Below, in pieces: positions 1 to 64,000 of a DNA stretch of 64,000 bases; the first letter of the stretch is position 1; each line of letters opens with the position of its first letter. The position numbers and the translations under genes were made by a program. The notes under the pieces were generated by a model. That model ran no database searches and was not told where the DNA came from. It was given only the letters and a program-made list of their open reading frames with translations. Origin of the DNA: Microbacterium testaceum (GTDB lineage: Bacteria > Actinomycetota > Actinomycetes > Actinomycetales > Microbacteriaceae); NCBI RefSeq assembly GCF_003075375.1, contig NZ_QDFT01000006.1, forward strand, positions 1-64,000, in the 5' to 3' direction.

Positions 1-55
1 GGTCGGTGACGGTGCCCGAGGTACGGACGCAGCACCTCGGGCACCGTCACCGACC
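1..55. repeat. Perfect 22-bp fold-back at the window edge
   Basis: Bases 1-22 are the exact reverse complement of bases 34-55, with an 11-base loop. On the minus strand this follows the serS codons for the conserved [11 protein letters not shown]-terminus, so the sequence folds back on itself just before the gene should end. This is typical of an amplification or assembly artefact at a contig end and unusual for a real gene. Confidence 0.85.
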
Positions 56-494
56 CGTCGGCGCGCTGGTGCGTCTCGAGCAAGGCCACGATCCAGCGCG
101 TCGTGGCGAGGGTGCCGTTCAGCGTCGCGACCGGCTGCGTCTTGCCGCCGTCCGCCGGGCGGAACCGCGTCTCGAGACGGCGCGCCTGGTAGGTCGTGCA
201 GTTCGAGGTGCTGGTCAACTCGCGGTAGGAGTCCTGCGTGGGGACCCACGCCTCGATGTCGAACTTGCGCGCCGCGCTCGAACCGAGGTCGCCGGCGGCG
301 ACGTCGATGACCCGGTACGCCAGGCCGAGGTCCTGCAGCATGCCCTCTTGCATGGCGACGAGACGATCGTGCTCGGCCTCGGCATCCGCGGGATCGGTGT
401 AGACGAACATCTCGAGCTTGTTGAACTGGTGCACGCGGATGATGCCGCGGGTGTCCTTGCCGTACGAGCCGGCCTCGCTGCGGTAGCAGGTCGA
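1..494 (-). pseudogene. serS: Seryl-tRNA synthetase, internal/C-terminal fragment
   Basis: Minus-strand frame encodes the catalytic half of a class II seryl-tRNA synthetase, the enzyme that charges tRNA-Ser. Visible landmarks are class II motif 2 ([17 protein letters not shown] followed by IIRVHQFNK), the MFVYTDP segment, the [13 protein letters not shown] block with FR and [15 protein letters not shown], and the terminal [10 protein letters not shown]. The N-terminal tRNA-binding arm and motif 1 are absent: the frame breaks at about base 494 where the DNA becomes another gene. The 3' end is lost in the fold-back at bases 1-55. serS is essential, so either an intact copy exists elsewhere or this fragment is joined artefactually. 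The identification is firm; its biological reality as a fragment is doubtful. Confidence 0.85.
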
Positions 495-499
495 CCTGC
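486..499. other. Palindromic junction between two gene fragments
   Basis: The 14 bases GCAGGTCGACCTGC form a perfect palindrome exactly where minus-strand serS coding stops making sense and plus-strand oxidoreductase coding begins. The codons tcg-acc-tgc fit serS on one strand, and gtc-gac-ctg-cag fit the oxidoreductase on the other, so the join lies at shared inverted microhomology. Confidence 0.75.
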
Positions 500-1923
500 A
501 GGTGCGTCCGGGCGGCGACCTCGCGCTCGTCCGCGGCATGGCGAAGGTCGTGTTCGAGGCATCCGAGACCGATCCGACCGCGCTCGACCAGGACTTCCTC
601 GACCGGTACACGACGGGACTCGACGAGTACCGCACGATGGTCGAGGCGACGCCGTGGTCGGAGCTCGTCGAGCAGGCCGGGCTCACCGAGGCCGAGATCC
701 GCGGCGCGGCCGACGTCTACCTCGGCGCGAAGCGCACCGTCATCAGCTGGTGCCTCGGCGTGAGCCAGCACCAGCACGGCGTCGACACCGTTCGCGAGAT
801 CGTCAACCTGCTGCTCCTGCGCGGCAACGTCGGGCGCAAGGGCACCGGCCCCTCGCCCGTCCGCGGGCACAGCAACGTGCAGGGCAATCGCACCTGCGGC
901 ATCAACCACAAGCCGACCGAGGAGTGGCTCGCCAAGCTCGACGAGGTGTGCGGCATCACGTCGCCGCGCGAGCCCGGCCTCGACACCGTGCACACGGTGG
1001 CCGCTCTGCACCGCGGCGACCTCAAGGTGTTCCTCGGCATGGGCGGCAACTTCGTGCGGGCGGCTCCCGACACCAAGCTGACCGCCGAGGGCATGGGCCG
1101 GTGCGAGCTGACGGTGCACGTCAGCACCAAGCTCAACCGCAGCCACCTGACGCACGGCAAAGAGGCGCTGATCCTGCCGTGCCTCGGTCGCACCGAGCGC
1201 GACGAGCAAGAGAGCGGTCCCCAGTCGATCTCGACCGAGGATGCCATGAGCTCCGTCATGCTCTCGCTCGGCTCCCGCAAGCCGGCGTCTCCCCACCTGC
1301 TCAGCGAGCCCGAGATCATCGCCCGCCTCGCCCGTGCCGTGATGCCCGCGTCGGCGACCCCGTGGGAGTGGTACGTCGGCGACTACGACCGCATCCGCGA
1401 CGTGATGGCCAAGGCGCTGCCCGGCTTCGAGGGCTTCAACGAGCTCGTGCGCCAGAAGTACGGCTTCCGCATCCCGCAGCCCGCGCGCGAGCGCGACTTC
1501 CGCACGCCCTCGGGCAAGGCGGAGTTCTCGCACGCCGACCTTCCGAACGTCATCCCCGAAGAAGCCGACGTGCTGGTGCTGCAGACCATGCGCTCGCACG
1601 ACCAGTGGAACACCACGATCTACTCGGCCGACGACCGCTACCGCGGCGTGCGCAACATCCGCGAGCTCGTCTTCATGAACCGGCGCGACATGAAGGAGCG
1701 CGGCATCGCCGAGGGCGACCTGGTCGACATCGTCGCGACCTCGCGCGACGGGTCGGTCCGCAGCATCACGGCGTTCCGCGCACTCGAGTACGACACCCCG
1801 CGCGGCAGCGCCGCCGGGTACTTCCCCGAGATGAACGTGCTTCTCGGCCCGGACGACTACAGCCGGCAGAGCGATCAGCCGCTGATGAAGGACATCCGCG
1901 TGCGCATCGCCAAGACGGCCTGA
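487..1923 (+). pseudogene. FdhF/YdeP-type molybdopterin oxidoreductase, N-terminally truncated
   Basis: The frame encodes about 478 residues matching the C-terminal two thirds of FdhF/YdeP-type oxidoreductase alpha subunits (formate dehydrogenase-like molybdenum enzymes of about 750 residues). Visible are [13 protein letters not shown], the cofactor-binding stretch LLLLRGNVGRKGTGPSPVRG followed by HSNVQGNRTCG, and the C-terminal molydopterin-dinucleotide domain with MRSHDQWNTTIYS and a MNRRDM...G-GDLVDI block. The N-terminal part is missing; an in-frame stop (484-486) lies just upstream of the palindromic junction, and the GTG at 502 is not a credible start. Translation stops at 1921-1923, before a palindrome. 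Formate as the substrate is not established for this subgroup. Confidence 0.8.
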
Positions 1924-1927
1924 GTCC

Positions 1928-1955
1928 GCGGGCGCCCCGCCGGCGGGGCGCCCGC
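1928..1955 (+). terminator. 28-bp perfect palindrome after the oxidoreductase gene
   Basis: Two 14-base arms without a spacer, entirely G and C, begin four bases after the stop codon. The position suits an intrinsic terminator, though there is no T-run, as is common in high-GC actinobacteria. Confidence 0.6.
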
Positions 1956-1975
1956 GCTCTCGACGCACCGCACGT

Positions 1976-2240
1976 TTCTCGGAGAATCGCGCGTTTCTCG
2001 GAGAAATCCCCCGCGATTCTCCGAGATCGGTGCGTTTCTCCGAGGAACGCGCGCGGATCGGGCCGGCCCGCGCGCTTCCTCGCGACGCATGCTCACCACC
2101 ACAGCAGGCTCGTCCCCGGCGGAACCTGCCCACCGGCATCCCCCGTTTCTCGGGAGAAGTGCACGGTTCTCGGACGATTCGGCGGCTTTCCTCCGAGATC
2201 GGTGCGTTTCTCCGAGAAACGCGCGCGGATGGGGCCGACC
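1976..2240. repeat. Cluster of TTCTCSGAGAA palindromes with a 50-bp direct repeat
   Basis: The gene-free stretch 1924-2248 carries palindromes of the form TTCTC(C/G)GAGAA at 1976-1986, 1995-2005 and 2208-2218. Close variants lie at 2017-2026, 2036-2046 and 2147-2158, with a half copy at 2167-2174. A 50-bp unit at 2019-2068 recurs at 2191-2240 with three mismatches. The arrangement resembles a dispersed intergenic palindromic repeat (REP-like) more than a single operator. I see no gene inside it. Confidence 0.8.
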
Positions 2241-2248
2241 GGCAGTCC

Positions 2249-3244
2249 TCAGTCGCCGATCGCCGCGAGCGCCCGCGCCGTGGCGACGCGAACGGCCTCC
2301 GCCGGCTGTTGAAAAGCACGACGGATGCCGACCACCTCGGCGACCGAGACCACACCCCGCGCCCGGGCGTCGTCGGCGACGACCCCGGCGACCACCACGG
2401 CCGTCACACCGCCGGCCGCGGCGAGCGCGAGCACGTGGCCGGGACCCTTGCCCGCGAGCGAGGTCGCGTCGAACGCCCCCTCGCCGGTGAGGACGAGATC
2501 CGCTCCGCGCAGCGCCTCGCCGAGTCCGGCCACCTCGGCGACGTGGGCGGCCCCGTCGACCACCTCCGCTCCGGCGGCGAGCAACGCGCCCGAGAGACCC
2601 CCGGCCGCCCCGGTGCGCGGCACCTCGCGGACGTCGCGGCCGAAGCGCTCGGCCCACTCCACGGCATCCGTCTCGAGCCGCGCCGTCAGGCGCTCGACCA
2701 TCGCCGCATCGGCCCCCTTCTGCGTTCCGAAGACGCGCGCCGCGTCGGTGAAGGCCGTGGTCGTATCGGTGAGCACCACGACCCGGCCCGGGCGGAAGGG
2801 GACGCGATCGCCCAGCGCGTCGAGCGCGCCGCGTCCGCCGTCGGTCATCGCCGAGCCGCCCATCCCGGCGACCACGCGCCTGGCGCCCGCGTCCAGGGCG
2901 AGGGCGATGAGCTCGCCGACACCGCGGCTGGTCGCGGCCCAGGGGTCGTTGGCATCCCGTCCCCCGGCGAGGACCAGACCGGATGCCGCCGCCGACTCGA
3001 TCACGGCCGCATCGGCGTCGAGGCGCCAGGCGGCTCGGACGGGGCGGCCGAGCGGGCCGGTCACGGTGTCCCGGCGGTTCGCCCCGCCGAGGGCTTCGAG
3101 CGTGCCGTCGCCGCCGTCGGCCATGGGGATGACGCGGATCTCCGCGTCGGGCCAGCGGTCGTGGACGGCGAGGGCCATGGCCTCCGCCGCCTCGCGGGCC
3201 GTGAGCGTGCCCTTGAACTTGTCGGGGGCGATGACGACGCGCAT
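2249..3244 (-). CDS. glxK: Glycerate kinase
   Basis: 331-aa glycerate kinase of the GarK/GlxK type, which phosphorylates D-glycerate with ATP and feeds glyoxylate or serine breakdown into glycolysis. The N-terminus MRVVIAPDKFKGTLTAREAA is the family's hallmark, followed by the IPMADGGDGT motif near residue 40, a glycine-rich G-MGGSAMTDGG segment, and TGEGAFDATSLAGKGP towards the C-terminus. Length matches the family (about 370-380, slightly short). The ATG at 3244 is preceded by GGAGGAA at good spacing. It is divergent from purL, and no other glycerate-pathway gene is adjacent. Confidence 0.93.
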   Translation of the reverse strand: MRVVIAPDKFKGTLTAREAAEAMALAVHDRWPDAEIRVIPMADGGDGTLEALGGANRRDTVTGPLGRPVRAAWRLDADAAVIESAAASGLVLAGGRDANDPWAATSRGVGELIALALDAGARRVVAGMGGSAMTDGGRGALDALGDRVPFRPGRVVVLTDTTTAFTDAARVFGTQKGADAAMVERLTARLETDAVEWAERFGRDVREVPRTGAAGGLSGALLAAGAEVVDGAAHVAEVAGLGEALRGADLVLTGEGAFDATSLAGKGPGHVLALAAAGGVTAVVVAGVVADDARARGVVSVAEVVGIRRAFQQPAEAVRVATARALAAIGD

Positions 3245-3337
3245 GAGCGTTCCTCCCCACCCGGTGCGCCGGATCCTCGGGGGCCAGCCTATGGCGGCGC
3301 CCTCGATCACGGCCCGGGCGATGTCGGTGCGCCCAAC

Positions 3338-3343
3338 TAGACT
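3338..3343 (+). promoter_or_regulatory. purL -10 box TAGACT
   Basis: TAGACT lies about 40 bases upstream of the purL GTG, leaving room for a short leader with the GGAG ribosome-binding site at 3370-3373. No convincing -35 was seen. Confidence 0.5.
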
Positions 3344-3382
3344 GACTCCCGTCCGGCCCCTGCGATCTTGGAGCTCAGCCGC

Positions 3383-5722
3383 GTGACCACCCCGAACCCC
3401 GCCGCCCGTACCGCCCTCGCCGACACCGTCGAGAACGCGATCGCCACGCCCGAGAAAGAGCAGCCCTACGGCGCCCTCGGCCTCAAGAGCGACGAGTACG
3501 CCCAGATCCGCGAGATCCTCGGCCGCCGCCCCACCAGCGGCGAGCTGGCGATGTACTCGGTCATGTGGAGCGAGCACTGCTCCTACAAGTCGAGCAAGAT
3601 CTACCTGCGCCAGTTCGGCCAGAAGGTCAGCGACGAGATGAAGACCCGCCTCATGGTGGGCATGGGCCAGAACGCCGGCGTCGTCGACGTGGGCGACGGC
3701 TGGGCCGTCACCTTCAAGGTCGAGTCGCACAACCACCCCAGCTACATCGAGCCCTTCCAGGGCGCGGCCACCGGCGTCGGCGGCATCGTCCGCGACATCA
3801 TCTCGATGGGCGCGCGTCCGGTCGCGGTCATGGACCAGTTGCGCTTCGGGGCGATCGACCACCCCGACACCCCGCGCGTCGTCCACGGCGTCACGAGCGG
3901 CATCTCGTTCTACGGCAACTGCCTGGGCCTGCCCAACATCGGCGGCGAGACGGTCTTCGACGCGGTCTACCAGGGCAACCCGCTCGTCAACGCCCTCGCG
4001 GTGGGCGTCATGCGCCACGAGGACATCAAGCTCGCCAACGCCACCGGCGTGGGCAACAAGGTCGTGCTCTTCGGTGCCCGCACGGGCGGAGACGGCATCG
4101 GCGGCGCGAGCATCCTGGCATCCGACACCTTCGCCGACGGCGGACCCACCAAGCGCCCCGCGGTGCAGGTCGGCGACCCGTTCGCCGAGAAGGTGCTCAT
4201 CGAGTGCTGCCTCGAGCTCTACAAAGACGACCTGGTCGAGGCGATTCAAGACCTCGGGGCCGCGGGCATCTCGTGCGCCACGAGCGAGCTCGCCGCCAAC
4301 GGCGACAGCGGCATGAAGGTCGAGCTGTCGAAGGTGCTGCTGCGCGACCCGTCGCTCACTCCCGAAGAGATCCTCATGTCGGAGTCGCAGGAGCGCATGA
4401 TGGCGATCGTCGCGCCCGAGAAGCTCGATGCTTTCCTCGCCGTCGTCGGCAAGTGGGACGTCGAGACGAGCGTCCTGGGCGAGGTCACCGGCGACGGCCG
4501 TCTCGTCATCGACTGGTACGGCGAGCGCATCGTCGACGTCGACCCCTCGACCGTCGCCGTCGACGGCCCGGTCTACGAGCGTCCCGTGGCGTACCCCACG
4601 TGGATCAACGCCCTCAACGACGACACCGCCGCGAAGCTGGAACGGGCGACGGATGCCGACACCCTCCGCGCGCAGTTCACCACCCTGGTCGCCAGCCCCA
4701 ACCTCGCCGACACCTCGTGGATCACCAACCAGTACGACTACTACGTGCTCGGCAACACCGCGCTGAGCTTCCCCGACGACGCCGGCATGATCCGCGTCGA
4801 CGAAGAGAGCGGCCTGGGCTTCGCGATCGCGACCGACTGCAACGGCCGTTACAACCAGCTCGACCCCTACAACGGCGCCAAGCTCGCCCTCGCCGAGGCC
4901 TACCGCAACGTCGCCGTCACGGGCGCCGTCCCGACGGCCGTCACCGACTGCCTCAACTTCGGCAGCCCCGAGAACCCCGAGGTCATGTGGCAGTTCAGCC
5001 GTGCCGTCGAGGGTCTCAGCGACGGCTGCCTCGAGCTCGGCATCCCGGTCACCGGCGGCAACGTGTCGTTCTACAACCAGACGGGCGACCAGCCGATCCA
5101 CCCGACCCCCGTCGTGGGCGTCATGGGCATCATCGACGACGTCGCCGCGCGCATTCCGAGCGGCTGGCAGGATGCCGGCGAGAACCTCTACCTGCTCGGA
5201 ACCACCGCCGACGAGCTCGACGGCTCGCAGTGGGCGGGCACGATCCACGACCACCTCGGCGGTCGCCCGCCCCGGGTCGACCTGGCGCAGGAGCGCAAGC
5301 TCGCCGAGCTGCTGCAGGCCGCCGGTTCGCAGTCGCTCGTCTCGAGCGCGCACGACCTCTCGTCGGGCGGCCTGGCGCAGGCCCTGGCCGAGGGCGTGAT
5401 GCGCTTCGGCATCGGAGCCCGCGTGTGGCTCACCGAGCTCATGGAGCGCGACGGGGTGGATGCCACCGCGGCCCTGTTCAGCGAGTCGACCGGCCGTGTG
5501 CTGGTCAGCGTCCCCCGCGAAGAAGACGTCAAGTTCCGCGGCCTGTGCGATGGCCGCGGCTACCCGGTGCTGCGCATCGGCGTGACCGACGTCGAGCCGG
5601 GCACCGAGGCATCCCTCGAGATCCAGGACGTCTTCACGGTGCCGCTGTCCGAACTGCGCCGCCTGTCGACCGAGACGCTCCCGGCGGTCTTCGGACCGAC
5701 GATCACCGAGCCCGTCGCCTGA
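3383..5722 (+). CDS. purL: Phosphoribosylformylglycinamidine synthase subunit II (PurL)
   Basis: 779-aa small-type PurL, the ATP-dependent synthetase subunit that converts FGAR to FGAM in purine biosynthesis together with PurQ and PurS. Characteristic sequences are [10 protein letters not shown] near residue 62 (holding the catalytic His), VESHNHPS near residue 113, [14 protein letters not shown], and a second half with [34 protein letters not shown] and the [14 protein letters not shown] block. I chose GTG 3383 ([10 protein letters not shown]) because GGAG lies nine bases upstream; an in-frame TTG at 3368 would overlap that site. purQ and purS are not adjacent here. A GC-rich hairpin follows the stop. 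Confidence 0.97.
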
Positions 5723-5729
5723 GCCGCTC

Positions 5730-5758
5730 GCCGCGCGGGCTGCTCCGGTCCGCGCGGC
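5730..5758 (+). terminator. purL terminator hairpin
   Basis: Nine-bp stem GCCGCGCGG/CCGCGCGGC with an 11-base loop, starting seven bases after the purL stop. No T-run. Confidence 0.6.
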
Positions 5759-5808
5759 ACCGGTGACCCCCGCCCCACCCCCGACACTCCCCCGAGAGGA
5801 GACGCGCG

Positions 5809-5946
5809 ATGACCGATGACGACGACGACATGACCGTCTTCAGCGACAAACGCCAGAAGCGCGTCAAGATCACCGCGTGGATCGTGATCGGTGCGCTGGT
5901 GCTCACCGGCGGCGGCGCCACGGTCATCTCGCTCATCCTCGGCTGA
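5809..5946 (+). CDS. Small acidic-headed single-pass membrane protein (45 aa)
   Basis: A 45-residue protein beginning MTDDDDDMTVFSDKRQKR and ending in one hydrophobic segment (ITAWIVIGALVLTGGG continuing to the C-terminus). The start is well supported by GAGAGGAG about eight bases upstream. Five consecutive aspartates are followed by a basic cluster and then the membrane helix, so by the positive-inside rule the N-terminus should face the cytoplasm. It lies 86 bases after purL beyond a hairpin and is convergent with trkA. I recognise no family and propose no function. It is short enough to be missed by standard gene callers. Confidence 0.7.
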   Translation: MTDDDDDMTVFSDKRQKRVKITAWIVIGALVLTGGGATVISLILG

Positions 5947-5989
5947 ACGCCCGCGCGAACGGACCTTCGCGCGCAGGGCGACGGCCGCG

Positions 5990-6685
5990 CTACACGAGTG
6001 CGGCGAAGCGCTCGGTCTTCTCCACGGGGCCGATCACGATCAGCAGGTCGCCCTCGTGAATGACGGATGCCGCGCCCGCGGCGTGCCACTGCCCGTCGGC
6101 GTGGCGCACCTTGACGATCGTCACCCCGTGGCGACGGCGCACCGCGGACTGCTCGAGGGTCTGACCCACCAGCTCGCGCGGAGCCACGGTCTTCGCGACG
6201 ACGAGGTCGCGATCGAACTCGACGTAGTCGAGCATGGCTCCCCGGACGAGGTGGGCCACGCGGCGTCCCATGTCGGCTTCGGGGTAGACGACGTGCTCGA
6301 TGCCGAGCTGCTCGAGGATCAGGCCGTGCTGTTCGCTGATCGCCTTGGCCCAGATCGACCGCGTTCCCATCCGCTTGAGCAGCGAGGTGGTGAGGATGCT
6401 CGCCTGGATGTCGGACCCGATGCCGACCACCACCCGGTCGAACTCGGCGATGCCGAGCTGCTCGAGCGCCGCCTGCTTGGTCGAGTCGGCCCGCACCACG
6501 TGCGTCAGGACGCCGTTCAGCGACTGGACGATGTCCTCGTCGGTGTCGACGCCGAGCACCTCGCTGCCGCTGCGCGCGAGCTCGGTGGCCAGCGCGCCGC
6601 CGAAGCGCCCGAGGCCGATGACGGCGATCGAGGTGGCCGCGTTCCCGCGGGCCCGCCGACGGCTGAAGAACGTGTTGTTATCCAA
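5990..6685 (-). CDS. trkA: TrkA/KtrA-type potassium uptake regulatory subunit
   Basis: 231-aa cytosolic RCK protein that gates a Trk/Ktr potassium channel by binding nucleotides. An N-terminal Rossmann RCK-N domain shows the GLGRFGG loop (residues about 23-29) and the acidic VDTDEDI at the end of strand 2. A C-terminal RCK-C domain (about 140-225) contains the LVGQTLEQSAVRRRHG segment. The start is TTG at 6685, preceded by AAGGAG. The first eight bases overlap the end of the transporter gene, so the two are translationally coupled. The order membrane subunit then regulator suits a dedicated KtrAB/TrkHA operon. Confidence 0.93.
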   Translation of the reverse strand: MDNNTFFSRRRARGNAATSIAVIGLGRFGGALATELARSGSEVLGVDTDEDIVQSLNGVLTHVVRADSTKQAALEQLGIAEFDRVVVGIGSDIQASILTTSLLKRMGTRSIWAKAISEQHGLILEQLGIEHVVYPEADMGRRVAHLVRGAMLDYVEFDRDLVVAKTVAPRELVGQTLEQSAVRRRHGVTIVKVRHADGQWHAAGAASVIHEGDLLIVIGPVEKTERFAALV

Positions 6686-8033
6686 TGATCGGACGCTCCT
6701 TCGGGAGTTCGTACATGCGCTTCTCGCGCGTCAGCGCGAGGGCTGCGCCGAGCAGCACGGGGCCGAGACGGCCGATGAACATCAGGGCGATGAGGATGAG
6801 CTGCGCGAGGGGAGGAAGATCCGCCGTGATGCCGGTCGACAGGCCCACCGTGGCGAAGGCCGACACCACCTCGAAGAACACGCGCTCGAATCCGTAGGGG
6901 CTCAGCAGCATGATGGCGAGCGTCGACCCCACGACCAGGGCCACCGACAGCAGGGCGACGGTCAGCGCCTCGCGGTGCGTGGAGCGGGGCAGGCGCTTGC
7001 CGAACATGTTGACCGCGGTGTCGCCACGGAGTTCGGCGAGCACGATGAACAGCAGGACCGCGAACGTCGTGATCTTGAGGCCGCCGGCGGTACCCGCCGG
7101 GCCACCGCCGATGAACATGAGGATGTCGGTGACGAACCAGCTCTCGGGCAGCATCTGAGAGACGTCGATGGAGTTGAACCCCGCCGTCCGCGGCATGACC
7201 GACATCGTGAATCCCGCGAGCAGTCGCCCGGCGGGGTCCAGGGGGCCGAGCGTCGCCGGGTTCGACCACTCCAGGGCGGTGAGGACCACCGTCCCGACCA
7301 CCAGCAGCACGACGGATCCCACCAGGACGGTGACCGTGTTGAGCGTCCACTTGCGGGGGAAGCGGTAGCGACGCCACAGCTCCATGATCACGGGGAATCC
7401 GAGGCCGCCGATGATGATGGCCGCGCAGATCGGCAGGCAGATGAACGGGTCGGTGGCGAACGAGATGAGGCTGTCGCTGAACAGCGCGAATCCGGCGTTG
7501 TTGAAGGACGAGACCGAGTGGAAGACGCCCAGCCACACCGCCCGCGCGAACGGTTCGTCGTACGCCAGCCAGAACCGCCCGGCGAGCAGGACGGCCACGA
7601 CCGCCTCGGTCGCCAGGGCGATGATCGCGACCCCCGTGAGCACCCGACGGACGTCGCCCACCGCCACCGTGTGGGTCTCGCTCACCGCGGTCAGACGGGT
7701 CCGCAGCCCGAGCCGCCGCGCGACGAGCAGACCGAGCAGGGTCGCCAGCGACATGACGCCGAAGCCACCCACCTGGATCAGGACCATGATGACGACCTGA
7801 CCGAACGGCGACCAGAAGTTCGGAGTGTCGACCACGATGTGCCCGGTGACGCACAGGGCGCTCGTGGCCGTGAAGAGGGCCTCGAGAAGGGTCGCCGATC
7901 GCTCCTGGGTCGCGACCGGCAGGCTCAGCAGGGCGGTCCCCACCGCCAGGGCGCCGCCGAACGCGAGGGCGATGACCCGGCCGGGGGTGAGAAGAGCCCC
8001 GCGCCGTCGCTCCACGCGTGTCCCGTTCCTCAC
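6678..8033 (-). CDS. trkH: TrkH/KtrB-type potassium transporter
   Basis: 451-aa membrane protein of the SKT superfamily, the ion-conducting subunit for K+ uptake. All four pore-loop filter regions are visible: TSALCVTGH, SVSSFNNAGF, SVMPRTAGFN and SAFATVGLSTG, each with the selectivity glycine in the expected place. About eight to ten hydrophobic helices surround them. The length is that of KtrB rather than E. coli TrkH. GTG at 8033 gives MRNGTRVERRRG; an alternative GTG seven codons later is possible because a GAGGA lies just upstream of it. It forms a two-gene operon with the regulator downstream. Confidence 0.94.
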   Translation of the reverse strand: MRNGTRVERRRGALLTPGRVIALAFGGALAVGTALLSLPVATQERSATLLEALFTATSALCVTGHIVVDTPNFWSPFGQVVIMVLIQVGGFGVMSLATLLGLLVARRLGLRTRLTAVSETHTVAVGDVRRVLTGVAIIALATEAVVAVLLAGRFWLAYDEPFARAVWLGVFHSVSSFNNAGFALFSDSLISFATDPFICLPICAAIIIGGLGFPVIMELWRRYRFPRKWTLNTVTVLVGSVVLLVVGTVVLTALEWSNPATLGPLDPAGRLLAGFTMSVMPRTAGFNSIDVSQMLPESWFVTDILMFIGGGPAGTAGGLKITTFAVLLFIVLAELRGDTAVNMFGKRLPRSTHREALTVALLSVALVVGSTLAIMLLSPYGFERVFFEVVSAFATVGLSTGITADLPPLAQLILIALMFIGRLGPVLLGAALALTREKRMYELPKERPIIG

Positions 8034-8165
8034 CGGGATACGATCTCACACCCCTCGCGCCCGCTCTCACGGCGGGGCCCCACCCCGGGCGGAAACCGTT
8101 GCGCGCGGTCGGGTCGCCTCTGCGGATTCCGGCCCGACGCCCAGCCCACTGTCGGAGCCCCGACG

Positions 8166-8171
8166 TAGCAT
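8166..8171 (+). promoter_or_regulatory. Leaderless -10 box TAGCAT
   Basis: TAGCAT ends six bases before the GTG at 8178, with no ribosome-binding site between: the layout of a leaderless actinobacterial transcript. Confidence 0.65.
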
Positions 8172-8177
8172 GGGGGC

Positions 8178-9161
8178 GTGGAACCGCTCCTGGCCCTGTT
8201 CGCCGAGTGGTGGTGGATCGGCCCGGCAGCGGCCGGTGCGGGCACCGTCGGCTGGGTCGGCGTGCGCCGCTCCCGCCGTCGCGCGCTCCCGTCGGGCGCC
8301 ACGACCACCGGTGACCGCGCCGTCCGCGTCTGGGCCACTCGTCCGATGGGCAAGAGCGCCGCGCGTCGCCTCGAGGTGGATGCCGCCGTCCTCGACCTGC
8401 AGATGGCGCGCAACGCCGTCACCCGCGGCCGCGCCGACGTCAAGGTCGCCGACGCCGAGGTGGTGCGCGCCCAGGCGGAGCGGGCGGCATCCCGTGTCTC
8501 GAACGACGTCGTCTCCGCCGCTCGCGCTCGATTGGTCGACGCGCAGCGCGACCTGCGCGCCGCCGTCGCCGAGGTGCGCGCGCGTCGAGCCGGGCTCAAG
8601 GCGGCCAAGGCCATGCTGCCCGCGATCCGCACCGGCAGTGCGCCGCTGCCGGTCGCGCGCCTGCTCGCCGAGCACGACGCGATCCTCGCGAGGTGGATGG
8701 CCTACGAGACCGATCCCGCCCTCGCGATCGACTATCCGGCGATGAGCGACTCGCGTTCGCCCTTGCTGGCCGACTTCCTTCGGGCGCACGAGCGGGCGCA
8801 GTGGGTGCGTCCCGCGTCGGTGCAGACGCGCCTCGCGCCCGCCGACTACCTCGCCTACCGCGACGCGGTGCGGCGCACCGCTCACGCTTTCGATCGCGCC
8901 GAGCGCGCGGCCCGTGGCGGCACCCCGCCGAGCATCGAGGGGAGCGACGCGTGGAGTCGGGTGGCATCCGACCTCGCCGAAACCGCCCAGCGAGCCCTCG
9001 CCCGCTCGATGGAGTCGATGGGCCGCGCCGCGGCACGCAGCTGGACCGAGCGCGGCGCGAAACGCGCGTCCAAGGGTGCTCGGGCGTCCACCCCGCCGGC
9101 GCCGGAACGCACCCCCTGGCCGCCGCCCGCACGGGATCGTCCGCAGCCCCCGCGTCCCTGA
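8178..9161 (+). CDS. Membrane-anchored coiled-coil protein, YPAMSD type
   Basis: 327 aa. One hydrophobic segment at the N-terminus (FAEWWWIGPAAAGAGTVGWV) is followed by a long Ala/Arg/Glu-rich coiled coil (about 60-150), then a folded region (about 165-250) and a basic, proline-rich tail. The folded region contains LARWMAYETDPALAIDYPAM followed by SDSRSPLLADFLRA. The next gene encodes the same segment (HRWLEYELDATKLITYPAMS), so the two are paralogues in tandem, 32 bases apart, each with its own leaderless promoter. Family unknown to me; a cytoplasmic domain tethered to the membrane is the likely topology. Confidence 0.8.
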   Translation: MEPLLALFAEWWWIGPAAAGAGTVGWVGVRRSRRRALPSGATTTGDRAVRVWATRPMGKSAARRLEVDAAVLDLQMARNAVTRGRADVKVADAEVVRAQAERAASRVSNDVVSAARARLVDAQRDLRAAVAEVRARRAGLKAAKAMLPAIRTGSAPLPVARLLAEHDAILARWMAYETDPALAIDYPAMSDSRSPLLADFLRAHERAQWVRPASVQTRLAPADYLAYRDAVRRTAHAFDRAERAARGGTPPSIEGSDAWSRVASDLAETAQRALARSMESMGRAAARSWTERGAKRASKGARASTPPAPERTPWPPPARDRPQPPRP

Positions 9162-9181
9162 TCAGCCGCGGCGCGAGCGCG

Positions 9182-9187
9182 TAGCAT
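9182..9187 (+). promoter_or_regulatory. Leaderless -10 box TAGCAT
   Basis: An identical TAGCAT, again six bases before a GTG start (9194). The repeat of the arrangement seen upstream at 8166 supports duplication of the gene with its promoter. Confidence 0.65.
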
Positions 9188-9193
9188 GGCGCC

Positions 9194-9916
9194 GTGCAGG
9201 ACTTCTGGAACTTCGCCGGCCACTACTGGTGGCTCGTCTTCCCGCTCTTCGGGATGACGATGGGCGCGATCAACGCCCGTGTGAAGCACCGTGAGGTCAC
9301 CGCGCGCCGCCGCCACAAGGAACAGCTCGAACTGCTCGCCGCTCAGGCGGGGTCCCGTGCCGAAGCCCCCGCCGCCCCCGCGGCCCTGGACGCCGCCGGC
9401 GACGGTCAGCGACGCGCCGAGCAGTCGCACGACGACGTCACGCACCGCTGGCTCGAATACGAGCTCGACGCGACGAAGCTCATCACCTACCCCGCGATGA
9501 GCGACGGCCGTCAGCCGTTGACCGCCGCCTTCCTGCGCGCGAAGAAGGTCGCCGACAACCTGCGTCCCCGCCCGGACGAGACACTCCCCGCCGACCGGTT
9601 GCGCGAGTACCGCGACGCGGTCACCGACTACGAGGTGGCCTTCGAGGTCGCCGAGCGCGACGCGCGCCGCGTCAAGGACGCCGCCTTCTCTCCTGACGAA
9701 CGCAAGCGCCTCGACACCGCCAAGCAGCTGCTCACCGTCGCCACGGACCAGGCAGCCACTCCCAACGAGCGGCAGCTCGCCTACCGACGCGTGCGCGAAG
9801 AGCTCGACGGTCTGATCTGGCTCAGCGACGAGGCGGTCGACGAGCTCGAGAAGAAGGTCGCCCTCGAGCTCCCCGCGCCGCGGGCGTCGACGACGCCGCC
9901 CGAGCCCGCCGCCTGA
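9194..9916 (+). CDS. Membrane-anchored YPAMSD-type protein, paralogue of the preceding gene
   Basis: 240 aa. The N-terminus MQDFWNFAGHYWWLVFPLFG is hydrophobic and aromatic, a single membrane anchor, followed by a basic/amphipathic helix (HREVTARRRHKEQLELLAAQ) and the YPAMSDGRQPLTAAFLRAKK segment shared with the upstream gene. After it come REYRDAVTDYEVAFEVAERD, matching YLAYRDAVRRTAHAFDRAER upstream, and a helical C-terminal region. The reading frame is solid and its composition matches its neighbours. Function unknown; conserved Tyr, Pro, Asp and Trp residues in the shared region suggest a folded domain. Confidence 0.8.
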   Translation: MQDFWNFAGHYWWLVFPLFGMTMGAINARVKHREVTARRRHKEQLELLAAQAGSRAEAPAAPAALDAAGDGQRRAEQSHDDVTHRWLEYELDATKLITYPAMSDGRQPLTAAFLRAKKVADNLRPRPDETLPADRLREYRDAVTDYEVAFEVAERDARRVKDAAFSPDERKRLDTAKQLLTVATDQAATPNERQLAYRRVREELDGLIWLSDEAVDELEKKVALELPAPRASTTPPEPAA

Positions 9917-9923
9917 GCGGCGC

Positions 9924-10184
9924 TCAGCGCCTGCGCCGGATGCGCACCGGCCCGCGCGCGGTGGTCACGTCGACCACCTCGCCCTTCTGCGTGACCTCGA
10001 CCTCGCCGCGCTCCACCAGCTCGTGGGCCGCGTCGCGGGCCGGCTGCATGAGGTCGCGCCAGTCGTCGCCGCCGACCGCGCGCGCCGCCTCGGACGGGCA
10101 GATCGTCTTACCCGCTCCCCGGGCGGCGAGGAGTTCGCGGATGGATGCCACGAGCCGGGGGTCCGCACCAGACGACGGGGTCAT
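9924..10184 (-). CDS. DUF3253 domain protein
   Basis: 86-aa protein matching the DUF3253 family, small winged-helix-like proteins of unknown role. The signature is KTICPSEAARAVGGDDWRDL followed by the MQPAR...A...LVERGEVEVTQKGEVVD segment and a basic RIRRRR end. The ATG at 10184 is used. The gene is convergent with the preceding plus-strand gene (7 bases between stops) and divergent from the DUF2071 gene (47 bases between starts). It may bind nucleic acid, judging from the fold suggested by its helix-helix-wing pattern, but this is inference. Confidence 0.85.
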   Translation of the reverse strand: MTPSSGADPRLVASIRELLAARGAGKTICPSEAARAVGGDDWRDLMQPARDAAHELVERGEVEVTQKGEVVDVTTARGPVRIRRRR

Positions 10185-10231
10185 CTGTCCAGTCTCCCCC
10201 CGCGCTGTGACGCCGGGGTCAGAATGAGCCG

Positions 10232-10963
10232 GTGATCACCGAGCGCCATGCCCCCGACCTTCCCGGCCGCGCCGTCATCGCGCAGCGCTGGAACCGTGCG
10301 GTCTTCGTCCACTGGCGGGTGGATCCCGCCGACGTCGCGCCGCTGTTGCCGCCCGGAACGCGACCCGATGTGCACGACGGGTCGGCGTGGGTGGGTCTGG
10401 TCCCGTTCGTGCTGAGCGAGTTCCGCTTCCTTCCGCTGCCGCCGGTGCCGTTCGTCGGCACCTTCACCGAGATCAACGTCCGCACCTACGCGATCGACGA
10501 CGAGGGTCGTCGCGGGGTCGTGTTCCGCACGCTCGAGGCCGAGCACCTCGCACCGGTCGTCGCGGCCCAGGCGTTGTTCGGCCTGCCCTACCGGTGGGCG
10601 CGAGCGGGCGTGCGCACCGACGGCGCGCGCATCGAATACCGCTCGCGACGTCACGGTGGCGGGTACCCGGGCACGCGGGTGCGGGCCACCCTCGGCACCG
10701 ACACGGTGGACGACGACCTCTCGCGGTTCCTCACCGCCCGGTGGGGTTTCCACGAGCGTCACCTGGGCCGCACGATCTGGGCGGCGAACAGTCACGAGCC
10801 GTGGCCCCTGGTCACCGCCGAACTCGATGTCCTCGACGACCAGCTCGTCGCCGACTCCGGCTTTCCGCAGCTGGCCGGTCGTACGCCCGACTCGGTGCTG
10901 GCCATGCCCGCCGGGCACCCCGGCTTCATCACGCGATTCACCGCCGCGCACGCGATCCGCTGA
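10232..10963 (+). CDS. YqjF family protein (DUF2071)
   Basis: 243-aa protein of the DUF2071/YqjF family. Typical features are the W-RAVFVHWRVDPADVAPLLPPGT opening, LVPFVLSEFRFLPLPPVPFV, the FTEINVRTYAIDDEGRRGV block, and the ending LAMPAGHPGFITRF. Related proteins form a beta-rich acetoacetate-decarboxylase-like fold of unknown activity. GTG 10232 is the start; a weak -10 (CAGAAT, 10220-10225) six bases upstream suggests a leaderless message. The gene ends in front of a bidirectional terminator shared with the betaine transporter operon. Confidence 0.88.
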   Translation: MITERHAPDLPGRAVIAQRWNRAVFVHWRVDPADVAPLLPPGTRPDVHDGSAWVGLVPFVLSEFRFLPLPPVPFVGTFTEINVRTYAIDDEGRRGVVFRTLEAEHLAPVVAAQALFGLPYRWARAGVRTDGARIEYRSRRHGGGYPGTRVRATLGTDTVDDDLSRFLTARWGFHERHLGRTIWAANSHEPWPLVTAELDVLDDQLVADSGFPQLAGRTPDSVLAMPAGHPGFITRFTAAHAIR

Positions 10964-11009
10964 CGAGCCGTGGCGGCGGGTGCGCGGGACCGTCTCGCGG
11001 GGACTGCAA

Positions 11010-11042
11010 CGGCCCCCTCCACCACACCGGTGAAGGGGGCCG
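11010..11042. terminator. Bidirectional terminator between convergent genes
   Basis: Nine-bp GC stem (CGGCCCCCT/AGGGGGCCG) with a 15-base loop, lying between the stops of the DUF2071 gene and the binding-protein gene, so it can serve both strands. Confidence 0.65.
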
Positions 11043-11057
11043 CCGCACGTACCCGCC

Positions 11058-11963
11058 TCAGCTGCGCTGCGTCGAGAACGCCTCGGGGTTCTGCTCCAGC
11101 CACGCGTCGACCGCCTCGGCCTCGCGGCCCTCGCCGAACTCGTTGACGACGAGGTCCTCGAGCGAGCCGTACTGCTCGTCGTCCAGCTGGATGCCGGCGA
11201 TGAGCTCGGCGGCATCCGGGTACTTCTCGGCGAAGCCGGCGGTGCCGAGGAAGTGCAGCGCCTCGGGGTCGCCCATCAGACCCTGGGGGTCGGCGAGGTC
11301 CTTGACGTCGTAGGCGTCGTTGGCCCAGAAGGGACGCCACAGCGTGACCGCGATGTCCTTCTGCGCCGCGATCGCGTTGTCGAGCTCGGTGAGCATCGCC
11401 GCGGTCGACGAGGTGACCAGCTCGAAGTCGCCGTCGAGTCCGTAGCCGGGCAACATGGTCTCCTGCGTCTGCTTCGTCAGCCCCGCGCCCGGCTCGATGC
11501 CGTAGATGCGCCCGTCGAAGCGCGCCGCGTTGGCCTGCAGCTGCTCGATCGAGTCGATGTCGACGTAGCTGGGCACGGCGATCGTCAGCTTGGCGTTGTC
11601 GTAGTACGCCCCGAGGTCCTCGATGTCGTCGCCGTAGCGGTCCATGTACGACTTGTGGGTCAGTTCGGGCCACGCCGAGGGGTAGATGTCGACGTCGCCC
11701 TGGGCGAGACCGGTGTAGAGGGGACCCGCCTCCGTGAGCGTCTGCATCTCGACCGAGTAGCCGAGCTTCTCGAGCTGGTCCTCGAGCAGGTAGGCGGTGC
11801 TCAGGCCGTCGGTCCACGACGGCAGGAAGCCGAGCGTGATCGTGCCCTTGTCGCCGCCGCCGCCCGAGCCGCCTTCGGCCATGTTGCCGCTGGCGCATCC
11901 GGCGAGGGCGAGGGCGCCCGCGGCTCCGAGGGCGAGTGCTGAGGTGAGGTGTCGCGTGTTCAT
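11058..11963 (-). CDS. Glycine betaine/proline-type ABC transporter binding lipoprotein
   Basis: 301-aa OpuAC/ProX-like solute-binding protein. A signal peptide ends in the lipobox LALAGC (Cys23), so the mature protein is lipid-anchored outside the membrane. The sequence has several aromatic residues of the kind that form the betaine cage: FLPSWTDGLST, IYPSAWPE and LWRPFWANDAYD. It is the last gene of a three-gene operon after the ATPase and permease. The ATG at 11963 is chosen because it begins the signal peptide; an upstream in-frame start would add 24 non-signal residues. The substrate is likely glycine betaine or a related quaternary amine. Confidence 0.9.
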   Translation of the reverse strand: MNTRHLTSALALGAAGALALAGCASGNMAEGGSGGGGDKGTITLGFLPSWTDGLSTAYLLEDQLEKLGYSVEMQTLTEAGPLYTGLAQGDVDIYPSAWPELTHKSYMDRYGDDIEDLGAYYDNAKLTIAVPSYVDIDSIEQLQANAARFDGRIYGIEPGAGLTKQTQETMLPGYGLDGDFELVTSSTAAMLTELDNAIAAQKDIAVTLWRPFWANDAYDVKDLADPQGLMGDPEALHFLGTAGFAEKYPDAAELIAGIQLDDEQYGSLEDLVVNEFGEGREAEAVDAWLEQNPEAFSTQRS

Positions 11964-12007
11964 TGCTGTGTTCTCTTCCGTTTCGTATGTGATTTCCGTG
12001 GGAGCTC

Positions 12008-12046
12008 CTGCGCGTGAGGTGCCGAGATTGCGCACCTCACGCGCAG
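12008..12046 (-). other. 15-bp hairpin between permease and binding-protein genes
   Basis: A perfect 15-bp inverted repeat (arm CTGCGCGTGAGGTGC) with a nine-base loop occupies the only sizeable gap in the transporter operon. Such hairpins often protect or partly terminate a message so the binding protein is made in excess; here that is inference. Confidence 0.7.
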
Positions 12047-12071
12047 AAAGAGGAGACCGGATGCCGAGGGC

Positions 12072-13067
12072 TCAGCGCCCCGACGACACCGGCGCGCGAC
12101 GCGGTGACGCCGTCTCGCGCTCGGCCTCGCTCGCGGCATCCGTTGCGGTGGTGTCGACGGACGGTGCGGCGGTGGAGGCGACCGCGGCGGAGCGCGCGGT
12201 GCGTCGCCGAGCCAGGACACCCAGCAGAGAGCCGCGGTTGTCGGCCCGATCGCCGAGGGCCGCGGTGAGCCGGTCGAGGTAGACCGCGAGGATGACGACG
12301 CTCAAGCCCGCCTCGACGCCCTTGGGCAGGTTGACGGTCGAGATCGATTGCACGACCTCTTTGCCGAGGCCGTCCGCCCCGACGATTCCCGCGACGACCG
12401 CCATCGACAGCGCGAGCATGATGACCTGGTTGACGCCCGCCATGATCGTGGGCATCGCGAGGGGCAACTGGATGCCGCGCAGGATCTGCCCGGGGGTCGC
12501 CCCGAAGGCGTGTCCGGCCTCGACGGTCTCGGAGTCCACCCCGCGGATGCCGAGCTCGGTCAGACGCACGCCCGGGGGCAGGGCGAAGATGACGGTCGAC
12601 ACCACGCCCGGCACGACGCCGATGCTGAAGAACGTGATCGCGGGGATCAGGTAGACGAAGGCGGGCATCGTCTGCATGAAGTCGAGGATGGGCTTGAGCA
12701 CGGCGCGGACCGTCGGGTTGCGCGCAGACCAGATGCCCAGCGGCACCGAGATCGCCACCGCGACGACGGTGGCCACCAGCACGAGGGCGAGCGTCTGCAT
12801 CGCGGTGACCCACTGCCCCATCGCGAGGATGAGGGCGAAGCCGATGACGGTGCCGAGCGCGAGCTTCCATGAGCGCAGCAGCCAGGCCAGCAGCGCCGCG
12901 ACGACGATCACGACGACGATGGGGGCGGCCAGCAGCACGTCGCTGAGACCGCCGACGAGGAATCGCACGACGACGGCGATCACGTCGAACAGGCCCGAGA
13001 GGTTGTCGCGCAGCCAGTCGACCGCGGAGTCGACCCAGACGCCGACGGGGATGCGGAAGCCGTCCAT
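12072..13067 (-). CDS. Glycine betaine/proline-type ABC transporter permease
   Basis: 331-aa inner-membrane permease of the ProW/OpuAB type. Multiple hydrophobic helices precede the conserved cytoplasmic loop that docks with the ATPase (EAGHAFGATPGQILRGIQLP, the EAA motif). QTMPAFVYLIPAITFFSIG and IMLALSMAVVAGIVGADGLG are characteristic of the family. The start ATG (13067) shares one base with the ATPase stop (TGATG), so the two are translationally coupled. A C-terminal extension of about 60 residues, rich in Ala, Thr and Arg, follows the last helix and looks disordered. Confidence 0.93.
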   Translation of the reverse strand: MDGFRIPVGVWVDSAVDWLRDNLSGLFDVIAVVVRFLVGGLSDVLLAAPIVVVIVVAALLAWLLRSWKLALGTVIGFALILAMGQWVTAMQTLALVLVATVVAVAISVPLGIWSARNPTVRAVLKPILDFMQTMPAFVYLIPAITFFSIGVVPGVVSTVIFALPPGVRLTELGIRGVDSETVEAGHAFGATPGQILRGIQLPLAMPTIMAGVNQVIMLALSMAVVAGIVGADGLGKEVVQSISTVNLPKGVEAGLSVVILAVYLDRLTAALGDRADNRGSLLGVLARRRTARSAAVASTAAPSVDTTATDAASEAERETASPRRAPVSSGR

Positions 13068-14386
13068 CAGCGCACCGCCTCGTTCTCGACGGCCGGTGCC
13101 GCGTCGGCGAGCACCGCGTCGATCTCGGCGGAGGGCAGGGGGTGGGGAAGCACGGTGATCTCCTCGGTGGAGGTGGGGCCGGGGCCGAGGGCGGCGAGGA
13201 GCGTGACGCGCGGGATGACCCCGCTCAGGCGTCCGTCCGCGTCGAGCACGGCGAGCGGGAGCGGCGACTCGACCGAGGGGACGAACAGGTCCATGAGCAC
13301 GTCGTCCTCGCGGACGCTCTGCGGCACCGGCTTCAGCCGCGACAGCAGCGAGTTCTCGCCCGCGCGCACGAGCTTCATGGCATCCCGGTCCGTGACGATG
13401 CCGAGGGGTTTGCGATCGCGGTCGGTGACGTAGACGGCCGACATGTAGGCGTCCCGCATCTGGCGCAGCGCCGTGCGCGGGCCGGCCGAGGCGTCGACGC
13501 GCGGACGCGGACGCTCCATGACGTTGCCGGCGGTGAGCACGCGGGCGCGGTCGACGTCCTGCACGAACTGCTCGACGTAGTCGTTCGCCGGGTCGGTCAG
13601 GATGTCCTCGGGCGTGCCGATCTGCACGATGCGCCCGTCGCGCATGACGGCGATGCGGTCGCCGAGGAACATGGCCTCGTTGAGGTCGTGGGTGATGAAG
13701 ACAATCGTCTTCTTCAGCGTCCGCTGCAGTTCGAGCAGCTGCTCCTGCATCTCGCGCCGGATGAGCGGGTCGAGGGCGCTGAAGGCCTCGTCCATGAGCA
13801 GGATGTCGGTGTCGGCGGCGAGCGCCCGGGCGATGCCGACGCGCTGCTGCATCCCGCCCGAGAGGGCCGAGGGGAGCTTGTCGCCCCAGCCCTCGAGACC
13901 CACGAGGGCGAGGATCTCGTCGGCCTTGGCCAGCCGCTCGGCCTTTCCGACGCCGCGCAGTTCGAGGGGGTAGGCGACGTTCGCCGCAACCGTGCGGTGC
14001 GGCAGGAGCGCGAAGTGCTGGAAGACCATCGCGAGACGCTCGCGGCGCAGTCCCCGCAGGCGCGCGGAGCCGACGCCGGTCAGGGGGTCGCCCTTCACCT
14101 CGACGGTGCCCGCGGTGGCCTCGTGCAGGCCGTTGAGCATGCGGATGATGGTGGACTTGCCCGAGCCGGAGAGGCCCATGATGACGAAGATCTCGCCCGG
14201 CTGGACGTCGAAGCTCGCGTCGATGACGGCGGCGGTCCCGAGATCGGAGATCTCGTCGCGGCGCGCCCCGGAACGGAGCTTGTCGACGGCGACCTGCGGT
14301 GCTCGCCCGAAGACCTTGAACAGGTTCTTCGCCGAGAGCGCCGGCGCAGAGGGGGTGGAAGCCTGAAGGGCAGGCGGATGGGTCAC
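13067..14386 (-). CDS. Glycine betaine/proline-type ABC transporter ATP-binding protein with CBS domains
   Basis: 439-aa ProV/OpuAA-type ATPase. It carries the family's N-terminal LFKVFGRAPQ extension, Walker A GLSGSGKST, Q-loop FQHFALLPHRTV, signature LSGGMQQRVGIARAL, Walker B ILLMDEAFSALDP and switch His FITHDLNEA. Two CBS domains at the C-terminus (about 300-405) include AVYVTDRDRKPLGIVTDRDA; in OpuA such domains sense ionic strength. The start GTG 14386 (MTHPPALQAS) has GAGG upstream; the longer open frame reaching 14545 lacks family similarity. First gene of the operon, so osmotic control of the promoter upstream is expected but no site was recognised. Confidence 0.93.
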   Translation of the reverse strand: MTHPPALQASTPSAPALSAKNLFKVFGRAPQVAVDKLRSGARRDEISDLGTAAVIDASFDVQPGEIFVIMGLSGSGKSTIIRMLNGLHEATAGTVEVKGDPLTGVGSARLRGLRRERLAMVFQHFALLPHRTVAANVAYPLELRGVGKAERLAKADEILALVGLEGWGDKLPSALSGGMQQRVGIARALAADTDILLMDEAFSALDPLIRREMQEQLLELQRTLKKTIVFITHDLNEAMFLGDRIAVMRDGRIVQIGTPEDILTDPANDYVEQFVQDVDRARVLTAGNVMERPRPRVDASAGPRTALRQMRDAYMSAVYVTDRDRKPLGIVTDRDAMKLVRAGENSLLSRLKPVPQSVREDDVLMDLFVPSVESPLPLAVLDADGRLSGVIPRVTLLAALGPGPTSTEEITVLPHPLPSAEIDAVLADAAPAVENEAVR

Positions 14387-14757
14387 GGTGTGCACCTCGA
14401 CGGCCTTCGGGTGGCCGCAGCGGTCACGCCCGGGTGGCAGCCCTCGGCGCTCCGGCGGGGGTGGAGCGCGTCGGCGTCGGACATCGGGTCCCACGCCCAG
14501 GCCGCCGACCGTACGCTCGCGACGCGGACTCCCCCGAGTCCGCACCGACGACCGCGGACTGGTCGGGTGGGCGGCCCTCAGCGGGCCTCCACCAACGTTT
14601 CACGGTGATGGATCGCCTGGCAAATCACCGCGCGCCTTGAGATTCCGGATGCCGTGTGGCACGCGCGCCCGCGTGCCCCGACGTGGGGGGCACCCGGCGG
14701 ATCCTGCCCCGAGGAGTCGGCCCGGGCGTGTCGTCTCGTCCGGTCGTGCGGATCGCG
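14387..14757. other. Gene-free stretch upstream of the betaine operon
   Basis: 371 bases with no credible gene in any frame. They hold a perfect 8-bp hairpin with a CCCC loop at 14524-14543 and presumably the operon promoter on the minus strand. I could not identify a convincing -10/-35 pair. Confidence 0.6.
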
Positions 14758-15075
14758 TCAGCCTGCGGCGGACTCCCCCGCGGGCTCCGACGCGGCGGAT
14801 CGGTGGTGACGGATGACCTCGGCGACCACGAAGTTGAACCACTTCTCGGCGAACACCGGATCGAGGTCGGCCTGCTCGGCGAGCTGGACGAGGCGCGCGA
14901 TCTGCTGCTCTTCGCGAGTGGGGTCGGATGCCGGCATCCCGTGCTTCGCCTTGAGGACGCCGACCTGCTTCGTGCAACGGAATCGCTCGGCGAGCAGGAA
15001 GATGAGCGCGGCGTCGATGTTGTCGATGCTGCCGCGCAGCCCCTGCAGGATGGTCGAGGCATCGGCGTCGGTCAT
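14758..15075 (-). CDS. Chorismate mutase, AroQ type
   Basis: 105-aa all-helical AroQ-class chorismate mutase, converting chorismate to prephenate at the head of phenylalanine and tyrosine synthesis. The segments LRGSIDNIDAALIFLLAERF, KQVGVLKAKHGMPASDPTREEQQI and the C-terminal helix around VFAEKWFNFVVAEVIRHH show the usual pattern, including the basic residues of the active site (R and K of R-x-IDNID, K of VLKAKH, and R of DPTREE). ATG 15075 is the start. Monofunctional and not next to other aromatic amino acid genes. Typical length for the actinobacterial form that works with DAHP synthase. Confidence 0.92.
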   Translation of the reverse strand: MTDADASTILQGLRGSIDNIDAALIFLLAERFRCTKQVGVLKAKHGMPASDPTREEQQIARLVQLAEQADLDPVFAEKWFNFVVAEVIRHHRSAASEPAGESAAG

Positions 15076-15143
15076 TGGTCCTCCCAGATCGCTCCGACCC
15101 TACCGCGCCGCGTGGGGCCGCACGTGCCTCTCACAGGGAGTCC

Positions 15144-15149
15144 TACAGT
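15144..15149 (+). promoter_or_regulatory. Leaderless -10 box TACAGT
   Basis: TACAGT ends six bases before the ATG at 15156, with no Shine-Dalgarno sequence between. Confidence 0.65.
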
Positions 15150-15155
15150 GTGACC

Positions 15156-16280
15156 ATGAGCCGATCGACGCGCCCCGACCCCACCGCAGCCGGTGCCGAC
15201 GCCGGGGCCGCCACCACCCGCGACAAGCCGGTCTGGTCGGCGCTCGCGCGTCCGTACGCGGCGGGCTTCTTCCTGACGCTCGGCGGGTTGACGGCGTTCC
15301 TGCTGGCCCTCGCGTTGGGCAAGCTGTCGACGGTCCTCATCTACATCGCGATCGCGCTGTTCGTCGCCCTCGCCCTGGACCCGATCATGCGGTTCCTCGT
15401 GCGCCGCGGACTGTCGCGCGCGTGGTCGATCGTGATCGTCTTCGGCGGTCTCGCCCTCATCCTCGCCGGCGCTCTGTGGCTGCTCATCCCGCCCGTCGTG
15501 CGGCAGGTCGAGCAGTTCATCGGCGACATCCCCTCGTTCGTCAACGACCTCATCGACAGCGACGCGGTGCGCTGGGTGGAGCAGAACTTCGGCGACAGCC
15601 TGGGCGACGTCCTGCAAGAGGTCCAGGGCTTCGTCACCAACCCCGCGAACATCGCCGCGATCGGCGGCGGTCTGCTGCAGGTGGGTATCGGGATCGGCGA
15701 GTTCATCTCGGGCGCGATCATCGTGCTGGTGCTGAGCCTGTACTTCTTGGCATCCCTTCCCCGCATGAAGAACAGCCTCGTGCGCCTGACCCCCGCTCGC
15801 AGCCGCGAGACGGTCGCCGACATGACCGGCCAGATCACCGAGTCCGTGGGTGGCTACCTCGCCGGCATGGTGGTGCTGGCGCTGTGCAACGCGGTGTTCG
15901 CGTTCATCGTCCTGACGATCCTGCAGCAGCCGTTCGCCGCCCTGCTCGCGGCCCTCGCCTTCGGCATCACCCTGATCCCCCTGGTGGGTTCGGTGCTGTT
16001 CTGGGCGACCGCGACGGTGTTCACCCTGATCGTGAACCCGACCGCGGGACTCATCTTCGCGATCGTCTACCTCGTCTACATGCAGATCGAGGCATACATC
16101 CTGACGCCGCGCGTGATGAACCGCACGATCTCGATCCCGGGAGCGCTCGTCGTCATCGGAGCGCTCGTCGGCGGCACCCTGCTGGGGCTGCTGGGGGCGC
16201 TCGTCGCAATCCCGGTGACGGCATCGGTCCTGCTGATCATCAAGCAGATCGTCATCCCCCGACAGGATGCCAAGAAGTAG
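15156..16280 (+). CDS. AI-2E family transporter (PerM/YdiK type)
   Basis: 374-aa polytopic membrane protein of the AI-2E exporter family, a broad group of permeases or antiporters whose substrates are mostly unknown. It has about eight hydrophobic helices, a cytosolic loop (about 130-200) with PPVVRQVEQFIGDIPSFVND, and the typical late segment VYMQIEAYILTPRVMNRTIS. The start is placed at ATG 15156 because of the -10 box six bases upstream; the open frame continues 27 codons further without similarity. It is divergent from the chorismate mutase gene and convergent with the beta-propeller gene, nine bases away. Confidence 0.9.
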   Translation: MSRSTRPDPTAAGADAGAATTRDKPVWSALARPYAAGFFLTLGGLTAFLLALALGKLSTVLIYIAIALFVALALDPIMRFLVRRGLSRAWSIVIVFGGLALILAGALWLLIPPVVRQVEQFIGDIPSFVNDLIDSDAVRWVEQNFGDSLGDVLQEVQGFVTNPANIAAIGGGLLQVGIGIGEFISGAIIVLVLSLYFLASLPRMKNSLVRLTPARSRETVADMTGQITESVGGYLAGMVVLALCNAVFAFIVLTILQQPFAALLAALAFGITLIPLVGSVLFWATATVFTLIVNPTAGLIFAIVYLVYMQIEAYILTPRVMNRTISIPGALVVIGALVGGTLLGLLGALVAIPVTASVLLIIKQIVIPRQDAKK

Positions 16281-16289
16281 CTCCTCGCG

Positions 16290-17489
16290 TCAGCGCGTGG
16301 GCAGCAGACGCGTCGGCGACGGCGACGCCGTGCGGTGACGTACGCGTCCGGGAACCCCGGTGCGGGCGTCCAGCGGCAGCGAGACGATCTCGTGGGCCAG
16401 CTGCCCCGCGACCAGGAGCGTGTCGTCGACGACGACGTGGTGACGCGGCCAGTGCGTGCCGGTCTCGGCCAAGGCGAGCAGTTGCAACTGTTCGCCCGCG
16501 CCGCGCACCGACAGCACACCCACGGTGTCGCTGCCGCGCACGCCCGCGTACAGCGTGCTGCCGTCGCGGCTCGTGCACAGCTCGGCCGCGGTGTCGGTGT
16601 CGAGCGTGCCGAGCAGGGGCTCGCCCGACCGCACGTGCCAGCGCCCCTCGCGGTCGGGAGCGAGCACGAACACCTCGCGACTCAGCTCGGTGACGACGTA
16701 CAGGTGACCCGAGGGATGCCAGACCCCGTGCCGCGGCCCGCTGCCCTTCGGCAGTACGACGTCCTGCACCGGGCTCAGGCCCTGCGAGGAGTGCCGCCAG
16801 ATGCGGACGAGGTCGAGACCCATGTCGGTGGTCGCCACGAGACCGCGAGGCAGGAAGATCGCCTGGTGGGCGCGTGAGACCCGAGCCCCGGCCATGGCCT
16901 CTTCGCTCTCGGCGTCGGTCTCGGGCACATCGTCGTAGGCCGGGATGAGGTGCGAGAACTCGTCTCCCGCAGCGTCGCGCAGGGCGCGGGCCGCAGCGGC
17001 CAGATCCGGGACGACCGCGCCCGACACGCGCGCCCCCGTCGACACGGCGCCCTCGTCGGACGGGGAGCCGTGGGGATCGGCGGCTTCTGCGGCGGCGACG
17101 GGGTTCGAGGGGCGGCCCGCGGCATCCAGGTCGACGCGCACCACCCGCCCGTCGCCCCAGCAGCTGGCGATCAGGGACGACGCGTCGGGCGAGACGGCGA
17201 TGTGGCACACCGCGTCCCCGACGGGGACGGGGGCTCCGACGCGCGTCAGGCGGGTGTCGGCGGTGCGGCGATACGCCTGCACGGTGCCGTCGAACTCGAG
17301 GGCCGCGTACAGCAGGTCGTGCACGGGGTGGGCGGCGATCCACGAGGGCGAGCCCGGCGCCGCCACCGCGGTGCCGACCATGCCCAGCGGACCGCCGGCC
17401 CCGGGGGCCTCGGCTTCGCCGGCCTGCAGGATGCCGATGCCCTCGGCCGCCCCGTTGTCGGGGGCGTAGGCGCCGACCCAGAAGCGCAT
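16290..17489 (-). CDS. Lactonase-type seven-bladed beta-propeller protein
   Basis: 399-aa protein related to 6-phosphogluconolactonase (Pgl, YbhE) propellers. The repeated blade signatures include [20 protein letters not shown] at the start, CHIAVSPDASSLIASCWGDG, and the classic GSGPRHGVWHPSGHLYVVTE followed by LYAGVRGSDTVGVLSV and WPRHHVVVDDTLLVAGQ. Family members hydrolyse sugar lactones or cycle muconolactones; activity here is not proven. An Asp/Glu-rich insert of about 60 residues (about 185-245) interrupts the propeller. ATG 17489 overlaps the purA stop (TGATG), so it is cotranscribed and coupled with purA. Confidence 0.85.
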   Translation of the reverse strand: MRFWVGAYAPDNGAAEGIGILQAGEAEAPGAGGPLGMVGTAVAAPGSPSWIAAHPVHDLLYAALEFDGTVQAYRRTADTRLTRVGAPVPVGDAVCHIAVSPDASSLIASCWGDGRVVRVDLDAAGRPSNPVAAAEAADPHGSPSDEGAVSTGARVSGAVVPDLAAAARALRDAAGDEFSHLIPAYDDVPETDAESEEAMAGARVSRAHQAIFLPRGLVATTDMGLDLVRIWRHSSQGLSPVQDVVLPKGSGPRHGVWHPSGHLYVVTELSREVFVLAPDREGRWHVRSGEPLLGTLDTDTAAELCTSRDGSTLYAGVRGSDTVGVLSVRGAGEQLQLLALAETGTHWPRHHVVVDDTLLVAGQLAHEIVSLPLDARTGVPGRVRHRTASPSPTRLLPTR

Positions 17490-18775
17490 CAGTCGATGAG
17501 GTCGTGGCGCACGATCACCTGGTCGCGGGCGGGGCCCACGCCGATGACCGAGATGCGGGTGCCGCTCATCTTCTCGAGCGCGAGCACGTAGTCCTGCGCG
17601 GTCTGCGGCAGGTCGTCGAAGGTGCGGGCGGTCGAGATGTCCTCGCTCCAGCCGGGGTAGTACTCGAGGATCGGCTTGGCGTGGTGGAAGTCGGTCTGGT
17701 TGACCGGCAGGTCGTCGTACCGCTCGCCGTCGACGTCGTACGCGACGCAGACCGGGATCTGCTCGAGACCGCCGAGGATGTCGAGCTTGGTGAGCACGAG
17801 GTCGGTGATGCCGTTGATGCGCGTGGCGTAGCGGGTGATGGGCGCGTCGTACCAGCCGACGCGGCGGGGGCGGCCGGTGGTGGTGCCGAACTCGAAGCCG
17901 CGCGAGCGCAGCCACTCGCCGCTCTCGTCGAACAGCTCGGTCGGGAACGGACCCGAGCCCACGCGCGTCGTGTACGCCTTGACGATGCCGACGATGCGGT
18001 CGAGACGGTTGGGTCCGACCCCCGAGCCGGTCGCGGCGCCGCCGGCCGTCGCCGACGACGACGTCACGAACGGGTAGGTGCCGTGGTCGACGTCGAGCAT
18101 GGTGGCCTGGCCTCCCTCGAACACGACGACGTCGCCGGCCTCGAGCGCGTCGTTGAGCAGCAGCGAGGTGTCGGCGACCATGGGGCGCACGCGCTCGGCG
18201 TACGCCAGCAGGTCGTCGACGATCTCGTCGGCCGTGATGGAGCGACGGTTGAAGATCTTGACCAGCAGGTGGTTCTTCTGGTCGAGGGCGCCCTCGACCT
18301 TCTGGCGCAGGATGTTCTCGTCGAACAGGTCCTGCACGCGGATGCCGACGCGGTTGATCTTGTCGGCGTACGCCGGGCCGATGCCGCGACCGGTGGTGCC
18401 GATCATGCGCTTGCCCAGGAAGCGCTCGGTGACCTTGTCGAGCGTGCGGTGGTACTGCGTGATGATGTGCGCGTTGGCGCTGATCTTCAGGCGGCTGGTG
18501 TCGAGGCCGCGCGCGTTGAGCGCCTCGAGCTCGTTGAACAGCACCTCGAGGTCGACGACGACGCCGTTGCCGATCACGGGCGTCACACCCGGGGACAGGA
18601 TGCCGCTGGGCAGCAGGTGCAGCGCGTACTTCTCGTCGCCGATGACGACGGTGTGACCGGCGTTGTTGCCGCCGTTGAACTTCACCACCCAGTCGGTGCG
18701 CTCACCGAGCAGGTCGGTGGCCTTGCCCTTGCCTTCGTCGCCCCACTGGACGCCGACGATCACGATTCCGGGCAT
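17489..18775 (-). CDS. purA: Adenylosuccinate synthetase
   Basis: 428-aa PurA, the GTP-dependent enzyme joining aspartate to IMP on the way to AMP. The N-terminal [10 protein letters not shown] loop holds the catalytic Asp13, [11 protein letters not shown] the catalytic His, followed by [14 protein letters not shown] and the [29 protein letters not shown] block; all are intact. Length is exactly that of the family. ATG 18775 is chosen over an upstream in-frame codon because GAGGAG sits in front of it. A minus-strand TAGGAT box (18812-18817) could be its -10. Confidence 0.97.
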
Positions 18776-18868
18776 GTGCGCTCCTCGCGTCTGATTCCGG
18801 CGGTACACCCCATCCTATCGAGCGGGTCGGACACGTCCCGCGGCCTGCCCGCGCGCGCCGCGGCTCAC

Positions 18869-18874
18869 TACCCT
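18869..18874 (+). promoter_or_regulatory. Leaderless -10 box TACCCT
   Basis: TACCCT ends six bases before the ATG at 18881. It is the same box as at 19614. Confidence 0.55.
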
Positions 18875-18880
18875 GGAGCG

Positions 18881-19600
18881 ATGACGAGAACGACGGGCTG
18901 GGCCCTGGGCTGGAACGTCGCCCGCGCGGTGGCGGCGGGGGCGATCGTGGTGGCCGTCGTGGCGCAGTTCGTCTCGTCGGCATCGGGCGCCGCCGCGGCG
19001 GGTCGCGACGTGGCGACTACGGTGGCCAACTTCTTCAGCTTCTTCACGATCCTCTCCAACGTCTCGGCGGCGGTCGTACTGCTGCTGCTGGCGATGCGGC
19101 ACCTCCGCCGACGGCGATCCCTCCGCGACCCCGCCGAGGTCGATCCGCCCGCCCTCGCGGCCGCACTGGCGTACGTGTCGACCTACATGATCGTCACCGG
19201 CGTGGTCTACAACCTGCTGTTGCGGGGGCTGCCGCTGCAGCCCGAGACGGTCGGCTGGTCGAACGAGATCCTGCACGTCTGGGGCCCGCTGTTCCTGCTG
19301 CTGGACGTGCTGTTCGGTGCGGGTCGGCGCCGCCTGCCGTGGGCCGCGGCGCTCGGCGCGGCGGTCTTCCCCATCGCGTGGATCGTCTACACGCTGCTGC
19401 GCGCGCCCCTCATCACCAACCCCACCACGGGGGCCCCGTACTGGTACCCCTACCCGTTCCTCGACCCGAACACCGGCGGCTGGTCGAGCGTGGTCGTCTA
19501 CATCGTCGTGATCGCCATCGGGATCGTCGCCCTGGCGTTCGGCATCGTCGCGATCGGACGGGCACGCGGCATCCGGATGCCGCGAACCCTGCCCGCCTGA
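18881..19600 (+). CDS. Pr6Pr family six-helix membrane protein
   Basis: 239 aa with six hydrophobic segments and the features of Pr6Pr proteins: NFFSFFTILSNVSAAVVLLL near helix 2, the YVSTYMIVTGVVYNLLLRGL segment, SNEILHVWGPLFLLLDVLFG and PYWYPYPFLDPNTGG before the last helix. The family occurs widely in actinobacteria and eukaryotes and its biochemical role is unknown. The start at 18881 follows a TACCCT box; a very long open frame reading through the purA antisense strand is not used. The next gene starts 26 bases after its stop with its own box. Confidence 0.88.
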   Translation: MTRTTGWALGWNVARAVAAGAIVVAVVAQFVSSASGAAAAGRDVATTVANFFSFFTILSNVSAAVVLLLLAMRHLRRRRSLRDPAEVDPPALAAALAYVSTYMIVTGVVYNLLLRGLPLQPETVGWSNEILHVWGPLFLLLDVLFGAGRRRLPWAAALGAAVFPIAWIVYTLLRAPLITNPTTGAPYWYPYPFLDPNTGGWSSVVVYIVVIAIGIVALAFGIVAIGRARGIRMPRTLPA

Positions 19601-19613
19601 GCGGACCTGCCCC

Positions 19614-19619
19614 TACCCT
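19614..19619 (+). promoter_or_regulatory. Leaderless -10 box TACCCT
   Basis: TACCCT ends seven bases before GTG 19627. This spacing favours that start over the in-frame GTG at 19621, which would lie only one base from the box. Confidence 0.55.
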
Positions 19620-19626
19620 GGTGAGC

Positions 19627-20304
19627 GTGCGTACGCGACTGATCTCGGCGGCAGTGGCCGCCTCCGCCCTGCTCCTGCTCGCCGGCTGCGCGGGAACCAC
19701 CGCGACCGGGACCGCCCCGTCCTCCAGCCCCACGGCGACGGCGGCCGCGTCCGGCGACTGCTCGTTCGAGGCGTCGGGCCAGCCCGCGGTCGACGTGACC
19801 CCGCCCGCCGCGGACACCGAGCGCCCGAGCGGTCAGGTGCAGGCCGTCCTGCAGACCTCGGCCGGAGAGATCCCCCTCACCCTCACCGGCGAGCGCACCC
19901 CGTGCACGGTCGAGAGCTTCGTCTCGCTCGCCCAGCAGCAGTACTTCAGCAACACCGAGTGCCACCGCCTCACCACGCAGGGCATCTTCGTCCTGCAGTG
20001 CGGCGACCCCACCGGCACCGGACGCGGCGGCCCGGGCTACCGGTTCGCCGATGAGCTCGACGGCGGCGAGACGTACCCGGCCGGCACGGTCGCGATGGCC
20101 AACGCCGGTCCCGACACCAACGGATCGCAGTTCTTCCTCGTGTACGAGGACACCCCGCTGCCGCCCAAGTACACGGTGTTCGGGCAGATGTCGCCCGAGG
20201 GCCTCGCGGTCGTGCAGTCCATCGCCGCCGCCGGCACCGCGGGCGGGACGGCGGACGGCGCCCCCGCGACCCCCGTGACGATCACGGGAGTGACGGTCGG
20301 CTGA
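19627..20304 (+). CDS. Lipoprotein cyclophilin-type peptidyl-prolyl isomerase
   Basis: 225 aa. A signal peptide ends in the lipobox LLAGC (Cys21), followed by a Ser/Thr/Ala-rich linker, then a bacterial-type cyclophilin domain from about residue 70. Conserved stretches are the FVSLAQQQYFSNTECHRLTT followed by FVLQCGDPTGTGRGGPGY, the MANAGPDTNGSQFFLVYED active-site block, and YTVFGQM. The QCGDP/GSQFF residues match active family members, although the catalytic Arg of eukaryotic cyclophilins is replaced here by His (CHRL). It probably assists folding of exported proteins outside the membrane. Confidence 0.92.
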   Translation: MRTRLISAAVAASALLLLAGCAGTTATGTAPSSSPTATAAASGDCSFEASGQPAVDVTPPAADTERPSGQVQAVLQTSAGEIPLTLTGERTPCTVESFVSLAQQQYFSNTECHRLTTQGIFVLQCGDPTGTGRGGPGYRFADELDGGETYPAGTVAMANAGPDTNGSQFFLVYEDTPLPPKYTVFGQMSPEGLAVVQSIAAAGTAGGTADGAPATPVTITGVTVG

Positions 20305-21828
<1,524 letters not shown>

Positions 21829-21844
21829 CCCCGGCTTCCCCGAC

Positions 21845-21878
21845 GAGAGCCCGCGACGCCCCGGCGACGCGGGCTCTC
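21845..21878 (+). terminator. argG terminator
   Basis: Perfect 11-bp stem GAGAGCCCGCG/CGCGGGCTCTC with a 12-base loop, followed by a short pyrimidine stretch. Confidence 0.75.
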
Positions 21879-21929
21879 TCGCGTCCGGTCCCGCGCCCGG
21901 TCTCCCCCGCCGACCCCCTCCGATTAAGT

Positions 21930-21945
21930 TGCACACATGCGTGCA
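21930..21945. promoter_or_regulatory. Candidate TetR operator
   Basis: TGCACACATGCGTGCA is a near-perfect 16-bp palindrome (14 of 16 positions symmetric). It lies just upstream of the -10 box TACACT (21955-21960), in the -35 region of the TetR gene, a usual site for autoregulation. Confidence 0.65.
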
Positions 21946-21954
21946 CTTTCGGCG

Positions 21955-21960
21955 TACACT
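21955..21960 (+). promoter_or_regulatory. -10 box TACACT of the TetR-YhgE operon
   Basis: TACACT ends eight bases before GTG 21969, giving a leaderless or nearly leaderless message. Confidence 0.55.
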
Positions 21961-21968
21961 GGTCGATC

Positions 21969-22577
21969 GTGAGTACACCCGCCCGCCGCCGCGACGCCGT
22001 CGAGAACCGCGCCGGCATCCTCGACGCGGCCACCGCCGCCATCGGTCACGACCCCCGCGCCTCGATCGACACGATCGCCCGCCGCGCAGGTCTCTCGCGC
22101 CGCGCCCTCTACGGGCACTTCGACGACCGCAACGCGATCGTCCGCGAGGTCATCGCGGCCGGCGCCGCCCGCTTCAACGCGATCGCCGACGACGTCGACG
22201 ACGCCGATTCCCGCGTGGCGCTGGCTCGCCTGGCATCCGAGCTGTGGGCCGAAGCCGCGCACGTCCAGGCCGCCGCCGCCCTCGCACTCGACGACGCGCA
22301 CCTGCCCGAGACCTCGGCCGCCCTCGCCCCGCTCCGCCGTCGGATCGACGCGATCGTCCGCCGCGGCCAAGAAGAGGGGCAGCTGCGCACCGACCTTCCC
22401 GCTCCGACGCTGTCGCGCCTGCTCGAAGAGACCGGTCGCATGGTCGTGTCCCGGGTGGATGCCGAATCCTCCACCGCCCGCTCCATCGCCGTCTGCGCCG
22501 TGCTCGGCATGGCCGGCCTGTCGTGGACCGAAGCCCGTGCCCTGCTCGCCGAGCACCCCGATCTGGAGGCGCGATGA
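21969..22577 (+). CDS. TetR family transcriptional regulator
   Basis: 202-aa TetR-type repressor. The N-terminal HTH (about 25-60) reads ASIDTIARRAGLSRRALYGH followed by FDDRNAIVREV, the family's standard recognition helix. The C-terminal half is all-helical, forming a ligand-binding/dimer domain with no recognisable ligand signature. The last base pairs overlap the next gene (ATGA), and a palindrome sits in its promoter. It therefore probably controls its own operon, which encodes an ATPase-like protein and a YhgE/Pip membrane protein. Confidence 0.9.
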   Translation: MSTPARRRDAVENRAGILDAATAAIGHDPRASIDTIARRAGLSRRALYGHFDDRNAIVREVIAAGAARFNAIADDVDDADSRVALARLASELWAEAAHVQAAAALALDDAHLPETSAALAPLRRRIDAIVRRGQEEGQLRTDLPAPTLSRLLEETGRMVVSRVDAESSTARSIAVCAVLGMAGLSWTEARALLAEHPDLEAR

Positions 22578-23194
22578 GAATCGTCCTGCACGACGTCAGC
22601 AAGGGCCGGGCGCTGCCCGAGACCTCGACCGCGTACGAGACGGGGACGGCGACCCTGGTGGTCGCCGAGACCGAACAGCGCCCCACGGTGCTCGGCCTCG
22701 TGGCCTCGGGCCGCATGAAGGTCGACGGCGGGTCGGTCACCATCGACGGGCGCGCCGACCGCGGCGCGATCCGCCGACGGGTCGCCCTGGTCGACGCCCC
22801 CATCGTGTCCGAACCCGAGTCGAACGTCACGGTCACGGGCGTCGTCGCCGAAGAGCTGATGTTCGCCGGTCGCGCCCCGTCGCCGTTCGCGGCGGCGCGC
22901 TGGCTCGAGGGTCTGGGACTCGACGGTCTCGCCGGCACGGCGATCGGCGACGTCGCTCCCGCCGCGCGCATCCGTCTGCTGCTCGAGCTCGCAGCACTGC
23001 GCGCGGACGTCGAGGGGCTCGTCCTCGTCGCGCCCGACCGTCACGGCGGCGAGCCCACCGCGTGGTGGCGGATCGCGCGCGAGTTCGCCGAGCGCGGGTA
23101 CGCCGTGCTCGTGGTCGCCGGCCAGGCGTCGCACACGGCCCTCGCCACCTCTCCCGACACCGCCCTCGACACCGCCGAGGAGAACGCGCGATGA
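22574..23194 (+). CDS. Degenerate ABC-ATPase-like protein
   Basis: 206 aa with the shape of an ABC nucleotide-binding domain but without its catalytic motifs. The N-terminal antiparallel sheet is recognisable (IVLHDVSKG, then LGLVASGRMKVDGGSVTIDG, which mimics the region right after Walker A). Where GPNGAGKST should be, the sequence reads VVAETEQRP. The region expected to hold LSGGQ reads IGDVAPAARIRLLLELAALR, and Walker B is replaced by GLVLVAPDRHGGEP with no catalytic Glu. It overlaps its neighbours on both sides by 4 bp (ATGA), so it is made with TetR and YhgE. It may be a non-hydrolysing partner of the membrane protein. Confidence 0.72.
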   Translation: MRIVLHDVSKGRALPETSTAYETGTATLVVAETEQRPTVLGLVASGRMKVDGGSVTIDGRADRGAIRRRVALVDAPIVSEPESNVTVTGVVAEELMFAGRAPSPFAAARWLEGLGLDGLAGTAIGDVAPAARIRLLLELAALRADVEGLVLVAPDRHGGEPTAWWRIAREFAERGYAVLVVAGQASHTALATSPDTALDTAEENAR

Positions 23195-25128
23195 AGATCC
23201 CCCAGATGATCACGGCCGAGCTGCGCCGCCTCACGTCCACCCGCATGTCCGTGCTCGCGCTCGTGGCGCTCGTCGCCGTGCCCATCCTGTACGGCGGCCT
23301 GTACCTGTGGGCCAATCAGGACCCCTACGGAAACCTCTCGAGCGTTCCCGTGGCCCTCGTCGTCGACGATCGCGGTGCCGAGGTCAACGGCCAGCAGCGC
23401 AATCTGGGCGACGAAGCCGCCGAGCAGCTGCTCGACAGCGACACCTTCGAGTGGCACCGCGTCTCGGGCGAACAGGCCGACGCCGGCCTGCAGGCGGGCG
23501 ACTTCGACTTCGTGGTCACCCTGCCCGCCGACTTCACCGACGCCGTGGCCTCGCTCTCGAGCGCGAACCCGCGTCAGGCCGACATCGAGCTGCGCACCAA
23601 CGACGCCAACAACTACCTCGCGTCGACGATCGGTACGCAGGCGGTCGCGCGCATCCAGGCGTCGGTCGCGCAGAAGGTCGTCGACGAGGCCGGTCTGACC
23701 CTGCTCGACGCCCTGCACACGATCCGGGTGAGCCTGGTGGATGCCACGACCGGCGCCACCCAGCTCGTCGACGGCCTGGGCACGGCCAAGGACGGCTCCG
23801 CGCAGCTGGCGAGCGGGTCCACGACCCTCGCCGACGGTGCGTCGCAGCTCGCCGACGGCAACGCGCAGCTGTCGGCCGGCGCGAACCAGCTGCGGGACGG
23901 AACGGCGCAGCTGAGCGACGGCGCCGCGCGCGTGGCGGACGGCGCGCAGCAGGTCGCGGGCGGGGTCGACCGCATCGACGCCGCCGCCCGGCAGGTGGGC
24001 TCGGTCGCCGGCGACGCCGCCGCGCAGCTTCCCCAGGCGCGGGCCGACATTGCCGCGGCCCTCGCGAACGCCGGTCTCGACCAGGCCCGCATCGACGAGA
24101 TCCTGTCTCGTCTGGACCCGGTCGGCCAGCGCCTCGAGGCCGCCAACGGCCGCGTGCAGGACACGGTGAACCAGATCAATCAGCTCGACGACGGCGCCCG
24201 CCAGGTCGCCGCCGGCAGTGCCACCGTCGCCTCGGGCGCGGCGACGGCGGCCGACGGGGCCTCGGCTCTCGCCGACGGTGCCGCGACCGCGGCATCCGGA
24301 GCCTCGGCACTGCGCGATGGATCGGCGCAGCTGCGCGACGGCGCGACCCGGCTCGACGGCGGTATCGGCCAGCTCCAGAGCGGGGCGACGCAGCTGCGCG
24401 ACGGACTCGCCTCGGGTGTGGAGCAGATCCCCGACACCGACGACGCCACCCGTCAGGCGCAGGCCGACGCGATCAGCGACCCCGTGGCGGTGGGCACGAG
24501 CTCGGTGACCAAGGCGCAGAACTACGGCGCGGGTCTGGCGCCGTTCTTCGCCGCGCTGGCCGGGTGGATCGGCATCTACGCGCTGTTCCTCATCGTCAAG
24601 CCGGTGTCCAAGCGTGCGGTCACGGCGCTGCGCTCCCCCGTCCGCGTGACGCTCGCGGGGTGGCTGACCCCCGCGGGCCTCGGCGCACTGCAGATGGTGG
24701 GGCTGTTCACGGTGCTCGCCGTCGCGCTGCAGTTCTCGTTCGCGAACCCCTGGGCGGCGCTCGGCATCCTGCTGTTCGCCTCGGCGACGTACGCGGCGAT
24801 CGTGCTCGCACTGAACGTGTGGCTCGGCTCGGTGGGGCAGTTCCTGGGGCTCGTGCTCATGGTGCTGCAGTTGGTGACGGCGGGCGGTACGTTCCCGTGG
24901 CAGACGCTTCCCGCCCCGCTGGCGGCCCTGCATCACGTGCTCCCGATGGGATACGTGGTGGATGCCATGCGCCAGGTGATGTACGGCGGCGACGTCTCGC
25001 GGGTCGGTTCCGACCTGCTGGTCCTCGGCGCGTGGATGGTCGGCGGCGTGCTGGTCGCGGCGATCGGCGTGACCCGGATGACGCATCACCGGACGCTCCG
25101 CGATCTGCAGCCGAGCCTGATCGGCTGA
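23191..25128 (+). CDS. YhgE/Pip family ABC-2-type membrane protein
   Basis: 645 aa. One helix near the N-terminus (LALVALVAVPILYGGLYLWA) is followed by a large extracellular region, then five or six C-terminal helices (about 450-635). The extracellular part contains a long run of 7-11-residue repeats of the form (A/S)xxLxDGxxQL (about 190-420), predicted to form an extended coiled coil. DPYGNLSSVPVALVVDD and SSVTKAQNYGAGLAPFF are standard in YhgE/Pip and related phage-infection-protein families. Related proteins include type VII secretion EsaA and MmpL-like exporters. ATG 23191 overlaps the upstream stop by 4 bp. Function is probably export or envelope stress, but the substrate is unknown. 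Confidence 0.9.
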   Translation: MKIPQMITAELRRLTSTRMSVLALVALVAVPILYGGLYLWANQDPYGNLSSVPVALVVDDRGAEVNGQQRNLGDEAAEQLLDSDTFEWHRVSGEQADAGLQAGDFDFVVTLPADFTDAVASLSSANPRQADIELRTNDANNYLASTIGTQAVARIQASVAQKVVDEAGLTLLDALHTIRVSLVDATTGATQLVDGLGTAKDGSAQLASGSTTLADGASQLADGNAQLSAGANQLRDGTAQLSDGAARVADGAQQVAGGVDRIDAAARQVGSVAGDAAAQLPQARADIAAALANAGLDQARIDEILSRLDPVGQRLEAANGRVQDTVNQINQLDDGARQVAAGSATVASGAATAADGASALADGAATAASGASALRDGSAQLRDGATRLDGGIGQLQSGATQLRDGLASGVEQIPDTDDATRQAQADAISDPVAVGTSSVTKAQNYGAGLAPFFAALAGWIGIYALFLIVKPVSKRAVTALRSPVRVTLAGWLTPAGLGALQMVGLFTVLAVALQFSFANPWAALGILLFASATYAAIVLALNVWLGSVGQFLGLVLMVLQLVTAGGTFPWQTLPAPLAALHHVLPMGYVVDAMRQVMYGGDVSRVGSDLLVLGAWMVGGVLVAAIGVTRMTHHRTLRDLQPSLIG

Positions 25129-25151
25129 GTCCGCGGCTCGTCGCGAAACGA

Positions 25152-25193
25152 CTCCGCCCGTGGGGTGACCGTCCGGTCGCCCCACGGGCGGAG
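25152..25193. terminator. Strong bidirectional terminator
   Basis: A 20-base inverted repeat (one G-T wobble) lies between convergent genes. CGAAACGA stands on the left and TGTTTC on the right, so both strands get a short U-rich tail. Confidence 0.85.
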
Positions 25194-25207
25194 TGTTTCA
25201 CGTGGCG

Positions 25208-28198
25208 TCAGTTCGCGCGGCGACGGCTGCGCAGGCTCCAGGCGATCCCTCCGCCTACGAGCAGGAAGGCGCCGAGCAGACCCGCACCGAGCGCCGGCTG
25301 CGCACCGGTGGCGGCGAGCGTGCCCTTGGTCACGACCGTCAACGGCAGGCGTGCGATCACGGTCGCGTCCGCGCCCGTGACGATCACCGTGTGCGCACCG
25401 GCCGCGAAGTCGGCCGGAACGCGCACGTCGAAGTCGACGCGGCCCGCGGCGTCGGCAGCGGGGATGCCGGTGATGCGCACGGGCTCGCTGTGCAGCTCGG
25501 CGGACACCTGCTCTCCGGCCTGCAGTCCGCTGATGGTCACGCGAACGGTACCGCCGCGCTCGACCGTCGAGGCCGAGAGCGTCGCGAGCGGACGGACCGC
25601 GGGAGACGCCGTGGGAGCGGTGGTCGCCGTGGCGGTCGGGCCCGCGGTGACGGTGGGCGTGGCGGTCGCGGTCGGCGTGGACGTCGCGGTCGGGTTGGCC
25701 GTCGCCGTCTGGCTGGCCGTCGCGGTCGGGCTGGCCGTCGGCGAAGCCGTCGGGCTGCTCGTCGGCGACACCGTGGGGCTGCTCGTCGGCGACGGCGTGG
25801 TGCCCGTCACGACCACCGTCGCGGTCACGATGATCGCGGTGGTCGAGCGGGGGGTGCGGTCCGGCGCGTTGTACGCGACCGAGCCGTCACGACCGACCCA
25901 GTCGTTGTCGTTGGCGCCGATGCTGCGCACCGTTCCCGTCACGACGTACGAACCCGCCTGCGACGCGTCGACGCCCGAGGTGTCCCACTCCACCGGCAGC
26001 GACGAGACACCGCGACCGTAGGCGGTGGTGACCTCGGCCGTCTTCGGCAGTGACGACTGCACGTCGGCGCCGGTGCGAATCTCGGTCGAACCCAGGTCGG
26101 CCTTCACCGCCGCCACGGCGTCCGCCGCGCGGACGCGGTCGTAGTCGGCACGGGTGAGGTCGAGGATGCCGCCGTGCTTGGTGTGCGGAGGCATGTAGTA
26201 GTCGGGGCTCTGCAGCACCGAGAACCCGGCATCCAGATCGTTCGTGGTCATCGGCTTGTAGCCGACGGTCGGGATGACGTCGACGTAGAGGTACCACTGG
26301 TCCGCGTCGTTGCGCTTGAACCCGGCCGGTCCCTCGACGCCACCCGCGTTGCCCCCGGCCCAGGACGCACCGATGCGCTCCTGCACGCGGGTCCACGCGG
26401 TGCCGCTCTTCCACCAGGTCGCCGAGGTGGTGGCATCCATGTAGATGCCCTTGCCCTGGGCGTTGTCCTTGGTGACGCGGTAGGTCTTGCCGTCGTGCTG
26501 GATGAGCGTGGTGTCGATGGTTTCGCCGCCGTCGTCGACGAACACGCCGCCGTAGGCGTACGAGGCCTGCGTGAAGTCGGAGGTCGATCCCCACAGGATC
26601 CGGCTGTATCCGGGCTGCGCGGCACCCTGGTCGTACACCTTCGACGACCAGTACACGACGAAGGAGCCGTTGCCGTTGCCGTCGAAGTCCGGCACCCACG
26701 TGGCTTCGGGTGCCCAGGCCATGCCCAGTCGAGGCGCGGGCGGTGCCACGTCGAGCTGGCGGGGAGCGGACCACGTCACGAGGTCGTCCGACTGCCAGAC
26801 GACCAGCTTGGTGCTGCCCTGGCTCGACCAGTAGCACCACTCGACGCAGCCGTTCGCGCCGCGGTCGCCGCCGAAGACCCGCAGGTCGGTGGCGATGATG
26901 TAGTACGTGCCGGTCTCGGGGTTGCGGGTGATGTACGGGTCGCGAACGCCCGTGGTTCCCAGGGCGGATGCCAGGATCGGCTTACCGCCGTTGAGGGGGT
27001 CCCACTGCTCGGCGTCGTTGCCGCGCGAGACGTCGAGGTAGATCTTCTCGGCGTACCCCTGCGCGTCCTCGATGAAGTGGACCATGAGGTAGCCGTAGGG
27101 ATCGGTCGCTGCAGCCGCGGGCTGCACGCGCGCGGTGATCCGGCGCGTGGCCTTCACGCCCCGCACCTCCGCGGTCGCGGTCAGGGCCACGTCGCGGCTC
27201 GGCTCACCCGCGGCGGGCTGCGCGAGCGTCAGGGTGCGTCCGTCGGCGCCGATCGACGCCGACGGGTCGGTGGTCGACCACGTGACCGCACCGCCCGCAT
27301 CGGGCAGGGTCGTCACGGAATCCGTGACCGCGATCGGGTCGTCGAGCTGCGCGAGGCTCCGCTCGGCGTAGCCGGCGAGGGCGGCGGCGTGCTGCTGCGC
27401 GTCGGTGTCGCTGACCGTCGCGACCTCGGTGGCGCTGAGCGCACGGTCGTACACGCGGAAGCTCGACACGGCCCCCTTGAACAGCGGATCCGGCCACGGC
27501 GAGCGCCCGATCGTGTTCAGGCTCTGATCGGTGAGGGATGCCGGCGTGAGGGCGGTCTGCGCGGTCGCGGCGAGCGCGCCGTCGATGTAGAACGACAGCG
27601 TGTCCGTGGTCCCGTCGAGGACGGTCGTCAGGGAGTACCACCGGTCGGCGTCGAGGTTGATCGTGGATCGCGCGTTCACTTCGCCGCCACCGGATCCGGT
27701 GGTGATCGCGGAACGGGCGGAATCGCGGACGCTCGTGAAGAAGTAGGACTGGTTGCCGTCGTTGCCGATGTTCCAGAGGAAGTTGAAGGAGTCCTTCATG
27801 CTCTGGTCGATCTTGACCTCGGTCGTGATCGTCGCGGCTTCTTCTCCGACGAGGAGGTTCTGAGGCAGTCGCACCCAGTTGCCCGCGGAGCCCTTGGCCC
27901 CACCGGTGAAGGTCAGCCCACCATCGGCCCACTGGGTGTCGTTCGCGTTCTCGACCGACGCGGCGCCGAACGAGGAGCCGGTCGCCAGGTTGGACACCGA
28001 GGATCCGGTCGTCTGATCGAAGCGGTAATCGACGAGCAGGCCGTCCGTTGGGGCGGCGGCCACAGCGGCGCCGACAGGGGCGATCACGGCCGCGCCGATC
28101 ACGGCGGCGGCGAGGGTCGCGGCGAGCACGCCTCGTTTCGTCGCGGAGCGGCGTGGCCGGCGTTCGGGCGCGCCGGCACTTTCAGGGATAGGGGGCAT
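25208..28198 (-). CDS. Cell-wall-anchored LamG/GH43-like glycoside hydrolase
   Basis: 996-aa exported modular protein. Order: signal peptide (about 1-50), LamG/concanavalin-like domain (about 55-235), Ig-like domain (about 245-350), a five-bladed GH43-like catalytic domain (about 360-700), another bacterial Ig-like region, a Pro/Ser/Thr-rich spacer (about 798-865), an Ig-like segment, then LAATG (about 960), a hydrophobic helix and RSRRRAN. LAATG is the sorting signal used by class E sortases. GH43 landmarks are VRDPYITRNPETGTYYIIAT (catalytic Asp) and WAPEATWVP (candidate catalytic Glu). GH43 enzymes cleave arabinans, xylans or related plant glycans. ATG 28198 has GAGGAAG upstream. Expression is likely LacI-controlled. 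Confidence 0.88.
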   Translation of the reverse strand: MPPIPESAGAPERRPRRSATKRGVLAATLAAAVIGAAVIAPVGAAVAAAPTDGLLVDYRFDQTTGSSVSNLATGSSFGAASVENANDTQWADGGLTFTGGAKGSAGNWVRLPQNLLVGEEAATITTEVKIDQSMKDSFNFLWNIGNDGNQSYFFTSVRDSARSAITTGSGGGEVNARSTINLDADRWYSLTTVLDGTTDTLSFYIDGALAATAQTALTPASLTDQSLNTIGRSPWPDPLFKGAVSSFRVYDRALSATEVATVSDTDAQQHAAALAGYAERSLAQLDDPIAVTDSVTTLPDAGGAVTWSTTDPSASIGADGRTLTLAQPAAGEPSRDVALTATAEVRGVKATRRITARVQPAAAATDPYGYLMVHFIEDAQGYAEKIYLDVSRGNDAEQWDPLNGGKPILASALGTTGVRDPYITRNPETGTYYIIATDLRVFGGDRGANGCVEWCYWSSQGSTKLVVWQSDDLVTWSAPRQLDVAPPAPRLGMAWAPEATWVPDFDGNGNGSFVVYWSSKVYDQGAAQPGYSRILWGSTSDFTQASYAYGGVFVDDGGETIDTTLIQHDGKTYRVTKDNAQGKGIYMDATTSATWWKSGTAWTRVQERIGASWAGGNAGGVEGPAGFKRNDADQWYLYVDVIPTVGYKPMTTNDLDAGFSVLQSPDYYMPPHTKHGGILDLTRADYDRVRAADAVAAVKADLGSTEIRTGADVQSSLPKTAEVTTAYGRGVSSLPVEWDTSGVDASQAGSYVVTGTVRSIGANDNDWVGRDGSVAYNAPDRTPRSTTAIIVTATVVVTGTTPSPTSSPTVSPTSSPTASPTASPTATASQTATANPTATSTPTATATPTVTAGPTATATTAPTASPAVRPLATLSASTVERGGTVRVTISGLQAGEQVSAELHSEPVRITGIPAADAAGRVDFDVRVPADFAAGAHTVIVTGADATVIARLPLTVVTKGTLAATGAQPALGAGLLGAFLLVGGGIAWSLRSRRRAN
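25602..25805 (-). repeat. Pro/Ser/Thr-rich repeat-encoding stretch
   Basis: Imperfect short repeats encode SPT/ATP units (for example SPTSSPTVSPTSSPTASPT) as the cell-wall-spanning linker of the GH43-like protein. Such DNA can expand and contract. Confidence 0.8.
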
Positions 28199-28245
28199 CG
28201 TCACTTCCTCGTCACGTGGGGGTCCCGCGTCGGACCTCGGAGAGG

Positions 28246-28274
28246 AGCATATTGTGAGCGCTCACAATCGGCAA
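28246..28274 (-). promoter_or_regulatory. Promoter with a perfect lac-type operator in its spacer
   Basis: On the minus strand: -35 TTGCCG (28269-28274), a 17-bp spacer and -10 TATGCT (28246-28251). The operator ATTGTGAGCGCTCACAAT (28251-28268) is a perfect 18-bp palindrome identical to the idealised symmetric lac operator. It fills the spacer, so a bound LacI-family protein would block RNA polymerase directly. Confidence 0.85.
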
Positions 28275-28369
28275 CCGTCATCCCGGCGCTCGTCGCACGC
28301 GCTGCTCGACGCGGTGCCGCCGTTCGATCGCGTCCGTCAAGACCCCGCGGGGCGACGGCATCCGCCCTC

Positions 28370-28375
28370 TACAGT
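28370..28375 (+). promoter_or_regulatory. -10 box TACAGT
   Basis: TACAGT lies 24 bases upstream of ATG 28400; the short leader contains GGAGG at 28390-28394. Confidence 0.5.
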
Positions 28376-28399
28376 CGAAGCATCCGACCGGAGGATGCC

Positions 28400-28942
28400 A
28401 TGCCCGCCCGCAACACCCGCTTGATGCGCTGCACCCCCGACGACCTCTTCGCCGTGCTGTCCGACGGGTGGCTCTACCCCGTGTGGGTGGTCGGGGCGGC
28501 GCGCATGCGCGACGTCGACGGCGACTGGCCGCGCGAGGGCGCGCAGCTGCACCACTCCCTGGGCGTGTGGCCCGTGATGATCCACGACCAGAGCGAGATC
28601 GTCGAGTGGGATCCGCCGCGACGTATGCGGCTGCGGCCCGAGGCCGGCATCCTGGGCCGCGGCGTGTTGCGTATCGAGGCCCGCCCGCACCCGGTCGGCA
28701 CCGCGGTGACCATCGTCGAAGAACCCGTCTCGGGGGCGGCGGCGATCCTGCCGTCCCTGCTGTGGAAGCCGCTGCTCGTGCTGCGCAACCACGAGTGCCT
28801 GAACCGCCTGGCCTTCCTCGCCGAGGGACGCCGTCAGGAGCGCGAGGCCCGCGAGCTGAACCATCGACGACAGACCCCGGACCCGGCCGAGGGGACGCCC
28901 TCGCCCCAGGCGCAGGAGGACGCGCGCGACGCCGACGTCTGA
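28400..28942 (+). CDS. SRPBCC (polyketide cyclase/START-like) family protein
   Basis: 180-aa protein with the SRPBCC fold signature: an N-terminal strand, SDGWLYPVWVVGAARMRDVD, then EGAQLHHSLGVWPVMIHDQS, the LRPEAGILGRGVLRIEARPH strands, and a long C-terminal helix (LLWKPLLVLRNHECLNRLAF). These proteins bind hydrophobic ligands in a deep cavity; the ligand is unknown. The last 35 residues are polar and probably disordered. ATG 28400 has GGAGG upstream. It ends seven bases from the convergent mrpG stop. Confidence 0.85.
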   Translation: MPARNTRLMRCTPDDLFAVLSDGWLYPVWVVGAARMRDVDGDWPREGAQLHHSLGVWPVMIHDQSEIVEWDPPRRMRLRPEAGILGRGVLRIEARPHPVGTAVTIVEEPVSGAAAILPSLLWKPLLVLRNHECLNRLAFLAEGRRQEREARELNHRRQTPDPAEGTPSPQAQEDARDADV

Positions 28943-28949
28943 GCTCGGC

Positions 28950-29330
28950 TCAGCTCTCGGGACGCGTCTCGGCGCCGGTCGAACCCGGCTGCTCGGTGCG
29001 GTGCTGCAGCTCGTCGATGTAGAGACCCTCTTCATCGGTGGTGCGGTTGCGGTACGCGGCGCGGCCGACCATGTGAGCGGCGAGCGGGGCGGTCGCGAAC
29101 TGGATGAGGACGATCGGGATGCCGAAGGCCACGACCGGCCACGCGCGGGCCGACAACGCGACGGCGATCACGACGACCAGAACACCGAGCACCTGCGGTT
29201 TGGTCGCCGCGTGCAGGCGCGTGGGGACATCGCGCCAGCGCAGCAGGCCGATGGTCGCGGTCAGGCAGAGCACCGCACCGATCAGCACCAGGATCAGCGC
29301 GACGGCGTCGAGAACGGCGTCGAGGGTCAT
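28950..29330 (-). CDS. mrpG: Na+/H+ antiporter subunit G (MrpG/MnhG)
   Basis: 126-aa three-helix MnhG subunit. The core LILVLIGAVLCLTATIGLLR, RWRDVPTRLHAATKPQVLGV and the third helix FGIPIVLIQFATAPLAAHMV are characteristic. A polar C-terminal tail of about 25 residues follows. It is the last gene of the antiporter operon. The ATG (29330) overlaps the mrpF stop by four bases. Confidence 0.94.
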   Translation of the reverse strand: MTLDAVLDAVALILVLIGAVLCLTATIGLLRWRDVPTRLHAATKPQVLGVLVVVIAVALSARAWPVVAFGIPIVLIQFATAPLAAHMVGRAAYRNRTTDEEGLYIDELQHRTEQPGSTGAETRPES

Positions 29331-29593
29331 CTCGGGTTCTCCTTGCGCGCGACGAAGCGGGCGACCGCGATCGAGCCGAACACACCGACCGCCGCGATGA
29401 TGAGCATCGCCGGCAGCGAGCGCGTGTGATGGTTGATGACCATGTCGGCCCCCAGGATGCAGAGCACCTCGGTGAGCAGCACATCGGCGGCGACGGCGCG
29501 GTCCAGGATCGACGGGCCGATGACCAGGCGGATCAGAGCCAGGACGGCGGCGATGGCGAAGACCACCAGGATGACGGCGACGAGGGCGTTCAC
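29327..29593 (-). CDS. mrpF: Na+/H+ antiporter subunit F (MrpF/MnhF)
   Basis: 88-aa three-helix MnhF subunit with LALIRLVIGPSILDRAVAAD and LCILGADMVINHHTRSLPAM, the family's conserved blocks. GTG 29593 overlaps the mrpE stop by four bases (GTGA). All Mrp subunits are needed for the complex to exchange Na+ for protons, giving alkali and salt tolerance. Confidence 0.93.
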   Translation of the reverse strand: MNALVAVILVVFAIAAVLALIRLVIGPSILDRAVAADVLLTEVLCILGADMVINHHTRSLPAMLIIAAVGVFGSIAVARFVARKENPR

Positions 29594-30198
29594 AGCAGGG
29601 TCCTCCCGTCGCGCGGGGTCTCGACGGCGTGGTGGGCGGAGCTGTCGGCGATGCGGGCGCGCAGCTCCTGCAGCTCTTCTTTCGAGCCGACCGCGCGCGT
29701 GATGCGCGCCTCCCACCCGAGCACCACGCGGCGCTGGTGCTCGGCATCCGCTTCGCTGCGCACCCCGATGGTGTGGAGGAACAGCGTGCGGTTCTCGCGA
29801 TCGACGTCGACGATGAGGGATCCCGGGATGAGGGATGCCGTGACCGCCGTGTGCGCCATGATCACGTCGTCGTCGACGCGCAGGGGCACCGCGATGATCG
29901 CAGCCCCCGGCTGTCGGCGGAAGTCGAGCACCTGCCACGCCACGATCAGCGATCCCTTGACGACCGCGCCCAGGAACGTCACGACGAAGATCAGGCCGTA
30001 CCAGAGATTGATGCGTCCCGACAGCTCGACCGGCGGCAGCCGGAAGACGCGCGTGACGAACACCGCCATGACCAGGCCCGTGATGACGGCGAGCCAGGTG
30101 AACTGCCCCCAGAGCAGCATCCACAGCGCCACCAGCCAGATCAGCAGGGGCAGCTGGTGCAGGAAGAGCGAGATCTGGGCTCGACGCGTGGGGCTCAT
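29590..30198 (-). CDS. mrpE: Na+/H+ antiporter subunit E (MrpE/MnhE)
   Basis: 202-aa MnhE subunit. Two or three N-terminal helices precede the conserved WYGLIFVVTFLGAVVKGSLI and the cytoplasmic domain with TASLIPGSLIVDVDRENRTL followed by HTIGV. Length is slightly longer than the Bacillus subunit (about 158 aa) because of a C-terminal helical extension (about 160-202). ATG 30198 overlaps the mrpD stop. Confidence 0.93.
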   Translation of the reverse strand: MSPTRRAQISLFLHQLPLLIWLVALWMLLWGQFTWLAVITGLVMAVFVTRVFRLPPVELSGRINLWYGLIFVVTFLGAVVKGSLIVAWQVLDFRRQPGAAIIAVPLRVDDDVIMAHTAVTASLIPGSLIVDVDRENRTLFLHTIGVRSEADAEHQRRVVLGWEARITRAVGSKEELQELRARIADSSAHHAVETPRDGRTLL

Positions 30199-31751
30199 TC
30201 TTCACCCGCCTGATCCTGCAGCTGCACCAGGGTGACGCCGTCGGCGATGCGCTCTCCGGCGCGCAGGCACGCGTCGAGCAGGGGGCCGGCGAACACGGTC
30301 AGTGCGATGGTGACGACCACCATGCCGGCGGTCGCCATCGTCATGATGCGCGGAGTGGTGCGCCGCTCGGTCGAGATCGCGGCAGCCGGGGCGTTGCCGA
30401 GGTAGGCGATGCGCTCGGTCGTCTCGGCCGAGTCGTCCTCTTCGCGCCAGAACGACAGGTTCCACGCGCGCATGAGCGCGTACAGCGTGAGGATCGACGT
30501 CACGATACCGCCGACGATCAGCACCATCATCACCGGGGTCCCCACCTGGGCCGCGGCGTCGAACAGCGCGTACTTGCCGATGAAGCCCGAGAACGGCGGC
30601 AGACCGCCCAGGTTGATGGCCGGGATGAAGTAGAGCACGGCGAGCAGGGGTGCCGCCCGCATCAGGCCCTTGACCTTCAGGATCGAGGTGCTGCCCGCGC
30701 GGCGCTCGATGAGCCCCACCGCGAGGAACAGCGTCGTCTGCACGATGATGTGGTGGACGATGTAGTAGATCGTCGCGCCGATCGCGAGCGGGGTGTTGAT
30801 CGCCAGCCCGAAGATCATGTAGCCGATGTGGCTGACCAGCGTGAACGACAGGATGCGTTTGAGCTCGGCCTGCGCCACGGCGCCCAGGATGCCGACGATC
30901 ATCGTCGCGAGCGCGACCATCATCAGCATGAAGTTCAGGTCGTTGTCGACGAACAGCTGCGTCTCGGTCCGGATGATCGCGTAGACGCCGACCTTCGTCA
31001 GCAGGCCCGCGAACACCGCGGTCACCGGCGCCGGCGCCGTGGGGTACGAGTCGGGCAGCCAGAACGACAGCGGGAACACCGCCGCCTTGATGGCGAATGC
31101 GAGCAGCAGCATCACGTGGAGCACGGTCTGGATGTCCTGCGGCAGCTGCGCCATGCGCTCGCTGATCTGCACCATGTTGACGGTGCCGAGCGCGCCGTAG
31201 ACCATCGCGATGGCGGCGAGGAAGAGGATCGACGACACCAGCGAGACGACGATGTAGACCACGCCCGTGCGGATGCGCGACTCGGTGCCGCCGAGCGTGA
31301 TCAGCACGTACGAGGCGACGAGCAGGATCTCGAAGCCCACGTAGAGGTTGAACAGGTCGCCCGCGATGAAGGCGTTGAAGATGCCGGCGCCGAGGATGAG
31401 GTACGCCGGATAGAAGATCGAGACCGGGGTGTCCTCGTCGTTGTCGGCGGCACCCTGGCCGATCGAGAACAGCAGGACCGCCAGCAGCACGATGCTCGTG
31501 ACCACCACCAGAAGCGCGGCCAGCACGTCGACGTAGAGCACGATGCCGAGCGGGATGTCCCACCCCGCGATCGCCACGGCGATCGGCCCGTTCGTGTCGA
31601 CGGCGACCAGCAGCACCGCGCCGAGCACGAGCACCGTCACCAGCGAGGCGACGGACACGATGATCTGCACGCGCTTGCGGCGGCCGAACACCAGGTTGAT
31701 CGCGGCACCGATGAGCGGGATGCCGACGAGCAGGGGCACGAGGGCGCTCAC
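30195..31751 (-). CDS. mrpD: Na+/H+ antiporter subunit D (MrpD/MnhD)
   Basis: 518-aa proton-translocating subunit homologous to complex I NuoM/NuoN, with about 14 helices. Conserved positions include the GFEILLVASYVLI Glu, AIKAAVFPLSFWLPDSYPTAP followed by PVTAVFAGLLTKVGVYAIIR with its Lys, and SFTLVSHIGYMIFG. GTG 31751 overlaps the mrpC stop by four bases. Intact and of family length. Confidence 0.95.
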   Translation of the reverse strand: MSALVPLLVGIPLIGAAINLVFGRRKRVQIIVSVASLVTVLVLGAVLLVAVDTNGPIAVAIAGWDIPLGIVLYVDVLAALLVVVTSIVLLAVLLFSIGQGAADNDEDTPVSIFYPAYLILGAGIFNAFIAGDLFNLYVGFEILLVASYVLITLGGTESRIRTGVVYIVVSLVSSILFLAAIAMVYGALGTVNMVQISERMAQLPQDIQTVLHVMLLLAFAIKAAVFPLSFWLPDSYPTAPAPVTAVFAGLLTKVGVYAIIRTETQLFVDNDLNFMLMMVALATMIVGILGAVAQAELKRILSFTLVSHIGYMIFGLAINTPLAIGATIYYIVHHIIVQTTLFLAVGLIERRAGSTSILKVKGLMRAAPLLAVLYFIPAINLGGLPPFSGFIGKYALFDAAAQVGTPVMMVLIVGGIVTSILTLYALMRAWNLSFWREEDDSAETTERIAYLGNAPAAAISTERRTTPRIMTMATAGMVVVTIALTVFAGPLLDACLRAGERIADGVTLVQLQDQAGEE

Positions 31752-32344
31752 GAGCGATCACCGTCCTTCGGGTCGTTCGCGTCGTCGTCGGACACCGGAG
31801 CGTCGCGCTCGGGTGCATCGCGGCGCACCGCCACCCGGTCCACCGGGGCGTCGTTGACGAGCTGCGACAGGTCGCCCTGGTGCAGCACGCGGATGGGCGA
31901 GGCGACGTCGCCGACGAAGTCGGTCGTGACATCGTCGTCGTCCGAGCGGGCCTCGTCGTCCATCGCGTCGTCGGGCATCTGCGGGGTGCGCGCGCGCAGC
32001 GCCACGTCGTCGGCGTCGTCGACCACCGTGTCAGCCTGACCGAGCTGCCAGGAGCGGTAGATCAGCGCCAGCAGGAACGCCGAGATGCTGAACGTGATGA
32101 CGATCGCGGTGAGTGTCAGAGCCTGCGGGAGCGCGTCGGACATGTCCGCGGCATCCGTCTCTCCTCCGTCGTAGAACGGCGCGCGGCCGGGGGCTCCCAT
32201 GACGATGAGCAGCAGCAGGTTGGCGGCGTTGCCGAGCAGCAGGAAGCCGATCAGCACGCGGGTGAGGCTGCGCTCGAGCATCGCGTACACGCCGCACGCG
32301 AAGAGCACGGCCATCACGATGACCAGGACGAGGGAGATGCTCAC
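31748..32344 (-). CDS. mrpC: Na+/H+ antiporter subunit C (MrpC/MnhC) with an acidic tail
   Basis: 198 aa. The first 110 residues are a normal NuoK-like MnhC subunit with three helices (VYAMLERSLTRVLIGFLLLG, LLLIVMGAP, and QALTLTAIVITFSISAFLLA). The remaining 85 residues form an unusual Asp-rich tail (TVVDDADDVALRARTPQMPD and EARSDDDDVTTDF are examples) not found in the Bacillus subunit. The tail is cytoplasmic by topology and probably disordered. The GTG start overlaps the mrpA stop. Confidence 0.93.
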   Translation of the reverse strand: MSISLVLVIVMAVLFACGVYAMLERSLTRVLIGFLLLGNAANLLLLIVMGAPGRAPFYDGGETDAADMSDALPQALTLTAIVITFSISAFLLALIYRSWQLGQADTVVDDADDVALRARTPQMPDDAMDDEARSDDDDVTTDFVGDVASPIRVLHQGDLSQLVNDAPVDRVAVRRDAPERDAPVSDDDANDPKDGDRS

Positions 32345-35268
32345 GACTGCACCACCTCGGCATCCTCGGGCAGCTGCGACTGACGGTCGACCTCGGCGCC
32401 CAGGCTGCGCAGCACGTCGAGCACCAGGCCGATGACGACCAGGTAGACGCCGATGTCGAAGACCGTGCTGGTGACGAACTCCCAGTGGCCGATGAGCGGC
32501 AGCTCACCCTCGAACGTAAAGCTCTGCAGCGGCGCGAAGCCGAACAGCAGCGGCACGAGCGCGCACAGGACGGCGATCGCCATGCCCGCGCCGAGAAGTC
32601 GTCCGGCGTCGGTCGGGGCGGCCGCGCCGAGCTCCCACCGCCCACCGGCGATGTAGCGCATGACCAGACCGAGACCCGCGACCAGGCCGCCTGCGAAGCC
32701 GCCGCCGGGCAGGTTGTGGCCCGCGAACAGCAGGTACAGCGACACGATCATCACCGAGTGGAACAGCACGCGGATGACGATCTCGAGCAGGATCGAGCGG
32801 TTCTCGGGCTGCACCTTGGCGCCCGAGACCAGCCAGGCGCGCGGCGCCCCGGTCTCGCCGACCCGCTGGGCGCGCACGCCCGCGTCGGTCTCGACCAGCG
32901 GGCGACGGCGACCCAGACCCACGACGCTGCGAGCCGTGCCCGAGCGCCGGTTCAGGTTGTCGCTGCGGTCGGTGATGAAGACGAGGGATGCCACGCCCGT
33001 CGCGGCCAGGATGAGCACCGACAGCTCGCCCATCGTGTCCCACCCGCGCAGATCGACCAGGGCGACGTTGACGACGTTGCGGCCGTGTCCGATCTCGTAC
33101 GCCAGGGGCGGCCACTCGAGCGAGATGGGGAGATCTTGACGGGCTCCGGTCGCCACGATCGCGACGAGGGCCATGATCAGGCCGACGCCCGCACCGAGCA
33201 CCGCTCGGGCCAGCGGGGCGACGGACTCGTTGTGCTCGCCCATGCGGGCGGGCAGCCGGCGCAGCACGAGGGCGAAGACGACCAGTGTCACCGTCTCGAC
33301 GAGCACCTGGGTGAGGGCGAGGTCGGGAGCCCCGCTGGTGGCGAAGAGCACGACGAGGCCCAGGCCCGTGACCGAGACGAGCGCGACACCGGTGTAGCGC
33401 TTGCGGGCCCGCACGGCCAGGATGCCGGCGGCGATCATGAGCGGAGCCGCGATCAGCTGCGCGGGAGACTGCCAGGCGTCGAGCTGCGCACGCCACTCCC
33501 GCGACGACAGCAGGGCGACACCCTCGGCCGCGACCAGGACGATGAAGATCGTGCCGACGTAGAAGGGCAGCGAGCCGCGCTGGAACCGGGCGGTCACCCA
33601 CTCGGACGTGAAGTCGACGCCGCGCAGCGCACCGTTGTACGCGTCGTTGGCGGTGAAGGGCAGCACACGACGACGCTTGTGCAGCTGCGTCCTGCGGACG
33701 CCCCAGAACACCGCAGCACCGAGGGCGAGCGTGCCGAGCGAGATGAACAGGGCGGGCTCGAGACCGTGCCAGAGCGCCAAGTGGTACGGGTAGTCGGGTG
33801 CCTCGAGGCCGGGCGTCGCCTCGGGCAGGCCGTCGGCGTAGGGCGTCAACCACACGTCGACGACGGGGGCGATCAGGCCGAGCACGAGCGAGCCGCCGGC
33901 CAGCAGCACGGGTGCCGACAGGAATCCGATCGGCGGGTCGGGCCACTCGGTCTCGTCGACGTCGCGCTTGGTCCAATACGCCCCCCAGAGGAAGCGGATG
34001 CCGTACCCCGCCGTGAGCGCCGAGCCGACCACGATGCCGATGAGCGCCACGATGCCCCACGCCGCACCCTGCTCCGCCTCGTGCAGCAGCGCGGTCAGCG
34101 CGGTCTCTTTCGCGACGAATCCGAGGGTCGGGATGACGCCGGCCATCGAGGCGATGGCGATGAACGAGGCGGTGGCCATGACGGGCGCCTGACGGCCCAG
34201 CCCCGAGAGCTGGCCGATGTCGCGGGTGTTCAGCTGGCGGTCGATCACGCCGACGACCAGGAACAGGCACGACTTGAAGAGGGCGTGGCTCAGCAGCAGG
34301 GCGACGCCGGCCAGCGCCGCGTCGCGCGTGCCGTACCCGAGCATGACGGTGAGGAAGCCCAGCTGACTGACGGTGCCGAAGGCGAGGATGCGCTTGAGGT
34401 CGCGCTCGCGCAGCGCCTGGAACCCGCCCAGCAGCATGGTGAAGACGCCGAGGGTGATGAGCGTCGGCCGCCAGAACGGCGTCTCGGCGAAGCCCGGCGC
34501 GAGGCGGGCGATGAGGTAGATGCCCGCCTTGACCATGGCGGCGGCGTGCAGGTACGCGCTGACCGGCGTGGGGGCGGCCATCGCGCCGGGGAGCCAGAAG
34601 TGGAAGGGGAAGATCGCGGACTTGCTGAGGGCCCCGACCAGCAGCAGGAGGACGGCGATGTCGACCACCGTGCCGGTGGGCGGGTCGGCGAGGATCGCCT
34701 CGAGGCTCGAGGTCCCCGCCTGCACGACCATCAGCACGACGCCGATCAGCATGACGAGACCGCCCAGAGTGGTCACCAGCAGTGCCTGCAGCGCCGCTCG
34801 GCGGCTGGCCGCGCGGGCGTGGTAGTACCCGATGAGCAGGTACGACAGGACGCTCGTCGCCTCCCACAGCATGACGAGCACGACGATGTCGTCGGTCAGC
34901 ACGAGGCCGTACATCGCGCCGGCGAAGGCCAGCAGAACCGCCGAGAACTGTCCGACGCCCTGGGTCTTGCCGCGGAAGTACCAGCGGCAGTAGAGCATGA
35001 CGAGCGCTCCGACCCCGGTCACGACGAGGGTCAGCAGCCACCCGAGGACGTCCATCCGCATCGAGAGCGAGACGTCGATGGCGGGGATCCAGCGGTATTC
35101 CTCGAACGGAATGTCACCCGCGAACACGGCGGGAGCGAGCAGGAGGGCGTGGACGAACGCCAGGGCCGGGAGGACGGCGGCGACGAAGAAGGCACGGGCG
35201 CCGATTCGCGAGACGAGCCACGGGAGGAGCAGCGGCAGAGCCGCGAAGGCGCCCAGGAACAGCAACAT
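32341..35268 (-). CDS. mrpA: Na+/H+ antiporter subunit A fused to MrpB
   Basis: 975-aa fusion. Residues 1 to about 640 are the NuoL-like MnhA channel with VMLWEATSVLSYLLIGYYHA, KSAIFPFHFWLPGAMAAPTP followed by VSAYLHAAAMVKAGIYLIAR, and DLKRILAFGTVSQLGFL. A region with MbhD/MbhE-like helices follows, including GAPDLALTQVLVETVTLVVF. The C-terminus (about 830-975) is the MnhB domain, with ENRSILLEIVIRVLFHSVMI followed by LPGGGFAGGLVAGLGLVMRY. No separate mrpB exists in the operon, consistent with the fusion. It is the first gene of six; a minus-strand TAGAAT box lies upstream. Confidence 0.95.
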   Translation of the reverse strand: MLLFLGAFAALPLLLPWLVSRIGARAFFVAAVLPALAFVHALLLAPAVFAGDIPFEEYRWIPAIDVSLSMRMDVLGWLLTLVVTGVGALVMLYCRWYFRGKTQGVGQFSAVLLAFAGAMYGLVLTDDIVVLVMLWEATSVLSYLLIGYYHARAASRRAALQALLVTTLGGLVMLIGVVLMVVQAGTSSLEAILADPPTGTVVDIAVLLLLVGALSKSAIFPFHFWLPGAMAAPTPVSAYLHAAAMVKAGIYLIARLAPGFAETPFWRPTLITLGVFTMLLGGFQALRERDLKRILAFGTVSQLGFLTVMLGYGTRDAALAGVALLLSHALFKSCLFLVVGVIDRQLNTRDIGQLSGLGRQAPVMATASFIAIASMAGVIPTLGFVAKETALTALLHEAEQGAAWGIVALIGIVVGSALTAGYGIRFLWGAYWTKRDVDETEWPDPPIGFLSAPVLLAGGSLVLGLIAPVVDVWLTPYADGLPEATPGLEAPDYPYHLALWHGLEPALFISLGTLALGAAVFWGVRRTQLHKRRRVLPFTANDAYNGALRGVDFTSEWVTARFQRGSLPFYVGTIFIVLVAAEGVALLSSREWRAQLDAWQSPAQLIAAPLMIAAGILAVRARKRYTGVALVSVTGLGLVVLFATSGAPDLALTQVLVETVTLVVFALVLRRLPARMGEHNESVAPLARAVLGAGVGLIMALVAIVATGARQDLPISLEWPPLAYEIGHGRNVVNVALVDLRGWDTMGELSVLILAATGVASLVFITDRSDNLNRRSGTARSVVGLGRRRPLVETDAGVRAQRVGETGAPRAWLVSGAKVQPENRSILLEIVIRVLFHSVMIVSLYLLFAGHNLPGGGFAGGLVAGLGLVMRYIAGGRWELGAAAPTDAGRLLGAGMAIAVLCALVPLLFGFAPLQSFTFEGELPLIGHWEFVTSTVFDIGVYLVVIGLVLDVLRSLGAEVDRQSQLPEDAEVVQS

Positions 35269-35325
35269 GTTCGGGCCTCCTCGGGGTCGACGAGCGGGTG
35301 CTCGGGCTCTCGGGGTGTCGGACCT

Positions 35326-35331
35326 ATTCTA
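35326..35331 (-). promoter_or_regulatory. mrp operon -10 box TAGAAT
   Basis: On the minus strand TAGAAT lies 57 bases upstream of the mrpA ATG. The leader between them contains CCCGAGGAGGCCC, a strong ribosome-binding site. Confidence 0.5.
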
Positions 35332-35364
35332 TGCGGCGCATGGGAGTCCCCGCGCCGCGGATTC

Positions 35365-36414
35365 TCATGTGCTAGGCGGGGCGGCCGTGGTGGTGCCCTC
35401 GCGGAAGGTGCACGACAGGTCGAGACTGGACGGCGCGGCGTCCTCGAGCATCGCGGCGACGGCCTCGCCGGCCGCGCGTCCCTTGGCGGTCGCGGGCTGC
35501 ACGAGCGTCGTCAGCACATGGGGCGCCAGGCCGTCCACGACCACACCGTCGAAGCCGGTCACGCTGACGTCCTCCGGCACGCGCAGCCCCGCCTCTTCGG
35601 CCGCCCGGATGACGCCGGCCGCCAGCAGGTCGCTCTGCGCGATCACCGCCGTGGGACGACGGCCGGGATCGGCGAAGATCGCCCGCCCGGCGATCGCGCC
35701 CTCGTCGATCGAGCTCGTGGCCGCGGCCATCGCGGGAGCGTGGGGGAAGACATCGCGCGCTCCCGCGAGACGGTCCGCCGTGACGTCGACCCGGATCCGG
35801 GCGTCGTCGGCGATCCAGCCGCGGTGGCGGGAGGTGTCGATGGGCAGCGTCACCAGGACGACGTCGCGGTGGCCGAGCGCCGCGACGTGCCGCGCCGCCG
35901 TCCGCTGCGCCTCGACGTTGTCGAGAAGCACCCGCGGGATCCCCTCACCCGCGTCGCCCTCGACGACGACCACGGGGATGCCGCGACCCCGCACGATCTC
36001 GAGCGATTCCCGCATGCGCGGGCTGCAGCCGATCAGAACGGCGGCGTCGATGGGTGCGGTGTGCAGCGAGGGTTCGCTCACGGTCACGCCATCGTCGCGG
36101 AGAAGCAGCAGGGCGGCGCCGAGACGAGAGACGCCGTCGGCGAGACCGTCCATCATGTGCGTGGTCACGGGGTCGAGGAAGGCGGTGCCCAGGTGCTGGT
36201 CGAACACGACGCCGACGATGCCGGAGCGTCCGCGGCGCAGCGAGGCCGCGCGCGGATCGGGTCCGGTGTAGCCCAGCGCCTGTGCGGCTGCCAGGACGCG
36301 GGAGCGCACGTCGGCCGAGGTGGGCGTCTTGCCGCTGAAGACCACGGAGGCGGTCGAGGGCGAGACGCCCGCTTCTCGGGCGACGTCGCTGATGGTCGCG
36401 CGGCGGGTGCTCAC
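35365..36414 (-). CDS. LacI family transcriptional regulator
   Basis: 349-aa LacI/GalR-type regulator. The HTH at the N-terminus (ATISDVAREAGVSPSTASVV, about 6-25) is followed by the hinge helix PDPRAASLRRGRSGIVGVVF and a periplasmic-binding-protein-like sugar-sensing core, with the late signature PEDVSVTGFDGVVVDGLAPH. GTG 36414 is the start. It is divergent from an MFS transporter; two palindromes with the central CG typical of LacI-family operators lie in the 77-bp gap, so it probably represses that gene and itself. Confidence 0.92.
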   Translation of the reverse strand: MSTRRATISDVAREAGVSPSTASVVFSGKTPTSADVRSRVLAAAQALGYTGPDPRAASLRRGRSGIVGVVFDQHLGTAFLDPVTTHMMDGLADGVSRLGAALLLLRDDGVTVSEPSLHTAPIDAAVLIGCSPRMRESLEIVRGRGIPVVVVEGDAGEGIPRVLLDNVEAQRTAARHVAALGHRDVVLVTLPIDTSRHRGWIADDARIRVDVTADRLAGARDVFPHAPAMAAATSSIDEGAIAGRAIFADPGRRPTAVIAQSDLLAAGVIRAAEEAGLRVPEDVSVTGFDGVVVDGLAPHVLTTLVQPATAKGRAAGEAVAAMLEDAAPSSLDLSCTFREGTTTAAPPST

Positions 36415-36446
36415 CGGCTGATGGTAACCCGCGCCGCCGCGCTTTC

Positions 36447-36458
36447 CGAATCGATTCG
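36447..36458. promoter_or_regulatory. LacI-family operator-like palindrome 1
   Basis: CGAATCGATTCG, a perfect 12-bp palindrome with a central CG, between the divergent LacI and MFS genes. Confidence 0.7.
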
Positions 36459-36466
36459 ATCGGCGT

Positions 36467-36478
36467 CGAATCGTTTCG
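36467..36478. promoter_or_regulatory. LacI-family operator-like palindrome 2
   Basis: CGAATCGTTTCG, the same motif with one asymmetric position, exactly 20 bp centre to centre from the first. It abuts the MFS -10 box. Confidence 0.7.
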
Positions 36479-36479
36479 C

Positions 36480-36485
36480 TACAGT
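36480..36485 (+). promoter_or_regulatory. Leaderless -10 box TACAGT
   Basis: TACAGT ends six bases before ATG 36492 and lies one base downstream of operator-like palindrome 2. Confidence 0.6.
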
Positions 36486-36491
36486 GTGGTC

Positions 36492-37733
36492 ATGCACTCC
36501 ACGCTGACCCGCTCCCAGCTCGTGCGCTGGCACGTCGCGATCTGCGCCATCTTCCTCGCGAGCGGGCTCAGCATCTCGACCTGGGCGTCACGGGTGCCGC
36601 AGATCCGCGAGTCGCTCGGTATCGAGAACTCCGGGGTGGGCCTGCTGCTGCTCGGCATGGGCGTGGCATCCATCATCGGTCTGTCGGTGGCACCGGCCGT
36701 CATGGCGCGCATCGGCGCGCGATCCGGCATGCTCGTCGCGCTCGTGCTGGTGGGCATGGGCCTGGCGATCATCGGATTCGGCGCCGACACCGTGCAGGTC
36801 TTCGGCGTCGCGCTGGTGGGGCTGGCCCTCTTCGGCTTCGGCAACGGCGCGGTCGACGTGATGATGAACGTCGAGGGCGCCGCGCTCGAGAAGGCCACGG
36901 GGCGCACGATCATGCCGCTGCTGCACGCCTTCTTCAGCTTCGGCACCGTCATCGGCGCGGGTCTGGGCTTCGTCGCCGTGAGCCTGCGCATCCCGGTCGT
37001 GGCGCACTGCGTCGCGATGGGCGTCGTCATCCTCGTCGTCGCGTTCGTCGCCGTGGCCAACGTGCCGCGGACCGAGGCCGCCCTCGACGCCCCGGCCGAC
37101 GAGGAGCGCCGGCACTGGCGCGAGCGGCTCGCCGTCTCGCTGCAGGCCTGGCGCGAGCCCCGCACCTACACCCTGGGCGTGATCATGCTCGGCATGGCCT
37201 TCGCTGAGGGCAGCGCGAACGATTGGCTCCCCTCGGCCGTCGTCTACGGTCACGGCGCGCCCGAAGAGGCCGGTCCCGCGGTACTGGCCGTGTTCTCGGT
37301 CGCGATGACCGTCGGACGCATCGCCGGCGGGCCGGTGGTCGATCGGCTGGGCCGCGTCCTCGTGCTGCGCGTGCTGGCCGGCACCGCAGCGGCGGGCCTG
37401 CTGCTGTTCATCCTCGCGCCGTTCGGTCCGCTGGTGTTCGTCGGTGCCGCCCTGTGGGGCCTCGGCGCGTCGCTCGGCTTCCCCATCGGCATGTCGGCGG
37501 CCGCCGACGACCCGGCCAAGGCGGCCTCGCGCGTCGCGGCTGCGGCGACCATCGGCTACGTCGCCTTCCTCTGCGGCCCGCCGATCCTCGGGTGGATCGG
37601 CGACCACATCGGCCTGCTGAACACCCTGCTCATCGTGGTCGGGTTGATCGTGGCATCCGGTCTCTTCTCGGGCGCGGCCAAACCGCTCGTGGTCGACGCC
37701 GCCCGCACCGCCGAGCCCGCGCGGCGCGATTAG
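36492..37733 (+). CDS. MFS transporter
   Basis: 413-aa major facilitator with 12 predicted helices. The start is ATG 36492, set by the -10 box; an in-frame GTG two codons earlier is less likely. MFS signs are the early ASRVPQIRESLGIENSGVGL loop and GRIAGGPVVDRLGRVLVLRV (the loop 8-9 counterpart of motif A). It resembles the YbjJ/fucose-permease-like group of sugar transporters (SxWASRVPxI), in keeping with a divergent LacI-type regulator. The substrate is not identifiable. nucS starts ten bases after its stop. Confidence 0.88.
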   Translation: MHSTLTRSQLVRWHVAICAIFLASGLSISTWASRVPQIRESLGIENSGVGLLLLGMGVASIIGLSVAPAVMARIGARSGMLVALVLVGMGLAIIGFGADTVQVFGVALVGLALFGFGNGAVDVMMNVEGAALEKATGRTIMPLLHAFFSFGTVIGAGLGFVAVSLRIPVVAHCVAMGVVILVVAFVAVANVPRTEAALDAPADEERRHWRERLAVSLQAWREPRTYTLGVIMLGMAFAEGSANDWLPSAVVYGHGAPEEAGPAVLAVFSVAMTVGRIAGGPVVDRLGRVLVLRVLAGTAAAGLLLFILAPFGPLVFVGAALWGLGASLGFPIGMSAAADDPAKAASRVAAAATIGYVAFLCGPPILGWIGDHIGLLNTLLIVVGLIVASGLFSGAAKPLVVDAARTAEPARRD

Positions 37734-37736
37734 GCT
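37731..37736 (+). promoter_or_regulatory. Leaderless -10 box TAGGCT overlapping the MFS stop
   Basis: TAGGCT begins with the MFS TAG stop codon and ends six bases before the nucS GTG, so nucS has its own leaderless promoter. Confidence 0.6.
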
Positions 37737-37742
37737 CGTCGG

Positions 37743-38441
37743 GTGCGTCTCGTCATCGCCCGTTGCTCCGTCGATTACACCGGCCGTCTCAACGCGCATC
37801 TGCCCCTCGCCACCCGTCTGCTCGTCCACAAGAACGACGGCAGTCTGCTGGTGCACTCCGACGGCGGCTCGTACAAGCCGCTCAACTGGATGAGCCCGCC
37901 CTGCAGCTTGACCCGCGAGCAGCCCGACGAGGTCGACGTCGAGGACGGCGTGATCGAACGGTGGCGCGTCACCCACGCCAAGACGGGCGACGCCCTGCTG
38001 GTGCGCATCCACGAGATCGTGCACGACACCGCTCACGACCTGGGAGTCGACCCGGGCCTGATCAAGGACGGCGTCGAGGCCGACCTGCAGCGTCTGCTCG
38101 CCGAGCAGGTGTCGGTCGTGGGCGACAACCTGACCCTCGTCCGCCGCGAGTATCCCACCGCCATCGGGCCCGTCGACCTGCTGCTGCGCAACGACGACGG
38201 CAGCGGAACGGTCGCGATCGAGGTCAAGCGCCGCGGCGACATCGACGGCGTCGAGCAGTTGACGCGCTACCTCGAGCTGCTCAACCGCGACCCGCTGCTC
38301 GCGCCGGTGAGGGGCGTGTTCGCGGCGCAAGAGATCAAGCCGCAGGCGCGCGTGCTCGCCACCGACCGCGGCATCCGCTGCCTCACCCTCGACTACGACG
38401 AGATGAAGGGCGTGCAGTCGGGCGCTCCGCGCCTGTTCTGA
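37743..38441 (+). CDS. nucS: Mismatch-specific endonuclease NucS/EndoMS
   Basis: 232-aa NucS, which in MutS/MutL-less actinobacteria cuts both strands at mismatches and is guided by the beta clamp. The N-terminal dimerisation/DNA-binding domain begins [20 protein letters not shown]. The C-terminal RecB-type nuclease holds the catalytic residues in GPVDLLLRN (Asp near 144) and AIEVKRR (Glu and Lys near 160). The last residues SGAPRLF resemble a clamp-binding tail. GTG 37743 is the start. Length is typical. Its presence supports an actinobacterial origin. Confidence 0.95.
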
Positions 38442-38836
38442 GCCCGGGGCCGGCATCCGGATGCCGCCGACCCGGCGCGTGCACCCGGAGCGAGCCGACC
38501 GCGCGAGGGCGCAGGGGGCGCCCCCGCACGGCCGACGTGTGAGCGGCCGACGTCCGCGTCGGCCGGAAGAGGAGTGGGCGGGGTCCCCGCCCCCCGGAGA
38601 CCCCGCCGATCGCGGCATCCCCCGAAGCCGGATCCGTCACCACCCGAACAACGGCGACTGGCTTCGACGCTAGATCGCCGCGCGCCGACGCACCCGGCCG
38701 GAAGGCCGATCCGGACGCTTCCGGACGCTCGGACACGCGCCGGACGCGCCCCGGCGAGCCGTCCGCGCGCCCGGATCCGCTCGCTAGAGTGGCGCGAAGC
38801 GGACGACGCGGGGGCGAAGTCGCGTGAGGGGGAGAC
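38442..38836. other. Gene-free stretch downstream of nucS
   Basis: 395 bases with no credible gene. It holds a perfect 16-bp palindrome built from GGCATCC/GGATGCC (38451-38466), a 9-bp hairpin with a TCCG loop (38544-38565) and another 9-bp hairpin (38577-38607); the first may end nucS transcription. Confidence 0.6.
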
Positions 38837-39925
38837 GTGACTGTTGTGCCGACGCCGGATGACGAGCCGGACTCCCTGGATCGGATCGCCGCGGATCTCG
38901 TCGCCCTCAAGGACGCGGACGGCTGTTCGTTCGCGCAGCTCGGTCGCCGCATCGGGGCTCTGCGCATCGAGCGGGGCGTCCCCGCCGAAGCGGCGTCGCC
39001 GCCGCGCAGCACCGTCTACGACGTCTTCCGTCCGGGCCGCACCTGGATCGACACCGCGCTCCTGCGCGACATCGTCCGCGCTCTCGGCGCCGACGAGGCC
39101 GAGGCCGACCGCTGGGTGCAGCGCAGCGTCCGGGTGCGGCGCAACGGCGAGCGCGCCCGATCCGAACCGGTCGAGGCCGATCCGCCCGCGCCGCCGGTGC
39201 CCGCCCGCCCCGCGACCGGGTCGACGCTGACGGCACCTGCGCCCCGGCGGTGGGTCACCGCGGTGCTGCTGGTCGGTGGCATCCTGCTCAACCTGCTCGG
39301 CCTCGCCGTGGTGCAGGCGCTGAACCTGCCGATCTTCCTCGACATGATCGGCACGGCGGCGACGGCGATCGTGCTCGGCCCGTGGCACGGTGCCGTCGTC
39401 GCGATCGTCAGCAACATGATGGGGGCAACGGTGGGGGTGCCGGCGGCTCCTCCTTTCGCGCTCGTGAACGTGGCCGGGGCGCTGGTGTGGGGCTTCGGCG
39501 TTCGGCGATTCGGCATGGGCGACGACATCCGACGCTTCTTCGTGCTGAACGTCATCGCCGCCCTCGTGTGCTCGGCGATCGGGGCGCCGATGGGGCTGCT
39601 GGTCTTCGGCGGCTTCTCGGGTCACGGCTTCGATGCGGTCACCTCGTCGATCGCCACGATGGGCGTGCCGCTCATCGCCGCGGTCTTCTCGGCGAACGTG
39701 CTCACCTCGCTCATCGACAAGCTGTTGACGGGATTCATCGCCCTCATCATCTTCGTGTGGCTGCACGGGGCACTGCACCTGTGCGCGGCCCATATGCCGT
39801 TGGTGGAACGTTTGAGTCCGCCCTCCCCCGCCCTCGACGCGTCGGGTCGAGGCGTGGGCGGATCGACGCGTTCCGGCCGCGCCCGCACCCGCACGGATCG
39901 ACCCGGTCGGATGCCGCGCCGGTAG
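38837..39925 (+). CDS. HTH-like N-terminus fused to an ECF S-component-like membrane domain
   Basis: 362 aa. Residues about 10-90 form a soluble helical region resembling an XRE-type HTH as seen in actinobacterial regulators (CSFAQLGRRIGALRIERGVP, then TVYDVFRPGRTWIDTALLRD). A Pro/Ala linker follows to about 135. The rest is a five- or six-helix membrane domain with LNLPIFLDMIGTAATAIVLG, VSNMMGATVGVPAAPPFALV and LVWGFGVRRFG, resembling substrate-binding S components of ECF vitamin transporters. GTG 38837 has GAGGGGGAG upstream. A sensor/regulator that couples ligand binding in the membrane to a cytoplasmic HTH is a possibility, not established. Confidence 0.72.
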   Translation: MTVVPTPDDEPDSLDRIAADLVALKDADGCSFAQLGRRIGALRIERGVPAEAASPPRSTVYDVFRPGRTWIDTALLRDIVRALGADEAEADRWVQRSVRVRRNGERARSEPVEADPPAPPVPARPATGSTLTAPAPRRWVTAVLLVGGILLNLLGLAVVQALNLPIFLDMIGTAATAIVLGPWHGAVVAIVSNMMGATVGVPAAPPFALVNVAGALVWGFGVRRFGMGDDIRRFFVLNVIAALVCSAIGAPMGLLVFGGFSGHGFDAVTSSIATMGVPLIAAVFSANVLTSLIDKLLTGFIALIIFVWLHGALHLCAAHMPLVERLSPPSPALDASGRGVGGSTRSGRARTRTDRPGRMPRR

Positions 39926-39928
39926 CGT
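39923..39928 (+). promoter_or_regulatory. Leaderless -10 box TAGCGT overlapping the upstream stop
   Basis: TAGCGT contains the previous gene's TAG stop and ends seven bases before ATG 39936. Confidence 0.6.
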
Positions 39929-39935
39929 GGTGCGC

Positions 39936-40628
39936 ATGCCCGCACGCTCCCCCTTCTCCTGCGTCCTGTGGGACGTCGACGGAACACTCGTCGACGCCTC
40001 GGAGGGCATCCTCCGCCGACTGACGATCACGCTCGAGCACTTCGGCCGGACGCCGCCGACGCGGGGGGAGCTCTCGCGCTGGATCGGCCCGCCCATGTTC
40101 GAGTCGTTCCAGGTCAACGTCGACATGACGCCCGAGCAGGCGACCGAGGCCGTGGCCTTCTACCGCGACCTCAACCGCAGCGAGGGCTACACCGTCAGCG
40201 TGCGCCTCTACCCCGGAGTGGCCGACCTCGTCCACGACCTGCACGCCGCCGGCATCCCGCAGTCGACGGCGAGCTCGAAGCCCGAGGTGCAGGTGGTCGC
40301 GCTGATGGACCACTTCGGCCTGGCCCCCTCGCTCGAGGCCACGGTGGGCGCGTCGCTGGACGAGCGCGCCCTCTCGGCGAAGTCCGACATCGTCCGCGAG
40401 GCGCTGCGCCGACTCGAGGCCCAGGGTTGCGACATCTCGCGCCCCGTGCTGATCGGCGATCGCCATCACGACGTCGAGGGCGGACGGGATGCCGAGGTGC
40501 CGGTGATCTTCGTACGCTGGGGCTTCAGCTGGCCCCACGAGGCCGAGGGTGCCCAGGCGGCGGTCGACGACATCGACCAGCTGCGCGCGCTGCTGCTGGT
40601 GGACGCAGAAGTCTCGGTCGGTGACTGA
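39936..40628 (+). CDS. HAD-superfamily phosphatase (Gph-like)
   Basis: 230-aa HAD hydrolase of the phosphoglycolate-phosphatase/pyrophosphatase subgroup. Motif I is WDVDGT (Asp13 nucleophile, Asp15 acid/base), motif II is STASSKP with its Ser/Thr, motif III Lys is in SAKSDIVREAL, and motif IV is LIGDRHHDVEGGRD. A helical cap lies between motifs I and II. Substrates could be phosphoglycolate or nucleotides. Its ORF overlaps the next by eight bases (GTGACTGA), suggesting coupling. Confidence 0.92.
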   Translation: MPARSPFSCVLWDVDGTLVDASEGILRRLTITLEHFGRTPPTRGELSRWIGPPMFESFQVNVDMTPEQATEAVAFYRDLNRSEGYTVSVRLYPGVADLVHDLHAAGIPQSTASSKPEVQVVALMDHFGLAPSLEATVGASLDERALSAKSDIVREALRRLEAQGCDISRPVLIGDRHHDVEGGRDAEVPVIFVRWGFSWPHEAEGAQAAVDDIDQLRALLLVDAEVSVGD

Positions 40629-41811
40629 GATCCCCTGGCTGGTGCCCGTGGCGATCGCCGCCGGCGTGGTCGCGCTGCTGGTGCTCGCCGTCGTCGTCGC
40701 GGTCCGGGTCGTCCGGCGCTCCCCGCGCATGCGAGCCGCGGCGAGCGCCGCGCGGGCCGAGGCGATCGTGGCGCTGGGTGAGCTCGACGACGCGGTCGAC
40801 GACCTCGATGTCGCGTTCGAGGCGCTCGACGCGGTGGAGGCGGGCGATCTGCCGGCCGACCTGCGTCGAGCACGGGCGACGGCCCAGCGGACGCGGGACC
40901 GCGGTTTCTCCGACGTCCTCGACCTGTCGGGCGACACCTCGGTCGCGGCGTCGCGCCGCGACCGTGCGCGGCGGTTCGCTCAGACGTTCCAGACGCAGAC
41001 CGAGCGCGTCCAGGACGCTCGCGCGCAGCTGTCGACCTGGGCCCGGACGCACCGTGAGGCCGCCGACCTGCGCGCGGCCGCGCTGCGGCGACGCGATGCC
41101 GTCGTCGCCGCGTCCGGCGACCCGGCCCCCTTGCTCGCGACCCTGCGGGAACGATTCGACCCCGCGGACCGCAGCGAGGCGGAGCGGGCGGCGGAGGCGG
41201 CATCCCTCGCCCTCTCCGCGGTCGACGCCGCCCTCGAGCACGACGACGAGCAGCAGCTGATGGTCGCGACGCGAGCGCTCCGCCGCGCGGCGCGCTGCCT
41301 TCGGGCCGTCGAGGACGAGCACCGCATCGCCCTGCAGGCGGCCGAGAACGCCGCGGCCGAGATCGCCGCGGCACGCGCCGAGATGACGGATGCCGACACC
41401 GCCGCCGCCAGCCGGCCCGAGGCCTGCGCCCCCGACGCGACGGCGCGCCTGCGCACCGCGCGCGACGAACTCGACGCCGCCGCCACCCGGTCGGCGCGCC
41501 GGCCGCGCGAGGCGGTCGCCGTCGTGGCCCGTGTCCGTGCCGAGCGCGACCGCGCGGTCGGTGAGGCCCTCACCCCGCGCCGCCGCCTCGAGGCCGCGCG
41601 TGCCGCGCTTCCGGGAACCCTCGCCTGCGCGCGGGCGGCCCTGGCCACCGCCGAGGCACGAGATGCGGCCGATGGCATCCACCCGCCGATCGCGCGGCGT
41701 CTGCAGCTCGAGGACGCCCGGCGACGCCTGGCGGTCGCGCGGGCCGAGACCGACGCCGCGCCGGCGCTCGAGGCGGCCCGCGCCGCGTGGCGGGCCCTCG
41801 CCGACGACTGA
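40621..41811 (+). CDS. Membrane-anchored coiled-coil protein of unknown function
   Basis: 396 aa. One N-terminal helix (VAIAAGVVALLVLAVVVAVR) is followed by about 360 residues very rich in Ala, Arg, Glu and Asp, with heptad patterns throughout (for example RAAASAARAEAIVALGELDD). It resembles the architecture of the 8178 gene but shares no clear motif. No conserved catalytic residues are apparent. GTG 40621 overlaps the HAD gene end. Possibly a structural or division-associated protein; this cannot be decided from sequence. Confidence 0.75.
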   Translation: MTEIPWLVPVAIAAGVVALLVLAVVVAVRVVRRSPRMRAAASAARAEAIVALGELDDAVDDLDVAFEALDAVEAGDLPADLRRARATAQRTRDRGFSDVLDLSGDTSVAASRRDRARRFAQTFQTQTERVQDARAQLSTWARTHREAADLRAAALRRRDAVVAASGDPAPLLATLRERFDPADRSEAERAAEAASLALSAVDAALEHDDEQQLMVATRALRRAARCLRAVEDEHRIALQAAENAAAEIAAARAEMTDADTAAASRPEACAPDATARLRTARDELDAAATRSARRPREAVAVVARVRAERDRAVGEALTPRRRLEAARAALPGTLACARAALATAEARDAADGIHPPIARRLQLEDARRRLAVARAETDAAPALEAARAAWRALADD

Positions 41812-41837
41812 CCCTGCGGCGCGACGCGGGTGTGCCC

Positions 41838-41843
41838 TATCGT
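41838..41843 (+). promoter_or_regulatory. Leaderless -10 box TATCGT
   Basis: TATCGT ends seven bases before ATG 41851. Confidence 0.6.
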
Positions 41844-41850
41844 GGGCGGC

Positions 41851-43914
41851 ATGGGGCGGGACGGTGCGGCGGTGCGGCTGCGTCTGCTCGTGCGGCGCGT
41901 TCCGGTCACCCTCGGTCTCGGCGTCGTGCTGCTGCTGGTCGGGGTCTTCTCGGGTGGACTGTGGACGCCGTTCGAGGCATCGGATGCCTTCGTACAGGTC
42001 GCCTACGGCCTGCCCGCCTTCGCGGAGGGACGGTGGTGGACCCCCTTCACCGGGACGTTCTTCGTCTCGCAGCCGTGGGTATACCTCGCGGGCGTCCCGG
42101 TGCTGGTCGCGATGGCCTTCCTCGAATACCGTCGCGGCTCCCGCGTCACCGCGGCGCTCTTCGCGATCGGTCAGCTCTTCTCGGTGCTCGCGGCGGCGGG
42201 CCTGCTCTGGGTCGGCGCGCTGCTGCCCTGGTCGTGGGCGCAGGAGCAGGCGACGGCCCTCGACGTCGGCCCCTCGGGCGGGATGTTCGCGTGCGTGGCC
42301 GGCGCCCTCGTCCTGCTGCCGTCGCCCTGGCGATTGCGCGCCTGGACGGTCCTCATCGCCGTGCTGTCGGTCGCGTTCGTCTACTACGGGTCTCTGCCCG
42401 ACCTCGAGCACGTCCTCGCGGTCGGCCTGGTCCTCGCCGTCGATCGGTCGCTGCGTCCGCAGCGGGTGAGCGTCCGCGAGCAGCGACTGCTCGCCTTCGT
42501 CATCGTGTGCGCGCTGGGCGCGATCGAGATCCTCGGCTACGTCGCGCCGATGACCGGTCCGTTCGGCTACTCCGCCGCCGTCTCGGGCTCGTGGGTCGAC
42601 GTCGCCGTCAACACCGCGATCGTGCTCGTCGTCGCCACGGCGCTGCGTCGCGGGCGCCGGTGGGCGTGGGTGGTGGTGCTGATCTACAGCGCGCTCAACC
42701 TCGCCCTGATCGTCCTGCTCATCGGCATCCTGGTCCTCATCGGCGTGACGGGCCTCGAGGGCGACCTGGATGCCGACGTCACCAGCGTGCTCGCCTCGTC
42801 ACTGCTGTGGGTGCTGGCGTCGGTGTACTTCGTGCTGGTGCGGTCGGCCTTCCGCGCCCGCCCGAAGGTCGCCCTGGGTGATGCGCCCGCGCCGGCCGTC
42901 GGCGACGTGAAGGACGAGCTGCGCGCCTCCGGCGGCGGCACCCTGTCGTGGATGACCACCTGGGAGGGCATGACCTACGCCCGTTTCGGCCGCGGGATCG
43001 TGGCGTATCAGCGGCGTTCCGGCGTCGCCCTCGCCCTGGCCGATCCCCTCGGTCCGGCGGACACCCGCGCCGACACCGTCCGCGCGTTCGTCCGCGCTGC
43101 CGAGACCGCCGGTCTCGCGCCCTGCTTCTTCAGCGCCGGTGCCGAGACGCGCGACGCCGTCCCCGAGGGGTGGCGCAGCATCGTCGTCGCCGACGACACC
43201 GTGGTCGATCTGCCGGGGCTGCGCTTCACCGGCAAGGCGTGGGGAGCCGTGCGCACCTCGCTCAACCGGGCCGAGCGCGAGGGCATGACCTTCCGTCTCT
43301 CGCGGTGGGATGCCGAACCCTGGGGCGTCCGCCAACAGCTCCGGGCGATCTCCGAGAGCTGGGTCGGCGACAAAGGCCTGCCCGAGATGGGCTTCACGCT
43401 CGGCACCCTGCACGAGGCGGGCGACCCCGAGGTGCGTCTGGCTCTGGCCATCTCACCCGCGGGCGACGTCGACGGGTTCCTGTCGTGGTTGCCCGTCTAC
43501 GGCCAGGACGGCGTGCGCGGATGGACGCTCGACCTCATGCGTCGACGGGACGGCGGCTTCGGACCCGTCATGGAGTACCTGATCGGCTCGTCCGCCCAGC
43601 AGTTCTCCGCCGAGGGAGCGCAGGTCATGTCGCTGTCGGGTGCGCCCCTGGCGCACGAGTATCCGGTGGATGCCGGGGTCATCGCCGATCTGCAGACGCG
43701 CCTGGCCGACATCCTCGAGCCGGTCTACGGCTTCGCCTCGCTGCACCGCTTCAAGCAGAAGTTCCACCCGCGCTACGAGACCATGTACCTGCTCTACCGC
43801 GACGAGGCGGACCTGACCCGCATCGGCGCAGCGCTGACGCGGGCGTTCCTGCCGAACGCCACCCTGCGCCAGTTCGCGGCGGCGGGGGTCGATCTGGTGC
43901 GGCACGAACGATGA
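41851..43914 (+). CDS. Rhomboid-like/DUF2156 (MprF-like) fusion protein
   Basis: 687 aa. The N-terminal 200 residues form a rhomboid-like membrane domain: GPSGGMFA (Ser142) fits the GxSG active-site motif, and DLEHVLAVGL (His187) sits where the catalytic His would be. More helices follow (to about 335). The C-terminal 340 residues are a DUF2156 domain, the fold of the aminoacyl-phospholipid synthases MprF/LysX, with GIVAYQRRSGVALALADPLG, VRTSLNRAEREGMTF, GFTLGTLHEAGDPEVRLALA and the ending GFASLHRFKQKFHPRYETMY. A role in aminoacylating membrane lipids is likely. Start ATG 41851 from the -10 box. Confidence 0.85.
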   Translation: MGRDGAAVRLRLLVRRVPVTLGLGVVLLLVGVFSGGLWTPFEASDAFVQVAYGLPAFAEGRWWTPFTGTFFVSQPWVYLAGVPVLVAMAFLEYRRGSRVTAALFAIGQLFSVLAAAGLLWVGALLPWSWAQEQATALDVGPSGGMFACVAGALVLLPSPWRLRAWTVLIAVLSVAFVYYGSLPDLEHVLAVGLVLAVDRSLRPQRVSVREQRLLAFVIVCALGAIEILGYVAPMTGPFGYSAAVSGSWVDVAVNTAIVLVVATALRRGRRWAWVVVLIYSALNLALIVLLIGILVLIGVTGLEGDLDADVTSVLASSLLWVLASVYFVLVRSAFRARPKVALGDAPAPAVGDVKDELRASGGGTLSWMTTWEGMTYARFGRGIVAYQRRSGVALALADPLGPADTRADTVRAFVRAAETAGLAPCFFSAGAETRDAVPEGWRSIVVADDTVVDLPGLRFTGKAWGAVRTSLNRAEREGMTFRLSRWDAEPWGVRQQLRAISESWVGDKGLPEMGFTLGTLHEAGDPEVRLALAISPAGDVDGFLSWLPVYGQDGVRGWTLDLMRRRDGGFGPVMEYLIGSSAQQFSAEGAQVMSLSGAPLAHEYPVDAGVIADLQTRLADILEPVYGFASLHRFKQKFHPRYETMYLLYRDEADLTRIGAALTRAFLPNATLRQFAAAGVDLVRHER

Positions 43915-43945
43915 ACCCCGACGCATCGTCGATGCGCCGGGGTTC
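43913..43945. terminator. Bidirectional terminator between convergent genes
   Basis: A 14-bp stem (one A-C mismatch) with a three-base loop: GAACCCCG, GCATC and the complementary arms. It starts inside the stop codon of the DUF2156 gene and serves the convergent csp gene. Confidence 0.75.
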
Positions 43946-43969
43946 GTGCCGAGCGGGCTCGGCGGAAGA

Positions 43970-44176
43970 TCAGAGGGGGCGGATGTTTTCGGCCTGCAGG
44001 CCCTTGGGGCCCTGCGCGACCTCGAATTCGACGCGCTGGTTCTCTTCGAGCGAGCGGTAACCGCCGGACTGGATCGCGCTGTAGTGCGCGAAGACGTCCT
44101 GGCTGCCGTCATCGGGAGCGATGAAGCCGAAGCCCTTCTCCGAGTTGAACCACTTGACCGTGCCCTGCGTGCTCAT
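43970..44176 (-). CDS. Cold-shock protein
   Basis: 68-aa single cold-shock domain, an RNA chaperone. It opens with [20 protein letters not shown] (RNP1 KGFGFI), followed by RNP2 (DVFAHYSAI; the usual form is VFVHFSAI), then [20 protein letters not shown] and ENIRPL. ATG 44176 lies at the end of a long untranslated leader, as in CspA-type genes. A start further upstream would add non-homologous sequence. No adjacent cold-shock operon. Confidence 0.96.
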
Positions 44177-44516
44177 GGTGATGCCGTTTTCCGCTTGAGC
44201 CGGCACCGTGCGCACCGGACTGTGAGCCCCACGGTAACCGCGATGGCCTGTCTGCGCACGACTCCGTGACATAAACGTTGCGAGTGGTGACACGTCGACC
44301 CTCGCGCAGGACGTATGCGGTGTCGGCGGCTCGTCGAAACACCTCGGCCGTGCGGTGGACGGGGGCATCCGAACGGCGGTCGGATCCGCCCGCGTCGATC
44401 GCGCCGCGCGCGGAGTCCGGGGGTTCTCGACGTGCTCGCGCATGGTGGGCCGCCTTCGTACCGGCTGGCGCACGGATCGGAGCGACGGTGCGGACAATGC
44501 CTGCGAGACTGGCGCG
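44177..44516. other. Divergent leader region between csp and the ferritin-like gene
   Basis: 340 bases without a supported gene. On the minus strand it must include the csp promoter and leader. On the plus strand GAGACT (44505-44510) ends six bases before ATG 44517 and may be the -10 box of the ferritin-like gene. Confidence 0.55.
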
Positions 44517-45329
44517 ATGATGTCATCCGCACCCACGGCGATCAGCGACGACGTCTTCGAGCGATGGGTGCGCCACTTCGCCGACAACCGCGTCGCGCAC
44601 GCGGAGATCGAGGCTCGGATCGACGGGAACGCGCCGGCGCATCTCCCCGAGCACGCTCGGCAGGCGCTCGTGAGGTCGTTTCAGAGATTCGAGCTGGGAG
44701 AGGGCGGCGACGGTGTTCATCTGCTGAGAAAGGCGGGGAGTCGTGGCGCCCTTCAACAGGAAGCACTGAGGATGCTGGTCGCTGAGGAGCAGAAGCATTC
44801 GGCGCTCTTCCGACGCGGCCTGCACCGATTGAAGGCTTCCCCCCTGTCCAGTCATTGGTCCGACCGGGTCTTCACACGGCTACGCCGTTCTCTGGGGTTG
44901 CGCACCGAATTGGCGTTGTTCCTCACCGCGGAGGCTGTCGCAATGCCCTACTTCGTCGTCCTCTCACGATCCGCACCCGATGAGGTGATCAGGGGGATCG
45001 GCACTCGGATCGCCCTCGACGAGGAACACCACCTCGCCTTCCAGATCGATCAGTTGAAGCAACAACTCGCGTCGCGGACGCTCCCCGTCCGCGCGCTCGT
45101 ATTCATCGCATGGTGGTGCGTCGCCGTCGGAGCCGCGACCGTCGTCGCTGTCGACCACGGTCCGGCGCTTCGCGTGTGCGGAATGCCGGTGAGGGTGTAT
45201 TGGGGGGCGGCGCTGCGATCTTTTCGCCGCGCGGCCGCAGCATCTCTCAGCCGCGATCTCGTCGCGCCCGCTGGGCGAGCGTCCACAGCAGGCGTCGTCG
45301 AAGAATCCGAGGGGCCGCGCCACGGATAG
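44517..45329 (+). CDS. Ferritin-like diiron protein with a membrane-associated C-terminus
   Basis: 270 aa (two in-frame ATGs, 44517 and 44520; the first fits the -10 spacing). Two carboxylate-histidine motifs of a four-helix diiron centre are present: [14 protein letters not shown] (about 85-98) and [12 protein letters not shown] (about 163-175), with [11 protein letters not shown] between them providing another Glu. This is the EExxH...E...EExH pattern of ferritin-like oxidases or oxygenases. A hydrophobic stretch ([20 protein letters not shown], about 200-220) follows. Substrate unknown: it may be a redox or N-oxygenase-type enzyme, or iron storage. It stands alone between terminators. Confidence 0.75.
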
Positions 45330-45386
45330 GTTGAGCGTCATATCCTCATCGGCGCAGCGGTTGCGGGGTCCCCCCCCGAGCCCATA

Positions 45387-45425
45387 CGACGCCCGGGCTG
45401 AGCAAAGCTCGAAGCCCGGGCGTCG
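45387..45425 (+). terminator. Terminator after the ferritin-like gene
   Basis: Stem of 13 bp (CGACGCCCGGGCT/AGCCCGGGCGTCG) with an inner four-bp GAGC/GCTC stem and a three-base loop. It lies 57 bases after the stop; an eight-C run precedes it. Confidence 0.75.
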
Positions 45426-45551
45426 ACGGATCCCCCCGGATATGTCACGCGAGGCGTGACGGCGATCACTTTACCGGCGCCAGACCTCTCGCGCGACACG
45501 AAAACGAAGAATCAGCCAACTCTGTCCAGGTTCTGTGATAACCGGGGGCCG

Positions 45552-45557
45552 TAAACT
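45552..45557 (+). promoter_or_regulatory. Leaderless -10 box TAAACT
   Basis: TAAACT ends seven bases before ATG 45565 of the GntR-type gene. Confidence 0.6.
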
Positions 45558-45564
45558 CCCGCTG

Positions 45565-46212
45565 ATGGATGGTCGGCGTCGTGCTTCGGCCCTCGTCGAC
45601 GATGCCTACCGGCAGCTCGGCGAGGCCATCGTCGACGGTCGACTGCAGCCGGGCGACCGGCTGCGCGACGTGGAGCTGGCCGTGCTCATGGGCATCTCGC
45701 GGACACCCGTGCGCGAGGCCTTGCAGCGTCTGGAGCGCATCGGTCTGGTCGAGGTGGCCGCGAATCGCTACACCCGCGTCGCCGCGCTGAGCGACCGTGC
45801 CCGCCGCGACATGCGCGAGTACGCCGCCCACACGATCGGGGGAGCGCTGCGCGTCGCCGTCGAGCGCGCCGCGGACGACGACCTCGTCGAGACCGCGCGA
45901 CGCCTCGACGACATGCGCGACGCGCCGACATCGACGGCGTACGTCGACGCGATCCTCGGCCTGTATGCGCACGTCGTCGACGCGTCGGGCAACGTCGTCT
46001 TCGCGAAGGCGCTCGACCAGACCGACCTCGTCCTGCGCCGCAATCTCGAGGGCTGGCAGAGCATCGACGGTGAGACGCGCGCTCCCCTGTTCGCGACCCT
46101 GCGGGAGCAGATCCTCTCGCGCGACGCCAACGGTGCGACCTGGAGCTTCCTCTCCCTGCACGGTTTCGACTGGTCGCACAAGCACGCGGACGACGACCCG
46201 ACCTCCGGCTAG
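45565..46212 (+). CDS. GntR family (FadR subgroup) regulator
   Basis: 215-aa regulator with a winged HTH at the N-terminus: AYRQLGEAIVDGRLQPGDRL followed by RDVELAVLMGISRTPVREAL and LERIGLVEV. The remaining residues form an all-helical FCD-type effector domain (about 75-200), which in related proteins binds carboxylic acids via a metal. Start ATG 45565 follows the -10 box. It has no adjacent metabolic operon, so its targets are unknown. The next gene, nine bases downstream, has its own promoter. Confidence 0.88.
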   Translation: MDGRRRASALVDDAYRQLGEAIVDGRLQPGDRLRDVELAVLMGISRTPVREALQRLERIGLVEVAANRYTRVAALSDRARRDMREYAAHTIGGALRVAVERAADDDLVETARRLDDMRDAPTSTAYVDAILGLYAHVVDASGNVVFAKALDQTDLVLRRNLEGWQSIDGETRAPLFATLREQILSRDANGATWSFLSLHGFDWSHKHADDDPTSG

Positions 46213-46215
46213 CGT
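46210..46215 (+). promoter_or_regulatory. Leaderless -10 box TAGCGT overlapping the GntR stop
   Basis: TAGCGT includes the GntR TAG stop and ends six bases before ATG 46222. Confidence 0.6.
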
Positions 46216-46221
46216 GACCGC

Positions 46222-46425
46222 ATGCCCCGCATCGATCTTCGTGACGACGACGCCACCACCACTGAGGCCCTCCGTCAGCTCGTCGCCCGTGAGGCCGAGC
46301 GCCCCCTCTACGTCCATGTCGCGGGCGATCGCGACGCGCATGATGAACTCGCCCGCCTCGGCTTCGTGGAACACGGGCGCGACGGAGACGACGTCGTCTA
46401 CGTCCTGCCGCCGACGCTAGAGTGA
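46222..46425 (+). CDS. Small hypothetical protein (67 aa)
   Basis: 67 aa, acidic, soluble: an N-terminal helix (TTTEALRQLVAREAERP) and an apparent beta-alpha-beta pattern (LYVHVAGDRDAHDELARLGF). It resembles the end of a small GNAT-like or thioredoxin-like fold (LGFVEHGRDGDDVVYVLPP is reminiscent of the last strands of acetyltransferases) but is too short to assign. Leaderless start. It lies four bases from the histidine kinase gene, so it may share regulation with the two-component system. Confidence 0.65.
   Translation: MPRIDLRDDDATTTEALRQLVAREAERPLYVHVAGDRDAHDELARLGFVEHGRDGDDVVYVLPPTLE
46418..46423 (+). promoter_or_regulatory. Leaderless -10 box TAGAGT
   Basis: TAGAGT, inside the end of the previous gene, ends six bases before GTG 46430 of the histidine kinase gene. 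Confidence 0.6.
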
Positions 46426-46429
46426 CGCG

Positions 46430-47737
46430 GTGCCGACGAGCGACGACGAACAGGACCGCGAGCCGGTCGACGCCCCGGAGTTCACGCGTCTGCTGAGCCG
46501 ACCGCGTTCGATGCTCGTCTTCGTCGCGATCGTCTTCGTCGTCACGACCGTTCAGGCCATGGCGAACCCGTTCGGCGCCATCATCACGGACGATTACACC
46601 TGGGACTACCGCCTGCCCCTGGCCGTGGTCGTCGCCGTGGTGATCGCCGGGTGCGCCGCCCAGAGTGCGCTGCTGCTGCTGTCCGCGCGGGCGCCCGTCG
46701 TCGCCGTGCTCGGGACGACCGTCTGCTACCTCGGTCTGATCGTCGGAGTCGACGTCCCCCGCTGGCTCACCGGCATGGCGCTCGTGGTCGCCGTCGCCGC
46801 ATTCTTCCTCGCCGTGCACCGCCGGGCGCTGCCCACGATCGCGACGACGGCGATGGCGATCGCCCTGGCGTGCGCCGTGATGTTCTCGTACGCCGTCGGG
46901 GCCGGCCTCCCTCTCCGTGCCGCCTGGGGGTACACCCTCGCGGACGGTCTGGCCTTCGCCGCCCCCGTCATCGGGGGTGCGGCGCTCGGTGCCTGGTGGG
47001 CGGGGCGCATGCGCCGGCTGCGACGGGCCAGCGCGCAGGTCGCGGCCGCGGCCCGTGAGCACGAGGCCGAAGTCGAGCGCGCCAAGGCGCTCGAGCGCGC
47101 GCGTATCGCCCAGGAACTGCACGACGTCGCCGGCCAGCACCTCGCCGGTCTGCTGTCGCTCGCCGACGCCGCCGTCGAGATCGAGCTGCTCGACGCCGCA
47201 CAGGCGGCATCCCTCATCGAAGAGATGCGGGCCGAGGGCCGATTCGCCTCGGCGAGCCTGTACGCCGCGCTCCGCGACCTCCGCGCCGAGAGCGGATCGC
47301 ACGCCGAACCCACGCGCGACCTGCGAGCGCTCGACGACCTCGTCGCCTATTGGACGGATCGCGGGATGAGGGTGGTCCTTCGCGTCCACGCGCCCGTCGA
47401 CGATGTTCCGGCGATGGTCTCGACGACGGCTTACCGCGTCGTGCAGGAGGCCTTGACGAACATCTGCAAGCACGCCGCCGGATCCGAGGCCGCCATCGAT
47501 GTGCGCGTCGGCCCGAGAACCATCCGGGTCAGCGTCGGGAACGCCCCGGGTCGCTCGGTCGCCACCGGCGACCACCCCCGCGGCCTGGGGTGGGGACTGA
47601 CGGGGCTCGCGGAACGCGTCGAGCTGCTGCACGGCACGTTCCAGGCGGGGCCCTCACCGTACGGCGACGGGTGGCTGGTCGTCATGGAGGCACCGGTGTC
47701 GATCGACGAGGGCGCCGTACGCGCGCAGCGCGCATGA
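46430..47737 (+). CDS. Sensor histidine kinase, NarL/HisKA_3 type
   Basis: 435-aa membrane sensor kinase. About six helices (about 25-205) form the sensor domain without a large extracellular loop, so the signal may be sensed in or at the membrane. A short coiled coil leads to the HisKA_3 dimer domain with ARIAQELHDVAGQHL (phosphorylated His231), and to a HATPase domain with the N-box VVQEALTNICKHA and G-box GWGLTGLAERVELL. It overlaps the response regulator start by four bases (ATGA). Confidence 0.92.
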   Translation: MPTSDDEQDREPVDAPEFTRLLSRPRSMLVFVAIVFVVTTVQAMANPFGAIITDDYTWDYRLPLAVVVAVVIAGCAAQSALLLLSARAPVVAVLGTTVCYLGLIVGVDVPRWLTGMALVVAVAAFFLAVHRRALPTIATTAMAIALACAVMFSYAVGAGLPLRAAWGYTLADGLAFAAPVIGGAALGAWWAGRMRRLRRASAQVAAAAREHEAEVERAKALERARIAQELHDVAGQHLAGLLSLADAAVEIELLDAAQAASLIEEMRAEGRFASASLYAALRDLRAESGSHAEPTRDLRALDDLVAYWTDRGMRVVLRVHAPVDDVPAMVSTTAYRVVQEALTNICKHAAGSEAAIDVRVGPRTIRVSVGNAPGRSVATGDHPRGLGWGLTGLAERVELLHGTFQAGPSPYGDGWLVVMEAPVSIDEGAVRAQRA

Positions 47738-48429
47738 CCGCCGCCGCTGCCGACATCGGCGTGCTGATCGTCGACGACAACCGCACCGTGCGTCGCGGCA
47801 TCCGTCTGCGACTCGAGAACGCCTCCGGCATCCGCGTCGCCGGAGAAGCCGCGAACGGCCCCGACGCCATCGTGCGCGCTCGGGCCGAGAACGCCGACGT
47901 GGTGTTGATGGACCTGCACATGCCGGGGATGAGCGGCATCGAGGCGACCCGCATCATCACGTCGGAGAATCAGGGATGCCGCGTCATCCTGCTCACCAGC
48001 GAGGTGTCCGACGCGTTCGTGCTGGACGCCCTCGAGGCGGGCGCGAGCGGCTACCTGCTCAAGGGTCATGACAGCGACCAGTTGCTCCCCGTGATCCGCG
48101 GGGCGGCGGCGGGCACGGCGACCATCTCGCCGCGGGTCGCCCCGCGCCTGATCCGCGAGCTGCGCGAGGCGCGGCCGCTGCCCGCGGCGCCCGACGAGGT
48201 GTCGTTGCTGACCGCGGCCGAGACCCGCGTGGTCGCGTTGCTCAGCAGCGGGGTGACGGCCACCGAAGAGATCGCGCGGCATCTGTAGGTCTCGATCAAC
48301 ACCGTGCGCAGTCAGACGGCATCCGCCCTGCGAAAACTCGGCCTGTCCGACCGCACGCAGCTCGCGCTGTGGGGCGCACGCAATGGACTGCAGCGCCGCG
48401 ATCCGTCGTCCATTCGGACGAATTCCTGA
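47734..48429 (+). pseudogene. NarL-type response regulator with an amber codon inside its HTH
   Basis: Coding runs from ATG 47734 with a complete receiver domain: acidic pocket VLIVDDN, phosphorylation site MDLHMPG (Asp60), LLTS and LLKG switch residues. A LuxR-type HTH follows, but TAG at 48286-48288 (codon 185) stops translation after ATEEIARHL. Reading on in the same frame gives VSINTVRSQTASALRKLGLS then DRTQLALWGARNGLQRR to TGA 48427-48429, exactly the rest of the HTH, and no frameshift is needed. Homologues usually have a hydrophobic or aromatic residue here, so TAC or TTG to TAG is the simplest change. The product is either truncated without DNA binding or read through. The partner kinase is intact. 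Confidence 0.85.
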
Positions 48430-48553
48430 GCCCGCTCTCGCTCGCGCGCCGCAAAAACAGCGCGGGCTCCGCCCGCCTTCGCGCAACCCCTCTTCCTCCG
48501 GTGCGTCGAACCCGGAAGACTGCACCCACAGCGCGCGTGACGACTCCGCCGCT

Positions 48554-48600
48554 GACGTCCGTGCGAGGCCGGGAGTTGGGGGCGGTCTCGCACGGACGTC
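48554..48600. other. Long inverted repeat between the regulator and the next gene
   Basis: A perfect 14-bp inverted repeat (48554-48567 and 48587-48600; arm GACGTCCGTGCGAG) extends to about 18 bp with one wobble around a ten-base loop. It may terminate the two-component operon, or serve as a binding site; it has no U-tract. Confidence 0.7.
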
Positions 48601-48659
48601 GTTGCGCCGCTCGCGACCGGCGCCTTGACGGCGAGGTCGACCCGTGTTGGGCTGGAGCG

Positions 48660-48983
48660 ATGACGACGTGGGTGTGGGTCATGACGGTGGCCGTCGGTAC
48701 GGCGATGTGGCTGTGGTCGATCAGGCTCACCCTGCGCGCGTATCCCGACGAGCGCATTCCCTGGTGGAGGGCGCCCCGCAAGGCTCCCGCGGCAGCGGTC
48801 GCGCTGCGCGCGATCGGAATCGCCCTCGGCACGATCGGCGTGGCGCAGACGAGCGGTCTGGTCGCGACGAGCCCCGGCGGAGCGGCGATCGTCGCCGCGG
48901 TGCTGATGAGCGCGCTCTTCCTCGCTCCCTTGTATGTCGCTCTCATCCGTCACAACGCCCGCGTCGACACCCACGCGACGTGA
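48660..48983 (+). CDS. Small three-helix membrane protein
   Basis: 107 aa with three hydrophobic segments (VWVMTVAVGTAMWLWSIRLT, then AAVALRAIGIALGTIGVAQT, then GGAAIVAAVLMSALFLAPLY) and a positively charged loop between the first two. A TTGACG hexamer (48624-48629) with a 17-bp spacer to TGGGCT stands upstream as a possible promoter, and ATG 48660 is close to a leaderless start. No family recognised. Confidence 0.72.
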   Translation: MTTWVWVMTVAVGTAMWLWSIRLTLRAYPDERIPWWRAPRKAPAAAVALRAIGIALGTIGVAQTSGLVATSPGGAAIVAAVLMSALFLAPLYVALIRHNARVDTHAT

Positions 48984-48987
48984 GATC

Positions 48988-49998
48988 TCACCTGCGCACG
49001 AGGGTGGCGACGATGGGTCGATGATCGCTCCCCGCATCGTCCATGTCGCCGCGCACGTCGAACCTGGTCACGCGCCACGCCGATCCGGCGAGCACGTGGT
49101 CGATCGGGGCGCCGAGGGCGACCGGCAGCCAGACAGGCCAGGTAGCGGCGCCCGCCCGACCGTGTTGCGCGGCGGCGTCACGGCATCCACCGATACCGGC
49201 GCCGTCGAGGCCCAGACCGGCGAAATGGTCGATCGTGGCGTTCAGGTCGCCGGCGACGATGACGTCGCGCTCGGTGCAGCGCGCGGCGATCCACCTCAGG
49301 CCGGCCTCCCACTGGTCGACGACGTCGGCGAGCGGCGGCATGGGGTGAGCGACGACGACGGTCGGTCCCCCGCCCTCGACAGGGCGCCACACCGCACTCG
49401 GCAAACCCGGCGTCGACGCGACGGTCGTGTCGCGCTCGTAGGGTCCGAGCGCCGAGGACACCAGGAGCGAGCTCGGGATGCTCTCGCCTCCGGGCGCCGC
49501 CGCGATGGTGTCGTGACGCATCGAGACGCCCTCCTCCGCGAGCAGACCCGCGATCCGGGCGGCCGCGAAGGCGTCGGTCTCGGGAAGGGCCACCACGTCC
49601 GCGCCGGTCTCGCGAATCAGCCGTGCGATGCTCTCCGGCGACGCCCCGCCCCCGTAGGCGTTCCACGACACGACGGTGAGCTCGCCGCCCGTCCGCGCAT
49701 CCTGCGCCGGTGGCACCATGCTCCGCCCCAGCAGCACCGCCCCGTTGCCGACCGCCACCGCGGCGAGCGCGATGGCCAGTACGGCCACGGCTCCCCCGCG
49801 GCGGCGCCATGCGGCGAGCGCCCCGACGAGCAGCGCGGCGATCGCGACCCCGAGGGCGAGAACGCCCCGCAGGGCGATTGCGTTCGCGATGAACGGAAGA
49901 CGATGGATGCCGACCCCCTGCGGCCACACCACGATCGTTGCCAGCGCGAGCCCGGCGAGCAGGGCCGCGATGAACACGGGACGTGGGGCTTTCGGCAT
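48988..49998 (-). CDS. Membrane-anchored endonuclease/exonuclease/phosphatase family protein
   Basis: 336 aa. Three N-terminal helices anchor a C-terminal EEP domain (from about 105) on the outside of the membrane. The domain has the family's metal-binding and catalytic residues: VVSWNAYGG (Asn), VVALPETDAF (Glu), VVAHPMPP, VIVAGDLNATIDH (Asp, Asn) and GSDHRPIVATL (Asp, His). Substrates in this fold range from DNA to phospholipids and nucleotides; an outward-facing actinobacterial form may hydrolyse extracellular phosphoesters. ATG 49998 is the start. Confidence 0.88.
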   Translation of the reverse strand: MPKAPRPVFIAALLAGLALATIVVWPQGVGIHRLPFIANAIALRGVLALGVAIAALLVGALAAWRRRGGAVAVLAIALAAVAVGNGAVLLGRSMVPPAQDARTGGELTVVSWNAYGGGASPESIARLIRETGADVVALPETDAFAAARIAGLLAEEGVSMRHDTIAAAPGGESIPSSLLVSSALGPYERDTTVASTPGLPSAVWRPVEGGGPTVVVAHPMPPLADVVDQWEAGLRWIAARCTERDVIVAGDLNATIDHFAGLGLDGAGIGGCRDAAAQHGRAGAATWPVWLPVALGAPIDHVLAGSAWRVTRFDVRGDMDDAGSDHRPIVATLVRR

Positions 49999-50035
49999 CC
50001 CCCTCAGTAAATCGGCATTCCGCGTGCGCCGGAGG

Positions 50036-50905
50036 TCAGCCGAGCCTCTTGGTCGCCTTTCGCGCCCTCTTCAGCGCTTTCGGCAGATGGGCCAGGTGAG
50101 CGTCGGCGCGGGACTGCGCGTGGCGCGCGATCTCGTCGTAGGGCGCTGTCGCCTCTTGCGCGGTGAAGGCGCGGCGATGCGTTTCGACGGCCCGCTCGAC
50201 GAGCAGCAGATCGTCGCGGTGCTCGCCCAGCAGTTTGTGGACCCGCTTGGCTGCGCGACCGAGCCGTCGGTTGTCGCCGCCGAGCAGCGAGGCATCAGCG
50301 GCGTTCACGGCCTCCGAGAGGTAGCGCAGGCGACGCGCGGCCTTGCGGACGTCGTGCAGGCGGTCGAGCGAGCCGTCGGAGCGACGCACCGCGCGCGCCA
50401 GACGACGAGCGTCCCGGCGCAGCAGACGGCGGAAGGTCTTTCTCGCCGAGTCATCGTCGAGGTGGAGCGTCAGACCCGCCTCGCGGACGAGCTGTCGACG
50501 GGTCTGGCCGGCCGGCGTCTCGTGCGCGTCGACGGCGCGGGCGTGGAGGTGCCGGTACTCGGCCCTCTCGTCGCCGACGAGACGGCGTCTCGCGTCGGCG
50601 TCGACGATGCCGAGCTCGGCCATCACCGCCTCGGCGCGATCGGCGCGCACCTCGGCATCCCTCGCCTCGCCGAGGACGCGCCCCCAGGGCGCGAGCGCCG
50701 CGCGGGTGCCGGCGAGGGCGGGGTCGTCGCTGAGCCGTTCGATCGAGGCGAGGACCGAGCGCAGACGACGCACCCGCGTGCGGTGCTCGTGCAGCCCATC
50801 CGGTTCGTCTCGCAGTGCGGCGGCTTCAGAGGCCTCGACGTCGGCGGAAGCGGACTGGACGATCCGGCGGGCCAGGGTTTCGGCGGAGGGAGAGACGTGC
50901 GACAT
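50036..50905 (-). CDS. CHAD domain protein
   Basis: 289-aa all-helical CHAD protein. The two histidine-containing repeats are visible: LHEHRTRVRRLRSVLASIER (about 38-57) and LHDVRKAARRLRYLSEAVNA (about 181-200), with many Arg and Lys residues that form a basic groove. CHAD domains bind inorganic polyphosphate. It is a stand-alone CHAD without a CYTH partner in the window. Convergent/tandem order with the preceding EEP gene (37 bases apart) suggests possible cotranscription. Confidence 0.92.
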   Translation of the reverse strand: MSHVSPSAETLARRIVQSASADVEASEAAALRDEPDGLHEHRTRVRRLRSVLASIERLSDDPALAGTRAALAPWGRVLGEARDAEVRADRAEAVMAELGIVDADARRRLVGDERAEYRHLHARAVDAHETPAGQTRRQLVREAGLTLHLDDDSARKTFRRLLRRDARRLARAVRRSDGSLDRLHDVRKAARRLRYLSEAVNAADASLLGGDNRRLGRAAKRVHKLLGEHRDDLLLVERAVETHRRAFTAQEATAPYDEIARHAQSRADAHLAHLPKALKRARKATKRLG

Positions 50906-50967
50906 CCCGTCACGTTAGAGCGGGGGATGCCGCGACGCTGCGGGGTTGACGCCCCCGCGAACGCGCA

Positions 50968-51002
50968 AAGGCCCGGGGCGCGGTCCAACCGCCCCGGGCC
51001 TT
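50968..51002. terminator. Terminator between GlsB-type gene and CHAD gene
   Basis: Perfect 13-bp stem AAGGCCCGGGGCG/CGCCCCGGGCCTT with a nine-base loop, ten bases from the stop of the GlsB-type gene (minus strand). Confidence 0.8.
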
Positions 51003-51012
51003 GCGACCGATG

Positions 51013-51279
51013 TCAGCGCGCGGCGCGACGACCCACGATGAGACCGTAGATCAGCAGGACGATGATCGACCCGCCGATGGCCAGCAGCCACGTCTGCAGC
51101 GAGAAGAAGTCCTGCAGGGGGGCGTTGAAGAGCAGGCTACCGAGGAACCCGCCGAGCAGGGCACCCACGACACCGAGGACGAGCGTGATGAGCCAGCCGC
51201 CACCCTGCTTGCCGGGGAGGATCAGCTTTGCGATGGCGCCGGCGATGAGGCCGAGGAGGAGAAATCCGAAGAATCCCAT
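51013..51279 (-). CDS. GlsB/YeaQ/YmgE family stress membrane protein
   Basis: 88 aa, three helices with the family's glycine pattern: FGFLLLGLIAGAIAKLILPG then GGGWLITLVLGVVGALLGGF, then IGGSIIVLLIYGLIVGRRAA. Transglycosylase-associated proteins of this group are induced by stress. ATG 51279 has AAAGGA upstream. The gene starts beside the 470-bp gene-free stretch with DnaA-box-like sequences. Confidence 0.93.
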   Translation of the reverse strand: MGFFGFLLLGLIAGAIAKLILPGKQGGGWLITLVLGVVGALLGGFLGSLLFNAPLQDFFSLQTWLLAIGGSIIVLLIYGLIVGRRAAR

Positions 51280-51499
51280 TGTTGTGTTCCTTTCAGCGAG
51301 GATGAACCGATGCCCGCTCGAAACGGGCTCTCGTTGCATCCAGCTTCCTCTCAGCTAGCCGAAACGGCAGGTGGGTTGATTCCGGCGCGAAATTCTGGGT
51401 GTGTGACCGGACCACGTTCTCGGAACGAGGGATGCCACCACCCCACCCGGGGCTGAGGACACCCGTGCGCTGTGATCTGCGGCACCACACCCTGGCGAG

Positions 51500-51709
51500 T
51501 TATCCCCGGGATTTTCCACAGGCCTGTCGCGTCTCCGCCCGGTCGGCGGTGCCCCGCGCGCACGGCGGAACGGAGGGGCCGGGGCCGCGAAATTACGGGC
51601 GTGTAATTTCGAAGACAAGGACGAATGTGCTCGATTCTCCACAGCATCGTGCACAGGTGGAGGGACTTTCGCACACGCTTTCCACAGAGTTATCCACAGA
51701 TGTGGGAAA
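51500..51709. other. Cluster of DnaA-box-like sequences in a gene-free stretch
   Basis: The stretch 51280-51751 (472 bases) has no supported gene. It contains a perfect DnaA box TTATCCACA (51690-51698), TTTTCCACA (51512-51520), and near matches CTTTCCACA (51678-51686), TTCTCCACA (51635-51643), TTATCCCCG (51500-51508) and an inverted TTTCCCACA (51701-51709). The density is far above chance. No dnaA, dnaN or rpmH is nearby, so this is not shown to be oriC. It may be a DnaA-titrating site or an origin remnant. Confidence 0.6.
51588..51611. repeat. AT-rich 9-bp inverted repeat
   Basis: CGAAATTAC and its exact complement GTAATTTCG are separated by six bases. Its AT-rich arms stand out in this region, and the form is that of a regulator operator. 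Confidence 0.7.
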
Positions 51710-51751
51710 GCGTCGTGAACCCCACCCCGCCACCGCGCTTCGCTCGCGCGG

Positions 51752-53395
51752 TCAACCGGGGATGCCGAGTTCTCTCATCCGCTTGTACAGCGTGGTGCGC
51801 GAGATGTGCAGCTCCCCAGCTGTCCGCCGCTTGTTATGGCCGTGGGCCGTCAGGACACTGGTGATCGTGTCGCGCTCGGCCCGTTCGAGCGGGCTGAGCA
51901 TGACCGCCGCCGCGCCAGGCGTGGCGGTGCCCAGTTGATCGATGCCGATCTCACCGAAAGGGGCCGCGTCGCTTGCCGTTCGCAGGACGAGCGCGAGCTG
52001 ACTGACGTTGCCGGGCCATGAGCGACGCGTCAGTTCTGCGAGCGCCGACTCGCTGATCCGACGAGCCGGGTCGATAGCGGCCAGGATCTCGCGCGCCAAC
52101 GGAGCGATCCGATCGGGTCGAGCTCGCAGAGACGGCAGATCGATGGTGTGCGTGGCGCGCGACAGGAGCGAGGCACGGTCGGGATCGGGTGGGCCGATGA
52201 TGTGAGTGAGAACGGTGGGGGCCGCGCGGTCGTCGAGCATGTCCGCCAGCCGGTGAGCGAGCATCGGCGGCAGAAGGTGGACATCGTCGATGATGAGCGG
52301 CGCATCCCCGCTCGATCCAGAGACCGCTTTCGCGAGCCAGTCCTGGGTGGAACACTCCGCGAGCTCATCGCAACGCAGAAGGACCGCGGCGGGATGCAGT
52401 GTCTGCGCGGTGTGCGTCTTGCCCGTGCCCGCCTCGCCGCGCACGACGACGAGCGGTGCTCCCGACGGGCGCTCCGTCTCCCGGGATCGGCGCGAGGCGA
52501 TGCGCGGCCCTTCGGCCCGTAGGCCGCCGGGGGCCACGGACAAAGCCATCACCGCTCCTCGCGAAACGCGGACGAGATTCACATCGACCACGGGCCCCGA
52601 CGAGAGGGTCATCCGGAGCGTCGTGTCGTGTCGGGCATCCTCGGCGAGAGAACGCAGCGCCGCACGGTCCACCTGGTCGAGAAGCGTCTCGGCATACGGA
52701 TTCTCGAGGAACACCCCCGGACTCACCCCCACCACGGCATGCCCCACCCGCCGGTTCGCCACCGTGTGGAACGACCTCAGAAGCTCGTGCTCGCTGGCTC
52801 GGGACCTCTCGAGCAGCTGATTCTGCATTTCGATGGCCGCCTGATTGACGAATGCGCCGAGCAGCGGAGAATCGAGCTCCGTGAGCGCGGTGAGATCGAG
52901 GACGCCGTCGAGCCGACCGGTGATGGGGTTCACGATGGGGACCCCGTAACAGGTGAATTTCTTGAGGGCCTCGACGAAGTGCTCATCGCCGCGCACGGCC
53001 AGCGGTTTGCGGATCTCGAAGACCGTGGCAATGGCGTTGGTTCCGGTGTTGTCCTCCGAGAAACGGCGCCCCCGCTGCGCCCCGTCGTGGGCCATGAGCG
53101 ACTCGATGCGCGGCTGACCGAAACGCATGTCGATCAGCCGCGCATCGCGGTCGGCCAGGAGAACGCAGTATCCGGTCCCGTCGAGGTCCCTCGCGATGCG
53201 GTCGAGCACCGGCGACGCAGCATCGAGCAGGCGGCTTTGCCGGTCGACATCTTCGACCCCGACCGCGTCCAAGGTGTGCTCCGGAGACAACCCGCTCAGC
53301 GTCGAGCGCCGCCATGACAGCGCGATTTCGCGGCGCAGTGTCGACTCGAGCTGGGTCGTCATCCCCAGATCGATGACGCGTCCGTTCTCGCTCAT
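51752..53395 (-). CDS. AcoR-like GAF/AAA+/Fis transcriptional regulator
   Basis: 547-aa regulator with the order GAF sensor (about 50-200), AAA+ module (about 315-490) and Fis-type HTH (about 505-547). The N-terminus ALSWRRSTLSGL is standard in AcoR-type regulators. The AAA+ part keeps a Walker A (GEAGTGKT, about 320) and a Walker B-like IIDDVH (about 368). The GAFTGA loop needed to contact sigma-54 is absent, as in other actinobacterial relatives (actinobacteria lack sigma-54). The HTH reads HNKRRTAGELHISRTTLYKR. It follows alcohol and aldehyde dehydrogenase genes on the same strand and probably senses their substrate. Confidence 0.87.
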   Translation of the reverse strand: MSENGRVIDLGMTTQLESTLRREIALSWRRSTLSGLSPEHTLDAVGVEDVDRQSRLLDAASPVLDRIARDLDGTGYCVLLADRDARLIDMRFGQPRIESLMAHDGAQRGRRFSEDNTGTNAIATVFEIRKPLAVRGDEHFVEALKKFTCYGVPIVNPITGRLDGVLDLTALTELDSPLLGAFVNQAAIEMQNQLLERSRASEHELLRSFHTVANRRVGHAVVGVSPGVFLENPYAETLLDQVDRAALRSLAEDARHDTTLRMTLSSGPVVDVNLVRVSRGAVMALSVAPGGLRAEGPRIASRRSRETERPSGAPLVVVRGEAGTGKTHTAQTLHPAAVLLRCDELAECSTQDWLAKAVSGSSGDAPLIIDDVHLLPPMLAHRLADMLDDRAAPTVLTHIIGPPDPDRASLLSRATHTIDLPSLRARPDRIAPLAREILAAIDPARRISESALAELTRRSWPGNVSQLALVLRTASDAAPFGEIGIDQLGTATPGAAAVMLSPLERAERDTITSVLTAHGHNKRRTAGELHISRTTLYKRMRELGIPG

Positions 53396-53425
53396 CTTCG
53401 ATGCACGCTCCCCGACTCGGGGGAG

Positions 53426-53453
53426 CGACCGCGAGGGCGCACCCTCGCGGTCG
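53426..53453. terminator. 12-bp hairpin between ADH and regulator genes
   Basis: Perfect stem CGACCGCGAGGG/CCCTCGCGGTCG with a four-base loop. It sits between the ADH stop and the regulator ATG and could attenuate transcription into the regulator. Confidence 0.65.
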
Positions 53454-53493
53454 TCTCCACTCGCACGACGACGTCGTCCCTCAGGCGAACCTC

Positions 53494-54645
53494 TCAGAAG
53501 CGGATGATCGGCTTGATCGTGGCACCGCTGTGCATGTCAGCTGCGGCCTGGTTCAACTCGTCGAGCCCGTAGAACTTCGTCAGCTTCGAGAGGGGGAACC
53601 GGCCACTGCGGACGAGATCCACCAGGGTGGGGACATACGCCACGGTCTCGGCGTCGCCTTCGCAGATGCCGACGATCGTCTTTCCGAAGAGGATGTCCAG
53701 AACCACGATCGGTGCGGCCGCTCCGGGCTCGCTCGGCGCACCGATGACGCCGATGGTTCCGCCCGACCGCAAGGCGAGTACCGCGCTCGACAGCACCTGC
53801 GTGTTGGCCGTGGTCTCGACGGCGTAGTCCAGACCGGCGCCCCCGGTGAGCTCGCGCAGACGCTCGGTGACATCCTCCGTCTTCGCGTTGATCGTCGCCG
53901 TCGCTCCGAATTCCCGAGCGAGCTCCAGTCGCGAATCGACGAGATCGATCGCGATGACCTGTCGCAAGGGCGACTGCGCCGCCGCGAAGATCGCCGAGAG
54001 TCCCACGGCTCCGACGCCGAAGACGGCGATCGTCGCACCGGGCTCGGGAGTGAGCACGTTCCATACGGCGCCCGAACCGGTCTGGATGCCGCATCCCAGG
54101 GGCGCGAGACTCGCGAGCTCGTCCTCACTGAGGTCGTCGGCGACCTTGACCACGCTGCGCTCACGCACCAGGGCCGTGGACGAGAACGAGGACTGGCCGA
54201 AGAAGCCACCGCCGACGGCCTCTCCGTCCCGGCTCAACAGCGTCGACCCGTCGAGTCGTGTCCCGCCGACGAGATTCCGCGGGGCGAATTCGACGCAAAG
54301 CGCCGGGTGGCCGTCGCGGCAGTTCGAACACTGCCCGCAGCTGTCGAAGCTGAGCAGCACCTTGTCACCGGGCCGAACTCGCGTGACCGCGGCACCGACC
54401 GCCTCGACGACGCCCGCCCCCTCGTGACCGAGCACACCCGGGAGCATGAACGGGATGCCACCGCCCTGCACCACGAGATCGGTATGACAGACGCCCGCCG
54501 CCACGATGCGCACGACGACTTCGTCCGCGCGCGGTTCGGCGAGTTCGATATCGGCGACCGTGAACGAACCGCCCACGGCTTCGAGGACGGCGGCCCGCGC
54601 GGTGCGGACGCGGGTGGGGGCGGCGTCGGTTTCGGAAATGGTCAT
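53494..54645 (-). CDS. Zinc-dependent alcohol dehydrogenase, aryl-alcohol type
   Basis: 383-aa medium-chain NAD(P)-dependent alcohol dehydrogenase. Catalytic zinc ligands appear in GVCHTD (Cys53) and GHEGAG (His74), with LGCGIQTG supplying the third Cys. The four structural-zinc cysteines lie at 103, 106, 109 and 117 (CGQCSNCRDGHPALC). The Rossmann motif is GVGAVG. It most resembles XylB-type benzyl alcohol dehydrogenases. An in-frame ATG at 54645 is used, and it follows the aldehyde dehydrogenase gene by 45 bases, so the pair should carry an aromatic alcohol through aldehyde to acid. Confidence 0.93.
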   Translation of the reverse strand: MTISETDAAPTRVRTARAAVLEAVGGSFTVADIELAEPRADEVVVRIVAAGVCHTDLVVQGGGIPFMLPGVLGHEGAGVVEAVGAAVTRVRPGDKVLLSFDSCGQCSNCRDGHPALCVEFAPRNLVGGTRLDGSTLLSRDGEAVGGGFFGQSSFSSTALVRERSVVKVADDLSEDELASLAPLGCGIQTGSGAVWNVLTPEPGATIAVFGVGAVGLSAIFAAAQSPLRQVIAIDLVDSRLELAREFGATATINAKTEDVTERLRELTGGAGLDYAVETTANTQVLSSAVLALRSGGTIGVIGAPSEPGAAAPIVVLDILFGKTIVGICEGDAETVAYVPTLVDLVRSGRFPLSKLTKFYGLDELNQAAADMHSGATIKPIIRF

Positions 54646-54690
54646 GAGAAGGCTCCTTCGCTCTTCGATGGTGGTGCCGACCTCGAGGTC

Positions 54691-56175
54691 TCAGACCCCG
54701 AGGTGGTAGATGGACTTCTGCTGCTGGTAGGCGGCGATCGCGTCGGGGCCGAGCTCGCGGCCGATCCCGCTCTGCTTGTAGCCGCCGAACGGGCTCGAGG
54801 GGTCGGGCAGGTAGGTGTTGACACCGATCGTCCCGGTGCGCACTCGGCGCGCGACGTCGAGCCCCCGAGCCTCATCCGCCGTCCAGACCGAACCGCCCAG
54901 ACCGTAATCGCTGTCGTTGGCGATGGCGATGGCCTGATCGACCCCGTCATAAGGAATCAGAGTCAGCACCGGGCCGAAGATCTCCTGGCGGGCGACCGCC
55001 GCGGAGTTGTCCAGGCCGGCGAAGACGGTCGGTTCGAGGAACCAGCCGGTATCCCGGTCGGGACGCTTGCCGCCGGTCACCACCTTGCCCCCCTCGGCGC
55101 GGCCCTGCGCGATGAACGCCTCGACGCGGTCGCGCTGTCGCGCGCTGGCGAGCGGCCCGACGAGCGTCGTCTCATCCAAAGCGTCACCGAGCGGGAGGGA
55201 GTCCGCGAACGCGGCGAACAATTCCACGATCTCGTCGTACCGACTGCGGGGAGCGAGGATGCGCGTACCGATGAAACACGTCTGGCCGTTGTTGAGAAGG
55301 GTCGCGGTGTACAGCCGCTGGCCGATCTCGGCGAGGTTCAGATCGGCGTCATCGAGGATGATCGACGCCGACTTCCCGCCCAGTTCCAGCGTGACGGGGC
55401 GCAGGAGACGACCGCACGTCTCGGCGATCTGCTGTCCTGCGGCGGTCGAACCGGTGAAAGCGACCTTGTCGACATCGGGGTGTGCGACGAGGTAGGCGCC
55501 CAACTCGCGCCCGCCGGGCACGACGCTGACGACGCCGGCGGGAATGGTCGATGCATCGACGGCCTCAGCGAAGAGAACGCTGTCGAGAACCGTCTCGGGG
55601 GACGGCTTGATGACGATGGTGTTGCCCGCAGCGAGGGCGGGCGCGTATTTGAACGACGAGAGGACCTGAGGGAAGTTCCACGGCACGATCGCCGCTACCA
55701 CGCCCAGAGGCTCGCGGCGCACCGTGGTCAGGCCGCCGAGCAGGTGGGGGTGCGTCTGCTCCGTCTCCTGCAGGCGAGCCTGCGAGGCGATGTATCGGAT
55801 CACGGCAATCGGGAAGTCGCCCTCCAGACCAGCGGAAACCTGTACCGGCATGCCGTTCTGCGCAGACACCCGACGGGCCATCTCGCCCTTGCGCTTCTCC
55901 AGCTCGTCGGCGAGGGAGTCGAGGGCATCCGCTCGTTGGGACGGCGCCCACTCGCTCCATCCGCCTCGCTGCTCGAACGCGGCGCGCGCGGCAGCGACGG
56001 CGATGTCGACATCCGCTTCTTGCGCCTCGGGCACCGACCCGAGGTACTGCTCGGTGCTCGGGGAGTGCACGTCGATGGTCGCAGAGGAGGACGGCGCCGT
56101 CCACGCTCCGCCGAGGTAGAGCTCGCGGACGACGGTCGCGTCCGGAGAGGAGATTGTTTTCATCATGTCGACCAT
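54691..56175 (-). CDS. NAD-dependent aldehyde dehydrogenase
   Basis: 494-aa ALDH superfamily enzyme. It shows the oxyanion-hole Asn and cofactor motifs VAAIVPWNFPQVLSSFKYAP and FTGSTAAGQQI, the catalytic Glu in LELGGKSA (about 270) and the nucleophilic Cys in NNGQTCFIGTRI (about 305), and the late EIFGPVLTL and SPFGGYKQSGIGRELG. Several starts are possible (56175, 56166 and 56163); none has a clear Shine-Dalgarno sequence, and I use the longest. It probably oxidises the aldehyde formed by the neighbouring alcohol dehydrogenase. Confidence 0.93.
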   Translation of the reverse strand: MVDMMKTISSPDATVVRELYLGGAWTAPSSSATIDVHSPSTEQYLGSVPEAQEADVDIAVAAARAAFEQRGGWSEWAPSQRADALDSLADELEKRKGEMARRVSAQNGMPVQVSAGLEGDFPIAVIRYIASQARLQETEQTHPHLLGGLTTVRREPLGVVAAIVPWNFPQVLSSFKYAPALAAGNTIVIKPSPETVLDSVLFAEAVDASTIPAGVVSVVPGGRELGAYLVAHPDVDKVAFTGSTAAGQQIAETCGRLLRPVTLELGGKSASIILDDADLNLAEIGQRLYTATLLNNGQTCFIGTRILAPRSRYDEIVELFAAFADSLPLGDALDETTLVGPLASARQRDRVEAFIAQGRAEGGKVVTGGKRPDRDTGWFLEPTVFAGLDNSAAVARQEIFGPVLTLIPYDGVDQAIAIANDSDYGLGGSVWTADEARGLDVARRVRTGTIGVNTYLPDPSSPFGGYKQSGIGRELGPDAIAAYQQQKSIYHLGV

Positions 56176-56320
56176 CGTCAGCGGCCCGCGCCGCCGCGAG
56201 TGTTCACATCCTGGACGCAATCGGCGAGGTGCCGGACGCCTCGATGCAGCGCCGATGGCGCAGCACGGTGCAGCGGTCGGGTCGGACCGGTCCGCGGGCG
56301 GTGGTGCATGCTGCGCGCGC

Positions 56321-57034
56321 TCATCGGGGTCGAACGGCCGCCGCCACCGCGGCGATGATCTCGACAGCTTCGGCGGACTGCGACTGGATCCCCAGATGGG
56401 TGGCATCGGCGACGGTCGTCGCCGCGCCTGCGCGGCCGGCCATCGCATGCTGCGCCTCCGGGGGGATCACCTGATCCCGCTCCGCGACGACGTAGGTCAC
56501 CGGCGTGGACCCCCATCCCGCAGTGCTGCTGGGTTCCAGGAACGCTCGCACGGCGTGCGGCACCATCCGGCTGACGTGCTCGTCGACCTGCTCGGGCGAG
56601 GCGGCGTCCACGGCCACGAACTCCCGACTGACCGACGGATCGAGGTGCGTGAACGTTCTCGTCTCGTCGAAGAGGACCCACGGCGGCAGCTGCCCTCCCA
56701 TCAGCTCAGCCAGCGTCTCACCCTCCACCGGGAGGAACGCGGCGAGATAGACGACTGCCGCGATGGACGGCTCGCCGGCCAGTTCGCTGGCGACCATTCC
56801 CCCATACGAGTGCGCGACGACCACGACCGGACCCTTCTCGGCGGCGATGTGTTCGCGCAACGCCTTCGCGTCATCCTTCAGACCGGCGGGAGCACCGCCG
56901 TCGGTCGAGGGCAGTTGATCGATCACCGACACCGTCAGCCCTCGCGCGCGCAGGTCGTCGGGAGTACTTCCCCACGACCATCCACCGTGCCACGCTCCGT
57001 GCACCAGAACGACATGGGGGGTCACTGCGTTCAT
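56321..57034 (-). CDS. Alpha/beta hydrolase
   Basis: 237-aa alpha/beta hydrolase of the esterase/MenH-like group (PheA/salicylate-esterase-like). The oxyanion motif is LVHGAWHGGWSW, the nucleophile is in VAHSYGG (Ser), the acid is the Asp in VVAERDQVIP and the base the His in DATHLGIQ. It lies in the catabolic cluster between IclR and ALDH genes and may hydrolyse an ester or a ring-cleavage product (C-C hydrolases have related folds). ATG 57034 with an AGAGGACAGG upstream. Confidence 0.88.
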   Translation of the reverse strand: MNAVTPHVVLVHGAWHGGWSWGSTPDDLRARGLTVSVIDQLPSTDGGAPAGLKDDAKALREHIAAEKGPVVVVAHSYGGMVASELAGEPSIAAVVYLAAFLPVEGETLAELMGGQLPPWVLFDETRTFTHLDPSVSREFVAVDAASPEQVDEHVSRMVPHAVRAFLEPSSTAGWGSTPVTYVVAERDQVIPPEAQHAMAGRAGAATTVADATHLGIQSQSAEAVEIIAAVAAAVRPR

Positions 57035-57155
57035 TTCCTGTCCTCTCCAGCGGTCCGAGGCGGCCGCGTCGATATCGTCCTCGGGTCGCGTGGACCCGAA
57101 GCCCGCGCGTGCCGACCAGTGGAACGGTCGTCATCGACTGTCGGCATGGGTTCCC

Positions 57156-57935
57156 CTACGCCGCGAGACGGATTCGACTGGCGGCGATCCGTGAAGCCGA
57201 GAAGGCCACGGAACGCAGCACCCGTTCGTGACGGAGAGGGCGGAAGGACGCGTCACCCGATACCGAGAACGAGGCGATCACCCGTCCTCCGTGGCCGCGG
57301 ACGGGGACGGCGATGCAGTACAGATTCTCCATCGACTCGCCTCTGTCGTGTGCAAGACCGGTGCGCCGGACATGCGCGAGTTCGGCCATCAAGTCGTCCT
57401 CGTCGACAAGGGTGTTCCGCGTCCACGCGTGACGCGGGCCGCGAAGGACCGCCTCGGCCGCCGATGCGTCCGAGGCCAGCAACACCTTGCCCACGGCCGT
57501 GCAGTAGGCCGGCATCCGTCCGCCGATCCGCGACGGCGTCCGCAGACCGTTCGCTCCCTCGAGCTTGTTCAGATACACGACGTCCGAGCCGTCCAGCATC
57601 GCGAGCTGTACCGTCGCATGCGTCTCGGCGAACAGTTCCGCGAGGAATGGGGTGAGCAGGTCCCGCACGGAGTTGTGGGCGGGCAGCGCAGCGGGGCCGC
57701 CGATCTCCTCCAGTGCGCGACCGAGGCGGTACACCGTTCCGGTGCGGTCGACCATGCCGTTGCGCTGCAGCATGGCCAGCAGACGGAAGGTGGTGGACTT
57801 GCTCAGCCCCGCGCGACGACCGAGCTCGCTGACGCCCACACCCGTGTGGCGGTCCGCCCCGAAGGCTTTGAGCACGGCGACGGCCTTGTCCACCGCCGTG
57901 CGGTTCTCCTGCGCGAGGTCGGTGCTGTCTTGCAT
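57156..57935 (-). CDS. IclR family transcriptional regulator
   Basis: 259-aa IclR-type regulator. The winged HTH spans about 10-70 with VSELGRRAGLSKSTTFRLLA as its recognition helix. The C-terminal effector domain includes AYCTAVGKVLLA, the signature around the effector pocket, and ENLYCIAVPV with IASFSVSG near the end. I prefer ATG 57935 because GAGGG sits five bases upstream; two earlier in-frame ATGs (57947 and 57953) lack this. It is divergent from the XRE-cupin gene, and the 154-bp gap should carry control sites. Typical targets in this family are aromatic-acid genes. Confidence 0.92.
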   Translation of the reverse strand: MQDSTDLAQENRTAVDKAVAVLKAFGADRHTGVGVSELGRRAGLSKSTTFRLLAMLQRNGMVDRTGTVYRLGRALEEIGGPAALPAHNSVRDLLTPFLAELFAETHATVQLAMLDGSDVVYLNKLEGANGLRTPSRIGGRMPAYCTAVGKVLLASDASAAEAVLRGPRHAWTRNTLVDEDDLMAELAHVRRTGLAHDRGESMENLYCIAVPVRGHGGRVIASFSVSGDASFRPLRHERVLRSVAFSASRIAASRIRLAA

Positions 57936-58046
57936 GGGTGCCCTCATCTTCATCGATGCCGGCGGATGCCGGTAATGCTGGTGCCGGCTCGGGTACCGGT
58001 GAGCACATCTTGGGCCTCCCGGCCATTGGGGGCTATCCGGGCGGTA

Positions 58047-58056
58047 CATTGCAATG
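58047..58056. promoter_or_regulatory. Palindrome in the IclR/XRE divergent region
   Basis: CATTGCAATG, a perfect 10-bp palindrome 34 bases upstream of the XRE-cupin start, within a TACATT that could act as its -10 box. Confidence 0.5.
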
Positions 58057-58089
58057 GACGATCCACACGTCTCGTAAGGAGCACCCGGC

Positions 58090-58665
58090 GTGGCAGCGAA
58101 CGACATCCTGGCGCGGAATCTCCGCCGGTTCCGCGAGGAGAGAAAGCTTTCTCTGGCCGAGCTCGGCAGACGGTCCGGTCTATCGAAGCAGACCGTCCTG
58201 CTGGTCGAGGCCGGCTCCGGCAACCCGACCATCGACACCATCGACCGCCTCGCTCTCGCTCTCGACGTGAGTCCCCGGGCCCTGTTGTCGGAGATGGGAA
58301 CCGAGGTCCTGGTCAATCGCGCCCAGGAGGGACGGTGGCAACAGCAGGGCGGAGCGGACGTCCGCCAACTCGACCAGGCTTTCGGCTCCGGCTACGTCGT
58401 CAATGCCCTCATCCGCCTCAGATCCGGCGATGAACCCTTCCTGTGCCCCGCTCGTAGTCGCGGGTCGCTCCGGCACTGTTACGTCGTGGACGGTGTCGTG
58501 TCGATCGGCCCGGTTGCGAAGACCGTCACGGGGCGACGAGGTGACTTCGTGAGGTTCCCGGCCGACACGGATCACGTGTTCGAAACGCTCACGGAGACAG
58601 CGGAAGTCCTCGTCTGCACCACGGCACCCCAGCTGAGCATGGCCGGCGGCGTTCGGGTGTTCTGA
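58090..58665 (+). CDS. XRE-cupin transcriptional regulator
   Basis: 191-aa regulator. The N-terminal XRE HTH (about 7-62) reads NLRRFREERKLSLAELGRRS followed by GLSKQTVLLVEAGSGNPTID. A small C-terminal cupin domain (about 95-180) with GDFVRFPADTDHVFETLTET serves as ligand sensor. This layout is common for regulators of small-molecule catabolism. GTG 58090 is supported by TAAGGAGC about nine bases upstream. It is divergent from IclR and convergent with the quinone-oxidoreductase-like gene. Confidence 0.9.
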   Translation: MAANDILARNLRRFREERKLSLAELGRRSGLSKQTVLLVEAGSGNPTIDTIDRLALALDVSPRALLSEMGTEVLVNRAQEGRWQQQGGADVRQLDQAFGSGYVVNALIRLRSGDEPFLCPARSRGSLRHCYVVDGVVSIGPVAKTVTGRRGDFVRFPADTDHVFETLTETAEVLVCTTAPQLSMAGGVRVF

Positions 58666-58735
58666 CCGGGGATCTCGGCTCCCATCGCGCGGTGCCGGCA
58701 GGTGAACGGGGCGTTCGATCGCCGTCACCGCGTTG

Positions 58736-59710
58736 TCAGGATGGCGGCAGCTCGACGACGAGCTTGCCGAGCACGTCGCCGTCGAGCAGCCGCCGGAAGC
58801 CTGCGGGGATCTCGTCGAAAGAGATGGTCGTCACCCGCGGTCTGATGCCGGCCACCTCGACCAGACGGAGCATCGCCTCGAATTCCCCGCGCGTACACCC
58901 GGTGGAGCCGGAGATGCGCAGTTGGTTGTAGAACACCCTCTGCAACTCGGCGGGGGGCATGGCACCGCTCGTGGCGCCGGCGACGACCACGATCCCGCCC
59001 GGTCGAAGGGCTCGAAGCGACGACGCCCACGTGGCCTCGCCGACTGTCTCGACGACGGCATCCACGCGCTCCGGCAACCGCTCGCCGGGCGCGAACACGG
59101 CCGACGCCCCGCACTCCCTCGCAAACCGAGCCTTGTCCTCCGTGCGAGCGGTGGCGTACACGCGCGCACCGGCAGCGGCTGCCAACGCGATCGCGGCGCT
59201 GCCGACACCGCCGCTGCCGCCCTGGACGAGCACACGATCGCCGGCGCGGACTCCCGCGCGCGTGAACAGCATCCGGTATGCCGTCCCCCAGGCGACGCCG
59301 AGCGCCCCAGCCTCCGCCCATGTGAGTCCGTCGGGCTTGGGGACGACGAGCTCGTCGGGAACCACGATGTATTCGGCGAGCGCCCCGTCGATGGTCTCCG
59401 ACAGCAATGCCCGCTGCGGATCGAGCGTTTGATCGCCACCGCCGCGAAGGGCGTCTCCCATGACGGGATGAACGACGACCTCCCGTCCGTCGTCGGTGAC
59501 CCCGGCGGCATCGCAACCGAGCACGATCGGAAGTCGCTCGGCCGGGTGCCCGATACCCCGCAGAGTCCACGTGTCATGGGGATTGAGCGCAGCGGCCCTC
59601 ACCCGGATACGAGTCCATCCGACCGGGGGCACAGGGTCCGGGACCTCCCGGAGAGAGAGCCCATCGAGAGGGCTCTCGAAGTTCTGAGCGACAGCGACGG
59701 CAGCACGCAT
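58736..59710 (-). CDS. Zinc-type/quinone oxidoreductase-like medium-chain dehydrogenase
   Basis: 324-aa MDR-family enzyme related to NADPH:quinone oxidoreductases and some alcohol dehydrogenases. RIRVRAAALNPHDTWTLRGI and VLGCDAAGVT form the first domain; the nucleotide fold has QGGSGGVGSAA and the VETVGEATW segment. The structural-zinc cysteine cluster is missing, so it is probably zinc-free. GAGGAGGAATC precedes ATG 59710. It is divergent from the dioxygenase operon and may act on an enone or a dihydrodiol-derived ketone. Confidence 0.88.
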   Translation of the reverse strand: MRAAVAVAQNFESPLDGLSLREVPDPVPPVGWTRIRVRAAALNPHDTWTLRGIGHPAERLPIVLGCDAAGVTDDGREVVVHPVMGDALRGGGDQTLDPQRALLSETIDGALAEYIVVPDELVVPKPDGLTWAEAGALGVAWGTAYRMLFTRAGVRAGDRVLVQGGSGGVGSAAIALAAAAGARVYATARTEDKARFARECGASAVFAPGERLPERVDAVVETVGEATWASSLRALRPGGIVVVAGATSGAMPPAELQRVFYNQLRISGSTGCTRGEFEAMLRLVEVAGIRPRVTTISFDEIPAGFRRLLDGDVLGKLVVELPPS

Positions 59711-59821
59711 GATTCCTCCTCAGACACGAATACTGCCGATGTCGCGCGCCCGCGGCCCCCGGCGTTCCGGACAGCGGCACGACGGGTCGCAGCGTCACCT
59801 GCTCCGGCGCACTATCGACCC

Positions 59822-60643
59822 GTGACATCTTCAGGAACCGACGAACCGTACGGGATCCCCGCGCTCGCTGAGGCGCTTCGCGAGGCGGAGCTCAGCGGCA
59901 TCGCCGTCCCCCCGCCCTCGACGCTGCGGGACGGCCTGACGCTCGCCGAGGCGTACGAGGTGCAGGCGGTGAACATCAGGAAGCGCCTCGACGCCGGAGA
60001 GAGCGGCGTGGGACACAAGATCGGCTTGACGTCGCTCGCGATGCAGAAGCAACTCGGGGTCGATCAGCCCGACTTCGGGGTCGTCACCGATGCGATGGTG
60101 ATCCGTGAGGGCGAGCAATGGGATGCGTCGCGTCTGATCGCGCCGCGCGCGGAGGCCGAGTTCGCTTTCCTGATCGGCGAAGATCTCGGGCTCGCTCCCG
60201 ACCCGCAGGAGCTGCGCGCCGCCATCGCAGGAGTGGCCTGCTCGATCGAGATCATCGACTCCCGGGTCGTCGATTGGCGAATCAGCCTCGTCGACACCGT
60301 GGCGGACAACGCGTCGTGCGCGCGGATCGCCTACGGCGCGTTCACCTCGGCTTCGGTCGACGTCCTCGATGCCCTCCCCGACGCGATCATTACGATGACC
60401 CGGGACGACGACGTGGTGGCGAGCGGACCCGGTTCCGCCGTACTCGGCCACCCGCTGACGGCACTCGAATGGCTCTCGCGCGCAATCGGCGCCTACGGAG
60501 AGCGCTTCCGCGCGGGAGACGTCGTACTCGCGGGGGCGGTCGCCGCGGCCGTACCGCTCACTCCCGGCTCGGTCTACCAGGCGAGCGCTCCCGGCCTGGC
60601 GCCGGTCTCGGTCCACGTACCGCTCCGCACTCAAGGAAGGTGA
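59822..60643 (+). CDS. 2-keto-4-pentenoate hydratase family protein
   Basis: 273-aa hydratase of the fumarylacetoacetase-like MhpD/XylJ group, which adds water to 2-hydroxypenta-2,4-dienoate in meta-cleavage pathways. Family landmarks are GHKIGLTSLAMQKQLGVDQP, PDFGVV, the metal site RAEAEFAFLIGEDL (Glu pair) and EIIDSRVVDWR, and a C-terminal GAVAAAVPLTPGSVY segment. GTG 59822 starts the gene; it is the first of the dioxygenase operon, separated from the alpha gene by four bases. Its presence argues for complete meta-cleavage, although other substrates are possible. Confidence 0.9.
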   Translation: MTSSGTDEPYGIPALAEALREAELSGIAVPPPSTLRDGLTLAEAYEVQAVNIRKRLDAGESGVGHKIGLTSLAMQKQLGVDQPDFGVVTDAMVIREGEQWDASRLIAPRAEAEFAFLIGEDLGLAPDPQELRAAIAGVACSIEIIDSRVVDWRISLVDTVADNASCARIAYGAFTSASVDVLDALPDAIITMTRDDDVVASGPGSAVLGHPLTALEWLSRAIGAYGERFRAGDVVLAGAVAAAVPLTPGSVYQASAPGLAPVSVHVPLRTQGR

Positions 60644-60646
60644 ACG

Positions 60647-62011
60647 ATGACGATTGAACGGCTGCCCAGCACCGAGGAAGGCCAACGACCAGGGCTCGTG
60701 ACCGGAGACATCTGTCGGCCGCACGGCTTCGCCCCCCGCATCGACGTGTCGTCCCTGATCGACACGGATCACGGTCTGATCGACCGGGCGATCTTCACCG
60801 ACCGCCGTCTCTACGAGCAGGAGCAGGCGCGGGTGTTCGCGTCGAGCTGGCTGTTCCTGGGCCATGTGGACCAGCTGCTCAAGGCGGGCGACTTCTTCAC
60901 CACGTTCATGGGCGAGGACCCGGTCATCGTGACCAAGGACAAGAGCGGTCGCATCCGTGCGTTCCTGAACTCCTGCCGTCACCGCGGGGCGCGAGTACTC
61001 CGGGCCGACTACGGTTCGACGCGCGCTTTCACCTGCACCTATCACGGATGGTCCTACGACCTCGAAGGCAAACTCATCAGCGTCCCCAACGAGGTCGGCT
61101 ACTCGCAGGAACTCTGGAACCGCGACGAGTGGGGCCTCCTCGAGGTAGCCCAGCTCGATACCGTGCTCGGCCTGATCTTCGCCACCTGGAACCCGAAGGC
61201 GCCGCCGCTCGACGAGCAGTTGGGGGACATGAAGTGGTACCTGGAGGCGTTCCTCGACCGCGATTCCGAAGGCACCACCGTCGTGGGCGGGATCACGAAG
61301 TGGGTGCTGAAGGGCAACTGGAAGCTGGCCGCGGAGCAGTTCGGGACGGACTGGTACCACGTGAACATGTCGCACGCGTCCGCCCTCATGGTGCTCTCGC
61401 CGACGGGGAAGGGTCCGAAAGCCGAGATCGCCAACACCGCCGGACGTCAGTACTCCGACGATCGGGGCAATGGAACCGGCTTCCCGGTGCACCCGAAGAG
61501 CCGATTCGACGCGGGCCCGGTCCACAAGCACTACGACTACGCCGCTATGCGCGAGCGGCTCGGCGCGGCCCGCGTCGAGGGTCCCATGACGACCGGCCAC
61601 GCCACGATCTTCCCGAACTTCTCCTACCTCCCCGTCAACGGCTCGATCCGCGTCTGGCATCCCAAAGGCCCTGACGAGATGGAGGTGTGGGCGTGGACGG
61701 TTCTCGACAAGTCCATGCCCGAGGAGGTGCGCACGGCTCAGCGCCTCTACAACCTGCGCACCTTCGGTCCCTCGGGGATCTTCGAACAGGATGACGGCGA
61801 GAACTGGAGTGAGATCCAGTCGATATCCCACGGGTGGCGCACGAACACCGTCCCTCTCAACTACCAGATGGGCATCGGCACCGAAGCCGAGGACGGCGTG
61901 CACCCCGGCTCCACGAGCGAGCTGTACAGCGACGCCGCCGGCCGTCGCTTCTACAAGCGGTGGGCCGAGCTCATGAACACTCCGGCGTGGCACGAGGAGG
62001 CCGAACAATGA
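60647..62011 (+). CDS. Aromatic ring-hydroxylating dioxygenase, alpha subunit
   Basis: 454-aa catalytic large subunit. The Rieske centre ligands are Cys110/His112 (CRHRG) and Cys130/His133 (CTYHGW). The mononuclear iron site follows NWKLAAEQFGTDWYHVNMSH: bridging Asp235, His238 and His243, with an Asp (382/383, EQDDGENW) as third ligand. The N-terminal DTDHGLIDRAIFTDRRLYEQ followed by EQARVFASSWLFLGH places it among biphenyl/toluene/cumene-type enzymes or close relatives. Such enzymes form cis-dihydrodiols from aromatic rings. AAGGAAGG precedes ATG 60647. The exact substrate is not predictable. Confidence 0.94.
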   Translation: MTIERLPSTEEGQRPGLVTGDICRPHGFAPRIDVSSLIDTDHGLIDRAIFTDRRLYEQEQARVFASSWLFLGHVDQLLKAGDFFTTFMGEDPVIVTKDKSGRIRAFLNSCRHRGARVLRADYGSTRAFTCTYHGWSYDLEGKLISVPNEVGYSQELWNRDEWGLLEVAQLDTVLGLIFATWNPKAPPLDEQLGDMKWYLEAFLDRDSEGTTVVGGITKWVLKGNWKLAAEQFGTDWYHVNMSHASALMVLSPTGKGPKAEIANTAGRQYSDDRGNGTGFPVHPKSRFDAGPVHKHYDYAAMRERLGAARVEGPMTTGHATIFPNFSYLPVNGSIRVWHPKGPDEMEVWAWTVLDKSMPEEVRTAQRLYNLRTFGPSGIFEQDDGENWSEIQSISHGWRTNTVPLNYQMGIGTEAEDGVHPGSTSELYSDAAGRRFYKRWAELMNTPAWHEEAEQ

Positions 62012-62346
62012 CCGAAGGAATCGTCGTCGCACGGACCGATGAGGTACCCGACGGAGAAGCCATCAAGATCGACGCCGCCGTCGCGGGGACCGTCGACGAC
62101 ATCGCGATCTTCAACGATGGCGGAGAGTTCTTCGCTCTCGACGACACGTGCTCGCACGAAGACGCCTCTTTGTCCGAGGGCTGGATCGACGCTGGTGTGG
62201 TCGAGTGCCCGTTGCACGCGGGCAAGTTCTGCCTCAAGAACGGCGAGGTGCTGTCGATGCCCGCGACGGAGGATGTCGCCTGCCATCGTCTGGTGATCGA
62301 CGGCGACGACATCCGACTGATCCCGCGCCCCGATCGGATCGCGTGA
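62008..62346 (+). CDS. Rieske-type [2Fe-2S] ferredoxin of the dioxygenase
   Basis: 112-aa ferredoxin of the BphF/BedB type, carrying electrons from the reductase to the oxygenase. The Rieske ligands are TCSHEDASLSEG (Cys48, His50) and CPLHAGKF (Cys67, His70). ATG 62008 overlaps the alpha-subunit stop by four bases (ATGA), and its end overlaps the reductase start. A longer open frame on the plus strand extends upstream into the alpha gene and is not used. Confidence 0.94.
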   Translation: MTEGIVVARTDEVPDGEAIKIDAAVAGTVDDIAIFNDGGEFFALDDTCSHEDASLSEGWIDAGVVECPLHAGKFCLKNGEVLSMPATEDVACHRLVIDGDDIRLIPRPDRIA

Positions 62347-63590
62347 TGTCCTTTCCTCGCGACGCCGGTCGGGTGGTGATCGTCGGCGCCGGCCTCGCCG
62401 GTTTCAGCGCCGCCCAGACTCTCCGGTCACTCGGGCACGAGGCGCCGGTCACGTTGGTGGACGCGGAACCGGCGGCGTATGACCGTCCTCCGCTGAGCAA
62501 ACGGCTCTTCGCGAACGACTTCTCGCTCGAGGACCTCGCCTTCTCGAGCCCCGAGAAGTTGTCGCAGGCGGGGATCGACACGCGCTTCGGTCAAGCTGTC
62601 GAGGCCATCGACGCCGCTTCCGTGACCGTGACGCTGGAGAACGGCGAGGTCGTCGAGGGTGACACGCTTCTCCTGGCGATCGGCGGACGCGCACGGTCGC
62701 TGACCGTTCCCGGCGCCGACCTGCCCGGCGTGCGCACGCTGCGGACTTTCGATGACGCGGCGGCGATCCGCGCGCACGTCAGAAGCGGCACGCGCGTCGC
62801 CGTGATCGGCGCGGGGCTCATCGGAGCCGAGCTGGCATCCGCGCTGCACCTCCACGGAGCAGACGTGACGTTGATCGACCCGGCCGAGACTCCTCTGCAG
62901 CCCGTCATCGGCTCTCTCCTCGCTTCGCATCTGCACGCCATGCACAGCCTTCGCGGGATCCGGGTCGTGACCGGACTCACCGAACGCATCGAGACGGATG
63001 GCGAGGCCATGACGGTCGTCGTCGACGATGGCTCGGTCATCCCCGCCGAACTCGTCGTCGTCGGTGTCGGGCTGGTCCCGAACATCGAACTCGCGGCGGC
63101 GGCCGGACTGGAGACGGACGGGGGAATCCTGGTGGACGAGCACTATCGGACGAGCGTCCCCTCGGTGTTCGCCGCGGGAGACGTGGCGCGACTCCGAGAC
63201 AGCCGCGGCGTGTTGCACCGGCGGGAGGAGCACTGGGAAGCCGCCCAGTTGAGCGGACAGCACGCGGCGCACGCCATGCTCGGCGTGGACCTGCCGGTTC
63301 GCGGCGCGAGCTGGTTCTGGTCCGATCGGCACGGCATCCACCTGGAGGCATCCGGACGACTGCACGGTGACGGCGAGTTCGTCGTCCGACCCGGCGTGCA
63401 TCCGGCGGTGTTCCTCGTCGACGAGGGTCTTCTCGTCGGCGTCGCCGCCATCGACGACAACAACACCGTCCGCGCTGCGCGCCGCATCATCGACCAGCGA
63501 ATCCCCGTCGTCGCGTCCGACCTCGCCGACCCGTCCTTCGCTCTCCGCAGCATGCTGCGCGCCGAGCGTGCCAAGACGCGGAACGCGTGA
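62346..63590 (+). CDS. Ferredoxin reductase of the dioxygenase
   Basis: 414-aa FAD- and NADH-binding reductase (BphG/BedA type). The first dinucleotide-binding motif is VVIVGAGLAGFSAAQTLRSLG (GxGxxG), the second RVAVIGAGLIGAELASALHL, with DAEPAAYDRPPLSKRLF between them and the FAD-contacting VFAAGDVARL later. The C-terminal reductase domain is complete. Its ATG shares one base with the ferredoxin stop (TGATG). It supplies electrons via the upstream ferredoxin. Confidence 0.93.
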   Translation: MSFPRDAGRVVIVGAGLAGFSAAQTLRSLGHEAPVTLVDAEPAAYDRPPLSKRLFANDFSLEDLAFSSPEKLSQAGIDTRFGQAVEAIDAASVTVTLENGEVVEGDTLLLAIGGRARSLTVPGADLPGVRTLRTFDDAAAIRAHVRSGTRVAVIGAGLIGAELASALHLHGADVTLIDPAETPLQPVIGSLLASHLHAMHSLRGIRVVTGLTERIETDGEAMTVVVDDGSVIPAELVVVGVGLVPNIELAAAAGLETDGGILVDEHYRTSVPSVFAAGDVARLRDSRGVLHRREEHWEAAQLSGQHAAHAMLGVDLPVRGASWFWSDRHGIHLEASGRLHGDGEFVVRPGVHPAVFLVDEGLLVGVAAIDDNNTVRAARRIIDQRIPVVASDLADPSFALRSMLRAERAKTRNA

Positions 63591-63625
63591 TTGAACCCCA
63601 CTGATGAGCGGGATGGGATGAAGAA

Positions 63626-64000
63626 ATGACCGATTCTTTCCGACTGAATCCGTCGACGATGAACGGGGCGACCGCTTCGTCGACGAGCATCCTCGACGAC
63701 GAAGTCGACGGGATGAAGCTCGCCGATATCCAGACCCACTTCGAAGTCACGCAGTTCTACAACCTCGAGGCGGAGTTCCTCGACGACGGGCGGTTCGCAG
63801 ACTGGATGGAGATGCTCGCCGAGGACCTGCACTACTGGGCGCCCATCCGCTCGAACAGGCTCCGACGGCAGCAGGCCCTGTCCATCGCCGCGCCAGGCGA
63901 ATCCGCGTTCTACGACGAAACTCGAGACTCACTCGCGTGGCGCATCCGTCGGTACGACTCGGGCATGGCCTGGGCTGAAGACCCGCCCAGCCGAACGCGT
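63626..64000 (+). CDS. Ring-hydroxylating dioxygenase, beta subunit (runs off the window)
   Basis: The open frame starts at ATG 63626 and continues past the right edge; 125 residues are visible. It shows the beta-subunit pattern THFEVTQFYNLEAEFLDDGR and LHYWAPIRSNRLRR, typical of the NTF2-like small subunit (as in HcaF or BphE) that stabilises the alpha hexamer. GGGATGAAG lies upstream. It is separated from the reductase gene by 35 bases. The order alpha-ferredoxin-reductase-beta differs from the usual alpha-beta-ferredoxin-reductase. Confidence 0.9.
   Translation, partial: MTDSFRLNPSTMNGATASSTSILDDEVDGMKLADIQTHFEVTQFYNLEAEFLDDGRFADWMEMLAEDLHYWAPIRSNRLRRQQALSIAAPGESAFYDETRDSLAWRIRRYDSGMAWAEDPPSRTR

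Follow-up and report, generated by a model that had tools for sequence, protein, structure and literature searches.

A TetR-controlled operon in Microbacterium testaceum appears to encode a split ABCG-like half-transporter, in which a dead nucleotide-binding domain (NBD) would act as an ATP-independent subunit docking on a YhgE/Pip membrane protein; we put the probability of this reading at about 0.55. The window, that is, the whole stretch of DNA analyzed, comprises positions 1–64,000 of the forward strand of contig NZ_QDFT01000006.1 (GCF_003075375.1). Three plus-strand genes make up the operon: a TetR-family regulator (21969–22577, 202 aa, GTG start), a YhgE-associated pseudo-NBD (22574–23194, 206 aa), recognized by its fold, motif loss, and conservation, and a YhgE/Pip protein (23191–25128, 645 aa). 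An earlier note on this DNA had described a tight operon with 4-bp overlaps, and ATGA overlaps of that length are present at both the TetR/pseudo-NBD and the pseudo-NBD/YhgE junctions. The interval marked in that note starts inside the operon, whose TetR gene begins at 21969 and is preceded by a conserved palindrome (21926–21949). Among relatives, 182/226 NBD–YhgE gene pairs overlap by exactly 4 bp, a count in which some places appear under several locus identifiers.

An ABC fold with a replaced ATP site

The ABC layout, first seen by eye, had to be examined with a profile and a fold, because a scan of the single sequence against Pfam and NCBIfam gives no hit at E ≤ 10. When orthologues were scanned one by one, Pfam returned Resolvase (8/53 orthologues, best E 0.02) and HDPD (2/53, best E 0.08), both of which we rejected as chance-like. 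A profile of the 53 orthologues matched ABC ATPases in the PDB weakly (best E 0.0019). The AlphaFold model (pLDDT 93.4, pTM 0.89) matches ABC NBDs in Foldseek (best E 1.1e-10) and aligns with LptB over 195 residues (Z 17.6, rmsd 3.3), so that structure prediction and comparison with ABC domains give an ABC NBD rather than an unrelated fold. Within its own genome, apart from the self-match, matches were found only at E 0.028 or worse.

Catalytic motifs are replaced in this protein and in the relatives examined. The window protein lacks the Walker A pattern GxxGxGK[ST], with P37 in the Lys column, where 60/61 aligned genus orthologues have Pro and 1/61 has Ala. Across 192 YhgE-associated NBDs, the Walker A Lys is kept in 3 of the 187 that are readable at that column, the SGG of the LSGGQ signature and the catalytic Glu in 0/192 each, the Walker B Asp in 19/192, and the H-loop His in 1/192 in the aligned column; the window protein has neither of the last two. 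Three outgroup loci (L157, L158, and L161) carry a His close to the H-loop column, so some outgroups may keep this residue. The replacement that the earlier note had read from one sequence is thus real and common to the relatives examined, and close relatives do not have the intact motifs that local decay would leave: all 61 aligned genus orthologues lack both the Walker A Lys and the catalytic Glu. Judged from these alignments, the motif loss is not local decay. The 206-aa subunit has none of the residues that an ordinary ATPase requires and has presumably lost nucleotide binding, although R, H, or Q at the Lys position in some outgroups could still permit weak binding.

The strongest conservation lies in the former nucleotide pocket

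In the 53 orthologues, conservation is highest in the former P-loop (ETEQRPTVLGL), the Q-loop region (DAPxVSxP), and the Walker B/D-loop segment (PDRHGG). The rebuilt P-loop and following helix (residues 31–48, AETEQRPTVLGLVASGRM; 22664–22717, plus strand), which carry Pro in place of the Walker A Lys, have a mean entropy of 0.38 bits compared with 1.25 for the whole protein, and E32, R36, L40, G46, and R47 are present in 61/61 genus orthologues. The rebuilt Q-loop (residues 70–81, VALVDAPIVSEP; 22781–22816, plus strand; entropy 0.63) has Ala at the canonical Gln column, with D74 and A75 in 61/61. PDRHGG (residues 154–159; 23033–23050, plus strand) directly follows the Walker B Asp-Glu positions (V152 and A153) and runs through the D-loop; residues 148–161 have an entropy of 0.55, and P154, D155, R156, and H157 are again found in 61/61. 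With conservation in the protein peaking at the former nucleotide pocket, dead does not mean unused; the strong conservation of the altered ATP site suggests, at the level of sequence, that a motor has become a structural or sensing component.

One alternative is that the pseudo-NBD retains noncanonical binding of a nucleotide or some other phosphate ligand, through R36, R47, and R156, and works as a ligand-sensing switch of YhgE and not as a scaffold. The conserved pocket loops, the invariant charges (E32, R36, R47, D74, D155, R156, and H157, all 61/61), and the outgroups with R (16/187) or H (6/187) at the Lys position favor it. However, the glycine-rich anion loop is gone, P37 stands in place of the lysine, and the conserved charges may be merely structural; we consider a switch of this kind doubtful.

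The former signature region is not conserved (entropy 1.46), which bears on another alternative, in which the pseudo-NBD heterodimerizes with an intact NBD encoded elsewhere and YhgE is ATP-driven by one live and one dead half. Degenerate NBDs of heterodimeric ABC exporters have lost catalytic residues, remain folded, and complete one ATP site with a live partner, and one of the two ATP sites of ABCG5/G8 is degenerate; the pseudo-NBD is also ABC in fold throughout. In contrast to those exporters, the only NBD in this operon is dead, and it is the region expected to complete the ATP site of the partner that lacks conservation. We regard a live partner as quite improbable.

Purifying selection (dN/dS 0.09–0.28) and 21 invariant columns in the 53 orthologues argue against a functionless evolutionary relic retained only through translational coupling to YhgE. 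Such a relic would fit the 4-bp overlaps, since deletion of the pseudo-NBD could disturb YhgE translation, and some loci manage without it (tandem YhgEs, below); yet open reading frames (ORFs) are intact even at both loci with split-looking matches, and we give this explanation very little credence. A frameshift had been suspected in those two family members (G155 and G241) and was rejected, as their ORFs of 294 and 230 aa are intact and carry insertions. Three flagged matches (G102, G279, and G460) have one TGA inside; because ORFs of 195 and 199 aa are open at G279 and G460, and a 191-codon stretch at G102, these stops are taken as natural gene ends.

YhgE has a predicted ABCG-type membrane domain

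The third gene had been described as YhgE/Pip-type with long repeats, and its product passes the models TIGR03061 (175.1 bits, cut-off 96.15) and TIGR03062 (188.8 bits, cut-off 102.2) and matches the xxxLxxG heptad model TIGR03057 in eight stretches. Its predicted structure (pLDDT 80.5, pTM only 0.50) aligns with chain 7r89_A of ABCG5/G8 (Z 21.9, rmsd 3.3, 235 aligned), and on this model the membrane domain is of the ABCG type (type V exporter). Foldseek sees the likeness weakly (best E 2.9e-4, TM 0.27), which counts against the half-transporter model. A YhgE profile searched against solved structures matched mostly coiled coils among 60 of 161 matches and is uninformative on the membrane domain. 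Neither the ABCG-type domain nor the conserved pocket of the pseudo-NBD was anticipated by the earlier note.

Between TM1 and TM2 is inserted a heptad-repeat helical hairpin (residues 172–411; 23704–24423, plus strand; TIGR03057), modeled as helices 172–293, 298–306, and 309–411. The predicted cytosolic TM2–TM3 loop (residues 469–483; 24595–24639, plus strand) lies at what we take, from ABCG topology, to be the coupling-helix position. It contains R475, which has an entropy of 0 in 55 nonredundant NBD-partnered YhgEs. This residue is not specific to them: R is also commonest in the other groups with data, and the groups without an NBD are too few or too alike for the comparison to bear on docking. 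One tandem group has no aligned letters at this position, the others consist of few sequences from close relatives, and the group of YhgEs found alone probably includes loci whose NBD gene was missed.

The ABCG-type membrane domain makes the pair look like a split ABC half-transporter. Both folds resemble those of ABCG or type V exporters (ABCG5/G8, ABCG2, and insect ABCH), and the NBD is encoded before the membrane domain, as in ABCG fusions, whose order is NBD then membrane domain. Unlike those proteins, the two parts here are overlapping genes without an N-terminal NBD fusion, the NBD has no catalytic motifs, and YhgE has the hairpin of about 240 residues between TM1 and TM2. The window YhgE shares TIGR03061, TIGR03062, and the heptad repeats with a family that includes the Lactococcus and Enterococcus phage infection proteins; the portion of the Enterococcus report consulted does not mention an NBD partner (PMC4999554). 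The window YhgE also has an N-terminal domain related to that of EsaA of type VIIb secretion (TIGR03929, 65 bits, below the cut-off of 122); EsaA itself is described, in the part of the source consulted, as having an extracellular segment as well as six TM helices predicted from its sequence (PMC6891578). A word-based literature search that covers few subscription journals gave no YhgE–NBD pair or such pseudo-NBD among the matches listed.

The pseudo-NBD and YhgE occur together

Co-selection with the membrane protein, as the earlier note had proposed, is supported. The pseudo-NBD is carried by 98/149 genus genomes, and the identical 98 carry the matching YhgE subfamily; a YhgE match lies beside it at 61/61, 50/50, and 23/23 loci, sets that have a few loci in common. 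Beyond the carriers and weak matches, 48/149 genus genomes are without the pseudo-NBD altogether, which counts against the model. At 9/23 loci examined, ArgG and TetR are accompanied by a tandem pair of YhgEs with nothing intervening, and at the argG–TetR site of some relatives the tandem pair replaces the pseudo-NBD and YhgE behind the same palindrome, so YhgE need not have a pseudo-NBD subunit.

The TetR gene also overlaps the pseudo-NBD gene, as might be expected if the latter worked independently of YhgE, for instance as a partner of TetR in regulation, and was merely co-expressed. But at the 23 order-level loci (flanks of about 1.5 kb) YhgE is present at all 23, whereas a TetR similar to that of the window (E ≤ 1e-3) is present at only 10; some of the loci without one have a different TetR-like gene nearby. 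We find a role apart from YhgE hard to credit.

A conserved palindrome as putative TetR operator

The regulator scores 32.3 bits against PF00440 (cut-off 24). Over the promoter lies the palindrome AAGTTGCAC-ACATGC-GTGCACTTT (21926–21949, no strand assigned), a putative operator that TetR would bind. Its core, TGCAC-N6-GTGCA, is present in 16/16 rows of an alignment of the window and 15 close relatives (18 loci tried), and TGCA-N8-TGCA occurs upstream of 177/197 related TetR genes compared with 27/1565 random 150-bp windows. TTGCACN6GTGCA occurs once in the genome; since a control pattern likewise occurs once, this is no better than chance for a single operator core and argues only against a wide regulon. 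A −10-like hexamer read from the sequence, TACACT (21955–21960, plus strand), lies 8 nt before the GTG start and is identical or similar in the rows of the palindrome alignment, and the TetR-operon transcript is likely leaderless.

A model for the operon

In the split half-transporter that we favor, TetR would repress the operon from the promoter palindrome until a signal, perhaps envelope-related or lipophilic, arrives. YhgE would provide the membrane domain, from which a long helical hairpin extends outside the cell. The NBD-fold subunit would be the 206-aa protein, which most likely uses its rebuilt Q-loop and the region after it, both conserved, to dock on the cytosolic TM2–TM3 loop and serves in ATP-independent assembly, gating, or sensing. 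Its rebuilt pocket (ETEQRPT with PDRHGG) may bind a different ligand or hold the fold by salt bridges; contact between the two proteins, gating, and any substrate or energy source are inferred. We counted for this model the NBD fold, motif loss, purifying selection, conserved ex-catalytic loops, co-occurrence, 4-bp overlaps, ABCG-type domain, NBD-first gene order, and the palindrome common to the tandem-YhgE module, and against it the tandem YhgEs, the pTM of 0.50, the weak Foldseek matches, the nonspecific R475, and the outgroup R/H/Q. Of the earlier interpretation, a pseudo-ABC protein with conserved replacements and co-selection with YhgE stand, and the adaptor role is only plausible.

A more tentative proposal, which we think possible and rather less probable, is that an Actinomycetota ABCG-type exporter lineage gave up ATP, its dedicated NBD losing first the signature and catalytic Glu and later the Walker A Lys. 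The pocket would have been rebuilt as a conserved non-nucleotide site gating YhgE, itself a passive envelope-spanning channel or otherwise powered, for example by an MmpL partner.

ATP use is the defining property of ABC transporters. If the reading is true, this would be a dedicated NBD family without an ATP site, spread over several families of one bacterial class and most constrained at the former P-loop, and would clearly exemplify the reuse of an ABC motor as a noncatalytic subunit. The poorly understood YhgE/Pip proteins, which include phage receptors and EsaA relatives, would gain an ABCG-type structural class and a partner, so that a transport function becomes testable.

A pseudo-ABC domain in a tightly overlapping operon

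On the + strand of the window, a TetR gene with a GTG start (21969-22577) opens a three-gene unit, followed by the genes for the 206-aa protein P0001 (22574-23194) and the 645-aa YhgE/Pip protein P0002 (23191-25128). At both junctions the genes share an ATGA, in agreement with the tight 4-bp-overlapping operon described in the earlier note. The nearest named relatives of P0001 are in M. testaceum, M. enclense, and other Microbacterium strains (78-84% identity). A contig labelled Stenotrophomonas maltophilia P13 also carries a P0001 gene (64% identity), and is probably contamination or a mislabelled record. Downstream, a convergent gene (25208-28129, - strand) encodes a large secreted-looking protein of 973 or 998 aa, depending on the start. 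It resembles a surface glycosidase: its linker is rich in Ser/Thr/Pro, and a membrane anchor is apparent at its C-terminus.

As a single sequence, P0001 matches no Pfam or NCBIfam family at E ≤ 10, and a profile of 53 orthologues matched ABC ATPases in the PDB weakly (best E 0.0019). The AlphaFold model from the same alignment is confident (pLDDT 93.4, pTM 0.89). ABC nucleotide-binding domains (NBDs) rank top in Foldseek (E 1.1e-10), and VIA-align superposes the model on LptB with Z 17.6 (195 residues at 3.3 Å); Z 8 was attained by 986/997 aligned chains. The ABC ATPase layout claimed from sequence is thus borne out by structure prediction: the predicted fold is that of an ABC NBD.

The catalytic motifs are replaced, as had been proposed for Walker A, signature, and Walker B. 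Across 61 aligned genus-level orthologues, the Walker A stretch is mostly AETEQRPTVLGL, with the lysine position occupied by Pro (60/61) or Ala (1/61), while E32, R36, L40, G46, R47, and the Q-loop residues D74 and A75 are kept in 61/61. By column correspondence, the Walker B Asp and catalytic Glu positions are V152 and A153 in P0001; residue 153 is Ser, Ala, Thr, or His across orthologues, and the directly following P154, D155, R156, and H157 are invariant (61/61).

We also collected genes of 170-330 aa that precede a YhgE gene on the same strand by no more than 200 bp. From 280 loci containing a YhgE gene this gave 233 genes, of which 226 are NBD-like by profile and 7 read as TetR; the NBD-YhgE overlap is exactly 4 bp in 182/226 pairs. 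These 226 genes reduce to 190 distinct sequences, which together with two NBD domains fused to MmpL were aligned with 8 canonical ABC domains. Among the 192 YhgE-associated NBDs, which are mostly from Microbacterium and its family and include some genomes twice, so that counts are not independent, the Walker A Lys is present in 3/187 readable rows (5 gapped), the signature SGG in 0/192, the catalytic Glu in 0/192, the Walker B Asp in 19/192, and the H-loop His in the aligned column in 1/192. Three loci (L157, L158, L161) have a His near that column, and the H-loop His may therefore be retained in some outgroups.

Order of motif loss and selection

A maximum-likelihood tree was computed, with the motif columns excluded, for 59 YhgE-associated rows (thinned at 62% identity) and 8 canonical ones, 67 in all. 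In this tree the YhgE-associated and canonical rows fall either side of one branch (support 100/97). Lysine is found in no row of a 48-row clade including the window (100/99), and a nested 38-row clade (99/99) has Pro at that position in 36 rows; lysine versus non-lysine requires at least two changes. The rows that carry the lysine are L215, which comes from a different class within the phylum, and L183 and L184, the two domains fused to MmpL. Because LSGGQ and the catalytic Glu are already missing from these rows, loss of the signature and of the catalytic Glu appears to have preceded that of the lysine, an order we infer on a tree that does not distinguish gain from loss. Same-class relatives with large genomes have GPSGSGRT or similar as Walker A (K to R), and order-level outgroups have EPGHGHT, GDPGPAATT, and GDRQDQRT.

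For P0001, dN/dS is low: 11 comparisons against the window gave 0.16-0.28, and 9 pairings of closer relatives gave 0.09-0.16. Together with the conservation of the replacements across orthologues, this upholds the earlier reading of a pseudo-ABC protein. The former P-loop with its helix (0.38 bits), the former Q-loop (0.63), the stretch that follows it at residues 90-99 (0.47), and the former Walker B/D-loop region (0.55) all lie below the mean entropy of 1.25 bits over residues 1-196, whereas the former signature stands at 1.46. Conservation of the pocket loops but not of the signature argues against both an ordinary ATP sandwich and simple decay; the nucleotide pocket was rebuilt and fixed, unlike the part that in a canonical dimer would serve the ATP site of the partner.

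The pseudo-NBD is tied to a YhgE predicted to be ABCG-like

P0001 has a strong match (E 1.2e-35 or better) in 98/149 genus genomes; 101 were reported, 3 of them weak only (1.4e-4 to 9.6e-4), and 48 have none. With the YhgE N-terminal model, a score of ≥159 bits is reached by the same 98 genomes, with this line set after a gap was seen (159.3, then 148.4) and the count leaving out one YhgE above it in G059 and a second one in each of G011, G140, and G116, all adjoining a second, different pseudo-NBD family. A second pseudo-NBD and YhgE pair is present in four genus genomes (L076-L079; Walker A GAGGRGRQ or GQGGRGRT, for example), with an amidohydrolase-like gene upstream. At P0001 loci, a YhgE match is present in 61/61 genus, 50/50 family-level, and 23/23 order-level cases, supporting the proposed co-selection, and a P0003-like TetR in 56/61, 41/50, and 10/23. 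P0001 matches at E ≤ 1e-6 occur in 116/249 family genomes (113 without three at 1e-7) and 46/85 genera, and matches in 43/198 genomes of the order (36 without seven weak ones). Weaker YhgE relatives are found in 147/149 genus genomes, which makes YhgE itself more widespread than the pair.

An Enterococcus YhgE relative is speculated to transport a small molecule or act with type VIIb secretion (PMC4999554), and EsaA topology is described (PMC6891578). P0002 passes TIGR03061, TIGR03062, and the heptad model TIGR03057. A model from 36 YhgE sequences (pLDDT 80.5, pTM 0.50) includes an inserted heptad hairpin (helices 172-293 and 309-411). Foldseek found little likeness (5 matches at E ≤ 0.001; best E 2.9e-4, TM 0.27, an insect ABCH transporter). 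With the hairpin excluded, VIA-align places the membrane part on ABCG transporters (7r89_A, Z 21.9, 235 residues at 3.3 Å), and the 50 matches listed are all ABCG, ABCH, or fungal PDR-type exporters except one (NosDFY). ABCG coupling helices are located in the cytosolic TM2-TM3 loop; in the corresponding predicted loop of YhgE, R475 is invariant in 55 non-redundant NBD-partnered YhgEs, and Arg is also the commonest residue there in other YhgE groups with data. The NBD precedes the membrane domain in ABCG fusions, as the NBD gene precedes the membrane gene here. On these predicted structures, pseudo-NBD and YhgE anatomically resemble an ABCG half-transporter that is split over two genes and whose motor is dead.

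Other arrangements were also seen. At L183 (2-1480) and L184 (3570-5057), an apparent MmpL C-terminus has an NBD fused to it; the Walker A of this NBD is intact (GPSGSGKT), its LSGGQ is missing, and a YhgE gene lies directly beside the fusion. A degenerate NBD and YhgE may there belong to one system with a PMF-driven RND transporter. The window's own genome has a second YhgE (694 aa, contig C16) after a 971-aa gene taken for MmpL from similar loci.

A shared promoter palindrome

Overlapping the promoter is a palindrome (21926-21949). Only 8 nt separate TACACT from the GTG start of TetR downstream, which makes a leaderless transcript probable. The palindrome core is present in 16/16 rows obtained from 18 loci (window included), and occurs once in the genome, the same as a control pattern. 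TGCA-N8-TGCA is found upstream of related TetR genes in 177/197 cases versus 27/1565 random 150-bp stretches from these loci, counts that are not independent because places overlap.

Among 23 loci read, 22 of them selected for tandem YhgEs, nine show an uninterrupted series of ArgG, TetR, and two tandem YhgEs, the TetR sharing 62-67% identity with that of the window. At these (L301-L303, L305, L307, L309, L310, L083, L090), YhgEs of 928-1011 and 726-734 aa replace pseudo-NBD and YhgE at the argG-TetR site. The palindrome precedes TetR in 11/11 TetR-first tandem loci listed and is found in 0/7 listed with TetR at the other end (that TetR 49-53% identical). Since pair and tandem loci have the palindrome in common, either module seems to be under the same switch, which suggests that the two do equivalent jobs and that YhgE can dispense with the NBD.

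TetR would repress the operon, and the inducing signal may be lipophilic or envelope-related. A table on Saccharopolyspora hirsuta lists a YhgE/Pip gene (F1721_04135; 3.82) and an MMPL transporter gene (F1721_04140; 3.33) as raised by cholesterol (PMC9782250). This response is a weak hint of such a signal.

Pseudo-NBDs are already known from heterodimers that retain one live site. Among the papers listed by word searches of the published literature, none described a family of dead NBDs dedicated to a membrane protein of ABCG type and spread over several families of a class. The pseudo-NBD would dock on YhgE, where it may serve in ATP-independent assembly, gating, or sensing.
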